In this document: one piece after another, positions 1 to 50,364 of the stretch
Layout: each line of letters begins with the position of its first letter
Position numbering within the stretch: position 1 is the stretch's first letter
Assembly (NCBI GenBank): GCA_021201315.1
Contig: JAJQFG010000096.1
Coordinates: 1-50,364 of the forward strand
Origin: Erysipelotrichaceae bacterium
GTDB taxonomy: Bacteria > Bacillota_I > Bacilli_A > Erysipelotrichales > Coprobacillaceae
Direction: 5' to 3'
DNA: 50,364 bases
Notes under the pieces: generated by a model
The model's database searches: none
The model's input: only the letters and a program-made list of their open reading frames with translations
What the model was told of the DNA's origin: nothing
Position numbers and translations under genes: made by a program

Positions 1-60
1 AACTTTTTTTCACTTTTAAAGCATTCTAGTTATCTTTTTTTGGCAAGTTAACGGTGTATA

Positions 61-86
61 AAAAAAGATAATCTTAACGATTATCA
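61..86 (-). terminator. Terminator after the 294-aa unknown gene
   Basis: Reading the minus strand, GATAATC and GATTATC form a 7-bp stem around a GTTAA loop that contains the stop codon, followed by a run of six T. It ends the unknown gene at 74-958. Bases 1-60 to its left show no recognisable gene. Confidence 0.65.
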
Positions 87-958
87 TATTTTTTTATCAT
101 TTTGTCTAACATTCCTTTAGGTACATGATATTGATCAGCTAATTGATAAAGATAATCTATCAATTCCTCGTGTGACATGTTTCTTAGTTTGTCTTCTGAA
201 ATACCTAACATCTTCATAGCTGAGCGTAATTGATCCATAGTCTTTGGATCACCTTGTTTGATCTTTTCCATCATATCATCATAAGCTGATATTTGATCTT
301 CTTCTTGTTTATGTAGTTTATCATATAAATCTACCAAAGCATCAATTTCATCACTACCAATATCTAATTCATCAAAGAATTCTAATGTTTTTGGTAACAT
401 TGTTTGAAGCTCATATGCATAATTTTCATTATCCATTGGTCTTATAAGATCTAAATTATCACATAGTTCTTTAAAAGTTAGAGCTTGTTGATAGGTCAAT
501 GTAACATCTTCAAAAGCATCTTGATTAATATCAGCAAAGACAATATCTAAGTAATATTCTATTTTTTCATAATCATTCATCAATAAATCGATTGGTTTAT
601 CAGATACTTCAGATAAGAATTTTAATAAGTTGAGTTGATTAATATAATGATTAGAGAATTTGTAAGTATGTTGATGTGTCTTAATAATAGCTGTGACTTT
701 GTCGTTATTATGATGTTTTTCATAAGTTAATGTTTCGATATCATCATAGCTAAAGTTATCTTTAAAAGCAAAACTAAAATAGAAATGTGTTCTTGTAAGA
801 ATAATACCTTTTTCACCAACACCATCGACATCTATATAAGCTAAAATATCATAATCTTCATTACTACCAAAGTGATATATTGCTTGTCCAATAAAAGCTG
901 GTAATTCATCTTTATAAAAAACTGCTTTATTGCAGATATTTTCGTTTAAATAATTCAT
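74..958 (-). CDS. Unknown acidic protein, 294 aa
   Basis: I do not recognise a family. The N-terminal ~120 residues look like mixed alpha/beta (DYDILAYIDVDGVGEKGIILT, then a YDDIETLTYEK strand) that might fold as a PH-like sheet. The rest is helical and strongly acidic, and the C-terminal third has a short helix-loop pattern (KTMDQLRSAMKMLGISEDKLRNM). There are no membrane segments or signal peptide. The ATG at 958 is chosen because GGAGGT lies just upstream; a longer in-frame reading to 991 would run through that ribosome site and the ptsH terminator. It lies directly after ptsH on the same strand, separated by a strong hairpin, so co-transcription would need read-through. Confidence 0.75.
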   Translation of the reverse strand: MNYLNENICNKAVFYKDELPAFIGQAIYHFGSNEDYDILAYIDVDGVGEKGIILTRTHFYFSFAFKDNFSYDDIETLTYEKHHNNDKVTAIIKTHQHTYKFSNHYINQLNLLKFLSEVSDKPIDLLMNDYEKIEYYLDIVFADINQDAFEDVTLTYQQALTFKELCDNLDLIRPMDNENYAYELQTMLPKTLEFFDELDIGSDEIDALVDLYDKLHKQEEDQISAYDDMMEKIKQGDPKTMDQLRSAMKMLGISEDKLRNMSHEELIDYLYQLADQYHVPKGMLDKMIKKYDNR

Positions 959-980
959 ATTTACCTCCAAATAAAGTAAA

Positions 981-1003
981 TAGGACCACATTTTGTGGTC
1001 CTA
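981..1003 (-). terminator. Hairpin after ptsH
   Basis: TAGGACCACA (981-990) and TGTGGTCCTA (994-1003) form a perfect 10-bp stem with a 3-nt loop. The T-run on the minus strand is broken (TATTTACTTTATTT), so it may be partial and allow some read-through into the unknown gene at 74-958. Confidence 0.6.
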
Positions 1004-1026
1004 AAAGTCAAAGTTAATTATTATAA

Positions 1027-1308
1027 TTAATCAATAACTTTATCAGTAACTTTTTGATCAACGATTACTTTCTTGATTGCTTCAGCTGCATCTACTTCAT
1101 CTTCACCTTCAGTTGTAATTTCAACTGTAGCTTTAGTAGGAACACCTAAAGACATAACACCCATGATTGATTTCAAGTTAACTTCTTTACCGTTATAAGT
1201 TAATTTAACAGCACTAGAGAATTTATTAGCTTGATTTACTAAAATAGTTGCTGGTCTAGCATGTAATCCTACTGGATCTAATACAACAAAAGAAAATTTT
1301 TCTGCCAT
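1027..1308 (-). CDS. ptsH: Phosphocarrier protein HPr
   Basis: HPr is the cytoplasmic phosphocarrier of the sugar phosphotransferase system. It takes phosphate from enzyme I and hands it to sugar-specific EIIA domains, such as those fused to the two trehalose permeases in this window. At 93 aa the length is normal. The catalytic histidine is His16 in GLHARPA, and the regulatory serine phosphorylated by HPr kinase is Ser47 in [11 protein letters not shown], as expected for a Gram-positive HPr able to act with CcpA. The start has a strong AAGGAGGAG site. No ptsI is adjacent, so HPr is transcribed alone here, from an extended -10 promoter and ending at the hairpin at 981-1003. Confidence 0.97.
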
Positions 1309-1340
1309 TGATTGACTCCTCCTTAATAATTTATAGTACT

Positions 1341-1349
1341 ATTATACCA
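1341..1349 (-). promoter_or_regulatory. Extended -10 promoter of ptsH
   Basis: On the minus strand this reads TGGTATAAT, a perfect extended -10, about 35 nt before the ptsH start codon. No good -35 is visible, which is usual for extended -10 promoters. Confidence 0.6.
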
Positions 1350-1459
1350 CATTTCAATTTGTTTTCCATCATTTTTGAAAAGAAATTTAAATCGCTTACA
1401 TTTTCTATCTATATAACACACTTTTTTTAAAAAACTTTATTTGTTTTTATCATGATTTA

Positions 1460-1488
1460 TTAAAAAAGAGAAGTTTTTTACTTCTCTT
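1460..1488 (-). terminator. Terminator of the lipoprotein/methyltransferase operon
   Basis: AAGAGAAG (1466-1473) and CTTCTCTT (1481-1488) pair around a loop that holds the TAA stop of the methyltransferase-like gene. A T-run follows on the minus strand. Confidence 0.75.
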
Positions 1489-2548
1489 GTACTTGTGATA
1501 ATACGCCTGTTTTTTGCGCAACAACCAAAAATTTATGTGTCGTTAAATCAAAATAATGTTGTTCCCTAATAGCTTTCATAGCATTGATATAAAATACTTG
1601 ATATTTATTAATATCTGCAAGATCTGGTGATACTTCCATAAAATAAGTATAAATAGCTTCAACACTATTAAAACGTATAGTACCATAATCATCTATTTTT
1701 TCAATAACATGCATACCCAATTCTTCTAAAGACTGAGCACATGTATAAGCATCCCATGTTTTCTTAAGCTTGAAAGGCATATACATTTGTACAAATTCTT
1801 TTAAATTAGCAGTTCCATTTTGATTAACAATATAGTAACCATTGTTTTTTAAAACACGATTAACTTCTTCTTTAGTATAAGTACAGTTCTTACAAAAAAC
1901 AATATCTAATTTATTATCTTTGAAAGGCATTTGTCCTGATGATGTTAATTGTGTTACCTTAAATGATGGATCATCAGGATATTTTATAGTATCAACTTGA
2001 CCATATGGTTCTAAAACAAAAGTTGCCTCGCCTTTAGGTTCAAATTCATAAGCTAATTTACCTTGATCTGCTGTAATAAAAGCTACATGATCAGTTGGTT
2101 TAATATAGTGTCTTAAATAATCTAATTCATCATAACGAGGTGATGATGTCACATATGAATGATCTTCAACTTCTACTGCTTCTGATAAACGAGCTAATTC
2201 ATTCTTCATATATTGGGCTTCTTCAATTTGTTTAGCACATCTTTTTTTACCATAAGCTAAAGTAAGATATTGAACAATAGCATCTGCTACAATACCTAAA
2301 GCAATAAATAATATCAAATAGAAAAACCAAGAAAAGGTAAATGAAATACCCATTGCCAAACAATAGCATAGAACACAGATAAACACCATATATCCAGTCC
2401 TATTATAATTAAAAGGTCTATCCAAAGATAAATACCAATTCATATTATTAGATTTATCAACTTTACGTTTTTGTAATTCAAACATAATTAATTGAAAAAT
2501 CAATAAAATACCAATAAACCATAAAAGATAAATAAATAAATACATCAT
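1478..2548 (-). CDS. Membrane-anchored SAM methyltransferase-like protein, 356 aa
   Basis: Three hydrophobic helices (about residues 3-24, 52-70 and 73-95) anchor a cytoplasmic domain that resembles the second half of a class I SAM-dependent methyltransferase. The stretch QMPFKDNKLDIVFCKNC followed by KEEVNRVLKNNGYYIV is typical of the methyltransferase type-11 pattern (LPF.D..FD.V ... E..RVLKPGG). The glycine-rich motif I is not obvious: the equivalent area reads HVAFITADQGKLAYE. SAM binding is therefore uncertain and the domain may be degenerate. The first two codons are both ATG; the second (2545) has better spacing from GGAG. It starts 7 nt after the lipoprotein stop, so the two are one operon. 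The target is unknown. Confidence 0.7.
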   Translation of the reverse strand: MMYLFIYLLWFIGILLIFQLIMFELQKRKVDKSNNMNWYLSLDRPFNYNRTGYMVFICVLCYCLAMGISFTFSWFFYLILFIALGIVADAIVQYLTLAYGKKRCAKQIEEAQYMKNELARLSEAVEVEDHSYVTSSPRYDELDYLRHYIKPTDHVAFITADQGKLAYEFEPKGEATFVLEPYGQVDTIKYPDDPSFKVTQLTSSGQMPFKDNKLDIVFCKNCTYTKEEVNRVLKNNGYYIVNQNGTANLKEFVQMYMPFKLKKTWDAYTCAQSLEELGMHVIEKIDDYGTIRFNSVEAIYTYFMEVSPDLADINKYQVFYINAMKAIREQHYFDLTTHKFLVVAQKTGVLSQVQEK

Positions 2549-2555
2549 TATTCTC

Positions 2556-4079
2556 CTATTCTATTTCTTCACCCTCGATTGTATAATAAGTATTATTAAC
2601 CACAAAATAACCTTTTGGATTTAAAATAACATTACCTTCATGTGAAAAAATCTCATCCATATTTGAATTAGAATCATAAACATAAGTCTTACCATTTTTA
2701 ATTAAAAGTAAATATATTGTATTATTCGATTCAACAATACTATTTTCTGGAAGTTCAGTATATTCTTGGCCAAAAACTTCTTCACCACTAGAATTAACAA
2801 CTCCAAAAATACCATTTTCATTATACACCGCATAATATGAACTGCCTATGTACTTAATAGAATAATAAGTAGATTTGGTTAGTTGATTACCTTCACTATC
2901 AATCAATATATAGCTACTATCTTCTTTTTGTACAATAGCACATCCATTTTCATCAAAAGCCTCAGCAGATAAATAATAAGTTTCAATAACTTGATTACCA
3001 TCAAAATCATAATACGTATATCCTTGATCCTTTACATAGACTGGATATACCATACTATTTAATTCACTCACCACTGGATTTAATTGCATATCTACTAAAG
3101 CATCACTGATTGTTGTATCACTATTATAAATTGTATGTGGTCCATAAACACTACTATTCCTTTTTAAATAGATATTACTTGAATAATAATACGTAGTAAG
3201 CTCTATAAGATCATGACCAACTGAATAAATATATGTTTTAGTTTTAGTTAATAGTATAACATTATTCTTAGAATCAAAATAAGCTGATTCTATTTTTTGT
3301 TCAAGTGTATAATAAGTTTGATTTGTAATATCAATATATAATATTTTACCATTATCTTTATCATTTAAAATAACGCCAGTATCATTTGTGGCAATAATAC
3401 TATATTCACCTGTTTCTTGAATTGTTAAATCAAAACTAGCTGTTTCTTCAACATCATCTGTATAATAAAATTTAGCAAAATCATCAAAACTTATAAAAAC
3501 ATATTTTCCATCATTACTTTGTCTTACATAATTTACTTTATCAGTTCCTGAAAATAGAGTTTCACCATCTTTATAAATAACACTATAAGTATCATTCTCT
3601 AATATAACTGGTAAATCACTTTGCATAATTTGTATATCTTCACTAGCACTATATAAAACTTCACCATCACTATTGATAATATCCAAATTATCAACCAAAT
3701 AACCTGTCCTATCTTCAACTTCATCTGCTGTTTCTTCATTATCTACATCTTCACTATCAACTGTAGCTTCTTCACTCATATCATTATAACCATAAAACAT
3801 AGAATTAATACTTTCTAAAGTAGCATAATTACCAAATTCAACAATTGTTTCACCTAATTCATCAATAACTCCCATTTGTTCATCTTTATCAGTAACCAAA
3901 TAGCCAGCATTAACTTCTTTATAATAAGTATAGTCATTTTCAGTGATTTGTTTACCTTCAGTATTATATAAAGCATAAGTTTCATTATCCCTTGTAAGCA
4001 TAAAAGTTGTAACAATCTTATTTTGTGAACAGCCACACAGCATAGCCATCATCATCACTAATACTAATATTTTCTTCAT
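2556..4079 (-). CDS. WG-repeat-like surface lipoprotein, 507 aa
   Basis: The N-terminus is a lipoprotein signal: MKK, a hydrophobic stretch, then the lipobox L-C-G-C with the lipidated Cys at residue 17. The mature part is built of repeating beta units such as MGVIDELGETIVEF near the start and GIFGVVNSSGEEVFGQEY near the end, which match the WG/KWG beta-repeat pattern (YGVID..G..V). A very acidic linker (DSEDVDNEETADEVED, about residues 107-122) interrupts them. It is probably an extracytoplasmic beta-propeller-like binding protein; the ligand is unknown. It is first in an operon with the membrane methyltransferase-like gene and has a promoter whose spacer is a perfect palindrome (see 4130-4158). 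Confidence 0.75.
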   Translation of the reverse strand: MKKILVLVMMMAMLCGCSQNKIVTTFMLTRDNETYALYNTEGKQITENDYTYYKEVNAGYLVTDKDEQMGVIDELGETIVEFGNYATLESINSMFYGYNDMSEEATVDSEDVDNEETADEVEDRTGYLVDNLDIINSDGEVLYSASEDIQIMQSDLPVILENDTYSVIYKDGETLFSGTDKVNYVRQSNDGKYVFISFDDFAKFYYTDDVEETASFDLTIQETGEYSIIATNDTGVILNDKDNGKILYIDITNQTYYTLEQKIESAYFDSKNNVILLTKTKTYIYSVGHDLIELTTYYYSSNIYLKRNSSVYGPHTIYNSDTTISDALVDMQLNPVVSELNSMVYPVYVKDQGYTYYDFDGNQVIETYYLSAEAFDENGCAIVQKEDSSYILIDSEGNQLTKSTYYSIKYIGSSYYAVYNENGIFGVVNSSGEEVFGQEYTELPENSIVESNNTIYLLLIKNGKTYVYDSNSNMDEIFSHEGNVILNPKGYFVVNNTYYTIEGEEIE

Positions 4080-4129
4080 AGTCTTTCCTTTCTTAAATAT
4101 CTTTATAATTAATTTAAATAAATGATAAT

Positions 4130-4158
4130 ATTATATTAGAGATATCTCTAACGGTTAA
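4130..4158 (-). promoter_or_regulatory. Promoter with palindromic operator in the spacer
   Basis: On the minus strand a -35-like TTAACC (4153-4158) and a perfect -10 TATAAT (4130-4135) are separated by exactly 17 bp. Sixteen of those are the perfect palindrome TTAGAGATATCTCTAA (4136-4151). It drives the lipoprotein operon and lies about 80 bp from the divergent nitroreductase start. The regulator is not identifiable from the window. Confidence 0.6.
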
Positions 4159-4231
4159 AGTATAGCACAAATATGATTGATTATCATTGTTTTTTTAATG
4201 AATTGAATTATAATTACTTTGAGGTGATTAT

Positions 4232-4771
4232 ATGAATGAAACATTAAAAGTTATGGCATCTAGATATAGTTGTCGTAGTTATGAAAATAACCCAATAACA
4301 GAAGAAGAATTAAAGATAATCCTAAATGCCGGATTATTAGCTCCTAGTGCTATGAATAGTCAGGTTGATGAAATGTTCGCAGTGATCAATGCTGATTTGA
4401 TTGATGAATTAGCTTTAGCAATTAATGTTGCTTTTAAACAGCTAGAAATTAAAAAGCCTGATAATTATTATTGTACTTATCATGCTCCTATATTAGTTAT
4501 TGTAAGTGGTCCAAAAGATTATACAAGACTTAAAGAAGATGGCAGTTGTATGTTAGAGAATATGTTTTTAGCTGCTGAGAGTTTAAATATAGGATCTTGC
4601 TGGATTAATCAATTAAGGGATACACAAGATTTAGAAAATGTACGAGCTGTATTATCAAAGATTGGTATTCCTGAAAATCACCAAGTTGTTGGATGTGCAG
4701 CTTTAGGGTATTCTAAAAAGCGTGTAGAACCTAAAAATAAGAAGGAAAATAGAATTCACATTATAAAATAA
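4232..4771 (+). CDS. Nitroreductase family protein, 179 aa
   Basis: This is an FMN-dependent NAD(P)H oxidoreductase of the nitroreductase fold. The N-terminal SRYSCRSYENNPI (the RRSxRxF-type FMN phosphate motif), the LLAPSAMNSQ segment (usual APSxxNxQPW) and the C-terminal VVGCAALGYSKK are diagnostic. The mid-segment GSCMLENMFLAAESLNIGSCWI is the usual second flavin/dimer helix. The physiological substrate is not predictable. The ATG has the site GAGGTGAT. A possible promoter is TTGTTT (4187-4192), 16 bp, TATAAT (4209-4214), divergent from the lipoprotein operon. It is a single-gene unit ending in the bidirectional terminator just downstream. Confidence 0.9.
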   Translation: MNETLKVMASRYSCRSYENNPITEEELKIILNAGLLAPSAMNSQVDEMFAVINADLIDELALAINVAFKQLEIKKPDNYYCTYHAPILVIVSGPKDYTRLKEDGSCMLENMFLAAESLNIGSCWINQLRDTQDLENVRAVLSKIGIPENHQVVGCAALGYSKKRVEPKNKKENRIHIIK

Positions 4772-4796
4772 AAAGGAATCAGTTTGATTCCTTTTT
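4770..4796. terminator. Bidirectional terminator between nitroreductase and DUF6465 genes
   Basis: AAAAAGGAATCA (4770-4781) and TGATTCCTTTTT (4785-4796) make a 12-bp stem with a GTT loop. A T-run is present in both directions, suiting two convergent genes. Confidence 0.85.
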
Positions 4797-4798
4797 CA

Positions 4799-5017
4799 TT
4801 AAGCGATTGTTAATGGTTCTTGATTACCTGAAACTTCACCAGTTTTAGTTGTTGCAACATAGTATACAGCATTTTCTTCTGGTTTATAGTATACTTCTAA
4901 AGTATCGATTGTATTCATTTTAATATTTTGAGCTTTTAAAGCTTCTTTTACTTTCTTTTCGATATCTTTTGTTTCAACACTTGTATTATTAAATTGAACT
5001 TGAATTGTAGTTTTCAT
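4799..5017 (-). CDS. DUF6465 family small protein, 72 aa
   Basis: This small protein, common in Bacillota, has the pattern MKTTIQVQFNN, a KDIEKKVKEALK helix, and TLEVYYKPEENAVYYVA, which I recognise as DUF6465. The function is unknown. No membrane segment or cysteine is present. The start has a GGAGG site. A promoter TTGTAA, 17 bp, TATATT (minus strand, 5086-5114) gives a leader of roughly 60 nt. Confidence 0.85.
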   Translation of the reverse strand: MKTTIQVQFNNTSVETKDIEKKVKEALKAQNIKMNTIDTLEVYYKPEENAVYYVATTKTGEVSGNQEPLTIA

Positions 5018-5085
5018 TTATTTTACCTCCTCGTTTGATTGATAAATGAAAGAATTTTAATGAATCCTCTCAATTTACATTGCCT

Positions 5086-5114
5086 AATATAACAGATTTT
5101 CCTCATGATTACAA
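5086..5114 (-). promoter_or_regulatory. Promoter of the DUF6465 gene
   Basis: On the minus strand TTGTAA and TATATT are 17 bp apart. Upstream, A-rich repeats (GAAAAAAATTT twice, 5126-5155) are phased like an UP element. Confidence 0.5.
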
Positions 5115-5184
5115 ACTTTATTCAAATTTTTTTCTAAATTTTTTTCAAATTCAGTAAAATTTGGAAAATCGGATGTGTTTTTCA

Positions 5185-5619
5185 TCATATGTCTAAATTT
5201 TTATTGATTATAGGTTGCTTTTTAACGATTTTTATATATGTGATATAACCTACTATTTCAAATATAATTCCAATGATTATATCTAAAATAATCGTTACTA
5301 CTACTGATGTATTAAATATAAACATAGGTATCATTAAGAAACTACTCAACAATGAAACTTCATAATAATGATTAGCATAACTATGTATCTCAAGCCCTAA
5401 GCATATCATTTCTGCTATAATGATCATTATCATGCTCATTATCATACATATCATCATACCTTGTTTATTTAATCCAGACTGTAATAATTCATATCCAATT
5501 AAACATCCACAAACTATAATAAATCCACACCACGAAGGAAATATACCTAGTTGTGACATAACTATCCATAATATAAAACCTACTAGTGTTCCGATAAACG
5601 CTGTTAATATCTTTTTCAT
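5185..5619 (-). CDS. Small membrane protein of unknown function, 144 aa
   Basis: The family is not recognised. It has four predicted membrane helices, at about residues 4-23, 30-46, 54-76 and 88-128 (the last possibly two helices). The methionine- and isoleucine-rich stretch MMICMIMSMIMIIIAEMICLG is notable. The C-terminus is short and basic (KIVKKQPIINK). The ribosome site is weak (GGTGG). There is no operon partner: the neighbours on the same strand are 55 nt or more away. Confidence 0.55.
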   Translation of the reverse strand: MKKILTAFIGTLVGFILWIVMSQLGIFPSWCGFIIVCGCLIGYELLQSGLNKQGMMICMIMSMIMIIIAEMICLGLEIHSYANHYYEVSLLSSFLMIPMFIFNTSVVVTIILDIIIGIIFEIVGYITYIKIVKKQPIINKNLDI

Positions 5620-5674
5620 TAAACCACCATATATATCATAACATATATAATAAAATCACTTCAATCGTATAGTT

Positions 5675-6850
5675 TCATTCTTTTTTATGGAAAAGACCTG
5701 ATATATCATATTCTACATTATTATCTTTAATATGGTTTTGAGGTTGTTTATATAATGCATTATAGTTTTTATTAGGTAAAACAACCTTGAAACTAGTATC
5801 ACTTGTGATAATTTGAGGTTCATCAAGCTCAAACGCATATTCATCAAAAATACGAGTTAATCCTGAAGCATAGTTTTCAATATAACCTAATTTATACAAC
5901 AAACGCACTACATATTCATTTCTAAAACTCTGTTCACCATTCAATGCTTTTTCTAAAGTTAAACCATCATAAAATCCACCTGGCGAAAGTATTTCTAAGC
6001 GATCATCAAAAAATTCAATTTTAATGTTAGAACGTCTAGAAAAATCTCTATGACAATAGCAATTCAAAATTGCTTCACGAGCAGCTCTTTTTTTATAAGA
6101 TGGAATTTCCTTTCTTGTTGGATCTCCATTAATGACAACTCTAATTTCATTACACAAATCAAAATAATCTAAAGCATGATCAATTTGTGATATGATACAA
6201 CCATCATATTCCTTTTTTGATCTAAAAATGTTACGTGATAATCCTTGATATACTGCCATTTTAGTTTCTACTTGATATTGATCACTAAACCAGTAAGCAA
6301 CATTTGTATATTTCCCATCAATAATAAATCCTGAAGTTATAAGTTTAAAATTCCCAAAATCCATTCCTTTTTCTTCAAATTTGTTTTTTAAAGTTATAAA
6401 AGTTAAATTTTGATTTTTAGATATAAGAGATTCATAAGGAATATCATCTCTTTCTCGTATCATTCTAGCGATTTCTTGTTGAGTTGCTTGGGCCTTATTT
6501 CTACCATAACGTATATATACACCACTTGGTTTTAAACCCTTCGATTTTAAATAATATGGTTTCTCTTTTCCAGATTCTATATTAATTTCAAGCACATCAT
6601 CTTCATTATAATGAAACTTCACATAATCACTACAATTAGGATAAATTGCTTCATCTCTAATCCAATTTATAATTTTTGATTCATTTTCATCCTTTTGCGA
6701 AATAGACAAAGGGTATACAGAACCATCATCATCTACACCTACATAGATGGTCCCACCAATGTAACTATTAAGAAAAGAAATAATTTCACTTTTCATGTCA
6801 TCATCTAACAAGCGTTTTAATTCAACTAAGTTTGATTCTTCATATTTCAT
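5675..6850 (-). CDS. AlbA_2/Schlafen-domain ATP-binding protein, 391 aa
   Basis: The N-terminal ~125 residues carry the AlbA_2 (Schlafen-like, divergent AAA-4) domain: an E-rich opening ESNLVELKRLL, then EIISFLNSYIGGTIYVGVDDDG and GVYIRYGRNKAQAT. The C-terminal half has the RecG-like HATPase_c_4 region: KKRAAREAILNCYCHRDFS, RLEILSPGGF and KLGYIENYASGLTRIF. Such proteins are often annotated as transcriptional regulators or RNA/DNA-binding ATP-binding proteins; targets are unknown. The length is a little short for the group because no winged-helix tail is evident. It is transcribed alone from an extended -10 promoter with a GGAGGG site. Confidence 0.85.
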   Translation of the reverse strand: MKYEESNLVELKRLLDDDMKSEIISFLNSYIGGTIYVGVDDDGSVYPLSISQKDENESKIINWIRDEAIYPNCSDYVKFHYNEDDVLEINIESGKEKPYYLKSKGLKPSGVYIRYGRNKAQATQQEIARMIRERDDIPYESLISKNQNLTFITLKNKFEEKGMDFGNFKLITSGFIIDGKYTNVAYWFSDQYQVETKMAVYQGLSRNIFRSKKEYDGCIISQIDHALDYFDLCNEIRVVINGDPTRKEIPSYKKRAAREAILNCYCHRDFSRRSNIKIEFFDDRLEILSPGGFYDGLTLEKALNGEQSFRNEYVVRLLYKLGYIENYASGLTRIFDEYAFELDEPQIITSDTSFKVVLPNKNYNALYKQPQNHIKDNNVEYDISGLFHKKE

Positions 6851-6888
6851 TGTATACCCTCCTGATTGTTTTCTATATTTCTTTAACT

Positions 6889-6897
6889 ATTATACCA
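6889..6897 (-). promoter_or_regulatory. Extended -10 promoter of the AlbA_2 gene
   Basis: The minus strand reads TGGTATAAT. It lies just downstream of the cutC terminator and about 40 nt before the start codon. Confidence 0.55.
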
Positions 6898-6898
6898 T

Positions 6899-6926
6899 AT
6901 AAAAAATGTCCCAAAAAGGACATTTT
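6899..6926 (-). terminator. Terminator of cutC
   Basis: AAAATGTCC (6903-6911) and GGACATTTT (6918-6926) form a 9-bp stem followed by T-rich sequence on the minus strand. The cutC stop codon overlaps it. Confidence 0.8.
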
Positions 6927-7665
6927 AAATACTGTTAATAAGTTCTTCAACTAATTGTTTGGAAACGACATCATAATCATTTTCATAAGGAGAAGAAGCA
7001 TAGGCATAGCTTACATGGTTCATAGAAGTTGTTGGGTCATTAAGCCAATCTTTACATGAACTATGTACTTGATAAATATTTGTTTCATCCATGATCTTTG
7101 TAGCATTATTGGCATTAATTCCACTACCTACAAGTATTTGAATTTGATGTCCATATTTTGCTTGTAAATCTTTAATAAGCTCAATACCTTCCATTGCTTT
7201 ATTTTCTAAGCCACTGGTTAATACACGATCAATTCCTAAGTCAATCAATGTTTCAATAGCTTCATAAGGATCAGATACACAATCAAAGGCACGATGAAAG
7301 ACAGCTATACCATGATATTGTTTTATGATATCAATCATTTGTTTAGTTTTATCTTTGTCAATATTTCCTTTTTTATCTAAAAAACCAAAAGCTATTCCAT
7401 CACTTCCATTTTTCATCAATAGTTTAGCATCATATTTCATCACTTCAAATTCATTTTCACTATAGCAAAATCCAGCACCACGAGGCCTAACCATACAAAT
7501 CACTTCTAAATCAGTATTTTGTTTTGTAAATATTAAAGATCCTAAAGAAGGTGTTAAACCTCCTAAATGCAATGCACTATTAAGTTCAATACGTTTGGCT
7601 CCACCATGATATGCATTTAAAGCATCTTCATAACTACCACAACATATTTCGACAATTCTTTTCAT
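6925..7665 (-). CDS. cutC: CutC family protein
   Basis: This is a TIM-barrel protein of the CutC family, historically linked to copper homeostasis, though in many bacteria the true role is unsettled. Family landmarks are EICCGSYEDALNAYHGGAKRIELNSAL at the start, GGLTPSLG, MVRPRGAGFCYS, FHRAFD, RVLTSGL and LVGSGINANNA. The start at 7665 (MKRIVEICC) is chosen because GGAG precedes it; the in-frame ATG 21 nt earlier lies inside the upstream terminator. The 246-aa length is normal. No copper genes are nearby. It follows typA but a terminator separates them. Confidence 0.92.
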   Translation of the reverse strand: MKRIVEICCGSYEDALNAYHGGAKRIELNSALHLGGLTPSLGSLIFTKQNTDLEVICMVRPRGAGFCYSENEFEVMKYDAKLLMKNGSDGIAFGFLDKKGNIDKDKTKQMIDIIKQYHGIAVFHRAFDCVSDPYEAIETLIDLGIDRVLTSGLENKAMEGIELIKDLQAKYGHQIQILVGSGINANNATKIMDETNIYQVHSSCKDWLNDPTTSMNHVSYAYASSPYENDYDVVSKQLVEELINSI

Positions 7666-7678
7666 ATATTCTCCTATA

Positions 7679-7705
7679 AAAAGCATCCTTATGACAAGGA
7701 TGCTT
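7679..7705 (-). terminator. Terminator of typA
   Basis: AAGCATCCTT (7681-7690) and AAGGATGCTT (7696-7705) form a perfect 10-bp stem followed by TTTTTAT on the minus strand. The cutC ribosome site follows immediately. Confidence 0.85.
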
Positions 7706-9524
7706 AACTATTCTTACGCACGAATTCTTTACGTCTTTCTGTGTCTGTTAATAAACGTTTTCTTAAACGAATACTTTTTGGTGTGACTTCTACTAATTCA
7801 TCTTCATTAATATAATCTAAGCATGCTTCTAGATTAAACACACGTGGTTTCTTTAAAACAACAGTTGAATCTTTTGTAGATGATCTGGTATTCGTTAATT
7901 GTTTACCTTTAGTCACATTAACAACCAAATCTTTATCACGATTATGTTCACCAACAATCATACCTTCATAAACATCAGTACCTGGTCCTACAAACATCAC
8001 GCCTCTATCTTCTACACCACCTAAGGCATAAGCAGTTGTTTGTCCAGTATCAATAGATACTAATACACCAAGTTGTCTTTCACCAACCGTCGCCCCTTCC
8101 ATAGGACGATAATCAAGGAATGAATGGTTGATAATACCATAACCCTTTGTCATTGTTAAAAAGTTTGTCATAAAGCCAATCAAACCACGTGAAGGTATAA
8201 TATATTCGACTTTCGTCATACCATTCTCAGAATCCATATTTTGAAGTTCACCATGTCTAAAACCTAATGATTCAATAACACTACCAATACATTCATCAGG
8301 TGCTTCAATATAAACTTCTTCATAAGGTTCACATTTCTTACCATCTATATTTTTAATAATAACTTCTGGTTTAGAAACTTGTAACTCAAAACCTTCCCTA
8401 CGCATATTTTCAATTAAAATAGATAAATGTAATTCTCCTCTACCAGAAACAATCCACTCTTCACTATTAGGAATACGTTCAACCTTTAAAGAAACATCTC
8501 TATTCGTTTCACGATTTAATCTATCTTCAATCTTACTGGCAGTCACAAACTTACCTTCTTTACCTGCAAATGGTGAAGTATTGCTGCCAAAAACCATTTG
8601 AATCGTAGGTTCATCCACTCTAAGTAAAGGTAAAGGCTCTTCCTTACCAGGGTTACATACAGTTTCACCAACTCCAATATCAGATAAACCAGCAATTGCT
8701 ACAATATCACCCGCTGATGCTTCTTCAATCTCAATCCTATGTAAACCAATAAATCCAAATAACTTCTGAATCCTAAATTGTGTCTTTGTCCCATCAGCTC
8801 TAACACATACAACAGATTCATTAACTTTCATCTTGCCTCTTTGAATACGACCAATACCAATACGTCCCACATAATCATTATAATCTAATAATGCTGGTTG
8901 AAATTGCAATGGCCCTTCTTCATCAACAGTAGGGGCTGGTATTTCATCAATAATCATATCAAACAAGCAATCCATATTTGGGACTTGTGTTGATACATCA
9001 GGATCCAAGCTAGATGTTCCCATTAAAGCTGAAACAAATACTGTTTTAAAATCAATTTGACTATCATCAGCGCCTAATTCCAAGAACAACTCCAACACTT
9101 CATCCATAACCTCTTCAATTCTAACAACAGGTCTATCTACTTTATTTATAACCACAATAGGTTTTACTTTAGCCTCTAAAGCTTTCTTTAACACAAAACG
9201 TGTTTGTGGCATAGTGCCTTCATAAGCATCAACGACCAATAAAACACCATCAACCATATTCATAATACGTTCCACTTCACCACCAAAATCGGCATGTCCT
9301 GGTGTATCCATAATATTAATACGATAATCTTTATAATTAATAGCTGTATTCTTAGCTAAAATTGTAATACCTCTTTCTCTTTCAAGAGCATTAGAATCCA
9401 TAGCTCTTTCCGCTATTTGTTCATTGTCCTTTAATGTACCTGATAACTTCAACAATTGATCAACCAAAGTTGTTTTACCATGATCAACATGGGCAATAAT
9501 AGCAATATTTCTAATGTTATTCAT
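7704..9524 (-). CDS. typA: Translational GTPase TypA/BipA
   Basis: This ribosome-associated GTPase assists ribosome assembly and stress adaptation. G1 is HVDHGKTT, the switch I region reads [12 protein letters not shown]3 is [12 protein letters not shown] and G4 is NKVDRP. Domains II, III and V and the TypA-specific C-terminal domain follow, with conserved SRGLIGF and KPRVFNLE...[11 protein letters not shown] segments. The 606-aa length is normal. The start has a GGAGTG-type site. The promoter is TTGTCT, 16 bp, TATAAT on the minus strand (9550-9577). It is monocistronic. Confidence 0.98.
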
Positions 9525-9549
9525 AATTCCACTCCTTTGCTGCCACTTG

Positions 9550-9577
9550 ATTATATCATAAATATGTTAAAAGACAA
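9550..9577 (-). promoter_or_regulatory. Promoter of typA
   Basis: The minus strand has TTGTCT, a 16-bp spacer and a perfect TATAAT about 30 nt before the start codon. Confidence 0.65.
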
Positions 9578-9579
9578 TA

Positions 9580-9613
9580 CAAAAAATAATGAATAACTCT
9601 CATCATTCATTAT
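9580..9613 (-). terminator. Terminator of the HAD-GDSL-hydrolase operon
   Basis: ATAATGAAT (9586-9594) pairs with ATTCATTAT (9605-9613), followed by a T-run on the minus strand. It ends the three-gene operon at 9603-11650. Confidence 0.65.
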
Positions 9614-10355
9614 ATAATTCTACATCTTTTGTTAGAAATTCTATTGTAAGATCAATAACTTCATTAATATGATTGAGGTTATCATAATTATGAGTTGCAT
9701 CTAAAATCGGATGAAATTCTGGATGATAGTATCCTTTTAGATATTTATTGGATATATCATAGGGAACAGTTGTATCTTTAGTACCATGAATAATCATAAG
9801 GGGATTTTTATAAGTATCCAAATCTTTATAAAAATCACGAGCAATAATATCTTCAACAAACTCATTAGATATTTCAAAGCCATTATGATCGTATGATGGA
9901 GCTTCTTGAACATGTCCTTTAAGATATTCTAAAGCATCACTTAAATTAAGCGCAGGTGCCCATAAACACATTTTTAAAATATCATTAGGATATAATTTTG
10001 CAAGTTCACTTGCTACTGCGCCACCCATCGAATGCCCTAATAAGTAGATATCTGTCACTTGAGGTAAATTTGATATTTCATTAAGTATGATTTTAGCTGA
10101 TTCTAACTCATCTTTAAAAGTCATTTCCTTAAATGATAAATCAGAATCACCCGTTCCTAAAAAATCCAATCTAACGCTACCTATACCTTTTTCTTCTAAC
10201 AATCGAGATATCGTTACATAGGCGAATTTTGTTCCCGTATGTAATCCTGTAAAACCATGAAATATCAAACATACAGGATAATTATCCTTATCAGGTTGGT
10301 GAAAATAACCTCGCATGGTTCCTTTGGAAGTTGTTATTTCATAATACTTTTGCAT
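9603..10355 (-). CDS. Alpha/beta hydrolase, 250 aa
   Basis: This is a serine hydrolase of the alpha/beta fold, esterase/acylglycerol-lipase-like. The oxyanion strand is VCLIFHGFTG, the nucleophile elbow GHSMGG, the acid lies in IIHGTKDTTVP and the histidine in DATHNY. The start at 10355 (MQKYYEITT) has the perfect site AAGGAGGAGC; the longer in-frame reading would begin inside the upstream gene without a site. It overlaps the GDSL gene's end by 17 nt, so the two are translationally coupled. It is probably cytosolic, since there is no signal peptide; the substrate is unknown. Confidence 0.88.
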   Translation of the reverse strand: MQKYYEITTSKGTMRGYFHQPDKDNYPVCLIFHGFTGLHTGTKFAYVTISRLLEEKGIGSVRLDFLGTGDSDLSFKEMTFKDELESAKIILNEISNLPQVTDIYLLGHSMGGAVASELAKLYPNDILKMCLWAPALNLSDALEYLKGHVQEAPSYDHNGFEISNEFVEDIIARDFYKDLDTYKNPLMIIHGTKDTTVPYDISNKYLKGYYHPEFHPILDATHNYDNLNHINEVIDLTIEFLTKDVELYNE

Positions 10356-11001
10356 AGAGCTCCTCCTTAATTTTTTGGGTAATAACTTTATATCCATCAT
10401 CATTAATATGTAATCCATCTACATAATATGATGATATAACATTTCCTTGTTTATCACATAATGCATCATAAATATTAATCATTTGTATATAATCATAAGG
10501 TATCACACGTTGATATTCTTGATATATCATTTGTAAAATATCATTGTTTCTAAGTCCTTGTTTGGTTTCATAATAAGTTTGGTTTTTAAGACAAGGAATA
10601 GGACTTAATAAAACTATTTTACAATCCGGTAAATTATTATGAATGATTTCTACCATTTCTTTCACATTTAAAGCAATATCTCTAGGCGATGCCATGACTG
10701 TATTACCTAAATCATTGGTACCTATCATAATGATAACTTGACTTGGATAATATTTTAACACGCCTTCATCGATGAAATGTAATAACATACCACTGGTAAT
10801 ACCTCTAATACCCGTATTATATTTAATCTCTATGTTTTTAAAATATTTATCAATATCAAAAAACTCTGTTAAAGAATCACCAAAGAAAATTGTACCTCCA
10901 TGTACAATATACCTTTGATTCTTAATAATCTCCATCATTCTCATTAAAACTGTTTCTCTTAATTGATAAAGATTGGTATCATATTTCATATTTTCTCGCA
11001 T
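10339..11001 (-). CDS. SGNH/GDSL hydrolase, 220 aa
   Basis: This is a lipase/acylhydrolase of the SGNH fold. Block I is IFFGDSLTEF (nucleophile Ser in GDSL), block III is MIGTNDLG, and block V is VDGLHINDDGY with the catalytic Asp and His. There is no signal peptide, so it is intracellular. The ATG at 11001 is preferred because AGAAGGTG lies 6-7 nt upstream; the GTG at 11010 falls within that site. It starts immediately after the HAD gene stop and overlaps the next hydrolase, giving a tight three-gene operon. The shared function may be clean-up of acylated or phosphorylated metabolites, but that is only inferred from context. Confidence 0.85.
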   Translation of the reverse strand: MRENMKYDTNLYQLRETVLMRMMEIIKNQRYIVHGGTIFFGDSLTEFFDIDKYFKNIEIKYNTGIRGITSGMLLHFIDEGVLKYYPSQVIIMIGTNDLGNTVMASPRDIALNVKEMVEIIHNNLPDCKIVLLSPIPCLKNQTYYETKQGLRNNDILQMIYQEYQRVIPYDYIQMINIYDALCDKQGNVISSYYVDGLHINDDGYKVITQKIKEELYAKVL

Positions 11002-11002
11002 T

Positions 11003-11650
11003 TTATTCACCTTCTAATAATAATTGTGTAAGTTCTTGTACATTATCTACAATATATTCACAATGATACTCATTAAACTCTTCTTCACTACCATAACCAT
11101 ATAAAACGCCAATACAAGCTATATCATTTGCATGTGCACCTTCAATATCATGGAACCTATCACCCACCATTATACAATCTCTATAATCTAAATTTTCTCT
11201 TTTTAAACAATAACTAATAACATCTTTCTTATACTTTCTAGAACCATCCATTGTTGCTCCATAAATACCTTTAAAATAATAATCTAAATGGAAATGTTCT
11301 AATATTCTTATTGTATATTCATAAGGCTTAGAAGTACATATATATAAGTTTTTATGGTGATCAAGTAACGTTTGTAACATATCCTCTACACCATCATAAA
11401 CTTCATTTTCAAACAAACCTATATCACCAAAATACTCACGATACTTTTGAATAGCAATAGCTATTTCATCATCATTCATATCATAATATGCTTTATATGA
11501 TACATCCAAAGGTGGACCGATGAAATTTTTTAAATCTTCTAAATGTTCTACTTCTATATTAAAATACTTTAAACTATAGGCAACTGCTTGACATATGCCT
11601 AAAAAAGGATCTGTTAAAGTACCATCTAAATCAAATAATATATTATTCAT
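11003..11650 (-). CDS. HAD phosphatase, phosphoglycolate-phosphatase-like, 215 aa
   Basis: This is a HAD-superfamily subfamily IA phosphatase. Motif I is ILFDLDGTLTD, motif II YICTSKP, and motif IV VGDRFHDIEGA. A helical cap lies between motifs I and II (about residues 15-85). The closest functional label is Gph-like or 5-prime-nucleotidase-like; the exact substrate is not predictable. It is first in the operon with the GDSL and alpha/beta hydrolases. The start has GGAGG with good spacing and a TATAAT lies only about 20 nt upstream, so the mRNA leader is very short. Confidence 0.87.
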   Translation of the reverse strand: MNNILFDLDGTLTDPFLGICQAVAYSLKYFNIEVEHLEDLKNFIGPPLDVSYKAYYDMNDDEIAIAIQKYREYFGDIGLFENEVYDGVEDMLQTLLDHHKNLYICTSKPYEYTIRILEHFHLDYYFKGIYGATMDGSRKYKKDVISYCLKRENLDYRDCIMVGDRFHDIEGAHANDIACIGVLYGYGSEEEFNEYHCEYIVDNVQELTQLLLEGE

Positions 11651-11689
11651 AATTATTCCTCCTACTTCATTATAACATAAATATAAAAC

Positions 11690-11714
11690 AAAAGAACCAA
11701 GGAGCTTGGTTCTT
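11690..11714. terminator. Bidirectional-looking hairpin upstream of the HAD operon
   Basis: AAAGAACCAAG and CTTGGTTCTTT (11691-11715) pair around GAG. The minus-strand T-run follows. It probably ends transcription from the Cof-type HAD gene at 11819-12646, about 110 nt beyond its stop. The intervening bases hold a second weak inverted repeat (GATACG/CGTATC, 11744-11768) of unclear role. Confidence 0.65.
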
Positions 11715-11818
11715 TTAAAAAGACATATTTTATAAGGGAGAGATACGAACTATTATTTTACGTATCCAATATAAATCAAATTTGTGAATTTCATGTGAAC
11801 ACATAAATAATTATTTCA

Positions 11819-12646
11819 TTATTTTTTTAAACAATCTCGCATATGTTTAGCCACTGCATATTCGCTATTTTTACCTATAATATGTCTTGCTGCTTTTTTA
11901 GCAATATCACTTCCATCACTCGGTGCATATGAATGTTCAAACATCTCTAACATCACAACATCATTACCACCATCACCATATACTGCAACTTCATCTTCAC
12001 TAATATGAAGTTGTTTCATTAATATCTTTATCGCATTGCCTTTATTAACACTACTATCAGTTATTTCAAAAAAATTGCTTGTAAATGGTGCATTGACAAT
12101 ATTATCATGAGCATCAATATAAGCTTGCAATCTTTTTGCTTCTTTATCATCATCAACATGAGCATTGATTTTTAATATATCATGTTTAAGAATATCCTTA
12201 TTACTTTGATGAAATTTCCATTCTGATAAACCTAATGCATAATATATCTTTTTAGCAATTCTTTTTAAAGGTTTAGGATCATAGACATTCTTAAGATGAT
12301 TTAATGATGAAAACTTACAATATGTATAATTGGCATCATTGAATTCTAAATCAACATCAGGAAATAGTTCTAACATTTCTTTAACGATTTCTTTATCCAA
12401 ACCTTTTTCATATATAACATTTCTATCATTATCCAATATTCTAGCTCCATTCATACATATATTGTATATTTGACAATCTTTGAAGAATTTTTTCTGTTGG
12501 TAAGCACGCATATGTCTACCAGTTGCTACAACAAAGTACTTGTTCTCTTCATTAATCATATCTATTGTATCTAATAAGTATTTATCGGTTGTATGAAATA
12601 CATTTAAAAATGTTCCATCTAAATCCGTTGCAAATAGTTTTATCAT
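11819..12646 (-). CDS. Cof-type HAD hydrolase, 275 aa
   Basis: This HAD subfamily IIB (Cof/YidA) sugar-phosphate or cofactor phosphatase has motif I LFATDLDGTFL, motif II VVATGRH, a C2 cap, the catalytic lysine near NKGNAIKILMKQL, and motif IV YGDGGNDVVMLE. The start at 12646 (MIKLFATD) has GAGGTGG; the in-frame ATGs upstream lie within the promoter and the tdk terminator. The promoter is an extended -10, TGCTATACT, on the minus strand at about 12664-12672. It is monocistronic. Confidence 0.9.
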   Translation of the reverse strand: MIKLFATDLDGTFLNVFHTTDKYLLDTIDMINEENKYFVVATGRHMRAYQQKKFFKDCQIYNICMNGARILDNDRNVIYEKGLDKEIVKEMLELFPDVDLEFNDANYTYCKFSSLNHLKNVYDPKPLKRIAKKIYYALGLSEWKFHQSNKDILKHDILKINAHVDDDKEAKRLQAYIDAHDNIVNAPFTSNFFEITDSSVNKGNAIKILMKQLHISEDEVAVYGDGGNDVVMLEMFEHSYAPSDGSDIAKKAARHIIGKNSEYAVAKHMRDCLKK

Positions 12647-12679
12647 GATTCCACCTCGCATGTAGTATAGCATCTTCAT

Positions 12680-12719
12680 AAAAAAATTGAAAGAGTTGCT
12701 TTGGGGGAGCAACTCTTTC
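12680..12719 (-). terminator. Terminator downstream of tdk
   Basis: GAAAGAGTTGCT (12689-12700) and AGCAACTCTTTC (12708-12719) form a 12-bp stem with a 7-nt loop, then seven T on the minus strand. The 126 bases between it and the tdk stop contain only a small CAATAC/GTATTG hairpin (12750-12765). Confidence 0.85.
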
Positions 12720-12845
12720 TTAGGGATATATGATAGATTTGAGGGGAATCAATACTATCGTATTGTCTTTCGACATTGTTTAATATACATTTGAATTATG
12801 TCTTCATTATGAACTTTTACAAAATTCCTAATTATGTAAGCAAAA

Positions 12846-13445
12846 TTAAAATCTATGATATTTTTGTGGTTTATACTTAATTTCATGACAATGACGACAT
12901 CTTGGTTCATAATGATCAACAGCACCAACTAACACAATTTGATCATCATAAGAAGCTGCTTCACCATCGACAATTCTTTGAGTGCGTGTAGCTGGAGCAC
13001 CACATTTGGCACAAACAGCTGTTAACTTTGTCACAAATTCAGCACGCGTTAAAAGTTGAGGCATAACACCAAAAGGTTCTCCTCTAAAATCTTCATCTAA
13101 TCCAGCAGCCATCACACGTAAACCATGATCTGCTAAATATTCACAAACATCCACAATTTCTTCATCAAAGAATTGCACTTCATCAATGGCTACAACCTGA
13201 GTATCATCTTGAACATGTTCTAATATTTCAGCAGCCTTTTCAATCACAATACAAGGTACATGCATACCTGCATGAGAAACAATCTCTGTATCAGAATAAC
13301 GATCATCAATCTTAGGTTTAAATACGATAATATTCTTTTTAGCAAAAGATAAAACATTAATTCGACGAATTAATTCTTCTGTTTTCCCAGCAAACATGCA
13401 ACCACTAATAACTTCTAACCATCCTTCTCTATATTGATTATACAT
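12846..13445 (-). CDS. tdk: Thymidine kinase
   Basis: It phosphorylates thymidine with ATP in the pyrimidine salvage pathway (type II, tetrameric, bacterial). The P-loop is ISGCMFAGKTEEL, the Walker B-like segment VVAIDEVQFF, the lasso region contains RAEF, and the structural zinc is held by CAKC and CRHC pairs. The start at 13445 (MYNQYREGW) follows GGAGGTAGGGAA; the longer in-frame reading covers that site. The 199-aa length is normal. The promoter is TTGAAT, 17 bp, TATAAT at 13474-13502. Confidence 0.97.
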   Translation of the reverse strand: MYNQYREGWLEVISGCMFAGKTEELIRRINVLSFAKKNIIVFKPKIDDRYSDTEIVSHAGMHVPCIVIEKAAEILEHVQDDTQVVAIDEVQFFDEEIVDVCEYLADHGLRVMAAGLDEDFRGEPFGVMPQLLTRAEFVTKLTAVCAKCGAPATRTQRIVDGEAASYDDQIVLVGAVDHYEPRCRHCHEIKYKPQKYHRF

Positions 13446-13473
13446 TTCCCTACCTCCAAACAATACTTTACAT

Positions 13474-13502
13474 ATTATATATGAAACTCAACCATTATTC
13501 AA
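13474..13502 (-). promoter_or_regulatory. Promoter of tdk
   Basis: The minus strand has TTGAAT, a 17-bp spacer and TATAAT, about 30 nt before the tdk start. Confidence 0.6.
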
Positions 13503-13577
13503 AAACTTTATCAAATTTTCAAAGTACATATAAGATTCATAATTCATTTCTATAATAGCTTTCAGGTGATGAAAAAA

Positions 13578-13967
13578 ATGAAAAATTGGTTTAGAAATTT
13601 TATGAGTGGTAGATATGGTATTGATAATTTAGGTAATTTCTTGTTTGTTGTTTATTTAATATTAGCTGTATTATCAATGTTTGTACCTTATATTTATATA
13701 TTGATGTGGATTGTACTTATTTATGAATTTTATCGTGTATTTTCTAGAAATACATATCAACGACAATCAGAAAATAACTGGTATTTAGCAAGAACATCAG
13801 GTATTAGAAAATGGGGCAATCGACAAGTTAATAAATGGAAATATCGTAAGACACATAAATATCTTAAATGCCCTTATTGTCATCAATATTTAAGAGTTCC
13901 TAAAGGAAAAGGTGCTATTACTATTACTTGTCCTAAATGCCACCAACAATTTGATAGACGTACTTAA
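13578..13967 (+). CDS. Membrane protein with C-terminal zinc ribbon, 129 aa
   Basis: Two hydrophobic segments (about residues 19-35 and 38-53) are followed by a basic, tyrosine- and tryptophan-rich cytosolic stretch and a zinc ribbon, CPYCHQYLRVPKGKGAITI then CPKC. The pattern matches small zinc-ribbon membrane proteins common in Bacillota; the function is unknown. I start it at the ATG at 13578 because AGGTGATG sits 6 nt upstream; the GTG at 13566 and ATG at 13569 are part of that site. A TATAAT lies at 13551-13556. A strong terminator follows. Confidence 0.75.
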   Translation: MKNWFRNFMSGRYGIDNLGNFLFVVYLILAVLSMFVPYIYILMWIVLIYEFYRVFSRNTYQRQSENNWYLARTSGIRKWGNRQVNKWKYRKTHKYLKCPYCHQYLRVPKGKGAITITCPKCHQQFDRRT

Positions 13968-13996
13968 TACGAGAAATAATATTTCTCGTATTTTAT
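13966..13996 (+). terminator. Terminator of the zinc-ribbon gene
   Basis: AATACGAGAAAT (13966-13977) and ATTTCTCGTATT (13981-13992) form a 12-bp stem with an AAT loop, then TT. Confidence 0.8.
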
Positions 13997-14024
13997 TGTA
14001 TATCCAATGGTTGTTTGATATAAT
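13996..14024 (+). promoter_or_regulatory. Promoter of the tRNA
   Basis: TTGTAT (13996-14001), a 17-bp spacer and a perfect TATAAT (14019-14024) end 8 nt before the first tRNA base, so the tRNA has its own transcription unit. Confidence 0.65.
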
Positions 14025-14032
14025 ATATGCAC

Positions 14033-14103
14033 GCCCATGTAGTATAATGGCAATACAGCTGAATGGTAATCAGCAGCAGCAAGTCCGATTCTTGCCTTGG
14101 GCA
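14033..14103 (+). tRNA. tRNA-Thr(GGT), unusual
   Basis: The cloverleaf reads: acceptor GCCCATG with CTTGGGC (one T-T mismatch at the sixth pair), D arm GTAT/ATAC with loop AATGGCA, anticodon arm GCTGA/TCAGC with loop ATGGTAA (U33, anticodon GGT, reads ACC threonine codons), a 4-nt variable region AGCA, T arm GCAAG/CTTGC with loop TCCGATT, discriminator A. CCA is not encoded. The T loop lacks the near-universal T at position 55 (TTC becomes TCC). Together with the acceptor mismatch this makes it atypical: either a divergent functional tRNA or a specialised or decaying one. Confidence 0.75.
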
Positions 14104-14108
14104 TTAGT

Positions 14109-14137
14109 AGGATAAAGACATTATTTGTCTTTATCCT
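14109..14137. terminator. Hairpin between the tRNA and kdpE
   Basis: AGGATAAAGACA (14109-14120) and TGTCTTTATCCT (14126-14137) form a perfect 12-bp stem with a 5-nt loop. It overlaps the kdpE stop. T-runs are weak on both strands, so it may act as an mRNA 3-prime stabiliser or modest terminator. Confidence 0.5.
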
Positions 14138-14834
14138 CCACTTTTAACATACGATAACCAATACCAACATGAGTTTGAATATATTTATTAGATGCATTTT
14201 TTTCAATTTTCTTACGTAACGTTGTCATAAATACTCTTAATGTAGCTACTTCATTATCATAACCAACACCCCATATTTCATGAATAATATAGGTATGTGT
14301 TAATACTTTACCAACATTTTTTGCAAGCAAACATACCAGTTTATATTCTATAGGTGTTAAATGTAATTCTTCATCATTAAGATAAACACAACCTAAATTA
14401 TAATCTATCTTTAAATCTCCATTGATAAATATTGAACTTTCTTTATCTGATAAACCTCGAATATAATTAAGTCTTCTTAAAGTTACTCTTAAACGCGCTA
14501 ATAATTCCTCTACAGAAAAAGGTTTTGTCAGATAATCATCTGCACCTGCATCTAATGCTTCTATCTTATCACTATCTTCACTTCTTGCGCTAATGACAAT
14601 AATAGGCATATTGGACCATGATCTTATTTTTTTAATAATATCTACACCATCCATATCTGGTAAACCCAAATCCAATAAAATAATATCAGGATTATGCGAT
14701 GAAGCTTCTAATAAAGCACTTGCACCATTTTGAGCTATTAGATATTTATAATCATGCGTAGATAATGTTGTAGATATTAAATTTCTAACTGCTCTATCAT
14801 CTTCTATAATAAGTATTGTTGGTTTATTCTTCAT
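14121..14834 (-). CDS. kdpE: Response regulator KdpE
   Basis: This is an OmpR/PhoB-family transcription factor. The receiver domain (1-120) has the acidic pair E11-D12-D13, the phosphoacceptor Asp55 in DIILLDLGLPDMDG, and the Lys in YLTKPF. The C-terminal winged helix (about 140-230) includes ELHLTPIEYKLVCLLAKNVGKVLTH and the recognition-helix part VATLRVFMTTLRKKI. The 237-aa length is normal. It overlaps kdpD by 11 nt, so it is translationally coupled. No kdpFABC genes are nearby; the divergent ktrBA operon is the likely target through the inverted repeat at 17407-17448. Confidence 0.93.
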   Translation of the reverse strand: MKNKPTILIIEDDRAVRNLISTTLSTHDYKYLIAQNGASALLEASSHNPDIILLDLGLPDMDGVDIIKKIRSWSNMPIIVISARSEDSDKIEALDAGADDYLTKPFSVEELLARLRVTLRRLNYIRGLSDKESSIFINGDLKIDYNLGCVYLNDEELHLTPIEYKLVCLLAKNVGKVLTHTYIIHEIWGVGYDNEVATLRVFMTTLRKKIEKNASNKYIQTHVGIGYRMLKVEDKDK

Positions 14835-17331
14835 ATAATGTAACCTCCTTTATAGGTAGTGTAAATCTAAATATTGATCCATGAGGGACATTATCTAAAA
14901 CAGTAATCGTTCCATGATGAGAATCAATAATAGACTTACATAATGCTAACCCTAATCCTAAACTACGATGACTATCAGCTACTTTTTGATTACCAGTATA
15001 AAACATATCAAAAATATGAGATTTATGTTCATCAGGGATACCTGCTCCATTGTCCATCACATCAACGATGACATATTGATCTTGTGGTGTAACCTTAACT
15101 TCAATAATAGAATCTTTGGGTGTATATTTAATCGCATTATCTAATAAATTAAAAATAACTTGAATAATCAATCTCGCATCTGCTTCTACTAATATAATAT
15201 CATCTAATGGTTCATAAACAATATGATGTTCAAATGTTTTTCTTTGAGTATGATCAATAGCTTCTTGAATTAATTCATCAATAACTTCAGTATTCAAGTT
15301 TAATTTCATCGTACCATTTTCTATTCTCGATACCGATAATAAATTTTCAACCAAACCATTTAGCCACAAAGCATCATTATACATATCTGTATATAATTGC
15401 TTCTTTTGTGATTCATCTAAGTTTTCTTCTTGTGTCAACAACATACCTGCATTACCTGATATAGAAGTAAGAGGTGTTCTTAAATCATGGGATATAGATC
15501 TTAATAGGTTCGCATGAGATTGTTCATTTTGAGCACGTAAGTCAGCTTTGGCTTTTTCTTTATTGGCATAATCGATTTCAAAAGCTAAACCTGCTTCTCC
15601 TAATAATGATAATAATATACTATAATCAAATGAATCTAATGGTTCTTTCAATAATCTAATACCAACAATACCATAAATCTTATTATTACTAGAAATAGGT
15701 AAATATAAGCACTTGGCATTATCAAATGTTTCAGTGGTTGCTCCAGCTTGCTTATGATTACGATAAACCCATTGCACTACTTTTATTTCGTCATCATTTA
15801 TAAAATCACACGAATGATTTTCTAACATACATGTAATAGGTTTCTCTATTTTATCATTGATAATTGGATAAAGAATAATATCCTTTTTTAATAATCTTGA
15901 CAATTGATGATTTATAACATGAATAATCCCTTCGATATTATTTTCCTGTTGGAGCAATTGATTCGTTTCTAACATAATTTTCGTACGATAAGCCGTTTGT
16001 GCTGAATTCTTCGCATTTTGATTCACTCTAACAGTTAATGTACTAGTAATATAGGCTGCTATAAACATAATGATAAATGTCATTGGATAACCTGAGCCAT
16101 AGGCTGCTAAAGAAAATCGTGGTGTTGTAAAAAAGAAATTAAATACAAAGACACTTGCGATAGAAATCACTAAACTATATATTCTCGCAGATGTTAACAT
16201 TGCGGTTAATAATACACCTAATAGATAAACCGTAATAATATTAGCTTCACTAAAACCTAAATAATGAAATAAATAACCAATAAGTGTCACTTCTACTAAA
16301 ATAAGGATACTTTTAATTGTATCTGATATAGTGATACTTTGTGATTCATGTTTTACAGGTTTACTTTTAAAAGTACTATAGCCATGTACTGGAATAATAT
16401 AAATATCTAGGTCAGGTGTCAGTTGAATCAATTGTTCGACAAGATTTGTTTTAAATGGTGACCACATTTTATCTTGTCTACTATGGCCTAATACAATTTT
16501 CGTAATATGAAATTTATTCGCAAATTCTGATATTTGATAAGCAATATCATCACCTTTGACAGTTTCAATATGAGCTGTAAATTCTCTGGCAAGATCCATA
16601 TTATCTTTTAGCATTTGTCTTGCTTCCTCTGATAAAGATTGACTCGTTTCCACATACAATGCTGTTAAATGTGCATTAAGCGCTTGAGCCATATAAGCAG
16701 CACTTCTAATAACCTTGGAATTGGTAGGAGATGCACTCAAACATACTAATATATGTTCATCTGTTAATATGGGATTATAATTTTGTTTCATTTCTAAACG
16801 ATTCATGCATCGTTTCATCGCTAATTGTCTTAATTGATTAAGCTGATCCAAACGATACATATTCATCATATCATGAGGAGATTTATCAATGAACTCTACT
16901 TCATCAGCTTGATCAAAAAGATAATCTGGTATACGTTTAACAGGCTTTTCTAATATTTCTTCAATAATATCATTCAATCCCTCAATATTTTCCACCAACA
17001 AACATGTATAAACATTTATACCAGCATCTAATAATTCTAAAATATCCTGATATCTTTTCTTATGCCTAGAAGTAATCGAATTATCCCCAATCATATCCTC
17101 TATGACTATTAAATCTGGATTCATCTTTAAAACCTCATCCAAATCAAAAGTATGAGAATCATTAATATAATCCAATGATTCATTAAAATCATTGGATAAT
17201 TCCCCTATCTTAACATCAAACCCTTGTAGTTTCATATCATAGGCTGATTTGAGCATGGTTAGAGTCATATCTTTATGATAGGTATAGCTAAAAAATATCT
17301 TTAATTGTCCTTTCATTAAACGTTGTGCCAT
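14824..17331 (-). CDS. kdpD: Sensor histidine kinase KdpD, P-loop degenerate
   Basis: This membrane sensor for potassium or osmotic state pairs with KdpE. In order: a KdpD N-terminal domain (about 8-215), a USP domain (about 190-320), four DUF4118 membrane helices (about 340-435), a GAF-like region (about 450-590), HisKA with phosphoacceptor His615 in ISHDLRTP, and HATPase with N732 (DNAIKYTPK), DNGAGIP and GLGLAL. The usual Walker A of the N-terminal domain (GxxxGxGKT) is replaced by SYTYHKDMTLTML at about 15-27. The rest, including SRHKKRYQDILELLDAGINVYT, is kept. Residues 197-226 (CLSASPTN ... LTALY) resemble the c-di-AMP-binding signature described for KdpD USP domains. The start follows GAGGGGATGAGAGT. 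Confidence 0.93.
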   Translation of the reverse strand: MAQRLMKGQLKIFFSYTYHKDMTLTMLKSAYDMKLQGFDVKIGELSNDFNESLDYINDSHTFDLDEVLKMNPDLIVIEDMIGDNSITSRHKKRYQDILELLDAGINVYTCLLVENIEGLNDIIEEILEKPVKRIPDYLFDQADEVEFIDKSPHDMMNMYRLDQLNQLRQLAMKRCMNRLEMKQNYNPILTDEHILVCLSASPTNSKVIRSAAYMAQALNAHLTALYVETSQSLSEEARQMLKDNMDLAREFTAHIETVKGDDIAYQISEFANKFHITKIVLGHSRQDKMWSPFKTNLVEQLIQLTPDLDIYIIPVHGYSTFKSKPVKHESQSITISDTIKSILILVEVTLIGYLFHYLGFSEANIITVYLLGVLLTAMLTSARIYSLVISIASVFVFNFFFTTPRFSLAAYGSGYPMTFIIMFIAAYITSTLTVRVNQNAKNSAQTAYRTKIMLETNQLLQQENNIEGIIHVINHQLSRLLKKDIILYPIINDKIEKPITCMLENHSCDFINDDEIKVVQWVYRNHKQAGATTETFDNAKCLYLPISSNNKIYGIVGIRLLKEPLDSFDYSILLSLLGEAGLAFEIDYANKEKAKADLRAQNEQSHANLLRSISHDLRTPLTSISGNAGMLLTQEENLDESQKKQLYTDMYNDALWLNGLVENLLSVSRIENGTMKLNLNTEVIDELIQEAIDHTQRKTFEHHIVYEPLDDIILVEADARLIIQVIFNLLDNAIKYTPKDSIIEVKVTPQDQYVIVDVMDNGAGIPDEHKSHIFDMFYTGNQKVADSHRSLGLGLALCKSIIDSHHGTITVLDNVPHGSIFRFTLPIKEVTLYEE

Positions 17332-17406
17332 ACTCTCATCCCCTCTACTTGATATATTATTATACTATGAATTTGATTAATATCATATAAATAAAAATCT
17401 TCTGAC

Positions 17407-17448
17407 ATTAAGAAAACATTAAGATTTTTTTCTTAATGTTTTCTTAAT
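17407..17448. promoter_or_regulatory. Divergent KdpE-type operator (large inverted repeat)
   Basis: Two perfect 18-bp arms, ATTAAGAAAACATTAAGA (17407-17424) and TCTTAATGTTTTCTTAAT (17431-17448), flank six T. Each arm holds two TTAAG (or CTTAA) units 11 bp apart, the tandem spacing bound by OmpR/PhoB-family dimers. It lies between a minus-strand TATAAT for kdpD (17359-17364) and a plus-strand TATGAT for the ktr operon (17492-17497). Neither has a good -35, which fits activator-dependent promoters. KdpE is the obvious candidate binder; this is inference. Confidence 0.65.
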
Positions 17449-17522
17449 ATCTTTACCTATTTCACTAATAAATTCTTTATAACTTCACTGTTATGATGAA
17501 ATTAGATAAGGGGGATGAGAAT

Positions 17523-17636
17523 ATGGAAGATATTGCTATGACTTGTGTATTTATTCTAACACTCATTATAGGTGATGTTATTATGAAAATGACTGATGAA
17601 TATCTTAATAATAATAGAGAGGATGATGATCAATGA
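17523..17636 (+). CDS. 37-aa single-helix membrane peptide ahead of ktrB
   Basis: ATG at 17523 follows AAGGGGGATGAGAAT, a leader almost identical to that of divergent kdpD. The peptide opens MEDIAMTCVFILTLIIGDVI, one hydrophobic helix, and ends in the polar acidic tail NNNREDDDQ. Its stop overlaps the ktrB start as ATGA, so the two are translationally coupled. Position and topology recall KdpF, the tiny subunit that stabilises the Kdp potassium pump, but here it would accompany a Ktr channel. No sequence similarity to a known family was recognised. Confidence 0.65.
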   Translation: MEDIAMTCVFILTLIIGDVIMKMTDEYLNNNREDDDQ

Positions 17637-19009
17637 ATGTGGTTGAAGTTAATAAGCATCAAAAAAAGAAACAATATTCTACAGTTAGAAGAATAGCTTT
17701 TAGTTTTTTAGCTGTTATATTTGTAGGTTCCATCTTATTATCATTATCTATTTCTAATAAAAATGATAGTGTCTCATATATTGATCATTTATTTATTGCT
17801 GTGAGTGCAACATGTGTAACAGGTTTGGTGCCTTTTTGTGTGGTAAAACAATACAGTATTATAGGTCAGATTATTGTACTGATACTTATACAAATTGGTG
17901 GTTTAGGGTTTTTAACTTTAATGAATTTAACATTAGTTTTATTAAAAAGAAAACTAACATATGAAAGTAAAATGCTTATGCAAGAAGCGTTGAATCAAAA
18001 TAGTGTTTCCAATATTGCTGGTTATATGAAACAGGTAATTCAATATACACTATTTTTCGAATTGACAGGTGCTGTTTTGTTATCTATTCAATTTATTGGT
18101 GAATTTGGTTTTGGAAAAGGAATTTATTATGGATTGTTTCATAGTATATCAGCTTTTTGTAATGCAGGATTTGATTTATTAGGTAGTAGTTCTTTGATCA
18201 ACTATCAAAATAATATTTTAGTAAATGTAGTAGTTATGGGACTAATTATTGCAGGTGGTTTAGGCTTTGTAGTATGGGTAGATTTAACAGATTGTTTTAG
18301 AAAACATAAGAAAAAGCTTTATAAGTATTTATCACTTCATAGTAAGATTGTTTTGATTATGACAGGAAGCTTGTTATTCATTGGTACTGTTGGTTTCTTT
18401 TTATTAGAATATGATAATCCTAATACAATAGGAAATATGTCAATAGGTAATAAATTATTAACAAGTTTATTTCAATCAACGACACTTAGAACCGCTGGTT
18501 TTTGCACAGTAGATATGTATTCTTTATATAATCCTACAAAATTATTATGTAGTATGCTGATGTTTGTAGGTGGTTCTCCAGCAGGTACAGCAGGTGGTAT
18601 GAAAACCACAACACTCATGATTATGATTTTATATATTCGTACATTATTATTAGGGCATAATCATTTGACGATTATGGATAGAACAATATCAGATCAATTA
18701 GCAAAGAGATCATTAACAATAGCCCTTATTAGTTTCTTTATTTCTTTGACTGGTTTATTTCTGATATCGATAAGTGAATCAGGAGAATTTATAAATTTAA
18801 TGTTTGAAGTTTATTCAGCCTTTGGAACGGTTGGTTTAAGTGCTAATGTTACTAGTAGTCTAACAATTTTTGGTAAAATTATTATTATGATACTGATGTA
18901 TACAGGTCGTATTGGTCCTTTAACAATGTTATTAGTATTTACGCAACGTTATCATCAAAATAAAAGAAAGGAAATGACGTATCCTAACGGAGAAGTCTTA
19001 TTAGGTTAA
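17633..19009 (+). CDS. ktrB: Ktr/Trk potassium transporter membrane subunit
   Basis: This is the potassium-translocating channel-like subunit of a KtrAB/TrkH-type system in the cytoplasmic membrane. It has four repeated M1-P-M2 units. The P-loop selectivity segments are SATCVTGL (about 58-65), AFCNAGFDLL, TTLRTAGFCT and AFGTVGLSAN, each with the conserved glycine. The 458-aa length suits KtrB. The start overlaps the preceding 37-aa peptide (ATGA); ktrA follows 4 nt later, so all three form one operon. Control by KdpDE is likely given the shared intergenic operator. Confidence 0.95.
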   Translation: MNVVEVNKHQKKKQYSTVRRIAFSFLAVIFVGSILLSLSISNKNDSVSYIDHLFIAVSATCVTGLVPFCVVKQYSIIGQIIVLILIQIGGLGFLTLMNLTLVLLKRKLTYESKMLMQEALNQNSVSNIAGYMKQVIQYTLFFELTGAVLLSIQFIGEFGFGKGIYYGLFHSISAFCNAGFDLLGSSSLINYQNNILVNVVVMGLIIAGGLGFVVWVDLTDCFRKHKKKLYKYLSLHSKIVLIMTGSLLFIGTVGFFLLEYDNPNTIGNMSIGNKLLTSLFQSTTLRTAGFCTVDMYSLYNPTKLLCSMLMFVGGSPAGTAGGMKTTTLMIMILYIRTLLLGHNHLTIMDRTISDQLAKRSLTIALISFFISLTGLFLISISESGEFINLMFEVYSAFGTVGLSANVTSSLTIFGKIIIMILMYTGRIGPLTMLLVFTQRYHQNKRKEMTYPNGEVLLG

Positions 19010-19013
19010 AGAT

Positions 19014-19682
19014 ATGAAGAAGAAACAGTTTGTGGTATTAGGTTTGGGTGTGTTTGGTGAAACCATAGTAAAAACATTATCAGATTATGGTCATACAGTG
19101 ATTGCGATTGATAATAATGTAGAACATGTGGAAAGTGTTGCTGAATATGCGACCAGAGCTATTATTGGTGATGTTACTAATGAAGAGTTTTTAAGAGAAT
19201 GTGGCATTGAAGAGTTTGATGTGGGGATTGTCGCCATTGGAAATCATTTGGAAGAAAGTTTATTAGCCGTTATTAATCTTAAAGAGATAGGTATACCATA
19301 TATTATTGCCAAAGCTAAAAATGAACGTTTTCAAAGTATATTAGAAAATTTAGGAGCAACGCGTGTCATTCGACCTGAAAAGGAAATGGGCGTAAGAATA
19401 GCGAGACAGTTATTACGAAAGAATATCGCTGATTTAATAGAAATAGATGATAATAACTGTATTGTAGAAATGAGTGTGCCTGTTTCTTGGGTTGGTCATA
19501 AGATTATCAATTTAAATTTAAGACATAAATATAATATTAATTTACTAGGTAGAAGAAATATGGAAACCAATGCTTTAGAATTAGGAATTGATCCTCAATA
19601 TGTTATTAAACCTAATGATCGTTTTTTGATGGTAGCAGAAACGAAGAAAATAGAAGATTTAGACTTTTCCTTAAGAGTCTAA
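19014..19682 (+). CDS. ktrA: Ktr potassium system regulatory subunit (RCK)
   Basis: This cytosolic RCK protein assembles as an octameric ring on KtrB and gates it. The RCK_N Rossmann domain (1-125) has VLGLGVFGETIVKTL, the nucleotide-binding GxGxxG, with Asp33-type acidic end VIAIDNN. The RCK_C domain (about 135-222) is the site that binds c-di-AMP in several Gram-positive KtrA proteins. The 222-aa length is normal. It is the last gene of the ktr operon; no clear hairpin terminator follows before the MATE promoter at 19773. Confidence 0.95.
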   Translation: MKKKQFVVLGLGVFGETIVKTLSDYGHTVIAIDNNVEHVESVAEYATRAIIGDVTNEEFLRECGIEEFDVGIVAIGNHLEESLLAVINLKEIGIPYIIAKAKNERFQSILENLGATRVIRPEKEMGVRIARQLLRKNIADLIEIDDNNCIVEMSVPVSWVGHKIINLNLRHKYNINLLGRRNMETNALELGIDPQYVIKPNDRFLMVAETKKIEDLDFSLRV

Positions 19683-19772
19683 ACTAAAAGTAGAGAAAAC
19701 TTAACTATTAGTTGATTGTGAATACATAAAAAAGTAATATTATTAATAAGAAATGAGTTTATAAAATAATCC

Positions 19773-19802
19773 TTGTCCTTTTTTGTAAGATTATAGTATA
19801 AT
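19773..19802 (+). promoter_or_regulatory. Promoter of the first MATE gene
   Basis: TTGTCC, an 18-bp spacer and TATAAT precede the ATG at 19821 by only about 18 nt, leaving a very short leader. Confidence 0.55.
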
Positions 19803-19820
19803 CGTTACGGGTGAGGAGAA

Positions 19821-21167
19821 ATGGAAAAAGATTTAACGCAAGGGAATACATTGAAACTGATTATTCAATTTTGTATTCCTTTAATTGGTGGTGCTTTATT
19901 TCAACAATTTTATAATATTGTGGATACTATGATTGTTGGACAATTTGTAGGTGTTGATGCTTTAGCAGCTGTAGGAGCTACTGGATCATTAAACTTTTTG
20001 GTTATTGGTTTTGCACAAGGATTAGCGAGTGGTTTTGGTATTCCAATTTCCCAAGCATTTGGAGCAAAAAAACAGCATTTAATGTTAAATACTATTACTA
20101 ATGCTGTTTATTTAAGCTTAGCTTTTGCGTTAGGTTTAACGATCCTTATGCATTTTACAACTTATAATATCTTAACAATTATGCAAACACCAAGTAATAT
20201 CATACAGGATTCTTATAATTATATTATTATTATATTTTATGGTTTAATTTGTACTTTGGCTTATAATATTTTAGCCAGTATTTCACGAGCCTTAGGGGAT
20301 AGTCAAACACCGTTAAAATTTTTAATTCTATCTTCAGTATTAAATATTTTCCTAGATTTATTTATGATTTTTAATTTACATATGGGTGTAAGAGGTGCAG
20401 CTATTGCGACTATCTTTTCGCAAGGGGTTTCTGCTATATTATGTTTTATCTATATGTGGCATAAATATCCTAATTTACGATTTAATAAGAGTACTAGAAG
20501 AATTCGTATACCTATTGTATTAAATCTATTAAAAATAGCTCTACCAATGGCTTTACAATATTCAATTACTGCTGTAGGAACCGTTATCTTACAAACAGCT
20601 GTTAACTCATTAGGATCAGCAAAAGTAGCTGCAATTGCGGCAGGGCAAAAACTCCAAATGTTTTTTACGCAACCAATGGATATGTTAGGAGCTACTATGG
20701 CAACATTTTGTGGCCAAAACTTAGGAGCCAAAAAATATGATCGTATTTACAAAGGTATTAAAGAATCAATGATTATGGTCGTTATTTATGCTGTATTGGC
20801 TTTTGTATTTATGTATTTCTTTGGTAAGTATTTAGCTTTATTATTTGTGGATAGTAGTGAAACAGCAATTATTGCTGATACACAAAGTTTCTTAGTGATT
20901 AATAGTACATTCTATTTTGTATTAGGTATTTTGTTTGTATCAAGAAATACAATTCAAGGATTGGGTAAATCTGCCTTAACTATGTTTGCAGGTGCAGCAG
21001 AATTGATTGCTAGAAGTGTTATTGCTTTAATATTTGTGAATTATTGGGGCTTTAATGCTATCTTATCTGCCAATCCAATAGCTTGGTTTGCGGCTGATGT
21101 TATTTTAATACCAACATTATTAATAATGATTAGGAATTTAAAAAAAGAAAGTCTTGAAGCAATATAA
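19821..21167 (+). CDS. MATE family efflux transporter, 448 aa
   Basis: This 12-helix multidrug/sodium antiporter is of the NorM/MATE family. Typical features are the opening LTQGNTLKLIIQFCIPLIGGALFQQFYNIVDTMIVGQFVG, the internal repeat around PTPLKFLILSSVLNIFLDLFMI, and the second half beginning LLKIALPMALQYSITAVGT. The substrate is unknown. The GAGGAG site lies only 2-3 nt before the ATG, unusually tight. It is the first of three MATE genes in this window (see 31458-32801 and 32944-34299), and each has its own promoter. It is monocistronic. Confidence 0.93.
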   Translation: MEKDLTQGNTLKLIIQFCIPLIGGALFQQFYNIVDTMIVGQFVGVDALAAVGATGSLNFLVIGFAQGLASGFGIPISQAFGAKKQHLMLNTITNAVYLSLAFALGLTILMHFTTYNILTIMQTPSNIIQDSYNYIIIIFYGLICTLAYNILASISRALGDSQTPLKFLILSSVLNIFLDLFMIFNLHMGVRGAAIATIFSQGVSAILCFIYMWHKYPNLRFNKSTRRIRIPIVLNLLKIALPMALQYSITAVGTVILQTAVNSLGSAKVAAIAAGQKLQMFFTQPMDMLGATMATFCGQNLGAKKYDRIYKGIKESMIMVVIYAVLAFVFMYFFGKYLALLFVDSSETAIIADTQSFLVINSTFYFVLGILFVSRNTIQGLGKSALTMFAGAAELIARSVIALIFVNYWGFNAILSANPIAWFAADVILIPTLLIMIRNLKKESLEAI

Positions 21168-21190
21168 GATCCACAATCGTGGATCTTTTT
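21168..21190 (+). terminator. Terminator of the first MATE gene
   Basis: GATCCAC (21168-21174) and GTGGATC (21179-21185) with an AATC loop, then five T. Confidence 0.85.
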
Positions 21191-21194
21191 CATA

Positions 21195-21224
21195 TAAAAA
21201 GAAAAAGAAGAAATCATTCTTCTT
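21195..21224 (-). terminator. Terminator of the yybS-gdpP-rplI-dnaB operon
   Basis: AAGAAGAA (21205-21212) and TTCTTCTT (21217-21224) pair; on the minus strand a T-rich run follows. The stem overlaps the dnaB stop codon. Confidence 0.7.
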
Positions 21225-22578
21225 AAACTCTAATATCTTTTGATGATACACTACCATCATTTTTTAATCCAGAAAATTTACTATACTGCTTATTAAAAAC
21301 AAAATGAATATCTGCTAAAGCCCCATTACGATGCTTAGCCACAATCAAATCTGTCAACCCTTGCGTTTCTTCTTCCTTAGAAGGATCCTGATAATCACTA
21401 CGATGTATAAAAGCTACAATATCCGCATCTTGTTCAATAGCACCAGATTCTCTCAAATCTGATAAAACAGGTCTTTTACTTTCTCTTTTTTCAATGGAAC
21501 GTGATAGCTGACTTAATGCAATCACAGGTACTTCTAACTCTCTGGCAATCATCTTTAATTGTCTAGAAATATCTGATACTTCTTGTTGCCTTGATTCACG
21601 ACTATTACCACTACCAGAAATCAATTGTAAATAATCTATAACTACTAATTTCAAACCATGATCTCTTTTTAGTCTACGACATTTTGCCGCAATTTCTCCA
21701 ACACGTATACCAGGTGAATCATCTATATACAAATTACATTTCGAAACTTTATCAGCTGCCGCATAATATTTTTCATTATTTTCTTTTAAAATACTTCCTG
21801 ATCTTAAAGAAGATGCATTTAAACTCCCTGCCATACATATAATACGTTGTATCAATTGTTCAGAAGGCATTTCTAATGAAAATATAGCAACTGCTTCATC
21901 TGATTTTTGTGAAACATTATAAGCAATATTTAAAGCAAATGCTGTTTTACCTACAGAAGGTCTAGCTGCAATAATAATCAAATCTCCTTTTTGAAAGCCA
22001 GATGTCAAATTATCTAAATCACTATAACCAGTTTTAACACCAGTAATATGATTATCAGCCTGTTGTAATTTTACCAATCTATCTGTAACATTACGAACAA
22101 CTGTATTAACATCCTGAAATTCACCTGCATTTCTATCTCTTGTAACGTTTAAAAAATCTTTTTCTACTTGATCAATAAAATCATTAATATTTTCTATCTC
22201 ACCATAAGATTTTTCTACGATATCAGTTGATTCTCGTATTAACCTTCTAAGTAATGCTTTTTCATGTAATCTCTTTAAATAATATTCACTATGAGCTATT
22301 GTAGGTACAGATTCACTTAATTGATATAAATATTCTACACCACCAACTTTATCTAGTAATTTCTTATCCATCAAATAAGAAGTCAAAGTTGTAACATCAA
22401 CAGGATTATGTTGATTATTGATAGCTTGCATAGCTTCAAAAAGTATACGATGGCTATCTAAATAAAAATCTTCTTTTGTAGCTGATGATAAAATTGTTTG
22501 ACATGTTGCACCTGATATAAGCATTGATCCAAGTAATGAACGTTCTGCTTCTATATCATGTGGATATTCTCTAGCCAT
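21223..22578 (-). CDS. dnaB: Replicative DNA helicase DnaB (DnaC in Bacillus naming)
   Basis: This hexameric ring helicase unwinds DNA at the chromosomal fork. The N-terminal domain (PHDIEAERSLLGSML ... TEDFYLDSHR-type) is followed by a linker and the RecA-like motor with Walker A IIAARPSVGKTAFALN, Walker B LVVIDYLQLISG, and DLRESGAIEQDAD. The 451-aa length is normal and there is no intein. It sits last in the operon yybS-gdpP-rplI-dnaB, an arrangement conserved in many Bacillota, 11 nt after rplI. Confidence 0.97.
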   Translation of the reverse strand: MAREYPHDIEAERSLLGSMLISGATCQTILSSATKEDFYLDSHRILFEAMQAINNQHNPVDVTTLTSYLMDKKLLDKVGGVEYLYQLSESVPTIAHSEYYLKRLHEKALLRRLIRESTDIVEKSYGEIENINDFIDQVEKDFLNVTRDRNAGEFQDVNTVVRNVTDRLVKLQQADNHITGVKTGYSDLDNLTSGFQKGDLIIIAARPSVGKTAFALNIAYNVSQKSDEAVAIFSLEMPSEQLIQRIICMAGSLNASSLRSGSILKENNEKYYAAADKVSKCNLYIDDSPGIRVGEIAAKCRRLKRDHGLKLVVIDYLQLISGSGNSRESRQQEVSDISRQLKMIARELEVPVIALSQLSRSIEKRESKRPVLSDLRESGAIEQDADIVAFIHRSDYQDPSKEEETQGLTDLIVAKHRNGALADIHFVFNKQYSKFSGLKNDGSVSSKDIRV

Positions 22579-22589
22579 CTTTTACCTCC

Positions 22590-23036
22590 TTATTTTTCTA
22601 TTGTATGAACTCTAATAGTTGCAATAACACCTTTATATAATTCTATTTTTAAATTTGTATAACCTAATGATTGAATGCGAAAAGCATCGATAAATTTTCT
22701 TTTATCAACTTTAATATTATATTCTTTAGATAATTTTTCACAAATATTCTTAGTAGAAATACTACCAAAAGTCTTGCCATCTTTTCCAGATGATAATTGA
22801 AATTCTAATACAATATTTTCTAATGTCTTCTTTAATTCTTCAGCATCAATCTTCTTTTGTTTTTCGATTTCTAATTGTTCTTTTTTTTCTTTATCTACTA
22901 ATTCTTTACCATATTCGGTTGCTAAAACAGCCAACTTATTCTTAATTAAATAATTTTGACCATAACCATCTGCAACCTTTACAATTTCACCTTTTTTACC
23001 TACTTTATTAACATCTTTCAATAATATAACTTTCAT
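22590..23036 (-). CDS. rplI: Ribosomal protein L9
   Basis: This is a large-subunit protein with two globular domains joined by a long helix. The N-terminal domain reads [37 protein letters not shown] and the C-terminal domain includes [13 protein letters not shown]. The start at 23036 gives the canonical MKVILL opening and 148 aa; a GTG 9 nt upstream is in frame but lies in the ribosome site GAGGTGG. It is between gdpP and dnaB in the conserved operon. Confidence 0.97.
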
Positions 23037-23046
23037 TTTATCCACC

Positions 23047-24993
23047 TCACGCTAAATAATCATCTAATGTTTTTTCTAATATCTCAATAACCTCTTCAAT
23101 ACTCTTATTATCATAAGATGTAGCAGCCATACCAAAGTGGCCTCCTCCACCCATTTCTTCCATAATAACTTGAACATTGATGTCCTTTGTACTTCTAGCA
23201 CTCACAGCCACCTGATTTTTTGAAACACGCCCAATCGTAAATGAAGCCTTAATACCACTTACTTCTAATAATGCATTGCTAGCTCTAGCCAACATACTAC
23301 GTTGATATTTCTCATCTTCTCTTCCATAAGTAATAAGAATGTCATCATTGTATTTATATGCAGAATTGGTAATAGATAATCTTTCCAATGTTTCTTCATA
23401 AGTATCTTCAATCCATTCATATGCTTGTGTTACATTGGCTTGCAGTTCTCTTAATATAGATGCAGATTGCAACGTTCGAACGCCAACTCTCTGTCTAAAA
23501 TTGTTCGTATCAACTAACATTCCAGCATACATTGTAGTAGCTTCTAATTCATTAATCTTGACATCACTACTTTGATAATCCCACAATTCTACAATTAATT
23601 CTACTGTACTTGAAGCAGCTGGTTCCAAATAAGTTAAAACAGGTGCATCAATAAACTCCTCACCTCTACGATGATGATCAATAATCATTTTATTTTTTAC
23701 TTTATCTAATAACTGCGTAGAAATAGATAAACTAGGCTTGTGATGATCAACAACTATTAATAATGTTTTCTTATCCACTCTTTCTAATGCATCTATTGGT
23801 GAAACAATCAAACCTTTATAAGGTTCATCATTTTTAAAAATAGTGGCAACATTTTTTGTCTTTTCTTCAATTGAGTCAAAATCCACCACAATATTAACTT
23901 TTTTATCATAAGCTAAAGCTATTTTGGCCACACCAAGTGAGGCTCCAAAAGAATCTAAATCAGAATTCTTATGTCCCATTATATAAACCTGTGAAGCATT
24001 TTTAATCATACCAGCTAATGATTGTGCAATGACTCTAGCGCGTACCTTGCTACTCTTTTCAAACGATTGACTATTACCACCAAAATAACGAACTTTATCA
24101 TCACCAGATTTCACAGCCACCTGATCGCCACCTCTAGAATAAGTTAAATTTAAGGCTTGAGTAGCCATTTCATCCAACTCTCTTAGTATTCGTGAATTTC
24201 TACCAATACCAATACTTAAAGTCATTACCTCATCTAACTCTTTAGACATTTCTTTAAAAGTATCTAATATTGCAAATTTATTCTCTACTTGTTTCTTATA
24301 AATTCTTTCATTAAAAAATGCCAAATAGCCACCAGACTTATAACGTCTAATAATAATACCATTAGAATATGCCCAATCAACAATAACTTGCCTTGATTTT
24401 GATTGAATCAAAGCTTTCTTTGGTTCATCAGCATTCGCTGTTGTTTCTTCATAGTTATCAATTGTAATGTATGCCATACATACTTGTTGATCTAAATAAT
24501 CCTGTTTTAAAGATAAATAGGACGTACGATCTTTTAAATAAATGAGTTTAGATTCTTGATTGTTATAAGCTTCAAACTTCTTACCTTTAATATCAATAAT
24601 TTTAACATCTTCATCTTCAAATAATGAAGCTAAATGTGGTTGCCATTCTAATAACTTAACACCTACAATATTAATATTCATCTCTTTGAACAAATCGCTT
24701 GTCCAAACAATATCCCTATTTTCATCATATTGAATAAGTGCTATACCACCAAATATCAATATATTTCTTTCATCACTACTTAAAACATCAGCAACACTTA
24801 AATTATTCGCATCTATACTATAAGATTGATAAACTAAAAATATCAATAATACAATATTTTTTATCCCACTATAAATAGCCAAAGCTAATAATAAAAAACC
24901 ACCAATAAGCAAATACAAACCAAAGAGGATCATACATTCTACAACCAATAAAACCATCATGGTATTTCTCAACTGTAGTAATTTTTTAGTCAT
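23047..24993 (-). CDS. gdpP: Cyclic-di-AMP phosphodiesterase GdpP
   Basis: It degrades c-di-AMP, the second messenger that restrains potassium uptake. Two N-terminal membrane helices (about 12-55) are followed by a PAS-like region (about 70-130), a degenerate GGDEF domain (about 170-295, with SIGIGR), and the DHH/DHHA1 catalytic part: [12 protein letters not shown] (His341, Asp345, Asp347), [15 protein letters not shown] and [10 protein letters not shown]. The 648-aa length is normal. The start overlaps the yybS stop as ATGA. It is functionally linked to the ktr/kdp locus 6 kb away, since KtrA and KdpD are known c-di-AMP targets in other Bacillota. Confidence 0.96.
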
Positions 24994-25889
24994 GAACTCA
25001 TCCCCTTTCTATGATATATATTATAACGTAAATTCGTTAAGATGTCGATAACTCCTAAAACACCATAAATATATTGAACATATGGTAATAGTATACCAAT
25101 AAAAGCAAGAATCATCAACTTTGGTTTTTCTAAAACTGTTAATATCCAACATAAAAAAGCTAAACCCTCAATCATAAAAATAAGAAAAGATAAAGTATAA
25201 ACATATCGAAATATCATATAATTCATATGTAAAATATTAATTGATATATATGAAATAATTAAAACAACTAATAATATCATTCCCCACTTATAATTTAAAT
25301 GCATAGAAGCAATATGAAATGAACCTGGGAATTCAATTTTAAAACGTGATAAAGCTAGTTGGCAAAATAATAATATAACATAGGTTTCCATAGCAGACAT
25401 AACAATTAAAAATATGGGCTCAATAGATAAAACCGTATTTAATGATAAAGAGGGCATTAATGGATGTATCATTTCATAGACTTCACTTAATTCATCTGCA
25501 ATATTCATTCCAAGTAATCCTGAAAATACTTTATAAATTAAAATATTATTCATAAACATAACTATAAAACTACCACATAGTATAGTTCCTTTAGAGGATT
25601 TTCTTTTTAAAGCTTCACCAATAAAAATACCAGCTACACATGACGAAAATGATGATATCACAAAAAATGGTAATCCCATTAAAGCAATCACAATCATCGC
25701 TGCAATACATACAATAATATTATCTTTTATACTATAAGTATAACCATACCACACAATTGGAACAACCATTACATAACAAATCAAAACATCTATCATACCA
25801 CCCATATATGTATTAAGTAATGATAAAACACCAAAGATTGATGCAATCATAGCTCCCTGAACTAATCTTTTAGTATTTGTTTGACCCAT
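24990..25889 (-). CDS. YybS/DUF2232 membrane protein
   Basis: This polytopic membrane protein (about eight helices over 299 aa) corresponds to YybS of Bacillus by both sequence style (KRLVQGAMIASIFGVLSLLNTY; YGYTYSIKDNIIVCIAAM) and position directly upstream of gdpP. The function is unknown; the DUF2232 family is related to S-component-like transporters. Its stop overlaps the gdpP start. It is the first gene of the operon, with site AAGGGGTGAT and an extended -10 promoter. Confidence 0.88.
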   Translation of the reverse strand: MGQTNTKRLVQGAMIASIFGVLSLLNTYMGGMIDVLICYVMVVPIVWYGYTYSIKDNIIVCIAAMIVIALMGLPFFVISSFSSCVAGIFIGEALKRKSSKGTILCGSFIVMFMNNILIYKVFSGLLGMNIADELSEVYEMIHPLMPSLSLNTVLSIEPIFLIVMSAMETYVILLFCQLALSRFKIEFPGSFHIASMHLNYKWGMILLVVLIISYISINILHMNYMIFRYVYTLSFLIFMIEGLAFLCWILTVLEKPKLMILAFIGILLPYVQYIYGVLGVIDILTNLRYNIYHRKGMSS

Positions 25890-25915
25890 AAGATCACCCC
25901 TTAAAAATATTTCAT

Positions 25916-25924
25916 ATTATAGCA
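25916..25924 (-). promoter_or_regulatory. Extended -10 promoter of the yybS-gdpP-rplI-dnaB operon
   Basis: The minus strand reads TGCTATAAT about 25 nt before the yybS start codon. There is no clear -35. Confidence 0.6.
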
Positions 25925-25949
25925 CATATTAAAACTAAAAAAGGTGTTT

Positions 25950-25975
25950 ATGAAATTTTTTTAAAAAAATTTCAT
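25950..25975. repeat. Perfect 26-bp palindrome between divergent genes
   Basis: ATGAAATTTTTTT (25950-25962) is followed without a gap by its reverse complement AAAAAAATTTCAT (25963-25975). It sits upstream of both the yybS operon (minus) and the gene at 26032 (plus). With no loop and only A/T at the centre it is more likely a protein site or bent DNA than a terminator. Confidence 0.55.
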
Positions 25976-26031
25976 TTAAAAAAAGAAATTTGAGACATTT
26001 TTAGCGTATATAAATAATAGGAGGATTTATT

Positions 26032-26382
26032 ATGGAACAAAATGAATTAGAAAAATTAGTTAAAATTATGCAACAAATGAAGGTACAACATTATTTTAAA
26101 CAAGAGGATCAAAATCCTAAACATTATAAATATGATAGTCATTATGTTGTTTCAGAAGATGAACAAAGAGGTATTGAAATGCGTTTATGGAAAGAAGTAC
26201 ATATTTTATTTTTCTTATTATTAGAAAGATTTCATATTAATTTCTATGATCATTTATGTAGTTGTGATGAGGAACAAATAGATGAATTGTTTATGTTGTA
26301 TATGAAACATGGTTCGTTAGATGAATTTCTTGAGGTATTAAATCGTTATAATACAGGTATATATGAAGATGATGATGATTAA
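26032..26382 (+). CDS. Unknown acidic protein, 116 aa
   Basis: The family is not recognised. It starts MEQNELEKLVKIMQQMK, has a helical core (RLWKEVHILFFLLLERFHINFYDHL) and ends in an acidic tail GIYEDDDD. There is no signal peptide; the FFLLLE stretch is too short and charged for a membrane helix. The site AGGAGGA is strong. It ends 30 nt before the first AbiF-type gene and may be co-transcribed with it, but nothing ties it functionally to that gene. Confidence 0.7.
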   Translation: MEQNELEKLVKIMQQMKVQHYFKQEDQNPKHYKYDSHYVVSEDEQRGIEMRLWKEVHILFFLLLERFHINFYDHLCSCDEEQIDELFMLYMKHGSLDEFLEVLNRYNTGIYEDDDD

Positions 26383-26412
26383 GACTATTGTATTGAAGGA
26401 GATTTTCACTTT

Positions 26413-27303
26413 ATGGAAGAAACTATAATATACGATAAACCATTTAAGACATATGATGGAATGTTAGATATCTTAGAAAGTAGAAATGTTATTATCACTG
26501 GTAAAGATTTTGCTAAAGAATGTTTATCTAATATATCCTATTATACTTTAATCAATGGTTTTAAAAATTTGTATGAAATTGATACAGATGATAAATTTAT
26601 CATTCCTATTCCTTTTTATGAATTTTATCTTTTATATTACTTTGATATGGATATCAATCATATTTTATTCAAATATATCATGATGATCGAAAAGTCATTA
26701 AAATCTAAGATGTCTTATATTATTTCTAAACATTATGGAGTTTATACTGATATTGATGATTTTTCTAATAGAAATACTAAAGATTATTTATGTAGAAACA
26801 ATTATTTAAATAGCCCATTTAGAAATAACACTTTACGAAATATAAAAAATGCAGTTAAAGAAGATAATCATAATTTAAGTTTACAACATTATCTTGAACA
26901 TCATAATCATATACCTTGTTGGATTTTAACTAATTGTATTTCATTTGGTTTAACAATACAATGGTATCAATTTTTGAAAAAAAATGAAAAAAATTATATA
27001 TGCCAATCTTTTTTCAATGATTCACTTTTGACTTTGGAGCAGCAAAAAGAATTTCTGATAAAAGGATTATACATATTAAAAAATTACAGAAATTGTACTG
27101 CACATGGTAACATAGTTTTTAACTATTCAATACGTGAAATTTTACCAAAAAAACAAGTTTTAATTCTTTCTAATGAACAAGTAACTGATTGTGAATATCG
27201 TAAAGGATTATGTCAAAATGATATATTTGCAGTTGTTTTGGTTATTTGTACATTATTAGATCAACATTCTAAAAAATTTTCATTAATGAAATATTCCAAG
27301 TAA
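26413..27303 (+). CDS. Abi_2/AbiF-type HEPN protein 1, C-terminus frameshifted
   Basis: This belongs to the Abi_2 (AbiD/AbiF) abortive-infection family. The diagnostic N-terminus is YDKPFKTYDGMLDILESRNVII, followed by SNISYYTLINGFKNLY and HIPCWILTNCISFGLTIQWY. The HEPN ribonuclease motif R-x4-H is R226-H231 in LKNYRNCTAHGN. Related proteins abort phage infection or act as RNA-neutralised toxins. The second copy (35613-36578) shares the same layout. As read, the protein is 296 aa and lacks the last ~33 residues of the family: the missing end is present in the -1 frame from 27273 to 27401. Restoring one A in the A-run at 27271-27276 would give 329 aa. A small RNA unit lies just downstream (27456-27546). 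Confidence 0.85.
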   Translation: MEETIIYDKPFKTYDGMLDILESRNVIITGKDFAKECLSNISYYTLINGFKNLYEIDTDDKFIIPIPFYEFYLLYYFDMDINHILFKYIMMIEKSLKSKMSYIISKHYGVYTDIDDFSNRNTKDYLCRNNYLNSPFRNNTLRNIKNAVKEDNHNLSLQHYLEHHNHIPCWILTNCISFGLTIQWYQFLKKNEKNYICQSFFNDSLLTLEQQKEFLIKGLYILKNYRNCTAHGNIVFNYSIREILPKKQVLILSNEQVTDCEYRKGLCQNDIFAVVLVICTLLDQHSKKFSLMKYSK

Positions 27304-27401
27304 TACACAATTACAATAAAACGACTTTCTCAACAGATAAAACAATATTAGAAATGCGTTCCTTACCATATAACTTTTTGGAAAGAATTCAAAAAATATA
27401 G
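27273..27401 (+). pseudogene. Out-of-frame 3-prime end of AbiF-type gene 1
   Basis: Read from 27273, this frame gives KIFINEIFQVIHNYNKTT, then FSTDKTILEMRSLPYNFLER and a TAG stop. It aligns with the C-terminus of the second AbiF-type protein (TLHNTLLNN, HTIDVNVILQSLGFPNNWYE): the ID..IL..(M/L)..P.N pattern is shared. It overlaps the current gene end in the A6-T4 run, so a one-base loss there explains the truncation. Confidence 0.65.
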
Positions 27402-27455
27402 ATTATTTGATAAAATCGTTAGAACTAGAATTAAGAATACCGTCCAAAATCATCA

Positions 27456-27484
27456 TTGACTTTTATAAGAATGTAATATATAAT
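27456..27484 (+). promoter_or_regulatory. Strong promoter of a small RNA unit
   Basis: TTGACT, a 17-bp spacer and TATAAT form a near-consensus promoter with no open reading frame after it. Confidence 0.7.
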
Positions 27485-27490
27485 TTAGTT

Positions 27491-27546
27491 GTTAAATGGT
27501 TCTAGCACAGTGGGACTAGTAGACTTCCTTTAATAAGGAAGTTTTT
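27491..27546 (+). ncRNA. Candidate small RNA next to AbiF-type gene 1
   Basis: It runs from the expected start point (about 27491) to a terminator, ACTTCCTT (27523-27530) with AAGGAAGT (27535-27542) and a T-run. The ~32-nt core upstream of the terminator contains CTAG twice (27502-27505 and 27516-27519 region) and can form a short TGGTTC/GGACTA stem. The size plan (about 31-nt core plus terminator stem) matches the two RNA elements before AbiF-type gene 2, although the sequences differ. It may be the RNA partner of gene 1. Confidence 0.55.
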
Positions 27547-27563
27547 ACTTTATATGGGTAATA

Positions 27564-27595
27564 AAGACTAAGGTTTTTCTCCTTAGTCTTTTTCT
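27564..27595. terminator. Bidirectional terminator
   Basis: AAGACTAAGG (27564-27573) and CCTTAGTCTT (27581-27590) form a 10-bp stem. The T-run is good on the plus strand and moderate on the minus strand. It serves the AbiF/small-RNA side and the EIIB-ROK gene, whose stop lies inside it. Confidence 0.75.
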
Positions 27596-28986
27596 AACAA
27601 CTCTTGAACACATAATATCATAGTACCTAATAAACTATAACTATTTAAATCTTCTATAATAACAATTTCTGGTAAATATTTTTCCGGAATCGCTTTAGAA
27701 AGCTCTTTATATAAATCTTGACTATTACATATTAAATCAGACTTTACTACAATTAGTTCAGGATCTAAAATTCCTATCACACTACGCAGCACTTCACTAG
27801 CTGCACAAATTGAGCCTTCTGGGGTTTTTGATAAATGGACTTGTTCGTCACTTAAACAATTAGGTAAAAACTTGGATTCTCCTGCAATATGATGATGTCC
27901 TTCAATCAATTGGCCATTAAAAATACTACCAATACCACCTAATGATCCAGGGGTGGGCTGAAATAATAATGATAAGCTACTATATTCATTCTGCGTTGCA
28001 TAATACCCCATTGCAGCTGCATTGGTATCATTAAATAAAAAAGTTTGAATACCACAATTTTCTTCAATATAACCAGCAACATCTGTATCATTCAAATCAT
28101 CTGTTGGTGAAGTAGACTTCCCATTCTCTACAATACCAGGAATAGAAATACCAATACAATCAATATCATATCCAGCTTTAACAGTTCCTACAATATCCCC
28201 AATATCATGTAAATTGATATTAGGTTTACAAACCTCATTTTCATGAATCATTTCATTCTTATAATAAATACGATAACCTACTTTAACATTGTGATATTCT
28301 CTAATCATAGAGATGACCAACAAGTTCTTTTGATTATGGATTTCACGTTTTAAAAGTAATGGTTTGATTTCAGGCATATCAATACCTTCATGATTCTTTT
28401 CTTCTTCTTGAATAAACGATAAAGTTTCACCAGTATCATATTTAGCATACATGGAAGCAGGAATTTGTAATACCATTTTATTTCTTAGTACTTCCTGTAC
28501 TTTGGGTTGTAGATAAGCAATCTGTGGTGCTAATAAGATAATGTCATAATCTCTACCTTTATCATATAAATCAGCATAAGGTGTGGCTTCAAAGCTATAT
28601 TCTAGATTTAAAATATTAGCAGCATCATTGAGCTGTTGAGCAAAGTAAGTAGTAGTTAAACCACTTGTACAGCTTAATAAGACTTTTCTTTGTGGTTTAT
28701 CAATCAACTTTTTTATAACTTCTATCATTTCATTAAATAATTCTACTGCATGATTAATGGATTGCATCTGAAAATGTAAAAAGAATTCTGTATTATCATT
28801 AGTAAGATTTTTAACACTTAGAGCTATAATATTATTATCAAAAAAACCTATTTCACCATGACAATAGTCTGTATCAATATAAATGGTATTCTCATTTTTT
28901 TATGTTATAGTATAATTTTGACTATGATGTCCAATAATCCATTGTTTATAAACACTTGTATAAATATCATTTAAGAATTCATCCAT
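27583..28986 (-). pseudogene. EIIB-like/ROK fusion protein gene with an in-frame stop
   Basis: The intact reading part (27583-28767, 394 aa) begins MQSINHAVELFNEMIE. It contains a PTS EIIB lactose/cellobiose-like domain (about 27-110: KVLLSCTSGLTTTYFAQQL with its Cys, and DIILLAPQIAYL) fused to a ROK kinase/regulator domain (about 150-390: IGISIPG, FLFNDTNAAAMGYYA, SLGGIGSIFNGQLIEG, LDPELIVV). The same frame continues upstream to an ATG at 28986 with an AGGAG site, giving MDEFLNDIYTSVYKQWIIGH and further protein-like sequence (YIDTDYCHGEIGFFDNN). A single TAA (28900-28902) interrupts it beside a run of seven A. The full product would be about 467 aa. A sugar-responsive regulator is likely; the N-terminal part is unrecognised. 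Confidence 0.75.
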
Positions 28987-29072
28987 ACATATCATCTCCT
29001 GTGCTTATTCTAACATAAAGTCGATATGAATCATAACGCTTTTTAAACATAATCATTTATTAAAATTAAGCA

Positions 29073-29101
29073 TTGGACTTTTACTTAAAAAGACTTAAAA
29101 T
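29073..29101 (+). promoter_or_regulatory. Promoter of the flavodoxin gene
   Basis: TTGGAC, a 17-bp spacer and TAAAAT lie 23 nt before the flavodoxin ATG. Confidence 0.55.
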
Positions 29102-29123
29102 ATTAAACAAGGAGGACAAAAAT

Positions 29124-29601
29124 ATGAGTAAAATTTTAGTAGCTTATTTTTCTGCTACTGGCACAACAAAAGTTGTCGCAGAAAAATTAGCTGAAGTTGT
29201 TGATAGTGATTTATTTGAAATTATCCCAAAAAAAATATACAAGTGCTGATTTAAATTGGCAAGATGCCAAAAGTAGAAGTAGTTATGAAATGAAGGATAA
29301 TCCTAGTTTTAGACCAGCTATTTCTAACCATGTAGATGATATGGATCAATATGATACAATTTTCTTAGGATTTCCTATTTGGTGGTATGTTGCTCCAACT
29401 ATAATTAATACATTCTTAGAAAGTTATGATTTAAAAGATAAGAATATTATAGTATTTGCAACAAGTGGTAGTAGTGGACTAGGACAAACAGAAAAGAAAT
29501 TGCAAGAAAGTACTAATGCTACATTTATTTCTGGAGCAAGATTAAATGCCAATATATCTAAAGCTGAACTACAAAATTGGGTGAAAACATTAAAATACTA
29601 G
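29124..29601 (+). pseudogene. Flavodoxin, frameshifted in an A-run
   Basis: ATG at 29124 follows AAGGAGGAC. The first frame gives [20 protein letters not shown], a flavodoxin FMN-phosphate loop (SATGTT), through FEIIPKK, then goes out of frame and stops at 29249. The +1 frame continues the protein: [39 protein letters not shown] and FATSGSSGLGQTEKKL. The junction is a run of eight A (29228-29235); seven would restore a 158-aa flavodoxin of normal length. Flavodoxins are low-potential electron carriers. As it stands the protein would be truncated to about 41 residues. Confidence 0.85.
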
Positions 29602-29617
29602 CTTACGCTAGTATTTT
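29595..29617. terminator. Bidirectional terminator, flavodoxin and oxidoreductase
   Basis: ATACTAGC (29595-29602) and GCTAGTAT (29607-29614) with a TTAC loop, then T-rich sequence. Both convergent genes end within it. Confidence 0.7.
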
Positions 29618-30589
29618 ATCATTATCGAAAACAATTCCTGCCTGCTTTCTTGCTTCTTCAATGATTTCACTTACAATCTTCGTTGTTTCCATTAATTCAT
29701 CAGCTTTGTCATAATCTAATTCGTTTATCATACGATTGAATTCTACAAACTCATAATATAAACGATGTTCTTTCATTTCACCAAAAGTCATTGTTTCATT
29801 TTTATTATCAACAAATGTAAATGAATCCAACTGTCCCAATGGCTTACTCATACATATAGCACCTAAATCACCTTGAATTGTTAAAGATAAAGGGGCCTTA
29901 CAATCTTTTGCACCAATACATATTGCTTTAAATGTAGGATACTCTAGTGTCACAATACCACTGGTATCAATACCTCTTTCAATATTCGCTACATAACTCA
30001 TTTTATCAGGTTTACCTACAAGACCTACCAAACCATGTAAATTATAAATATTCAAATCCATTAAAGCACCACCTGCTTTATGATAATCAAAAACATTTTC
30101 AATAATACCTTGCTTAAATCGATCATATCGCGAAGAATATTGACTATAATTAAAACTAATTATCTTAATATCTCCTACTCTATTGATTTCTTGTTTGAGT
30201 TGCTTATACGCTGGTAAATGGTGAATATTAACTGCTTCTACCATTATCAAATGATTAGCTTTTGCTATTTTTAATAGTTCGTTGAGTTCTCTTGTATTAG
30301 CTGTTATTGGTTTTTCCATAATGACATGTTTATGATGTTCTAAAGCTTTTTTACCAAATTCATAATGTAAATGATTAGGTAAACCAATATAAATCGTATC
30401 AACATCACTATTTAATAATTCATCATAATTTAAATAATAACCATCCAAATCATATTGTTCTACTAAGTTTTGAGCTTTCTTTTCACTACGTTTTGTCGAT
30501 AATAATACTTTTCTTTCAATATCAATCTTATTGATCATTGATAATACATCCTGAACAATCATACCTGTTCCTAATATGCCTAGTTTCAT
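29603..30589 (-). CDS. Gfo/Idh/MocA family oxidoreductase, 328 aa
   Basis: This NAD(P)-dependent oxidoreductase probably acts on a sugar, inositol or similar polyol. The Rossmann fold opens MKLGILGTGMIVQDVLSMI; the family signature IYIGLPNHLHYEFGKKALEHHKHVIMEKPIT contains the conserved EKP; the substrate domain follows (GALMDLNIYNLHGLVGLVGKP). The start at 30589 has GGAGGACG; the longer in-frame reading overlaps that site. A TATAAT (minus strand, 30620-30625) suggests its own promoter, though partial read-through from the MerR/MATE operon upstream is possible because that hairpin has a weak T-run. Confidence 0.92.
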   Translation of the reverse strand: MKLGILGTGMIVQDVLSMINKIDIERKVLLSTKRSEKKAQNLVEQYDLDGYYLNYDELLNSDVDTIYIGLPNHLHYEFGKKALEHHKHVIMEKPITANTRELNELLKIAKANHLIMVEAVNIHHLPAYKQLKQEINRVGDIKIISFNYSQYSSRYDRFKQGIIENVFDYHKAGGALMDLNIYNLHGLVGLVGKPDKMSYVANIERGIDTSGIVTLEYPTFKAICIGAKDCKAPLSLTIQGDLGAICMSKPLGQLDSFTFVDNKNETMTFGEMKEHRLYYEFVEFNRMINELDYDKADELMETTKIVSEIIEEARKQAGIVFDNDKILA

Positions 30590-30640
30590 TTTTCGTCCTC
30601 CATTTAAATACATAATACTATTATAACTGAAATATGAAAT

Positions 30641-30663
30641 GAACTGAATTTAAAATTCAGTTC
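30641..30663 (-). terminator. Hairpin after the merR-type gene
   Basis: GAACTGAATT (30641-30650) and AATTCAGTTC (30654-30663) form a perfect 10-bp stem. The following T-run is poor, so termination may be incomplete. Confidence 0.5.
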
Positions 30664-31474
30664 TTATAGGTATTTGTATTTCTGTTACGTGAAGATCAAC
30701 ATTATCAGTTAAACCTTCATCAATATATGTAATTTCCTTAGAAAAGCCATTTATTGTATAATGATTGTCTAATATATATTGATATAATTTTTCATAGTAT
30801 TGTTTTGCATCTTTATGTGTACCTCTGAATCTTAAAGTGATACATGTTTCTTTATCTATTTTAATAGTAGGTCCATCATAATATTCCTCTTCATCCAATA
30901 TCATAAAGACACGATCATATTGATCAAAGTGTTGTTGAATAAGATGATCCTTGCTAATACTAATACCAATTTTACCTAAGTAGATACTTGATTTACTATG
31001 ATATTTTTCAAGTTCTCGAATGGATGTTTCTAAATCTAGATAAGTTTGAGGACTAACTGTGTTTTCAACATAAGCTAATGTACAAGGTGGTATATCTTTG
31101 ATTTCAATCATGTTTATTTTAGAAGACAAGGCATCATCGATTAAAGATAAACGATGATTAATGTTTTGTTCAATAGTTTGGAGTTCTTGCATTCGCTTAT
31201 GAACAATAGCTTTTTGACTTTGTAGCATTTGTTTGATTTTATCAATATCTCTACCTTCTAAATAGGTTTTAATATCATTAATACTGATATCTAGTGCTCT
31301 TAAGGAACAAATCGTATTTAATACTTCTAATTGTTGATTTCCATAATAACGATAATGCGTTTTAGCATCAATATATTGAGGTATGAGCATACCTTCCTCT
31401 TCATAATGTCTTAGTAAGCTAGTAGAAATATTGTACATTTTTGCGACTTCACCAATTTTATACAACTTGTCCAT
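30650..31474 (-). CDS. MerR family transcriptional regulator, 274 aa
   Basis: This is a BmrR/TipAL-like MerR activator. The winged helix-turn-helix is YKIGEVAKMYNISTSLLRHYEEEGMLIP (1-70), a coiled-coil linker spans about 75-120, and a GyrI-like effector-binding domain follows (about 125-274, with IPPCTLAYVE). Effector domains of this type bind bulky drugs or cations. The start overlaps the end of the MATE gene by 17 nt, so regulator and transporter form one operon. The MerR-type promoter at 32823-32853 is the likely target, giving autoregulated drug efflux. Confidence 0.92.
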   Translation of the reverse strand: MDKLYKIGEVAKMYNISTSLLRHYEEEGMLIPQYIDAKTHYRYYGNQQLEVLNTICSLRALDISINDIKTYLEGRDIDKIKQMLQSQKAIVHKRMQELQTIEQNINHRLSLIDDALSSKINMIEIKDIPPCTLAYVENTVSPQTYLDLETSIRELEKYHSKSSIYLGKIGISISKDHLIQQHFDQYDRVFMILDEEEYYDGPTIKIDKETCITLRFRGTHKDAKQYYEKLYQYILDNHYTINGFSKEITYIDEGLTDNVDLHVTEIQIPIRTEF

Positions 31475-32801
31475 TTAACTTGCCCTTTCGTTTCATATAA
31501 AGGAAAACACCTAAACATATAACTACCGATATAAGAGAACCAGAAGCTGATGCTAATCCCATAGGTAATAATGTACTAGGGAAATAAATAGCTGATAAAT
31601 AAGCAAAAGGTATTCTGACACAAATGATGGATATAGAATTATGAATAAAAGATATTAATGATAAATTATAAGCACAAAAATAACCACTAAAACTAAAATG
31701 AATACCTGCAAAAACACAATCCCATACATAACCTGACATATATTGACATCCTAATGTCACAACAGCTTCGCTGTCACTAAACATACCAATAAGTGGATAT
31801 GAGAAAAAATGCATCACAACAACCATCAATAAGCCCCAACTTACGGCTATCGTACAAGCATATCTTAAAGTCTGTGATGCACGGAGATGTTCATTAGCTC
31901 CAACATTTTGGGCAGCTAATGCAGAAACACTTGAAAGCATGGATGATGGTACTAAAAACATAAACGTAATCATCTTTTCCACTATTCCTACAGCTGCTGC
32001 TACATCTAATCCTCTTCGATTGGCAATAATAGTAATGACCAAAAACGATACTTGAATAAAACCATCCTGACAAGCTACAGGTACTCCAATAGACAATAAA
32101 TCTTTGACTGTTTTGCTATGAATCTTTAAATCTGATAAAGATAAATGAATCATCTTTCTTTTCATAATCACCAAAAGTGAAATAATCACACTCAATGTTT
32201 GCGCCAGTGTTGTTCCTAGTGCGGCTCCAGCTGTATCCAAATGAAAATAACCAATAAAAACATAATCTAAAATAATATTAGCAACACAAGCAATTCCTAT
32301 AAAATACATTGGACTCTTTGAATCCCCTAAACCTCTAAAAATAGCACTTATTAAATTATAAGCTGTAATAAAGGGAATACCAATAAAACAAATTGTTAAA
32401 TATAATTTCGTACCAGCTACAGCTTCACTAGGTGTAGACATAATATTTACAATAGGACTAATACACATTAATACAACAATCATTAATGCTACTGCAATAC
32501 CCATATATAAAGTAATCGTATTACCAATAACTGTTGAAATATCCTCACTTTTTTTAGCACCTACTGCTTGACCGATAAGGACTGTCGTACCCATAGCTAA
32601 ACCAACAATCATCACCGTAATCATATGCATAATTTGCGAACCAATGGATACTGCTGTTGTTGATGCTGTCCCATAATATTGTCCTATAATATATAAATCT
32701 GCCATACCATAGAGTGTCTGCATAAAATATGATAATAAAAATGGTAAAGAAAAATAAACCAATGTTTTTAAAACATTTCCCTTTGTTAAATTATTTTCCA
32801 A
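31458..32801 (-). CDS. MATE family efflux transporter, 447 aa, MerR-controlled
   Basis: This is a twelve-helix multidrug antiporter (LTKGNVLKTLVYFSLPFLLSYFMQTLYGMADLYIIGQYYG; DLLSIGVPVACQDGFIQVSF begins the second half). The likely start is TTG at 32801, which gives the family opening LENNLTKGNV and sits about 8 nt after GAGG; the GTG at 32810 lies within the ribosome site. It is co-transcribed with, and overlaps, the MerR-family regulator. Its promoter has the stretched 19-bp spacer and dyad typical of MerR activation, so induction by a toxic ligand is likely. Confidence 0.9.
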   Translation of the reverse strand: MENNLTKGNVLKTLVYFSLPFLLSYFMQTLYGMADLYIIGQYYGTASTTAVSIGSQIMHMITVMIVGLAMGTTVLIGQAVGAKKSEDISTVIGNTITLYMGIAVALMIVVLMCISPIVNIMSTPSEAVAGTKLYLTICFIGIPFITAYNLISAIFRGLGDSKSPMYFIGIACVANIILDYVFIGYFHLDTAGAALGTTLAQTLSVIISLLVIMKRKMIHLSLSDLKIHSKTVKDLLSIGVPVACQDGFIQVSFLVITIIANRRGLDVAAAVGIVEKMITFMFLVPSSMLSSVSALAAQNVGANEHLRASQTLRYACTIAVSWGLLMVVVMHFFSYPLIGMFSDSEAVVTLGCQYMSGYVWDCVFAGIHFSFSGYFCAYNLSLISFIHNSISIICVRIPFAYLSAIYFPSTLLPMGLASASGSLISVVICLGVFLYMKRKGKLNGQVV

Positions 32802-32822
32802 ATCAATCACCTCAATATACTT

Positions 32823-32853
32823 ATTATAAACATTACAACGATTGTAATGTCAA
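32823..32853 (-). promoter_or_regulatory. MerR-type promoter with 19-bp spacer and dyad
   Basis: On the minus strand a perfect TTGACA and a perfect TATAAT are 19 bp apart. The spacer contains the dyad CATTACAA-TCG-TTGTAATG (32831-32849). Over-long spacers carrying such a dyad are the hallmark of MerR-family activation by DNA untwisting. The adjacent MerR-like protein is the natural ligand-dependent activator. Confidence 0.85.
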
Positions 32854-32895
32854 GAATTTAGTCTAAATCAGCATAAATAATTTTATTTAGGTACC

Positions 32896-32924
32896 TTGAC
32901 TTATAAATTGATTAGGTTTATCAT
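32896..32924 (+). promoter_or_regulatory. Promoter of the third MATE gene
   Basis: TTGACT, a 17-bp spacer and TATCAT end 20 nt before the ATG at 32944. It lies back to back with the MerR-type promoter. Confidence 0.65.
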
Positions 32925-32943
32925 AACCATTGGGAGGTATAAA

Positions 32944-34299
32944 ATGAAAGAAAATAAAATGGCTACTATGCCTATGAATAAACTTTTACTAAATATGTCA
33001 ATACCATTGATGTTATCACTACTTATACAATCATTATACAATATTATTGATTCTATCTTTGTTGCTAGACTTAGTGAACAAGCATTAACTGCAACTTCTC
33101 TTGTATATGCCATTCAATTTTTAATGATAGCAATTGCAGTTGGTACTAGTGTTGGTATGAATGCACTGCTATCTAAACGTGTTGGTCAGCAAGATAAAGA
33201 AGGTGCTTGTAGTGGTGCAACGACTGGATTGATACTAGTATTAACAACTGCAGTTATATTTTCATTAGTGGGATTGTTTTTTAGTAATCCAATATCTAAA
33301 TTATTGACTAGTGATCCTGAACTTCAAGATTTAACGCAACAATATATGAGTATTTGCGTGGTTTTCTGTTATGGTGTGTTCTTACAAACATATGGGCAAA
33401 GATTACTACAGGCTGTTGGAGATACAGTTTTGAGTATGATTTCTTTGATTATTGGTGCTGTGATTAACATATGTTTGGATCCTTTACTTATTTTTGGTAT
33501 GTTTGGATTCCCACAAATGGGGATTGCAGGTGCAGCACTTGCAACAGTTATTGCGCAATGGATTTCTGCAGCCTCAGCACTATTGATGAATAGATTTAAA
33601 AATCCGATTATTCATGTAAGTTTTAAGAATTATCATTTTACATTAGCAGAAGTGAAAGAAATTTATCGTGTTGGTTTGCCAACTATAATTATGCAAGCAA
33701 TTGGTAGTATTATGACTTTTGCGATGAATGCGATGTTGTTGACAGTTTCATCTACAGCTGTGGCTTCCTTTGGGGTTTATTATAAGTTACAAAGTTTCTT
33801 AATGATGCCTATGAATGGTTTAGGACAAGCAGCTATTCCTATTGTTGGTTATAATTACGGAGCTGGTAATGGTAAACGTATTAAAGAAGTATGGAAGATT
33901 ATTATTCCTGTTGGTATTGCAGTTGGATTACTTGGAACAGCGATTTTTATGATTTTTACAAGTCAGTTAATGTCATTATTCTCAGCAGGCGAAGAATTGT
34001 TAGCTATTGGTATTCCTGCTTTAAGAATTATTTCAGTAACATTTGTTTTTGGTTCTGTTACAATTTTATGTGGTTATTTTGCTTCAGGGCTTGGTAATGG
34101 TGTCATTAATATGATTGGTGGTGCTATTAGACAATTAGTCGTATTAGTTCCAGTGGCTTATGTTTTTACAATAACATTAGGTATTTCTTATACTTGGTAT
34201 GCATTTTGGTTTGCCGAAGGTTTGGCTGTACTTTATTCATTATATGCAACTAGAAAAGAAATCAAGACAAAAGTTGACCCTATTACAAGTGAAGATTAA
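32944..34299 (+). CDS. MATE family efflux transporter, 451 aa
   Basis: This is a MATE/NorM-like antiporter distinct from the other two: MPMNKLLLNMSIPLMLSLLIQSLYNIIDSIFVARLSEQALTA is typical of the DinF-like/YeeO cluster, with the second half starting IYRVGLPTIIMQAIGSI. The ATG at 32944 follows GGGAGGT; the longer in-frame reading begins inside the promoter. It is divergent from the MerR/MATE operon with only about 140 bp between starts, so MerR binding might influence both. The stop lies in the loop of its terminator. Confidence 0.92.
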   Translation: MKENKMATMPMNKLLLNMSIPLMLSLLIQSLYNIIDSIFVARLSEQALTATSLVYAIQFLMIAIAVGTSVGMNALLSKRVGQQDKEGACSGATTGLILVLTTAVIFSLVGLFFSNPISKLLTSDPELQDLTQQYMSICVVFCYGVFLQTYGQRLLQAVGDTVLSMISLIIGAVINICLDPLLIFGMFGFPQMGIAGAALATVIAQWISAASALLMNRFKNPIIHVSFKNYHFTLAEVKEIYRVGLPTIIMQAIGSIMTFAMNAMLLTVSSTAVASFGVYYKLQSFLMMPMNGLGQAAIPIVGYNYGAGNGKRIKEVWKIIIPVGIAVGLLGTAIFMIFTSQLMSLFSAGEELLAIGIPALRIISVTFVFGSVTILCGYFASGLGNGVINMIGGAIRQLVVLVPVAYVFTITLGISYTWYAFWFAEGLAVLYSLYATRKEIKTKVDPITSED

Positions 34300-34315
34300 A
34301 TCTTCACTTTTTTTA
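34287..34315 (+). terminator. Terminator of the third MATE gene
   Basis: AAGTGAAGAT (34287-34296) and ATCTTCACTT (34300-34309) pair around the TAA stop codon, then a T-run. Confidence 0.85.
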
Positions 34316-34352
34316 GTATGCGTTGAAGTTATACTAGTGTGTTTTATAAATA

Positions 34353-34382
34353 TTGTACATATTCTTTTATATTTTTTATAAT
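34353..34382 (+). promoter_or_regulatory. Promoter of the SDR gene
   Basis: TTGTAC, an 18-bp spacer and TATAAT lie 34 nt before the SDR ATG. Confidence 0.6.
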
Positions 34383-34416
34383 AAGCTTGTAAAAATAAAG
34401 AAAGAAGGAATATCAT

Positions 34417-35250
34417 ATGAAAACATGGCTTATTACAGGATGTTCAAGTGGAATTGGTGCAGGAATTGCAAAGGCAATACTTGCAAGTGGAGATCAAGCA
34501 GTTGTGACTGCAAGAAATAAAGATAAAGTGAAAGATATTGTTGAAGCTTATCCTGAAACCGCTTTAGCTGTTTCTTTAGATGTCACTGATAATGAAAGTA
34601 TTATTAATGCTGTTAAAGAAGCTAACGCTAAATTTGGTACTATTGATGTTTTAGTGAATAATGCTGGTTATGGTTATCGTAGTGCTGTTGAAGAAGGCGA
34701 AGATGAAGAAATTCAAAAGCTTTTCCAAACTAATTTGTTTGGTCCTATCAATGTCATTAAAGCCGTACTTCCTGGTATGCGTGCACAAAAATCAGGTGCT
34801 ATCTTAAATGTCACTTCCATTGCGGCTGCCAGATCAGCTGTTGGTTCAGGATACTATGCTTCTTCTAAAGCAGCTTTAGAATTATTAACAGATGGTTTAA
34901 GAAAAGAATGTGAACCTTTAGGTATCAAGGTCATGGTTGTTCAACCTGGTGCTTTTAGAACAAGATTCTATGATGAAGAATCATTAAAAGGAACTAAAGC
35001 TGCCATAGGTGATTATGAAGCAACTGTTGGTAAATCAAGACCAGGTAACTTTGAAAATAAACATCAACAAGCTGGTGATCCAGACAAAGCTGGAGAAATC
35101 ATTGTGAAAGTTGTTAATGGTGATGAATATCCACAAATCCTTACTTTAGGAAAAGCTGCAGTAACTGCTGTTAAAACAACTTTAGAAGCTAAGATTGCAG
35201 AATTAGATAAATATGCTGATTTATCTGCTCAAGCTGACTATGATGAATAA
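34417..35250 (+). CDS. Short-chain dehydrogenase/reductase, 277 aa
   Basis: This is a classical SDR oxidoreductase. The cofactor motif is ITGCSSGIGAGIA (TGxxxGIG), NNAG is present in LVNNAGYGY, and the catalytic triad is Ser in LNVTSIAA, Tyr in GSGYYASSKAA and the Lys four residues later. ARN after strand 2 suggests NADP preference. The substrate is unknown. It is monocistronic with site AAGGAA. The stop codon is the first base of a 40-bp element that recurs at 36580-36619, on the far side of the AbiF-type module. Confidence 0.93.
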   Translation: MKTWLITGCSSGIGAGIAKAILASGDQAVVTARNKDKVKDIVEAYPETALAVSLDVTDNESIINAVKEANAKFGTIDVLVNNAGYGYRSAVEEGEDEEIQKLFQTNLFGPINVIKAVLPGMRAQKSGAILNVTSIAAARSAVGSGYYASSKAALELLTDGLRKECEPLGIKVMVVQPGAFRTRFYDEESLKGTKAAIGDYEATVGKSRPGNFENKHQQAGDPDKAGEIIVKVVNGDEYPQILTLGKAAVTAVKTTLEAKIAELDKYADLSAQADYDE

Positions 35251-35288
35251 AGAACTATCACGAAGATAGTTCTTTTTTCTTTTAAATA
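35248..35288 (+). repeat. Left copy of a 40-bp direct repeat (terminator) flanking the AbiF module
   Basis: It contains the hairpin AAAGAACTATC / GATAGTTCTTT with loop ACGAA, then six T, C, TTTT and AAATA. It begins at the SDR stop codon and works as the SDR terminator. The right copy (36580-36619) is identical except for five instead of six T. Confidence 0.85.
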
Positions 35289-35393
35289 ATTATTATAATA
35301 TTTTATTTCATTATTCATACAATATGATATAATCATACTACAAAATATTTATTTTAAATGTTGTAAAAAAGTATATTATTATTTTAATTGTCA

Positions 35394-35399
35394 TATAAT
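35394..35399 (+). promoter_or_regulatory. -10 element before RNA element 1
   Basis: A perfect TATAAT ends 6 nt before RNA element 1, so transcription would start almost exactly at its first base. No clear -35 is present. Confidence 0.45.
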
Positions 35400-35404
35400 A
35401 ATGT

Positions 35405-35466
35405 GTAGCGATGGTAACTCTACGGGGCCCATTGCGTGGATTGCTTATTATAAGTAATCCATTTTT
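35405..35466 (+). ncRNA. AbiF-associated RNA element 1 with terminator
   Basis: The 31-nt core (35406-35436) begins TAGCGATGGTAACTC and ends GGGGCCCATTGCG. CGATGG pairs with CCATTG (one G-U), and the flanking GTAG can pair with CTAC in the loop, in the order a-b-a'-b' of an H-type pseudoknot. An 11-bp terminator stem follows, TGGATTGCTTA / TAAGTAATCCA (35437-35461), with five T. An identical core lies 121 bp downstream. The RNA is inferred to be the antitoxin-like partner of the AbiF-type gene at 35613; abiF-associated structured RNAs are known from comparative work. Confidence 0.75.
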
Positions 35467-35486
35467 ATATAAATTTCTAAATAACA

Positions 35487-35514
35487 TTGACAAACATTAA
35501 AAAAAATATAGAAT
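35487..35514 (+). promoter_or_regulatory. Promoter of RNA element 2 and AbiF-type gene 2
   Basis: A perfect TTGACA, a 16-bp spacer and TAGAAT lie 12 nt before RNA element 2. Confidence 0.7.
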
Positions 35515-35520
35515 TGAATT

Positions 35521-35598
35521 ACGAAATAGCGATGGTAACTCTACGGGGCCCATTGCGGAAAACCTGTCATTCTATATGAAATGGCAGGTTTTCTTCTT
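35521..35598 (+). ncRNA. AbiF-associated RNA element 2 in the toxin leader
   Basis: The core (35527-35557) is identical to that of element 1 over all 31 nt. It is followed by a different but equally placed stem: GAAAACCTGTCATT (35558-35571) with AATGGCAGGTTTTC (35580-35593), one G-U pair, then TTCTTT. The ribosome site AAGGAGG of the AbiF-type gene begins 6 nt after the stem. So the toxin-like mRNA can only be made by read-through of this hairpin, as in type III toxin-antitoxin loci where a terminator sets the RNA:toxin ratio. Confidence 0.75.
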
Positions 35599-35612
35599 TA
35601 AGGAGGTTAAAA

Positions 35613-36578
35613 ATGAAACCATTTAAGACAATTGATGAACAACTTGATTTACTAAAATCTAGAGGATTAATTTTCACAAATGAAGATAAAGCCAAACAGT
35701 ATCTTCTGAATAATAACTATTATAATGTTATTAATTGTTATGCTAAATTTTTTATGGTTGATGATGATAGATTTATTCCTGGTACAAATTTTGATGAAAT
35801 TATACAGGTTCATTACTATGATAAAGAAATAAAGTCTATTTTCTTCAAAAGTATATTAGAGATTGAAAAGCATCTTAAATCTATACTTTCTTATAGATTT
35901 TCGGAAAAATATAAAGATAAAAAATATGCATACTTAAATGTTCAAAACTACAATTCTGATAATATTTTAGATGTTATAAAAACAATATCTTATTTATCAA
36001 GTATCATAAATAACTATAAATACAAAAGAAATAATTCAATCAATCATTATATTAATAGACATGATGATGTTCCATTTTGGATTCTTACAAATTATATGAA
36101 TTTCGGTCAACCACTTTATTTCTACAACTATTTAGATGATTCTTTAAAAAACGAAATTGCCAAAGATTTTAGTAGTTTTTTAACTTCAAATTTAGAAATC
36201 GAATCAATATTTCTTACCTCTGAACATCTAGTTTCATTTCTTGAAGTTATCCATGATCTTCGAAATATAGTAGCTCATAATAATAAGCTTCTTGGATACC
36301 ATTGTCGTGGCCGACATGTGCGTTATTTATATGAATTACATAATAAATATGCAATTACAAGAGATTCTCGAAGAGACGATGTCTATAATGTCTTTATAGT
36401 TATGCAAGCATATCTTTCTAAAAATCAATACGCTACATTGCATAACACTTTATTAAATAATACTAATCATCTTTGTACCAAACTGCATACTATTGACGTT
36501 AATGTTATTTTGCAAAGTCTAGGATTTCCGAACAATTGGTATGAAACTACTTTTCTACCACTATCAAGTGACGAATGA
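35613..36578 (+). CDS. Abi_2/AbiF-type HEPN protein 2, 321 aa
   Basis: This full-length Abi_2 (AbiD/AbiF) abortive-infection family protein opens MKPFKTIDEQLDLLKSRGLI and contains NNNYYNVINCYAKFF, EIEKHLKSILSYRF and DVPFWILTNYMNFGQPLYF. The HEPN nuclease motif R-x4-H is R217-H222 in HDLRNIVAHNN; only one such motif is present, so activity would need a dimer. The family end FPNNWYE is intact. It is preceded by two RNA elements and flanked by 40-bp direct repeats. The likely role is an RNA-cleaving phage-defence toxin held in check by the RNAs. That role is inference; family membership is well supported. Confidence 0.92.
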   Translation: MKPFKTIDEQLDLLKSRGLIFTNEDKAKQYLLNNNYYNVINCYAKFFMVDDDRFIPGTNFDEIIQVHYYDKEIKSIFFKSILEIEKHLKSILSYRFSEKYKDKKYAYLNVQNYNSDNILDVIKTISYLSSIINNYKYKRNNSINHYINRHDDVPFWILTNYMNFGQPLYFYNYLDDSLKNEIAKDFSSFLTSNLEIESIFLTSEHLVSFLEVIHDLRNIVAHNNKLLGYHCRGRHVRYLYELHNKYAITRDSRRDDVYNVFIVMQAYLSKNQYATLHNTLLNNTNHLCTKLHTIDVNVILQSLGFPNNWYETTFLPLSSDE

Positions 36579-36579
36579 G

Positions 36580-36619
36580 TAAAGAACTATCACGAAGATA
36601 GTTCTTTTTCTTTTAAATA
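36580..36619 (+). repeat. Right copy of the 40-bp direct repeat
   Basis: It matches 35248-35288 except for one T. Read on the minus strand it encodes the final nine residues (YLKEKELSS) and stop of the HAD phosphatase, so this copy is part of that gene. As a hairpin it ends both the AbiF-type gene and the HAD gene. Confidence 0.85.
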
Positions 36620-37249
36620 TTCTATAACATCCTCCAAAGAAGATAAAACAGCATTTGTCATTTTAATATATTTATTCGATGGTTTCTTCATATCAGGAAT
36701 ACATATAACATCAATTCTAGCACGATAAGCTGCTTCAATACCAGCCTCACTATCTTCCAATACCAAACAATCATTAACATCACAACCAGCTTTCATGGCA
36801 GCCTTGATAAAAACTTCTGGATGAGGTTTACTATTTTTGACTTCATTTCCAAATACATAATTGTCAAAATAATCATCAATAGCATGTAACCTCAAAATGG
36901 ATTTAGCTCTTAAAGGTATACTAGAAGTTGCTAAAATTAGTTGATAGCCATTGTTTTTTAAATAATCTAATAGTTCTTTAGCTCCTTGTTTTAATACCAC
37001 ATTCTTTAAATATACTTTTTCTTTCTCATCTTGAAACAGTAATCCTTCTTCTAATGTCATAGGTAAATGATATGTATCAAGTATTTGTTTCATATTAATG
37101 ATTGATGTTCTCCCACTATAATTTTGGACATATTCTTCAATTGAAAAATGATATCCATATTTTTCCAGCAAATCATAATATAATTGATAAGAAATGACTT
37201 CACTATCAATCAATAATCCATCTAAATCAAATATCACTGTCTTATACAT
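36590..37249 (-). CDS. HAD phosphatase, beta-phosphoglucomutase-like, 219 aa
   Basis: This HAD subfamily IA enzyme has motif I VIFDLDGLLIDSE, motif II LILATSSIPLRAKS, the Lys in NEVKNSKPHPEVFIKA, and motif IV CLVLEDSEAGIEAA. The GLLIDSE form with a small helical cap is shared by beta-phosphoglucomutase and hexitol/2-deoxyglucose phosphatases. It is divergent from an RpiR-type sugar-phosphate regulator. The start at 37249 follows AGGAG; the ATG 15 nt earlier overlaps that site. The last residues lie within the 40-bp repeat at 36580-36619. Confidence 0.9.
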   Translation of the reverse strand: MYKTVIFDLDGLLIDSEVISYQLYYDLLEKYGYHFSIEEYVQNYSGRTSIINMKQILDTYHLPMTLEEGLLFQDEKEKVYLKNVVLKQGAKELLDYLKNNGYQLILATSSIPLRAKSILRLHAIDDYFDNYVFGNEVKNSKPHPEVFIKAAMKAGCDVNDCLVLEDSEAGIEAAYRARIDVICIPDMKKPSNKYIKMTNAVLSSLEDVIEYLKEKELSS

Positions 37250-37290
37250 ACTACTCTCCTTCATTTAAGATGGTATCATTCTAACATTCA

Positions 37291-37393
37291 ATCTCAAAAT
37301 TGATATTAAAATAATAATTTTGAGATAGATTTCTCAATTTTATATTTTAAAAATCATCATTTTGATATTAGTTTATCAAAATTATTTTGAGAT
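37291..37393. promoter_or_regulatory. Operator cluster between HAD and rpiR-type genes
   Basis: ATTTTGAGAT occurs three times: inverted at 37291-37300 and direct at 37317-37326 and 37384-37393. The first two form an 11-bp inverted repeat (ATCTCAAAATT / AATTTTGAGAT). A separate TTTTGATA / TATCAAAA dyad lies at 37360-37381. An extended -10, TGTTATAAT (37413-37421), serves the rpiR-type gene. The RpiR-family protein is the likely binder. Confidence 0.6.
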
Positions 37394-37439
37394 ATACTTT
37401 GCTTATAGTTTTTGTTATAATTTCAATTGAGGTGATAAA

Positions 37440-38279
37440 ATGAACATTTTTTCTCAAATCAAACAACAAAATAATCTAACAAATATGGAACAGGTTGTAG
37501 CGGATTATATATTAAAATATCCTCAGGAAGTTATCAATAAAGACATTAAAACCTTAGCCCAAAGCTGTTATGTATCAACATCGACAATATACCGTTTTCT
37601 ATCTAAATTAGATTTACAAGGATTATCTGAATTAAAAGTTCTTATTTCTAGTCAATATAAAGAATATGAGAAAGAAAAGGAAAATGTGAATTATAATTAT
37701 CCATTTAAAAAACAAGATACCCAATATCAAATTGCCACAAAAATGTCTCAACTATATGATCAAACTATTGCAGCTACTAAAAACCTCATTGATTTAGAAG
37801 TCTTACTAAAAGTTGTACAAAAAATTGAAAAAGCTCAACATATAACTTTATTTCCCACTGTTGGAAATATTTGTGCAGCCGAGAATTTTCAACAAAATAT
37901 GAAAGATATTGGTATACATGTTGATGTTGAGACTATACCTTATTTGCAATATATGTCAGCTGTTCCTTTAACTAAAAATGATTTAGCTATTGTCATATCA
38001 TATGCTAACAGAGGTACTGCCATGAGTGATATTGTTAAAGAACTTAAACGTCAGAATGTTCCAATTGTATTAATTTCATCTACATTGCCAAACGACTTAT
38101 TCCCTTATGCAACTTATCATTTATTCTTTTGTTCATATGAAGATACATGGAATAAGATTACTTCTTTTTCTACAAGAATTTCCTTGCAATATCTATTTGA
38201 TACTTTATATGCTTGTTATTTTAACAGACATTATGATGAAAATATTGCTTTTAAAAGAAAATATAAGAAAACTCTATAA
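37440..38279 (+). CDS. RpiR/MurR family transcriptional regulator, 279 aa
   Basis: It has an N-terminal helix-turn-helix (about 1-77; TNMEQVVADYILKYPQEV, LAQSCYVSTSTIYRFLSKLDLQGLSELK) and a C-terminal SIS sugar-phosphate-binding domain (about 115-240; HITLFPTVGNICAAENFQQNMKDIG, LAIVISYANRGTAMSDIVKEL). Such regulators respond to phosphosugars. It lies between the divergent HAD phosphatase and treR, so it may control the HAD gene and itself through the ATTTTGAGAT sites. The site is GAGGTGAT. Confidence 0.92.
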   Translation: MNIFSQIKQQNNLTNMEQVVADYILKYPQEVINKDIKTLAQSCYVSTSTIYRFLSKLDLQGLSELKVLISSQYKEYEKEKENVNYNYPFKKQDTQYQIATKMSQLYDQTIAATKNLIDLEVLLKVVQKIEKAQHITLFPTVGNICAAENFQQNMKDIGIHVDVETIPYLQYMSAVPLTKNDLAIVISYANRGTAMSDIVKELKRQNVPIVLISSTLPNDLFPYATYHLFFCSYEDTWNKITSFSTRISLQYLFDTLYACYFNRHYDENIAFKRKYKKTL

Positions 38280-38289
38280 CATTTCCACC

Positions 38290-38318
38290 TTGTACGGACA
38301 AATTATTTGAAGTATAAT
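38290..38318 (+). promoter_or_regulatory. treR promoter overlapping a TreR-like box
   Basis: TTGTAC, a 17-bp spacer and TATAAT. The -35 lies in TTGTACGGACAA (38290-38301), 11 of 12 matches to the TTGTACGTACAA boxes at the tre permease promoters, suggesting autoregulation. Confidence 0.65.
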
Positions 38319-38338
38319 TAACTCAAGGATGTGACATT

Positions 38339-39046
38339 ATGACAAAGTATAAAATGATATATCAGGATCTATTAGATAAAATAAAAAGTGGCTATATACC
38401 TGCTAATACCTATCTACCTGGAGAATATGAATTAATGAAATTATATGATGCTTCTAGAGATACGATTAGAAAAGCTTTAAATCTATTACTACAAAATGGT
38501 TATATACAAAAAGAAAAAGGTAAAGGATCATTGGTACTAGATAATACTAAGATTGACTTTCCTGTATCAGGAGTCATGAGTTTCAAAGAGTTACAAAAAA
38601 ACATGCCAGGTGAAGTAAAAACGATTGTTCATATATTTCAGTATCTACCTGTATCAGATTATCTTAAAAAAGAATTATATATGGAAGAAGGAAACATCTA
38701 TCATATCGAAAGAATTCGTGAGATAGATAAAGAAAAAGTGATTTTGGATATTGATTATATCAATGCTCAAGTTGTGCCTAATTTAACTGTTGAGCATGCC
38801 CAAGATTCATTATATGAATATATCGAAAATGATTTAGGATTAAAAATAAGCTTTGCCAGAAAAGAAATAACTGTTATCAAAGCTACAGAAGAAGAAAAGC
38901 AATTACTTGATATGAAAGATTTTGATTTATTAGTATGTGTGAAATCATATACATATTTAGAAGATGCGACGTTATTTCAATATACCCTATCTAAACACCG
39001 ACCAGATAAATTTAGATTTGTAGATTTCGCTCGACGAACCGAATAG
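38339..39046 (+). CDS. treR: Trehalose operon repressor TreR (GntR family)
   Basis: This GntR/HutC-type repressor responds to trehalose-6-phosphate. The winged helix is YKMIYQDLLDKIKSGYIPANTYLPGEYELMKLYDASRDTIRKALNLLLQNGYIQKEKGKGSLV (5-70); the UTRA effector domain (about 85-230) ends in KFRFVDFARR, a TreR hallmark. The 235-aa length is normal. It is followed by a terminator and then by a treP promoter carrying two palindromes of the same family as that at its own promoter. Confidence 0.94.
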   Translation: MTKYKMIYQDLLDKIKSGYIPANTYLPGEYELMKLYDASRDTIRKALNLLLQNGYIQKEKGKGSLVLDNTKIDFPVSGVMSFKELQKNMPGEVKTIVHIFQYLPVSDYLKKELYMEEGNIYHIERIREIDKEKVILDIDYINAQVVPNLTVEHAQDSLYEYIENDLGLKISFARKEITVIKATEEEKQLLDMKDFDLLVCVKSYTYLEDATLFQYTLSKHRPDKFRFVDFARRTE

Positions 39047-39058
39047 GTTCGTTTTTTT
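39034..39058 (+). terminator. Terminator of treR
   Basis: ACGAACC / GGTTCGT with a GAATA loop (39034-39052), then a T-run. Confidence 0.85.
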
Positions 39059-39068
39059 ACATTTTATA

Positions 39069-39120
39069 TTGACATACATGTACGTACATGTTAATATATA
39101 TTTGTATGTTGTACGTACAA
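39069..39120 (+). promoter_or_regulatory. Promoter and two TreR operators ahead of treP copy 1
   Basis: TTGACA at 39069-39074 is followed by the perfect palindrome ACATGTACGTACATGT (39076-39091) in the -35/-10 spacer and a second, TTGTACGTACAA (39109-39120), near the expected start point. The -10 (TAATAT, 39092-39097) is weak. The shared core is TGTACGTACA. Confidence 0.8.
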
Positions 39121-39144
39121 GTTAATATGAGAGGAGAAAGAAAC

Positions 39145-41040
39145 ATGGGAAAGTATAAAAATGATGCAACTGATTTATTAAAGTACGTTGGTGGTAAAGA
39201 GAATATTAAAGCTGTTTCACATTGTGTAACAAGAATGCGTTTTGTATTGATTGATGATAAAAAGGCTGATGTTAAAAAGATTGAGTCTATTCCTTCTGCA
39301 AAAGGAACATTTACACAATCAGGTCAATTTCAAGTTATTATTGGGAATGATGTTCAAGCATTTTACAATGATTTTATTGCTGTATCAGGTATTGAAGGTG
39401 TAAGCAAAGATTCTGCTAAGGATGCTGCTAAATCAAATCAAACATGGGTACAAAGATTAATTGGTAATCTAGGAGAAATATTTGCACCATTGATTCCAGC
39501 GTTGATTTGTGGTGGTTTAATTTTAGGTTTTAGAAACTGTATTGATTCTATTTACTTTTTTGAAAATGGTACAAAGACGTTGGTCGATATTTCACAATTT
39601 TGGAGTGGCGTTGATAGTTTCTTATGGCTGATTGGGGAAGCAGTATTCCATTTCTTACCAGTTGGTATTGTGTGGTCTATTACCAAAAAAATGGGTACAA
39701 CTCAAATATTAGGTATTATTCTAGGTATTACATTAGTATCTCCACAATTATTAAATGCTTATAATGTTGCTTCTACAGCTGCTGCAGATATACCAGTATG
39801 GGATTTTGGATTTGTACAAGTTCAAATGATTGGTTATCAGGCTCAGGTTATCCCAGCTATGCTGGCAGGGTTTGTGTTAGTTTATTTAGAAAGATTTTTT
39901 AGAAAGATTTCACCTGAATATATTAGTATGATTGTTGTACCATTCTGTTCATTAGTACCAGCTGTCTTAATTGCTCATACCGTTGTTGGACCTATTGGAT
40001 GGACGATTGGTAATTTCATTTCAGAAGTCGTTTATAGTGGTTTGACTTCTAATTTTGGTTGGTTATTTGCTACATTCTTTGGTCTATTATATGCACCTTT
40101 AGTTATTACAGGTTTACATCATATGACAAATGCTATTGATACTCAATTAGTGAGTTCATTTGGTGGAACAATCTTATGGCCTATGATTGCTTTATCTAAT
40201 ATTGCTCAAGGTTCAGCAGTATTAGCTATGGTTGTGTTACAAAAGAAAAATGATAGAGCACAACAAGTATCTATTCCAGCATGTATTTCTTGTTATTTAG
40301 GTGTTACTGAACCAGCGTTATTTGGTGTCAATTTAAAATATATGTTTCCATTTATTTGCGGTATGATTGGTTCTGCATGTGCTGCGACTTTCTCAGTTGC
40401 TAATGGTGTTATGGCAACCTCTATTGGTGTTGGTGGTATTCCTGGTATCTTATCTATTTTTCCACAATATATGTTACAATTTGCAATTGCTATGATTATT
40501 GCGATAGTTGTATCATTTACATTAACTTATATTGTTGGTAAGCAGCGCTTAACAGATGAAGATTTATACGGTGAAAATATTGAAGATACGAAAGATTCAG
40601 AATTATTTATCTCACCTTTACAAGGACAAATAATACCTATTACAGAAGTTCAGGATCAGGTATTTTCTACAAAAATGATGGGTGATGGATTTGCGGTTGA
40701 TTTAACTGATGGAAATGTCGTTGCACCTTTTAGTGGCGAAATAGTTATGACTTTTCCTACCAAACATGCATATGGTATAAGAAATGATGATGGTTTAGAA
40801 GTATTGATTCATTTAGGTATGGATACTGTTGAATTAAATGGGGAAGGGTTTGAAAGTTACGTTGAAGTTGGCGACAAAGTGAAACAAGGACAAAAAATAG
40901 CTAAAGTTGATATAGATTTTATTAAATCAAAAGGAAAATCAATAGTATCACCAGTTGTCTTTACATCTAAGCATGAGGTAACATTATTGGAAAATAATAT
41001 TGTTAAGACAAAACAAAAACAAATTATTGAAATTATGTAG
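39145..41040 (+). CDS. treP: Trehalose PTS permease EIIBCA, copy 1
   Basis: This membrane permease imports and phosphorylates trehalose to trehalose-6-phosphate. It has an EIIB domain with phosphorylated Cys27 (KAVSHCVTRMRFVL), EIIC with about ten helices (about 105-460), and a fused glucose-type EIIA (about 490-620: VFSTKMMGDGFAV, KHAYG, active His556 in EVLIHLGMDTVELNG). It therefore needs only HPr for phosphate supply. The start at 39145 follows GAGGAGAAAG; a longer frame would start inside the operators. It is 9 nt upstream of phosphotrehalase copy 1 in the same operon. Confidence 0.95.
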   Translation: MGKYKNDATDLLKYVGGKENIKAVSHCVTRMRFVLIDDKKADVKKIESIPSAKGTFTQSGQFQVIIGNDVQAFYNDFIAVSGIEGVSKDSAKDAAKSNQTWVQRLIGNLGEIFAPLIPALICGGLILGFRNCIDSIYFFENGTKTLVDISQFWSGVDSFLWLIGEAVFHFLPVGIVWSITKKMGTTQILGIILGITLVSPQLLNAYNVASTAAADIPVWDFGFVQVQMIGYQAQVIPAMLAGFVLVYLERFFRKISPEYISMIVVPFCSLVPAVLIAHTVVGPIGWTIGNFISEVVYSGLTSNFGWLFATFFGLLYAPLVITGLHHMTNAIDTQLVSSFGGTILWPMIALSNIAQGSAVLAMVVLQKKNDRAQQVSIPACISCYLGVTEPALFGVNLKYMFPFICGMIGSACAATFSVANGVMATSIGVGGIPGILSIFPQYMLQFAIAMIIAIVVSFTLTYIVGKQRLTDEDLYGENIEDTKDSELFISPLQGQIIPITEVQDQVFSTKMMGDGFAVDLTDGNVVAPFSGEIVMTFPTKHAYGIRNDDGLEVLIHLGMDTVELNGEGFESYVEVGDKVKQGQKIAKVDIDFIKSKGKSIVSPVVFTSKHEVTLLENNIVKTKQKQIIEIM

Positions 41041-41049
41041 AGGTATTAT

Positions 41050-42687
41050 ATGTCAAATTTTAAAGATAAAGTTGTTTATCAAATCTATCCTAAATCTTTT
41101 AAAGATTCTAATAATGATGGCATTGGTGATTTAAAAGGAATTACAAGTAAACTTGATTACTTAAAATTATTAGGTATTGATTATATATGGATAACACCAT
41201 TCTTTATATCTCCACAAAATGATAATGGATATGATATCACTGATTATTATCATATTGATCCTATCTATGGCACCATGGATGATTTGGATGAATTAATCAA
41301 AGAAGCAGATAATAGAAATATAGGTTTGATGTTTGATATGGTCTTTAATCATACATCTACAACACATGAATGGTTTCAAAAAGCACTCAATGGTGAACAA
41401 AAGTATAAAAATTATTATTTCTTTAAAAAGCCTGTCAATGGTGGCATGCCTACAAATTGGGAGTCTAAATTTGGTGGCCCTGTATGGGAATATGTTGAAA
41501 AATTTGATGAATATTATTTACATTTATTTGATAAGACGCAAGCTGATCTTAACTGGGAAAATCCTGAGGTACGAGCAGAGTTAGCGAAAATATTAAATTT
41601 TTGGATTGACAAAGGAGTTAAAGGATTTAGATTTGATGTGATTAATCTTATCAGTAAGAATGCTTTTGAAGACGATAATCAAGGTATTGGCAAAAAATTC
41701 TATACTGACGGAAACAAGGTTAATCAATATTTAAACGAATTAAATAATATAACATTTGGTAAATATAATGATATGATAACTGTTGGTGAAATGTCTGCAA
41801 CTACTATAGAAAACTGCGTTAATTATACTTATCCTGGTAATCATGAATTAGATATGACATTTAATTTTCATCATTTAAAAGTTGATTATCAAAACAAAGA
41901 AAAATGGACAGTTATGGATTTTGACTTTCAAGAACTTAAGGAACTCTTTAATAACTGGCAAGTTGGTATGCAAATAGGCCATGGATGGAATGCACTATTT
42001 TGGAATTGCCATGATCAGCCTAGAAGTCTATCACGTTTTGGTAATGATACAAAATGTCATGATGAATCTGCTAAAATGTTAGCAACCGCCATACATATGC
42101 AAAGAGGAACGCCATATATTTATCAAGGTGAAGAAATTGGTATGACCAATAATTATTTTACGGATATTCATCAATATAGAGATGTAGAAAGTATTAATTA
42201 TTATCATATTCTTAAGAATCAAGGCACTAATGAAAATGACATTCATAAAATCTTACAAGCTAAATCAAGAGATAATGCCAGAAGTCCTATGCAATGGAAT
42301 AAAGATGGTGGCTTTAGTGAAAATACACCTTGGATGGAAATGAATCCGAATCATACAAAAATTAATGTAGAAAATAATCTCAACAATCCAAACTCTATCT
42401 TCCATTATTATCAAAATTTGATTCAACTAAGAAAAAAATATAAAGTTATAAGTGAAGGTAGTTATATACCAATGGAAAAAGATCATCCTTATATTTATGC
42501 CTATAAAAGACAATACCGTGGTGATGAACTTATCGTTATCAATAACTTTTATGATGTTGATACATCTATAGAAATAGAATATATTAATGATTATAAAATA
42601 CTCACATCTAATTATGACAATCATCAATTAAATAAGCATTTATCAATAAGGCCTTATGAAACAATAGTGTTATATAAAAGCGAGTAA
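41050..42687 (+). CDS. treC: Alpha,alpha-phosphotrehalase, copy 1
   Basis: This glycoside hydrolase family 13 enzyme cleaves trehalose-6-phosphate to glucose and glucose-6-phosphate in the cytosol. The N-terminus [21 protein letters not shown] is typical. The catalytic nucleophile is Asp196 in GFRFDVIN, the acid/base Glu247 in TVGEMSA, and the transition-state stabiliser Asp322 in NCHDQPRS. The 545-aa length is normal. It follows treP by 9 nt. A near-duplicate, copy 2, lies at 44507-46116. Confidence 0.95.
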   Translation: MSNFKDKVVYQIYPKSFKDSNNDGIGDLKGITSKLDYLKLLGIDYIWITPFFISPQNDNGYDITDYYHIDPIYGTMDDLDELIKEADNRNIGLMFDMVFNHTSTTHEWFQKALNGEQKYKNYYFFKKPVNGGMPTNWESKFGGPVWEYVEKFDEYYLHLFDKTQADLNWENPEVRAELAKILNFWIDKGVKGFRFDVINLISKNAFEDDNQGIGKKFYTDGNKVNQYLNELNNITFGKYNDMITVGEMSATTIENCVNYTYPGNHELDMTFNFHHLKVDYQNKEKWTVMDFDFQELKELFNNWQVGMQIGHGWNALFWNCHDQPRSLSRFGNDTKCHDESAKMLATAIHMQRGTPYIYQGEEIGMTNNYFTDIHQYRDVESINYYHILKNQGTNENDIHKILQAKSRDNARSPMQWNKDGGFSENTPWMEMNPNHTKINVENNLNNPNSIFHYYQNLIQLRKKYKVISEGSYIPMEKDHPYIYAYKRQYRGDELIVINNFYDVDTSIEIEYINDYKILTSNYDNHQLNKHLSIRPYETIVLYKSE

Positions 42688-42700
42688 TACTCGCTTTTTT
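42677..42700 (+). terminator. Terminator between the two tre units
   Basis: AAAGCGAGT (42677-42685) and ACTCGCTTT (42689-42697) pair around the stop codon, then T. The next promoter starts at 42703. Confidence 0.85.
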
Positions 42701-42702
42701 CA

Positions 42703-42742
42703 TTGACATTCTTGTACGTACATGATATGATGTACGTACAAG
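42703..42742 (+). promoter_or_regulatory. Promoter and paired TreR operators ahead of treP copy 2
   Basis: TTGACA (42703-42708), a 17-bp spacer and TATGAT (42726-42731). CTTGTACGTACAT (42711-42723) and its exact reverse complement ATGTACGTACAAG (42730-42742) form a nested dyad: each half holds the 8-bp palindrome GTACGTAC-type core, and the pair brackets the -10. Confidence 0.8.
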
Positions 42743-42753
42743 GTGGGACGAAT

Positions 42754-46105
<3,352 letters not shown>

Positions 46106-46116
<11 letters not shown>

Positions 46117-46136
46117 TGGAATGTTTTGTTTTTTAT
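46106..46136 (+). terminator. Terminator of the tre unit 2
   Basis: AAACATTCC (46105-46113) and GGAATGTTT (46118-46126) with a TAAT loop at the stop codon, then T-rich sequence. Confidence 0.8.
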
Positions 46137-46154
46137 CATAAAACATGTTAAAAT
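46126..46154 (+). promoter_or_regulatory. Promoter of the HD-hydrolase/LysR operon
   Basis: TTGTTT, a 17-bp spacer and TAAAAT preceded by TG one base upstream (extended -10). It overlaps the T-run of the preceding terminator. Confidence 0.5.
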
Positions 46155-46178
46155 TTGAATACAGAAAGGAAATGACTT

Positions 46179-46736
46179 ATGAGTTATATAACAACATTTA
46201 CAGGTAAACATTTTGATCCTATGAATCCTATTGATGAAAAGATTGATATAGTAGATATTGCTCATGCTTTATCTATGATTTGTAGAGGTAATGGACATTT
46301 AATATATTTTTATTCTGTAGGTCAACATTCTATTAATTGTGCCAAAGAAGCAATGGCTTTAGATTATGGAGATCGTATTGCTTTAGGATGCTTATTACAT
46401 GATGCTAGTGAGGCTTATTTATCTGATGTCACAACACCTATTAAAGAAAAGTTAGATTATTATTTAGAAGTAGAAGATAAATTACAAAATATGATTTGGA
46501 ATCATTTTATCCCTGGTAATCCTTTAACAAAAGAAGAAAAGGATAAAATATTTGAAATTGATCATAAGATGTTATTATTTGAATTTCATGAATTAATGTG
46601 TGAAGATTTAAGTGAAGAAGTACCATTAATGTATGCTAAAATAGATTGTAGCTATGGTGATATGTATACAATAGAAAAAGAAATAATAACATTAGTAAAT
46701 CTATTACAAGAAGGTATTAAAGAAGAAGTTTGGTAG
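46179..46736 (+). CDS. HD-domain phosphohydrolase, 185 aa
   Basis: This metal-dependent phosphohydrolase resembles the YfbR/phage HD nucleotidase group. The metal ligands are His in FYSVGQHSINCA, the His-Asp doublet in LGCLLHDASEAYLSDVTTPIK, and a distal Asp near KIFEIDHKM. The opening SYITTFTGKHFDPMNP and DIAHALSMICRGNGH match that group, which hydrolyses nucleotides or deoxynucleotides. The substrate is not certain. It starts after GAAAGGAAATGAC and is followed 10 nt later by a LysR gene in the same operon. Confidence 0.88.
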   Translation: MSYITTFTGKHFDPMNPIDEKIDIVDIAHALSMICRGNGHLIYFYSVGQHSINCAKEAMALDYGDRIALGCLLHDASEAYLSDVTTPIKEKLDYYLEVEDKLQNMIWNHFIPGNPLTKEEKDKIFEIDHKMLLFEFHELMCEDLSEEVPLMYAKIDCSYGDMYTIEKEIITLVNLLQEGIKEEVW

Positions 46737-46746
46737 GAGGTATACT

Positions 46747-47604
46747 ATGATAGAGATTCATCAGTTAGAACAATTGGTATGTATTGCTGAAAGTGGAACC
46801 ATCTCTAAAGCAGCATCAAAATTACATATATCTCAACCTGCTCTGTCTCGTTCTATGCAAAAATTAGAAGATGATTTAGAAGTCCAAATATTTGATCATT
46901 ATGTTAATAAAGTGGTATTGAATGAAAATGGTGCATTAATTGTCGAACGTTCCAAAGATATTCTATCGTCTATTGATTCAATGGTTGCAGAAGTCCAGGA
47001 TTACAGTAAACGTCATCAAATGATATCGGTTGCTTCATGTACACCAGCACCAATCTGGGATTTGGATCCACTCATTAAAGAAATATATCCAAACATCAAT
47101 ATAACATCTAAAATACTAGATAAAGACAAATTAATAGAATCATTAATAAGTAAGGATTATAATTTAGTCATTACGCCTTTTGAAGTCAATGACAATAATA
47201 TTATAAGTATTCCTTATATTGAAGAAGATCTTTATTTATCATTACCACCTACGCACCATCTAGCTAATAAAAAAGAAGTATCATTTAGTAATATGGATGG
47301 AGAAACAATGCTTCTATATAGTAATATTGGCTTTTGGTATGATATGCATATCAAAGATATGCCTAATACAAAATTTCTCTTTCAAGATGATCGCAATACC
47401 TTTGTGGAGGTTGTTAAAGCATCGTCTTTACCATCATTTACATCTAATTTATCAATTAAACGTGAAGGTACAATGAATAATAGAGTGATTATACCCTTTA
47501 GTGATGATAATGCTCATGTGACCTTCTTTGTTAATATTCTACAAGAAGATAAAAAACGTTATCAAGATTTGATAAATAAAATAGAAAATTATTATGATTA
47601 TTAA
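46747..47604 (+). CDS. LysR family transcriptional regulator, 285 aa
   Basis: The N-terminal winged helix is IHQLEQLVCIAESGTISKAASKLHISQPALSRSMQKLEDDLEVQIFD (3-60), followed by a linker helix and a periplasmic-binding-like effector domain (about 90-285). The co-inducer is unknown. It is co-transcribed downstream of an HD hydrolase, unusual for LysR genes, which more often face their target divergently. The site is AGGAGGT. Confidence 0.92.
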   Translation: MIEIHQLEQLVCIAESGTISKAASKLHISQPALSRSMQKLEDDLEVQIFDHYVNKVVLNENGALIVERSKDILSSIDSMVAEVQDYSKRHQMISVASCTPAPIWDLDPLIKEIYPNINITSKILDKDKLIESLISKDYNLVITPFEVNDNNIISIPYIEEDLYLSLPPTHHLANKKEVSFSNMDGETMLLYSNIGFWYDMHIKDMPNTKFLFQDDRNTFVEVVKASSLPSFTSNLSIKREGTMNNRVIIPFSDDNAHVTFFVNILQEDKKRYQDLINKIENYYDY

Positions 47605-47662
47605 TTTGTCCACAATTTGTTAATACTGATATGTTAGTATATCTTTAAGGAGATGTGAAAAT

Positions 47663-48307
47663 ATGTTTGAATTAACAGTAGAATTATCACAACTTGAAAC
47701 TATTTCATCACAAGCAAAAGAATTCGAACAACTTATATTTTTCTATGAAGCTGGTCTAGAACAATTAGAAACTAAAATGAATATATTAAAAAAAGGATAT
47801 CAATATGATAATATGCGTTGTCCAATTAATCGTATTCAAACGAGAACTAAATCTATAGATTCTATTATTGATAAAATGAAAAGAAGAGATTTAGATTTAA
47901 CTTATAGTAATTTGATTAATAATATTTATGATATCGCTGGAATGCGTGTTATATGTCCTTTTTTGAATGATATTTATACTGTACAGAGTTATCTTATTAA
48001 TCAAAATGATATAGTTATAATGGAAACAAAAGATTATGTAAAGAATCCTAAACCTAATGGTTATCGCAGTCTACATATCATTCTTTTAGTAGATGTGTCA
48101 TTCTCTGATACACATCGTAAAATACCTGTAGAAGTGCAAATCAGAACAATCGCGATGGACTCATGGGCTTCACTAGAACATCAAATCAACTATAAAAAAG
48201 AAAATCATCATGTTACTGATGATATGAAAGCTCAATTAAAACAATGTGCAGATATTTCATGGAAAAATGATTTAGTTATGCAAAATCTATTAGATCAAGC
48301 AGAATGA
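47663..48307 (+). CDS. Small alarmone synthetase (RelP/RelQ-like), 214 aa
   Basis: This single-domain (p)ppGpp synthetase has only the RelA/SpoT synthetase fold. Conserved segments are CPINRIQTRTKSIDSIIDKMKRR, IYDIAGMRVICPF, NPKPNGYRSLHI, VEVQIRTIAMDSWASLEHQINYKK. The 214-aa length suits RelQ/YjbM or RelP/YwaC; I cannot tell which. No hydrolase domain is present. It probably makes ppGpp in response to cell-envelope or other stress. It has its own site, AAGGAGATG, and ends at a bidirectional terminator. Confidence 0.93.
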   Translation: MFELTVELSQLETISSQAKEFEQLIFFYEAGLEQLETKMNILKKGYQYDNMRCPINRIQTRTKSIDSIIDKMKRRDLDLTYSNLINNIYDIAGMRVICPFLNDIYTVQSYLINQNDIVIMETKDYVKNPKPNGYRSLHIILLVDVSFSDTHRKIPVEVQIRTIAMDSWASLEHQINYKKENHHVTDDMKAQLKQCADISWKNDLVMQNLLDQAE

Positions 48308-48336
48308 AGGCTGGTATTATTGACCAGCCTTTCTTT
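48307..48336. terminator. Bidirectional terminator, alarmone synthetase and PPOX genes
   Basis: AAGGCTGGT (48307-48315) and ACCAGCCTT (48323-48331), then TCTTTT on the plus strand. Both convergent genes end in it. Confidence 0.75.
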
Positions 48337-48910
48337 TCGCAATGATATCACTTATATCAAATGGAACTTCATCTATTTCTTTTTCATAAACATTGATAAA
48401 TGGCACATCTTCGACAGTTCGAAGTGGAAACTCTGACTTAGCTGTTACATTTTTTAAATCACAAGTAATTACTCCAATATACATTACAGGAATAGTTGTT
48501 CTTTCACTTAATGGTTTAATCTCTCTATGATTACATGTATATAATAAGTTATATCCTCTTTCCCATACTTCTGGATTATCTTTATAATCCACTATTTCCA
48601 TAGTACCTTTAGCCATCACACTACGATAATCATGATAATGACCCTTATACTTACGATCAGGGAAATCATTAAATAGACTAAATGATAACCCAACGCGTGG
48701 ATCTTTCTTCAATAAATCAATCTTTTTACCATGTTTCATAAAATGTGTATAAACCAATAATTGATTATCTTTCACTTCATAACTAAAACTTAATGGCAAT
48801 ACATAAGGTATACCATCTTCATCATTTATCGCAATATTGACTATTTGCATTTCATCTAGCATCGCACATATTAATTCTATTTCAGTAACTTCTCTTTCAA
48901 AATGTATCAT
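48317..48910 (-). CDS. Pyridoxamine-5-phosphate-oxidase-fold flavoprotein, 197 aa
   Basis: This split-barrel FMN-binding protein is of the PPOX/NimA-like group: MQIVNIAINDEDGIPYVLPLSFSYE, VYTHFMKHGKKIDLLKKDPRVGLSFS and YRSVMAKGTMEIV are characteristic. Such proteins are often annotated as NimA-family or general FMN-binding proteins; the reaction here is unknown. The start has GGAGG at ideal spacing. It is monocistronic. Confidence 0.9.
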   Translation of the reverse strand: MIHFEREVTEIELICAMLDEMQIVNIAINDEDGIPYVLPLSFSYEVKDNQLLVYTHFMKHGKKIDLLKKDPRVGLSFSLFNDFPDRKYKGHYHDYRSVMAKGTMEIVDYKDNPEVWERGYNLLYTCNHREIKPLSERTTIPVMYIGVITCDLKNVTAKSEFPLRTVEDVPFINVYEKEIDEVPFDISDIIAKRKAGQ

Positions 48911-49003
48911 ATGAATCCCTCCTAAGAATATTGTATATGATTTTTTAAATTATATAAAGCTTAATTTGCACAAATATGATATGATATAAAAAAGAGGTTC
49001 AAT

Positions 49004-49279
49004 ATGAATAAAGCTAAAATAATGATAGTTAATCAAAACATAATCAAGAAATATACAAATATAACTGATGAAGAATTATTAAATATGATGCAACAAATAA
49101 TCATACAACATCCAAATGATAAAATACTCATGCAATTAGAACATGATATCTATACATATGGTTTATTATATGATCATCAATTATATCAATCATATTTTTA
49201 TAATGATTTTGATGATTATGAAGATGGGATTGAATTTGGTAGTGATTTATGGATACAAACTGTATCCCATCATCAATGA
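49004..49279 (+). CDS. Unknown small protein, 91 aa
   Basis: The family is not recognised. It is helical and acidic at the end (FYNDFDDYEDGIEFGSD). There is no signal peptide or membrane segment. The site AAAGAGGTT is good and a TATAAA-like -10 lies just upstream (about 48980). Its last 7 bases overlap the end of the convergent patatin gene, so both mRNAs are complementary there. Confidence 0.65.
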   Translation: MNKAKIMIVNQNIIKKYTNITDEELLNMMQQIIIQHPNDKILMQLEHDIYTYGLLYDHQLYQSYFYNDFDDYEDGIEFGSDLWIQTVSHHQ

Positions 49280-50187
49280 GCTAAATAATCTCTTAATTCT
49301 TTCATTCTCTGTTTTGCATCAATATATCCTAAATAATATAAATTTCCTAATTTTTCCATATCCGATTCTAAACGCCCTACAATATGATTTTCTGATGGAT
49401 AATACACAAATAAGCGTCTTTCTCTTTCTAATCTTTCGATTTCATCACAATGATAATTATATCTTTCATTCATTGTATTGAGTGAAATAATTAAACTAGG
49501 ATAATCATGATAAACTCTTCTAGCAAGATTATCATGTTTTTTTGTTAAATCTTTACGATACCATTTAGGTCGAGTACGCACTACAATAATCTTCTTATAG
49601 CCTTGTTTAATAGCCCAACGATAAGGTATCTTGTCTTCGCAGCCACCATCTAAATAAGGCTTTCCATCTATATCGACCATTTTAGAAAAATATGGCATGG
49701 AAGCACTTGCACGAACTGCTTGATAAATATCATGACATTTTCCTTTTTCAAAGTATTCTACTTTACCGCTTAGACAATTTGTTGCAGTAGCGATAAAGCG
49801 TCTAGGAGTATGATTAAAATATATTTCATTAAAAGGATCTTCAATATCCTGAGAGGAATCTAACAAAAAATCAAAATTTATAATACCCTTATTGTCATTC
49901 ATGAAATTCTTAACTGTAACATACTGTCCATCATGACGATGTCCTAAATTAAAACGAGCAGAACGTCCTATTTGCCCTGATACATAATTCAATCCATTTA
50001 AAGCACCAGCTGATGTTCCAATAGTACATTCAAAATTGATATTTTCCTTCATTAAAGCATCTAAGACACCTTCACCATAAACAGCTCTAAAAGCACCACC
50101 TTCTAGAACAATACAACCTTTTGTAATATCATCAGAAGCTTGACCGTTAGGTAATTGATTTAATCCCGAGTATACTTTATGACTCAT
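49273..50187 (-). CDS. Patatin-like phospholipase, 304 aa
   Basis: This is a serine lipid acyl hydrolase with a Ser-Asp dyad. The oxyanion loop is VLEGGAFRAVYGEGVLD (GGxxR-type), the nucleophile Ser59 is in IGTSAGALNG, and the Asp is in YLDGGCEDKIP. It is cytosolic in prediction (no signal peptide), of the RssA/YjjU type. The substrate is unknown. It starts after GAGGTGAT. The 3-prime end overlaps the convergent small gene by 7 nt and no terminator hairpin was seen between them. Confidence 0.92.
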   Translation of the reverse strand: MSHKVYSGLNQLPNGQASDDITKGCIVLEGGAFRAVYGEGVLDALMKENINFECTIGTSAGALNGLNYVSGQIGRSARFNLGHRHDGQYVTVKNFMNDNKGIINFDFLLDSSQDIEDPFNEIYFNHTPRRFIATATNCLSGKVEYFEKGKCHDIYQAVRASASMPYFSKMVDIDGKPYLDGGCEDKIPYRWAIKQGYKKIIVVRTRPKWYRKDLTKKHDNLARRVYHDYPSLIISLNTMNERYNYHCDEIERLERERRLFVYYPSENHIVGRLESDMEKLGNLYYLGYIDAKQRMKELRDYLAH

Positions 50188-50261
50188 ATTATCACCTCAA
50201 AACTTATTATAGGTTTTCATATCTTATTGTACAAAAGACATTGTTTAAACTTTGTCTATTT

Positions 50262-50295
50262 TTATAAAAAAACTTTCAGATTAAACTGAAAGTTT
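50262..50295 (-). terminator. Terminator of a gene entering from the right
   Basis: AAACTTTCAG (50270-50279) and CTGAAAGTTT (50286-50295) form a 10-bp stem; on the minus strand a run of seven T follows. The stop of the partial gene lies in the loop. Confidence 0.8.
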
Positions 50296-50364
50296 CTTAA
50301 TTTGACATATATGTTTTTTATAATCTTTATTTTCTGAATCCTTATTGTAGCTAATACCTACCAA
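50281..50364 (-). CDS. C-terminal end of a gene running off the window
   Basis: Read on the minus strand from the window edge, the last 27 residues begin LVGISYNKDSENKDYKKHIC and end QIKKLSV. This resembles the C-terminus of AAA-ATPase-like/PD-(D/E)XK (DUF1703-type) proteins, which close with a similar GI.YD ... KH.C.I.K pattern; the identity is tentative. It stops in the terminator loop. Confidence 0.5.
   Translation of the reverse strand: MVGISYNKDSENKDYKKHICQIKKLSV

Follow-up and report, generated by a model that had tools for sequence, protein, structure and literature searches.

Head-to-head predicted KdpE boxes between divergent kdpDE and ktrBA genes of an Erysipelotrichaceae bacterium

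Introduction

Between the divergent operons kdpD-kdpE (17331 to 14121, minus strand) and tiny ORF-ktrB-ktrA (17523-19682, plus strand) of an Erysipelotrichaceae bacterium lies a long perfect inverted repeat. The locus raises the question of whether this repeat is a protein-binding site or an RNA structure and, if the former, which regulator uses it and which genes it serves. The window analyzed here is a stretch of 50,364 nucleotides (contig JAJQFG010000096.1), for which a first-pass annotation had proposed a back-to-back KdpE site activating both operons together.

Results

The repeat occupies 17407-17448, exactly where the first-pass annotation had placed a 36-bp perfect inverted repeat, with 18/18 bp complementary between the arms and a 6-nt T6 loop (Table 1). 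With extension it reaches 21 bp at 95% (17404-17424/17431-17451). No other perfect inverted repeat of the window with a loop of 12 nt or less is as long, the runner-up having 13 bp, and a perfect inverted repeat of 18 bp was also reached by 1/30 dinucleotide shuffles. Each arm contains two TTAAG units 11 bp apart, as the annotation had described, and these are the sole TTAAG-N6-TTAAG matches in the window.

Table 1. Features of the divergent region and its two operons (positions of the window).
Feature	Position	Strand	Remarks
Perfect inverted repeat	arms 17407-17424 + 17431-17448	.	loop TTTTTT
Predicted KdpE box A, kdpDE promoter	17407..17426	+	ATTAAGAAAACATTAAGATT; 21.7 bits, best match in window
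Predicted KdpE box A, ktr promoter	17429..17448	-	ATTAAGAAAACATTAAGAAA on minus strand; 19.4 bits, second-best match
Weaker predicted KdpE box B, kdpDE promoter	17376..17395	+	14.3 bits, third-best match in window
Weaker predicted KdpE box B, ktr promoter	17461..17480	+	coding strand TTCACTAATAAATTCTTTAT; 10.5 bits
-10 TATAAT, kdpDE promoter	17359..17364	-	starts 42 nt after box A
-10 TATGAT, ktr promoter	17492..17497	+	starts 43 nt after box A
37-aa hydrophobic ORF	17523..17636	+	stop overlaps ktrB start (ATGA)
ktrB	17633..19009	+	TrkH/KtrB family
ktrA	19014..19682	+	TrkA-N/TrkA-C regulatory subunit
kdpD	14824..17331	-	835 aa; KdpD domain (broken Walker A/B), Usp, DUF4118, HisKA, HATPase
kdpE	14121..14834	-	237 aa; OmpR/PhoB-type regulator

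The plus-strand operon encodes KtrAB, with a TrkH-family KtrB and an adjoining TrkA-N KtrA. The small ORF that precedes them is kept at 37-40 aa in three congeners, the ATGA overlap being lost in one of them (G002). It shows few second-position changes and has no Pfam match, and its product is possibly a KdpF-like small partner of KtrB.

Concerning the minus-strand operon, KdpE contains the receiver and Trans_reg_C domains of a KdpE regulator. Its residues 6-230 align with the E. coli KdpE structure 4KNY (E-value = 1.6e-57), and it retains residues equivalent to R193, R200 and T215 of the E. coli protein (alignment read by eye). The NCBIfam KdpE equivalog NF007820 is its top model with 220 bits, under the cut-off of 325; the protein, whose nearest family is KdpE, is predicted to work like KdpE while standing outside this strict model. 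A tRNA-Thr (GGT) is located at 14033-14103 on the plus strand, just beyond the 3′ end of kdpE.

KdpD bears all the parts of a KdpD histidine kinase, namely the KdpD domain, Usp, DUF4118, HisKA with its histidine and HATPase. The N-terminal domain of KdpD is a serine kinase for KdpB, which makes KdpD a tandem serine/histidine kinase (PMC11018627). The signature of this serine kinase (ASK), a Walker A of G-X5-GK[ST] together with a Walker B of DE, is absent from the window protein. Walker A is of the SYTYHKD type (SYTYHKDMT) instead of G-X5-GKT in 4/4 species of the genus, and Walker B has ED for DE in the three species with a readable stretch. The sequence CLSASPTN of the Usp domain fits (A/G/C)XSXSX2N, which is part of the c-di-AMP-binding motif of the KdpD Usp domain (PMC8214093), and the histidine-kinase motif is also retained. 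KdpA was found neither in the window genome nor in three congeners and is present in 13/60 relatives, and KdpC was not found in the window genome. Decay of the serine-kinase domain is expected in a genome without KdpB.

In order to characterize the arms independently, a KdpE motif was learned from 35 upstream regions of kdpA or kdpD at kdpFABC loci, the window genus being left out. In an unbiased count of the 5-mer pairs between genes of 35 related loci outside the window genus, TTAAT/TTAAT and AAGAT/AAGAT at 11 bp were among the very commonest. A tied-half Gibbs search had its optimum at period 11 (589.8 bits vs 394-449 for periods 9, 10 and 12-15), with ATWAAGATT as the half-site and its 11-bp tandem as the full motif; an untied 22-bp Gibbs search, which settled on kdpC coding sequence and ribosome-binding sites, was dropped. 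Scanning of the window with this motif ranked the two arms first and second and the kdpDE box B third, and a shuffled 50-kb window should yield about 0.01-0.02 matches of arm strength. Inside genes of the same genome the matches reach 23.6 bits, and the motif score alone is therefore insufficient.

The first-pass annotation had also suggested a genome search for TTAAG-N6-TTAAG. The arms do match this pattern, but it is not diagnostic, being no commoner in the genome than its reversed control (33 vs 30), and it was rejected as a genome-wide finder of KdpE targets. For ATWAAG-N5-ATWAAG, the whole genome has 21 matches vs 15 for the control, 16 of the 21 within ORFs of at least 100 aa and 5 between such ORFs. 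The top scores among these five belong to the two arms, and the next one, with 19.1 bits, overlaps an apparent ribosome-binding site.

Both arms thus consist of tandem half-sites with the 11-bp period of the learned motif. In box A of the kdpDE promoter the two half-sites lie 11 bp apart and the T-rich strand is the kdpD coding strand, in box A of the ktr promoter it is the ktr coding strand, and in each case the coding strand of the window box has the sequence TTAATG-N5-TTAATG/A. A gap of 2 bp separates the two A boxes. At both promoters the orientation and the distance to the -10 are those seen at other kdp promoters, in agreement with the earlier view that the arms face the divergent promoters. 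The -10 is located 41-43 nt past box A in 30/42 promoters of other genera, at 42 or 43 nt in all 7 measured promoters of the window genus, and at 41-43 nt in 25/28 ktrB promoters of a 200-genome Lachnospiraceae survey unused in motif building. A weaker second dyad, box B, stands between box A and the -10. Box B of the kdpDE promoter overlaps the -35 region at the conserved offset of 11 after box A, and that of the ktr promoter is the best of 49 offsets, at offset 12. In most promoters, the two of the window among them, box B is the top scorer of the 49 offsets, and it comes first at a fixed offset in 22/28 survey promoters. The annotation had already noted that neither promoter has a good -35, and the position of box B over the -35 region explains this: the kdpD promoter combines a perfect -10 with a poor -35-like hexamer, and the ktr promoter has no consensus match.

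The association of kdpDE with ktrBA is found in many related loci, either in the order ktrB-ktrA-kdpD-kdpE or divergently (Blautia L022, L040). The box precedes 22/22 KtrB genes adjoining kdpDE with at least 12 bits, four of them from the window genus, and 0/33 KtrB genes not adjoining kdpDE (best 10.7 bits). The 200-genome survey, made later on the family to which L025 belongs (Lachnospiraceae), yielded 51 KdpD loci in 49/200 genomes, 32 of them with adjacent KtrA or KtrAB, and a box of at least 13 bits on the expected strand was present in 28/28 loci with readable upstream sequence. In 25/28 KtrAB-linked KdpD whose locus contains no kdp genes, the serine-kinase part is missing or degenerate, and it is intact in 4/4 of those with such genes, while in the first set, where motifs were read by eye, the Walker motifs are intact in 21/27 kdp-linked vs 2/16 ktr-only KdpD (Fisher p = 8e-5), all these counts and the test taking related species as independent. 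Four kdp-linked KdpD of the survey have a main chain that likewise lacks this domain, and in two of these cases a second KdpD stretch adjoins. Of three genomes checked, two with a ktr-linked truncated KdpD are without KdpA and one with an intact KdpD has KdpA.

Discussion

We consider it very likely that the repeat forms the central part of a KdpE operator acting in both directions, which would turn on kdpDE and the ktr operon together. The proposal of back-to-back KdpE sites, one per operon, has gained from the independent motif, the -10 spacing, the conservation in congeners and an analogue in Blautia, and keeps the rank of a prediction. The motif, its spacing and conservation, the gene context, the absence of KdpA and the loss of the KdpD Walker motifs were computed; from them we infer that KdpE binds here, that its binding depends on phosphorylation, that it activates and does not repress, and that the signal is potassium or c-di-AMP. 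According to this proposal, two strong box A sites would stand head to head, each serving the promoter on its own side. KdpD would phosphorylate KdpE, whose dimers would fill box A and then box B, and KdpE on the boxes would recruit RNA polymerase at both promoters. Both kdpDE, by autoregulation, and the small ORF-ktrB-ktrA operon would then be on together.

A palindrome of this kind could also act as an RNA hairpin or a bidirectional terminator, and the repeat folds as RNA at -21.9 kcal/mol vs a shuffled mean of -4.3. We regard this as highly improbable, given that the repeat sits between divergent genes and precedes both predicted -10s. A terminator-like site was looked for and not found, the G+C-rich stem with a T tract downstream of a gene that defines an intrinsic terminator being absent from this divergent arrangement, and Rfam gave no match beyond tRNA-Thr. 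When five sequences of the genus are aligned, the 18 Watson-Crick positions fall to 14 in two of them, yet the arms keep 17.7-21.7 bits as KdpE boxes in all five, and both arms have 17.7-18.9 bits in the two sequences with 14/18 pairs. For instance, the change of CTTAATG to CTTTATG breaks the stem pairing and retains the KdpE half-site. Because congeners lose the pairing yet keep the boxes, the palindrome is, as judged from this alignment, a by-product of two independent head-to-head boxes and not a hairpin. A riboswitch was likewise rejected, owing to the eroded pairing and the lack of an Rfam match other than the tRNA.

If KdpE does occupy the site, it might repress one or both promoters from the two arms, or the promoters might compete for it. 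The 2 bp between the A boxes make joint occupancy uncertain, and the overlap of box B with the -35 region fits repression. However, single kdpA, kdpD and ktrB promoters have the same distance from box A to the -10, as expected of activation, kdpFABC is activated by KdpE in E. coli (PMC3264566), and the head-to-head KdpE box pairs of Blautia and Marinilactibacillus have other spacings, so that we find repression or competition unlikely. Another OmpR/PhoB-type regulator of the genome is a very unlikely user of the site in place of KdpE. Tandem half-sites at 11 bp are general in the OmpR/PhoB family, and in related genomes boxes of similar sequence accompany regulators that adjoin short DUF4118 kinases, so that another OmpR-type regulator could share the site, but the box tracks kdpDE across Firmicutes, occurring before kdpA, kdpD or a kdpDE-adjoining ktrB and being absent at other ktrB genes.

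The bidirectional KdpE operator that we favor resembles the kdpFABC operator of E. coli, where the KdpE half-sites TTTATA-N5-TTTACA lie at -72 to -50 (PMC3264566). Both have direct half-sites 11 bp apart with the T-rich strand as the coding strand, an OmpR/PhoB-type KdpE, and a position upstream of the start that equals the distance predicted in the window. In contrast to E. coli, the window targets are ktrBA and kdpDE, the operators are head to head and an extra box B lies over each -35, and the half-site, which on the T-rich strand is TTWATG/A in Firmicutes, differs from that of E. coli. The two-component system shares the KdpD, Usp, DUF4118 and histidine kinase domains and the adjacent kdpE with the KdpDE described earlier (PMC11018627), from which it differs in the degenerate Walker A/B of KdpD and in a genome without KdpA and KdpC. 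The transporter has the TrkH/KtrB membrane subunit and TrkA-type KtrA of known KtrAB systems, whereas its predicted KdpE control and the conserved ORF of 37-40 aa before ktrB set it apart. Blautia schinkii (L022) and Blautia sp. (L040) also carry head-to-head boxes between divergent ktrB and kdpD, although B. schinkii also possesses KdpA and a KdpD whose Walker A is intact. The Blautia KtrB belongs to another clade, and thus the same arrangement arose separately.

In the KtrB tree the window genus falls inside its own family's clade of unlinked, box-free KtrB (starred, 100/99), apart from KdpDE-linked KtrB, and in the KdpE tree the shortest paths from it lead to family members linked to kdpFABC. 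KdpDE appears to have moved from KdpFABC to KtrAB in this genus, and the simplest reading of the trees is that the genus brought the KtrAB it already had under KdpE control, independently of Lachnospiraceae and their relatives. Across Firmicutes, such a move has probably taken place more than once, marked by boxes at ktrB and by loss of the KdpD serine kinase after loss of KdpB, and the resulting potassium-control module would be common and so far undescribed in gut bacteria. Our searches of open-access papers turned up nothing on the control of ktr genes by KdpE, and an earlier account elsewhere is possible. The Firmicutes KdpE operator as defined here, with two boxes and a fixed -10 distance, can be used for locating KdpE targets, and it leads to the prediction that the classical potassium sensor governs KtrAB, not KdpFABC, in many gut bacteria. 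Additionally, it was recently claimed that the KdpD serine kinase exists to switch off KdpB, and the matching loss of this domain puts that idea to a natural test.

Several other loci deserve mention. In the relatives G032 and G035 (L205 1432-1489, L206 6327-6385), ktrB-ktrA-kdpD-kdpE follows a group of several KdpE boxes, with a head-to-head pair among them, and its KdpD has no serine-kinase domain. A short DUF4118 kinase with its regulator adjoins another KtrAB in L207, L208, L209, L219 and L215, with a KdpE-like box 426-456 bp upstream of ktrB in the first four loci and at a distance of only 54 bp in L215. The motif may thus also be used by a second two-component system for potassium. The KdpD of congener G003 (L019 3501-5993 / L088) is in pieces in different frames with a stop, owing to an assembly error or a decaying gene. 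Finally, Walker motifs are altered or missing in the kdpFABC-linked KdpD of L013, L029, L041, L015, L092 and L095. A separate short KdpD with an intact Walker A is located nearby in L015 and in the L092 region (L224), which suggests a split of the two kinase functions.
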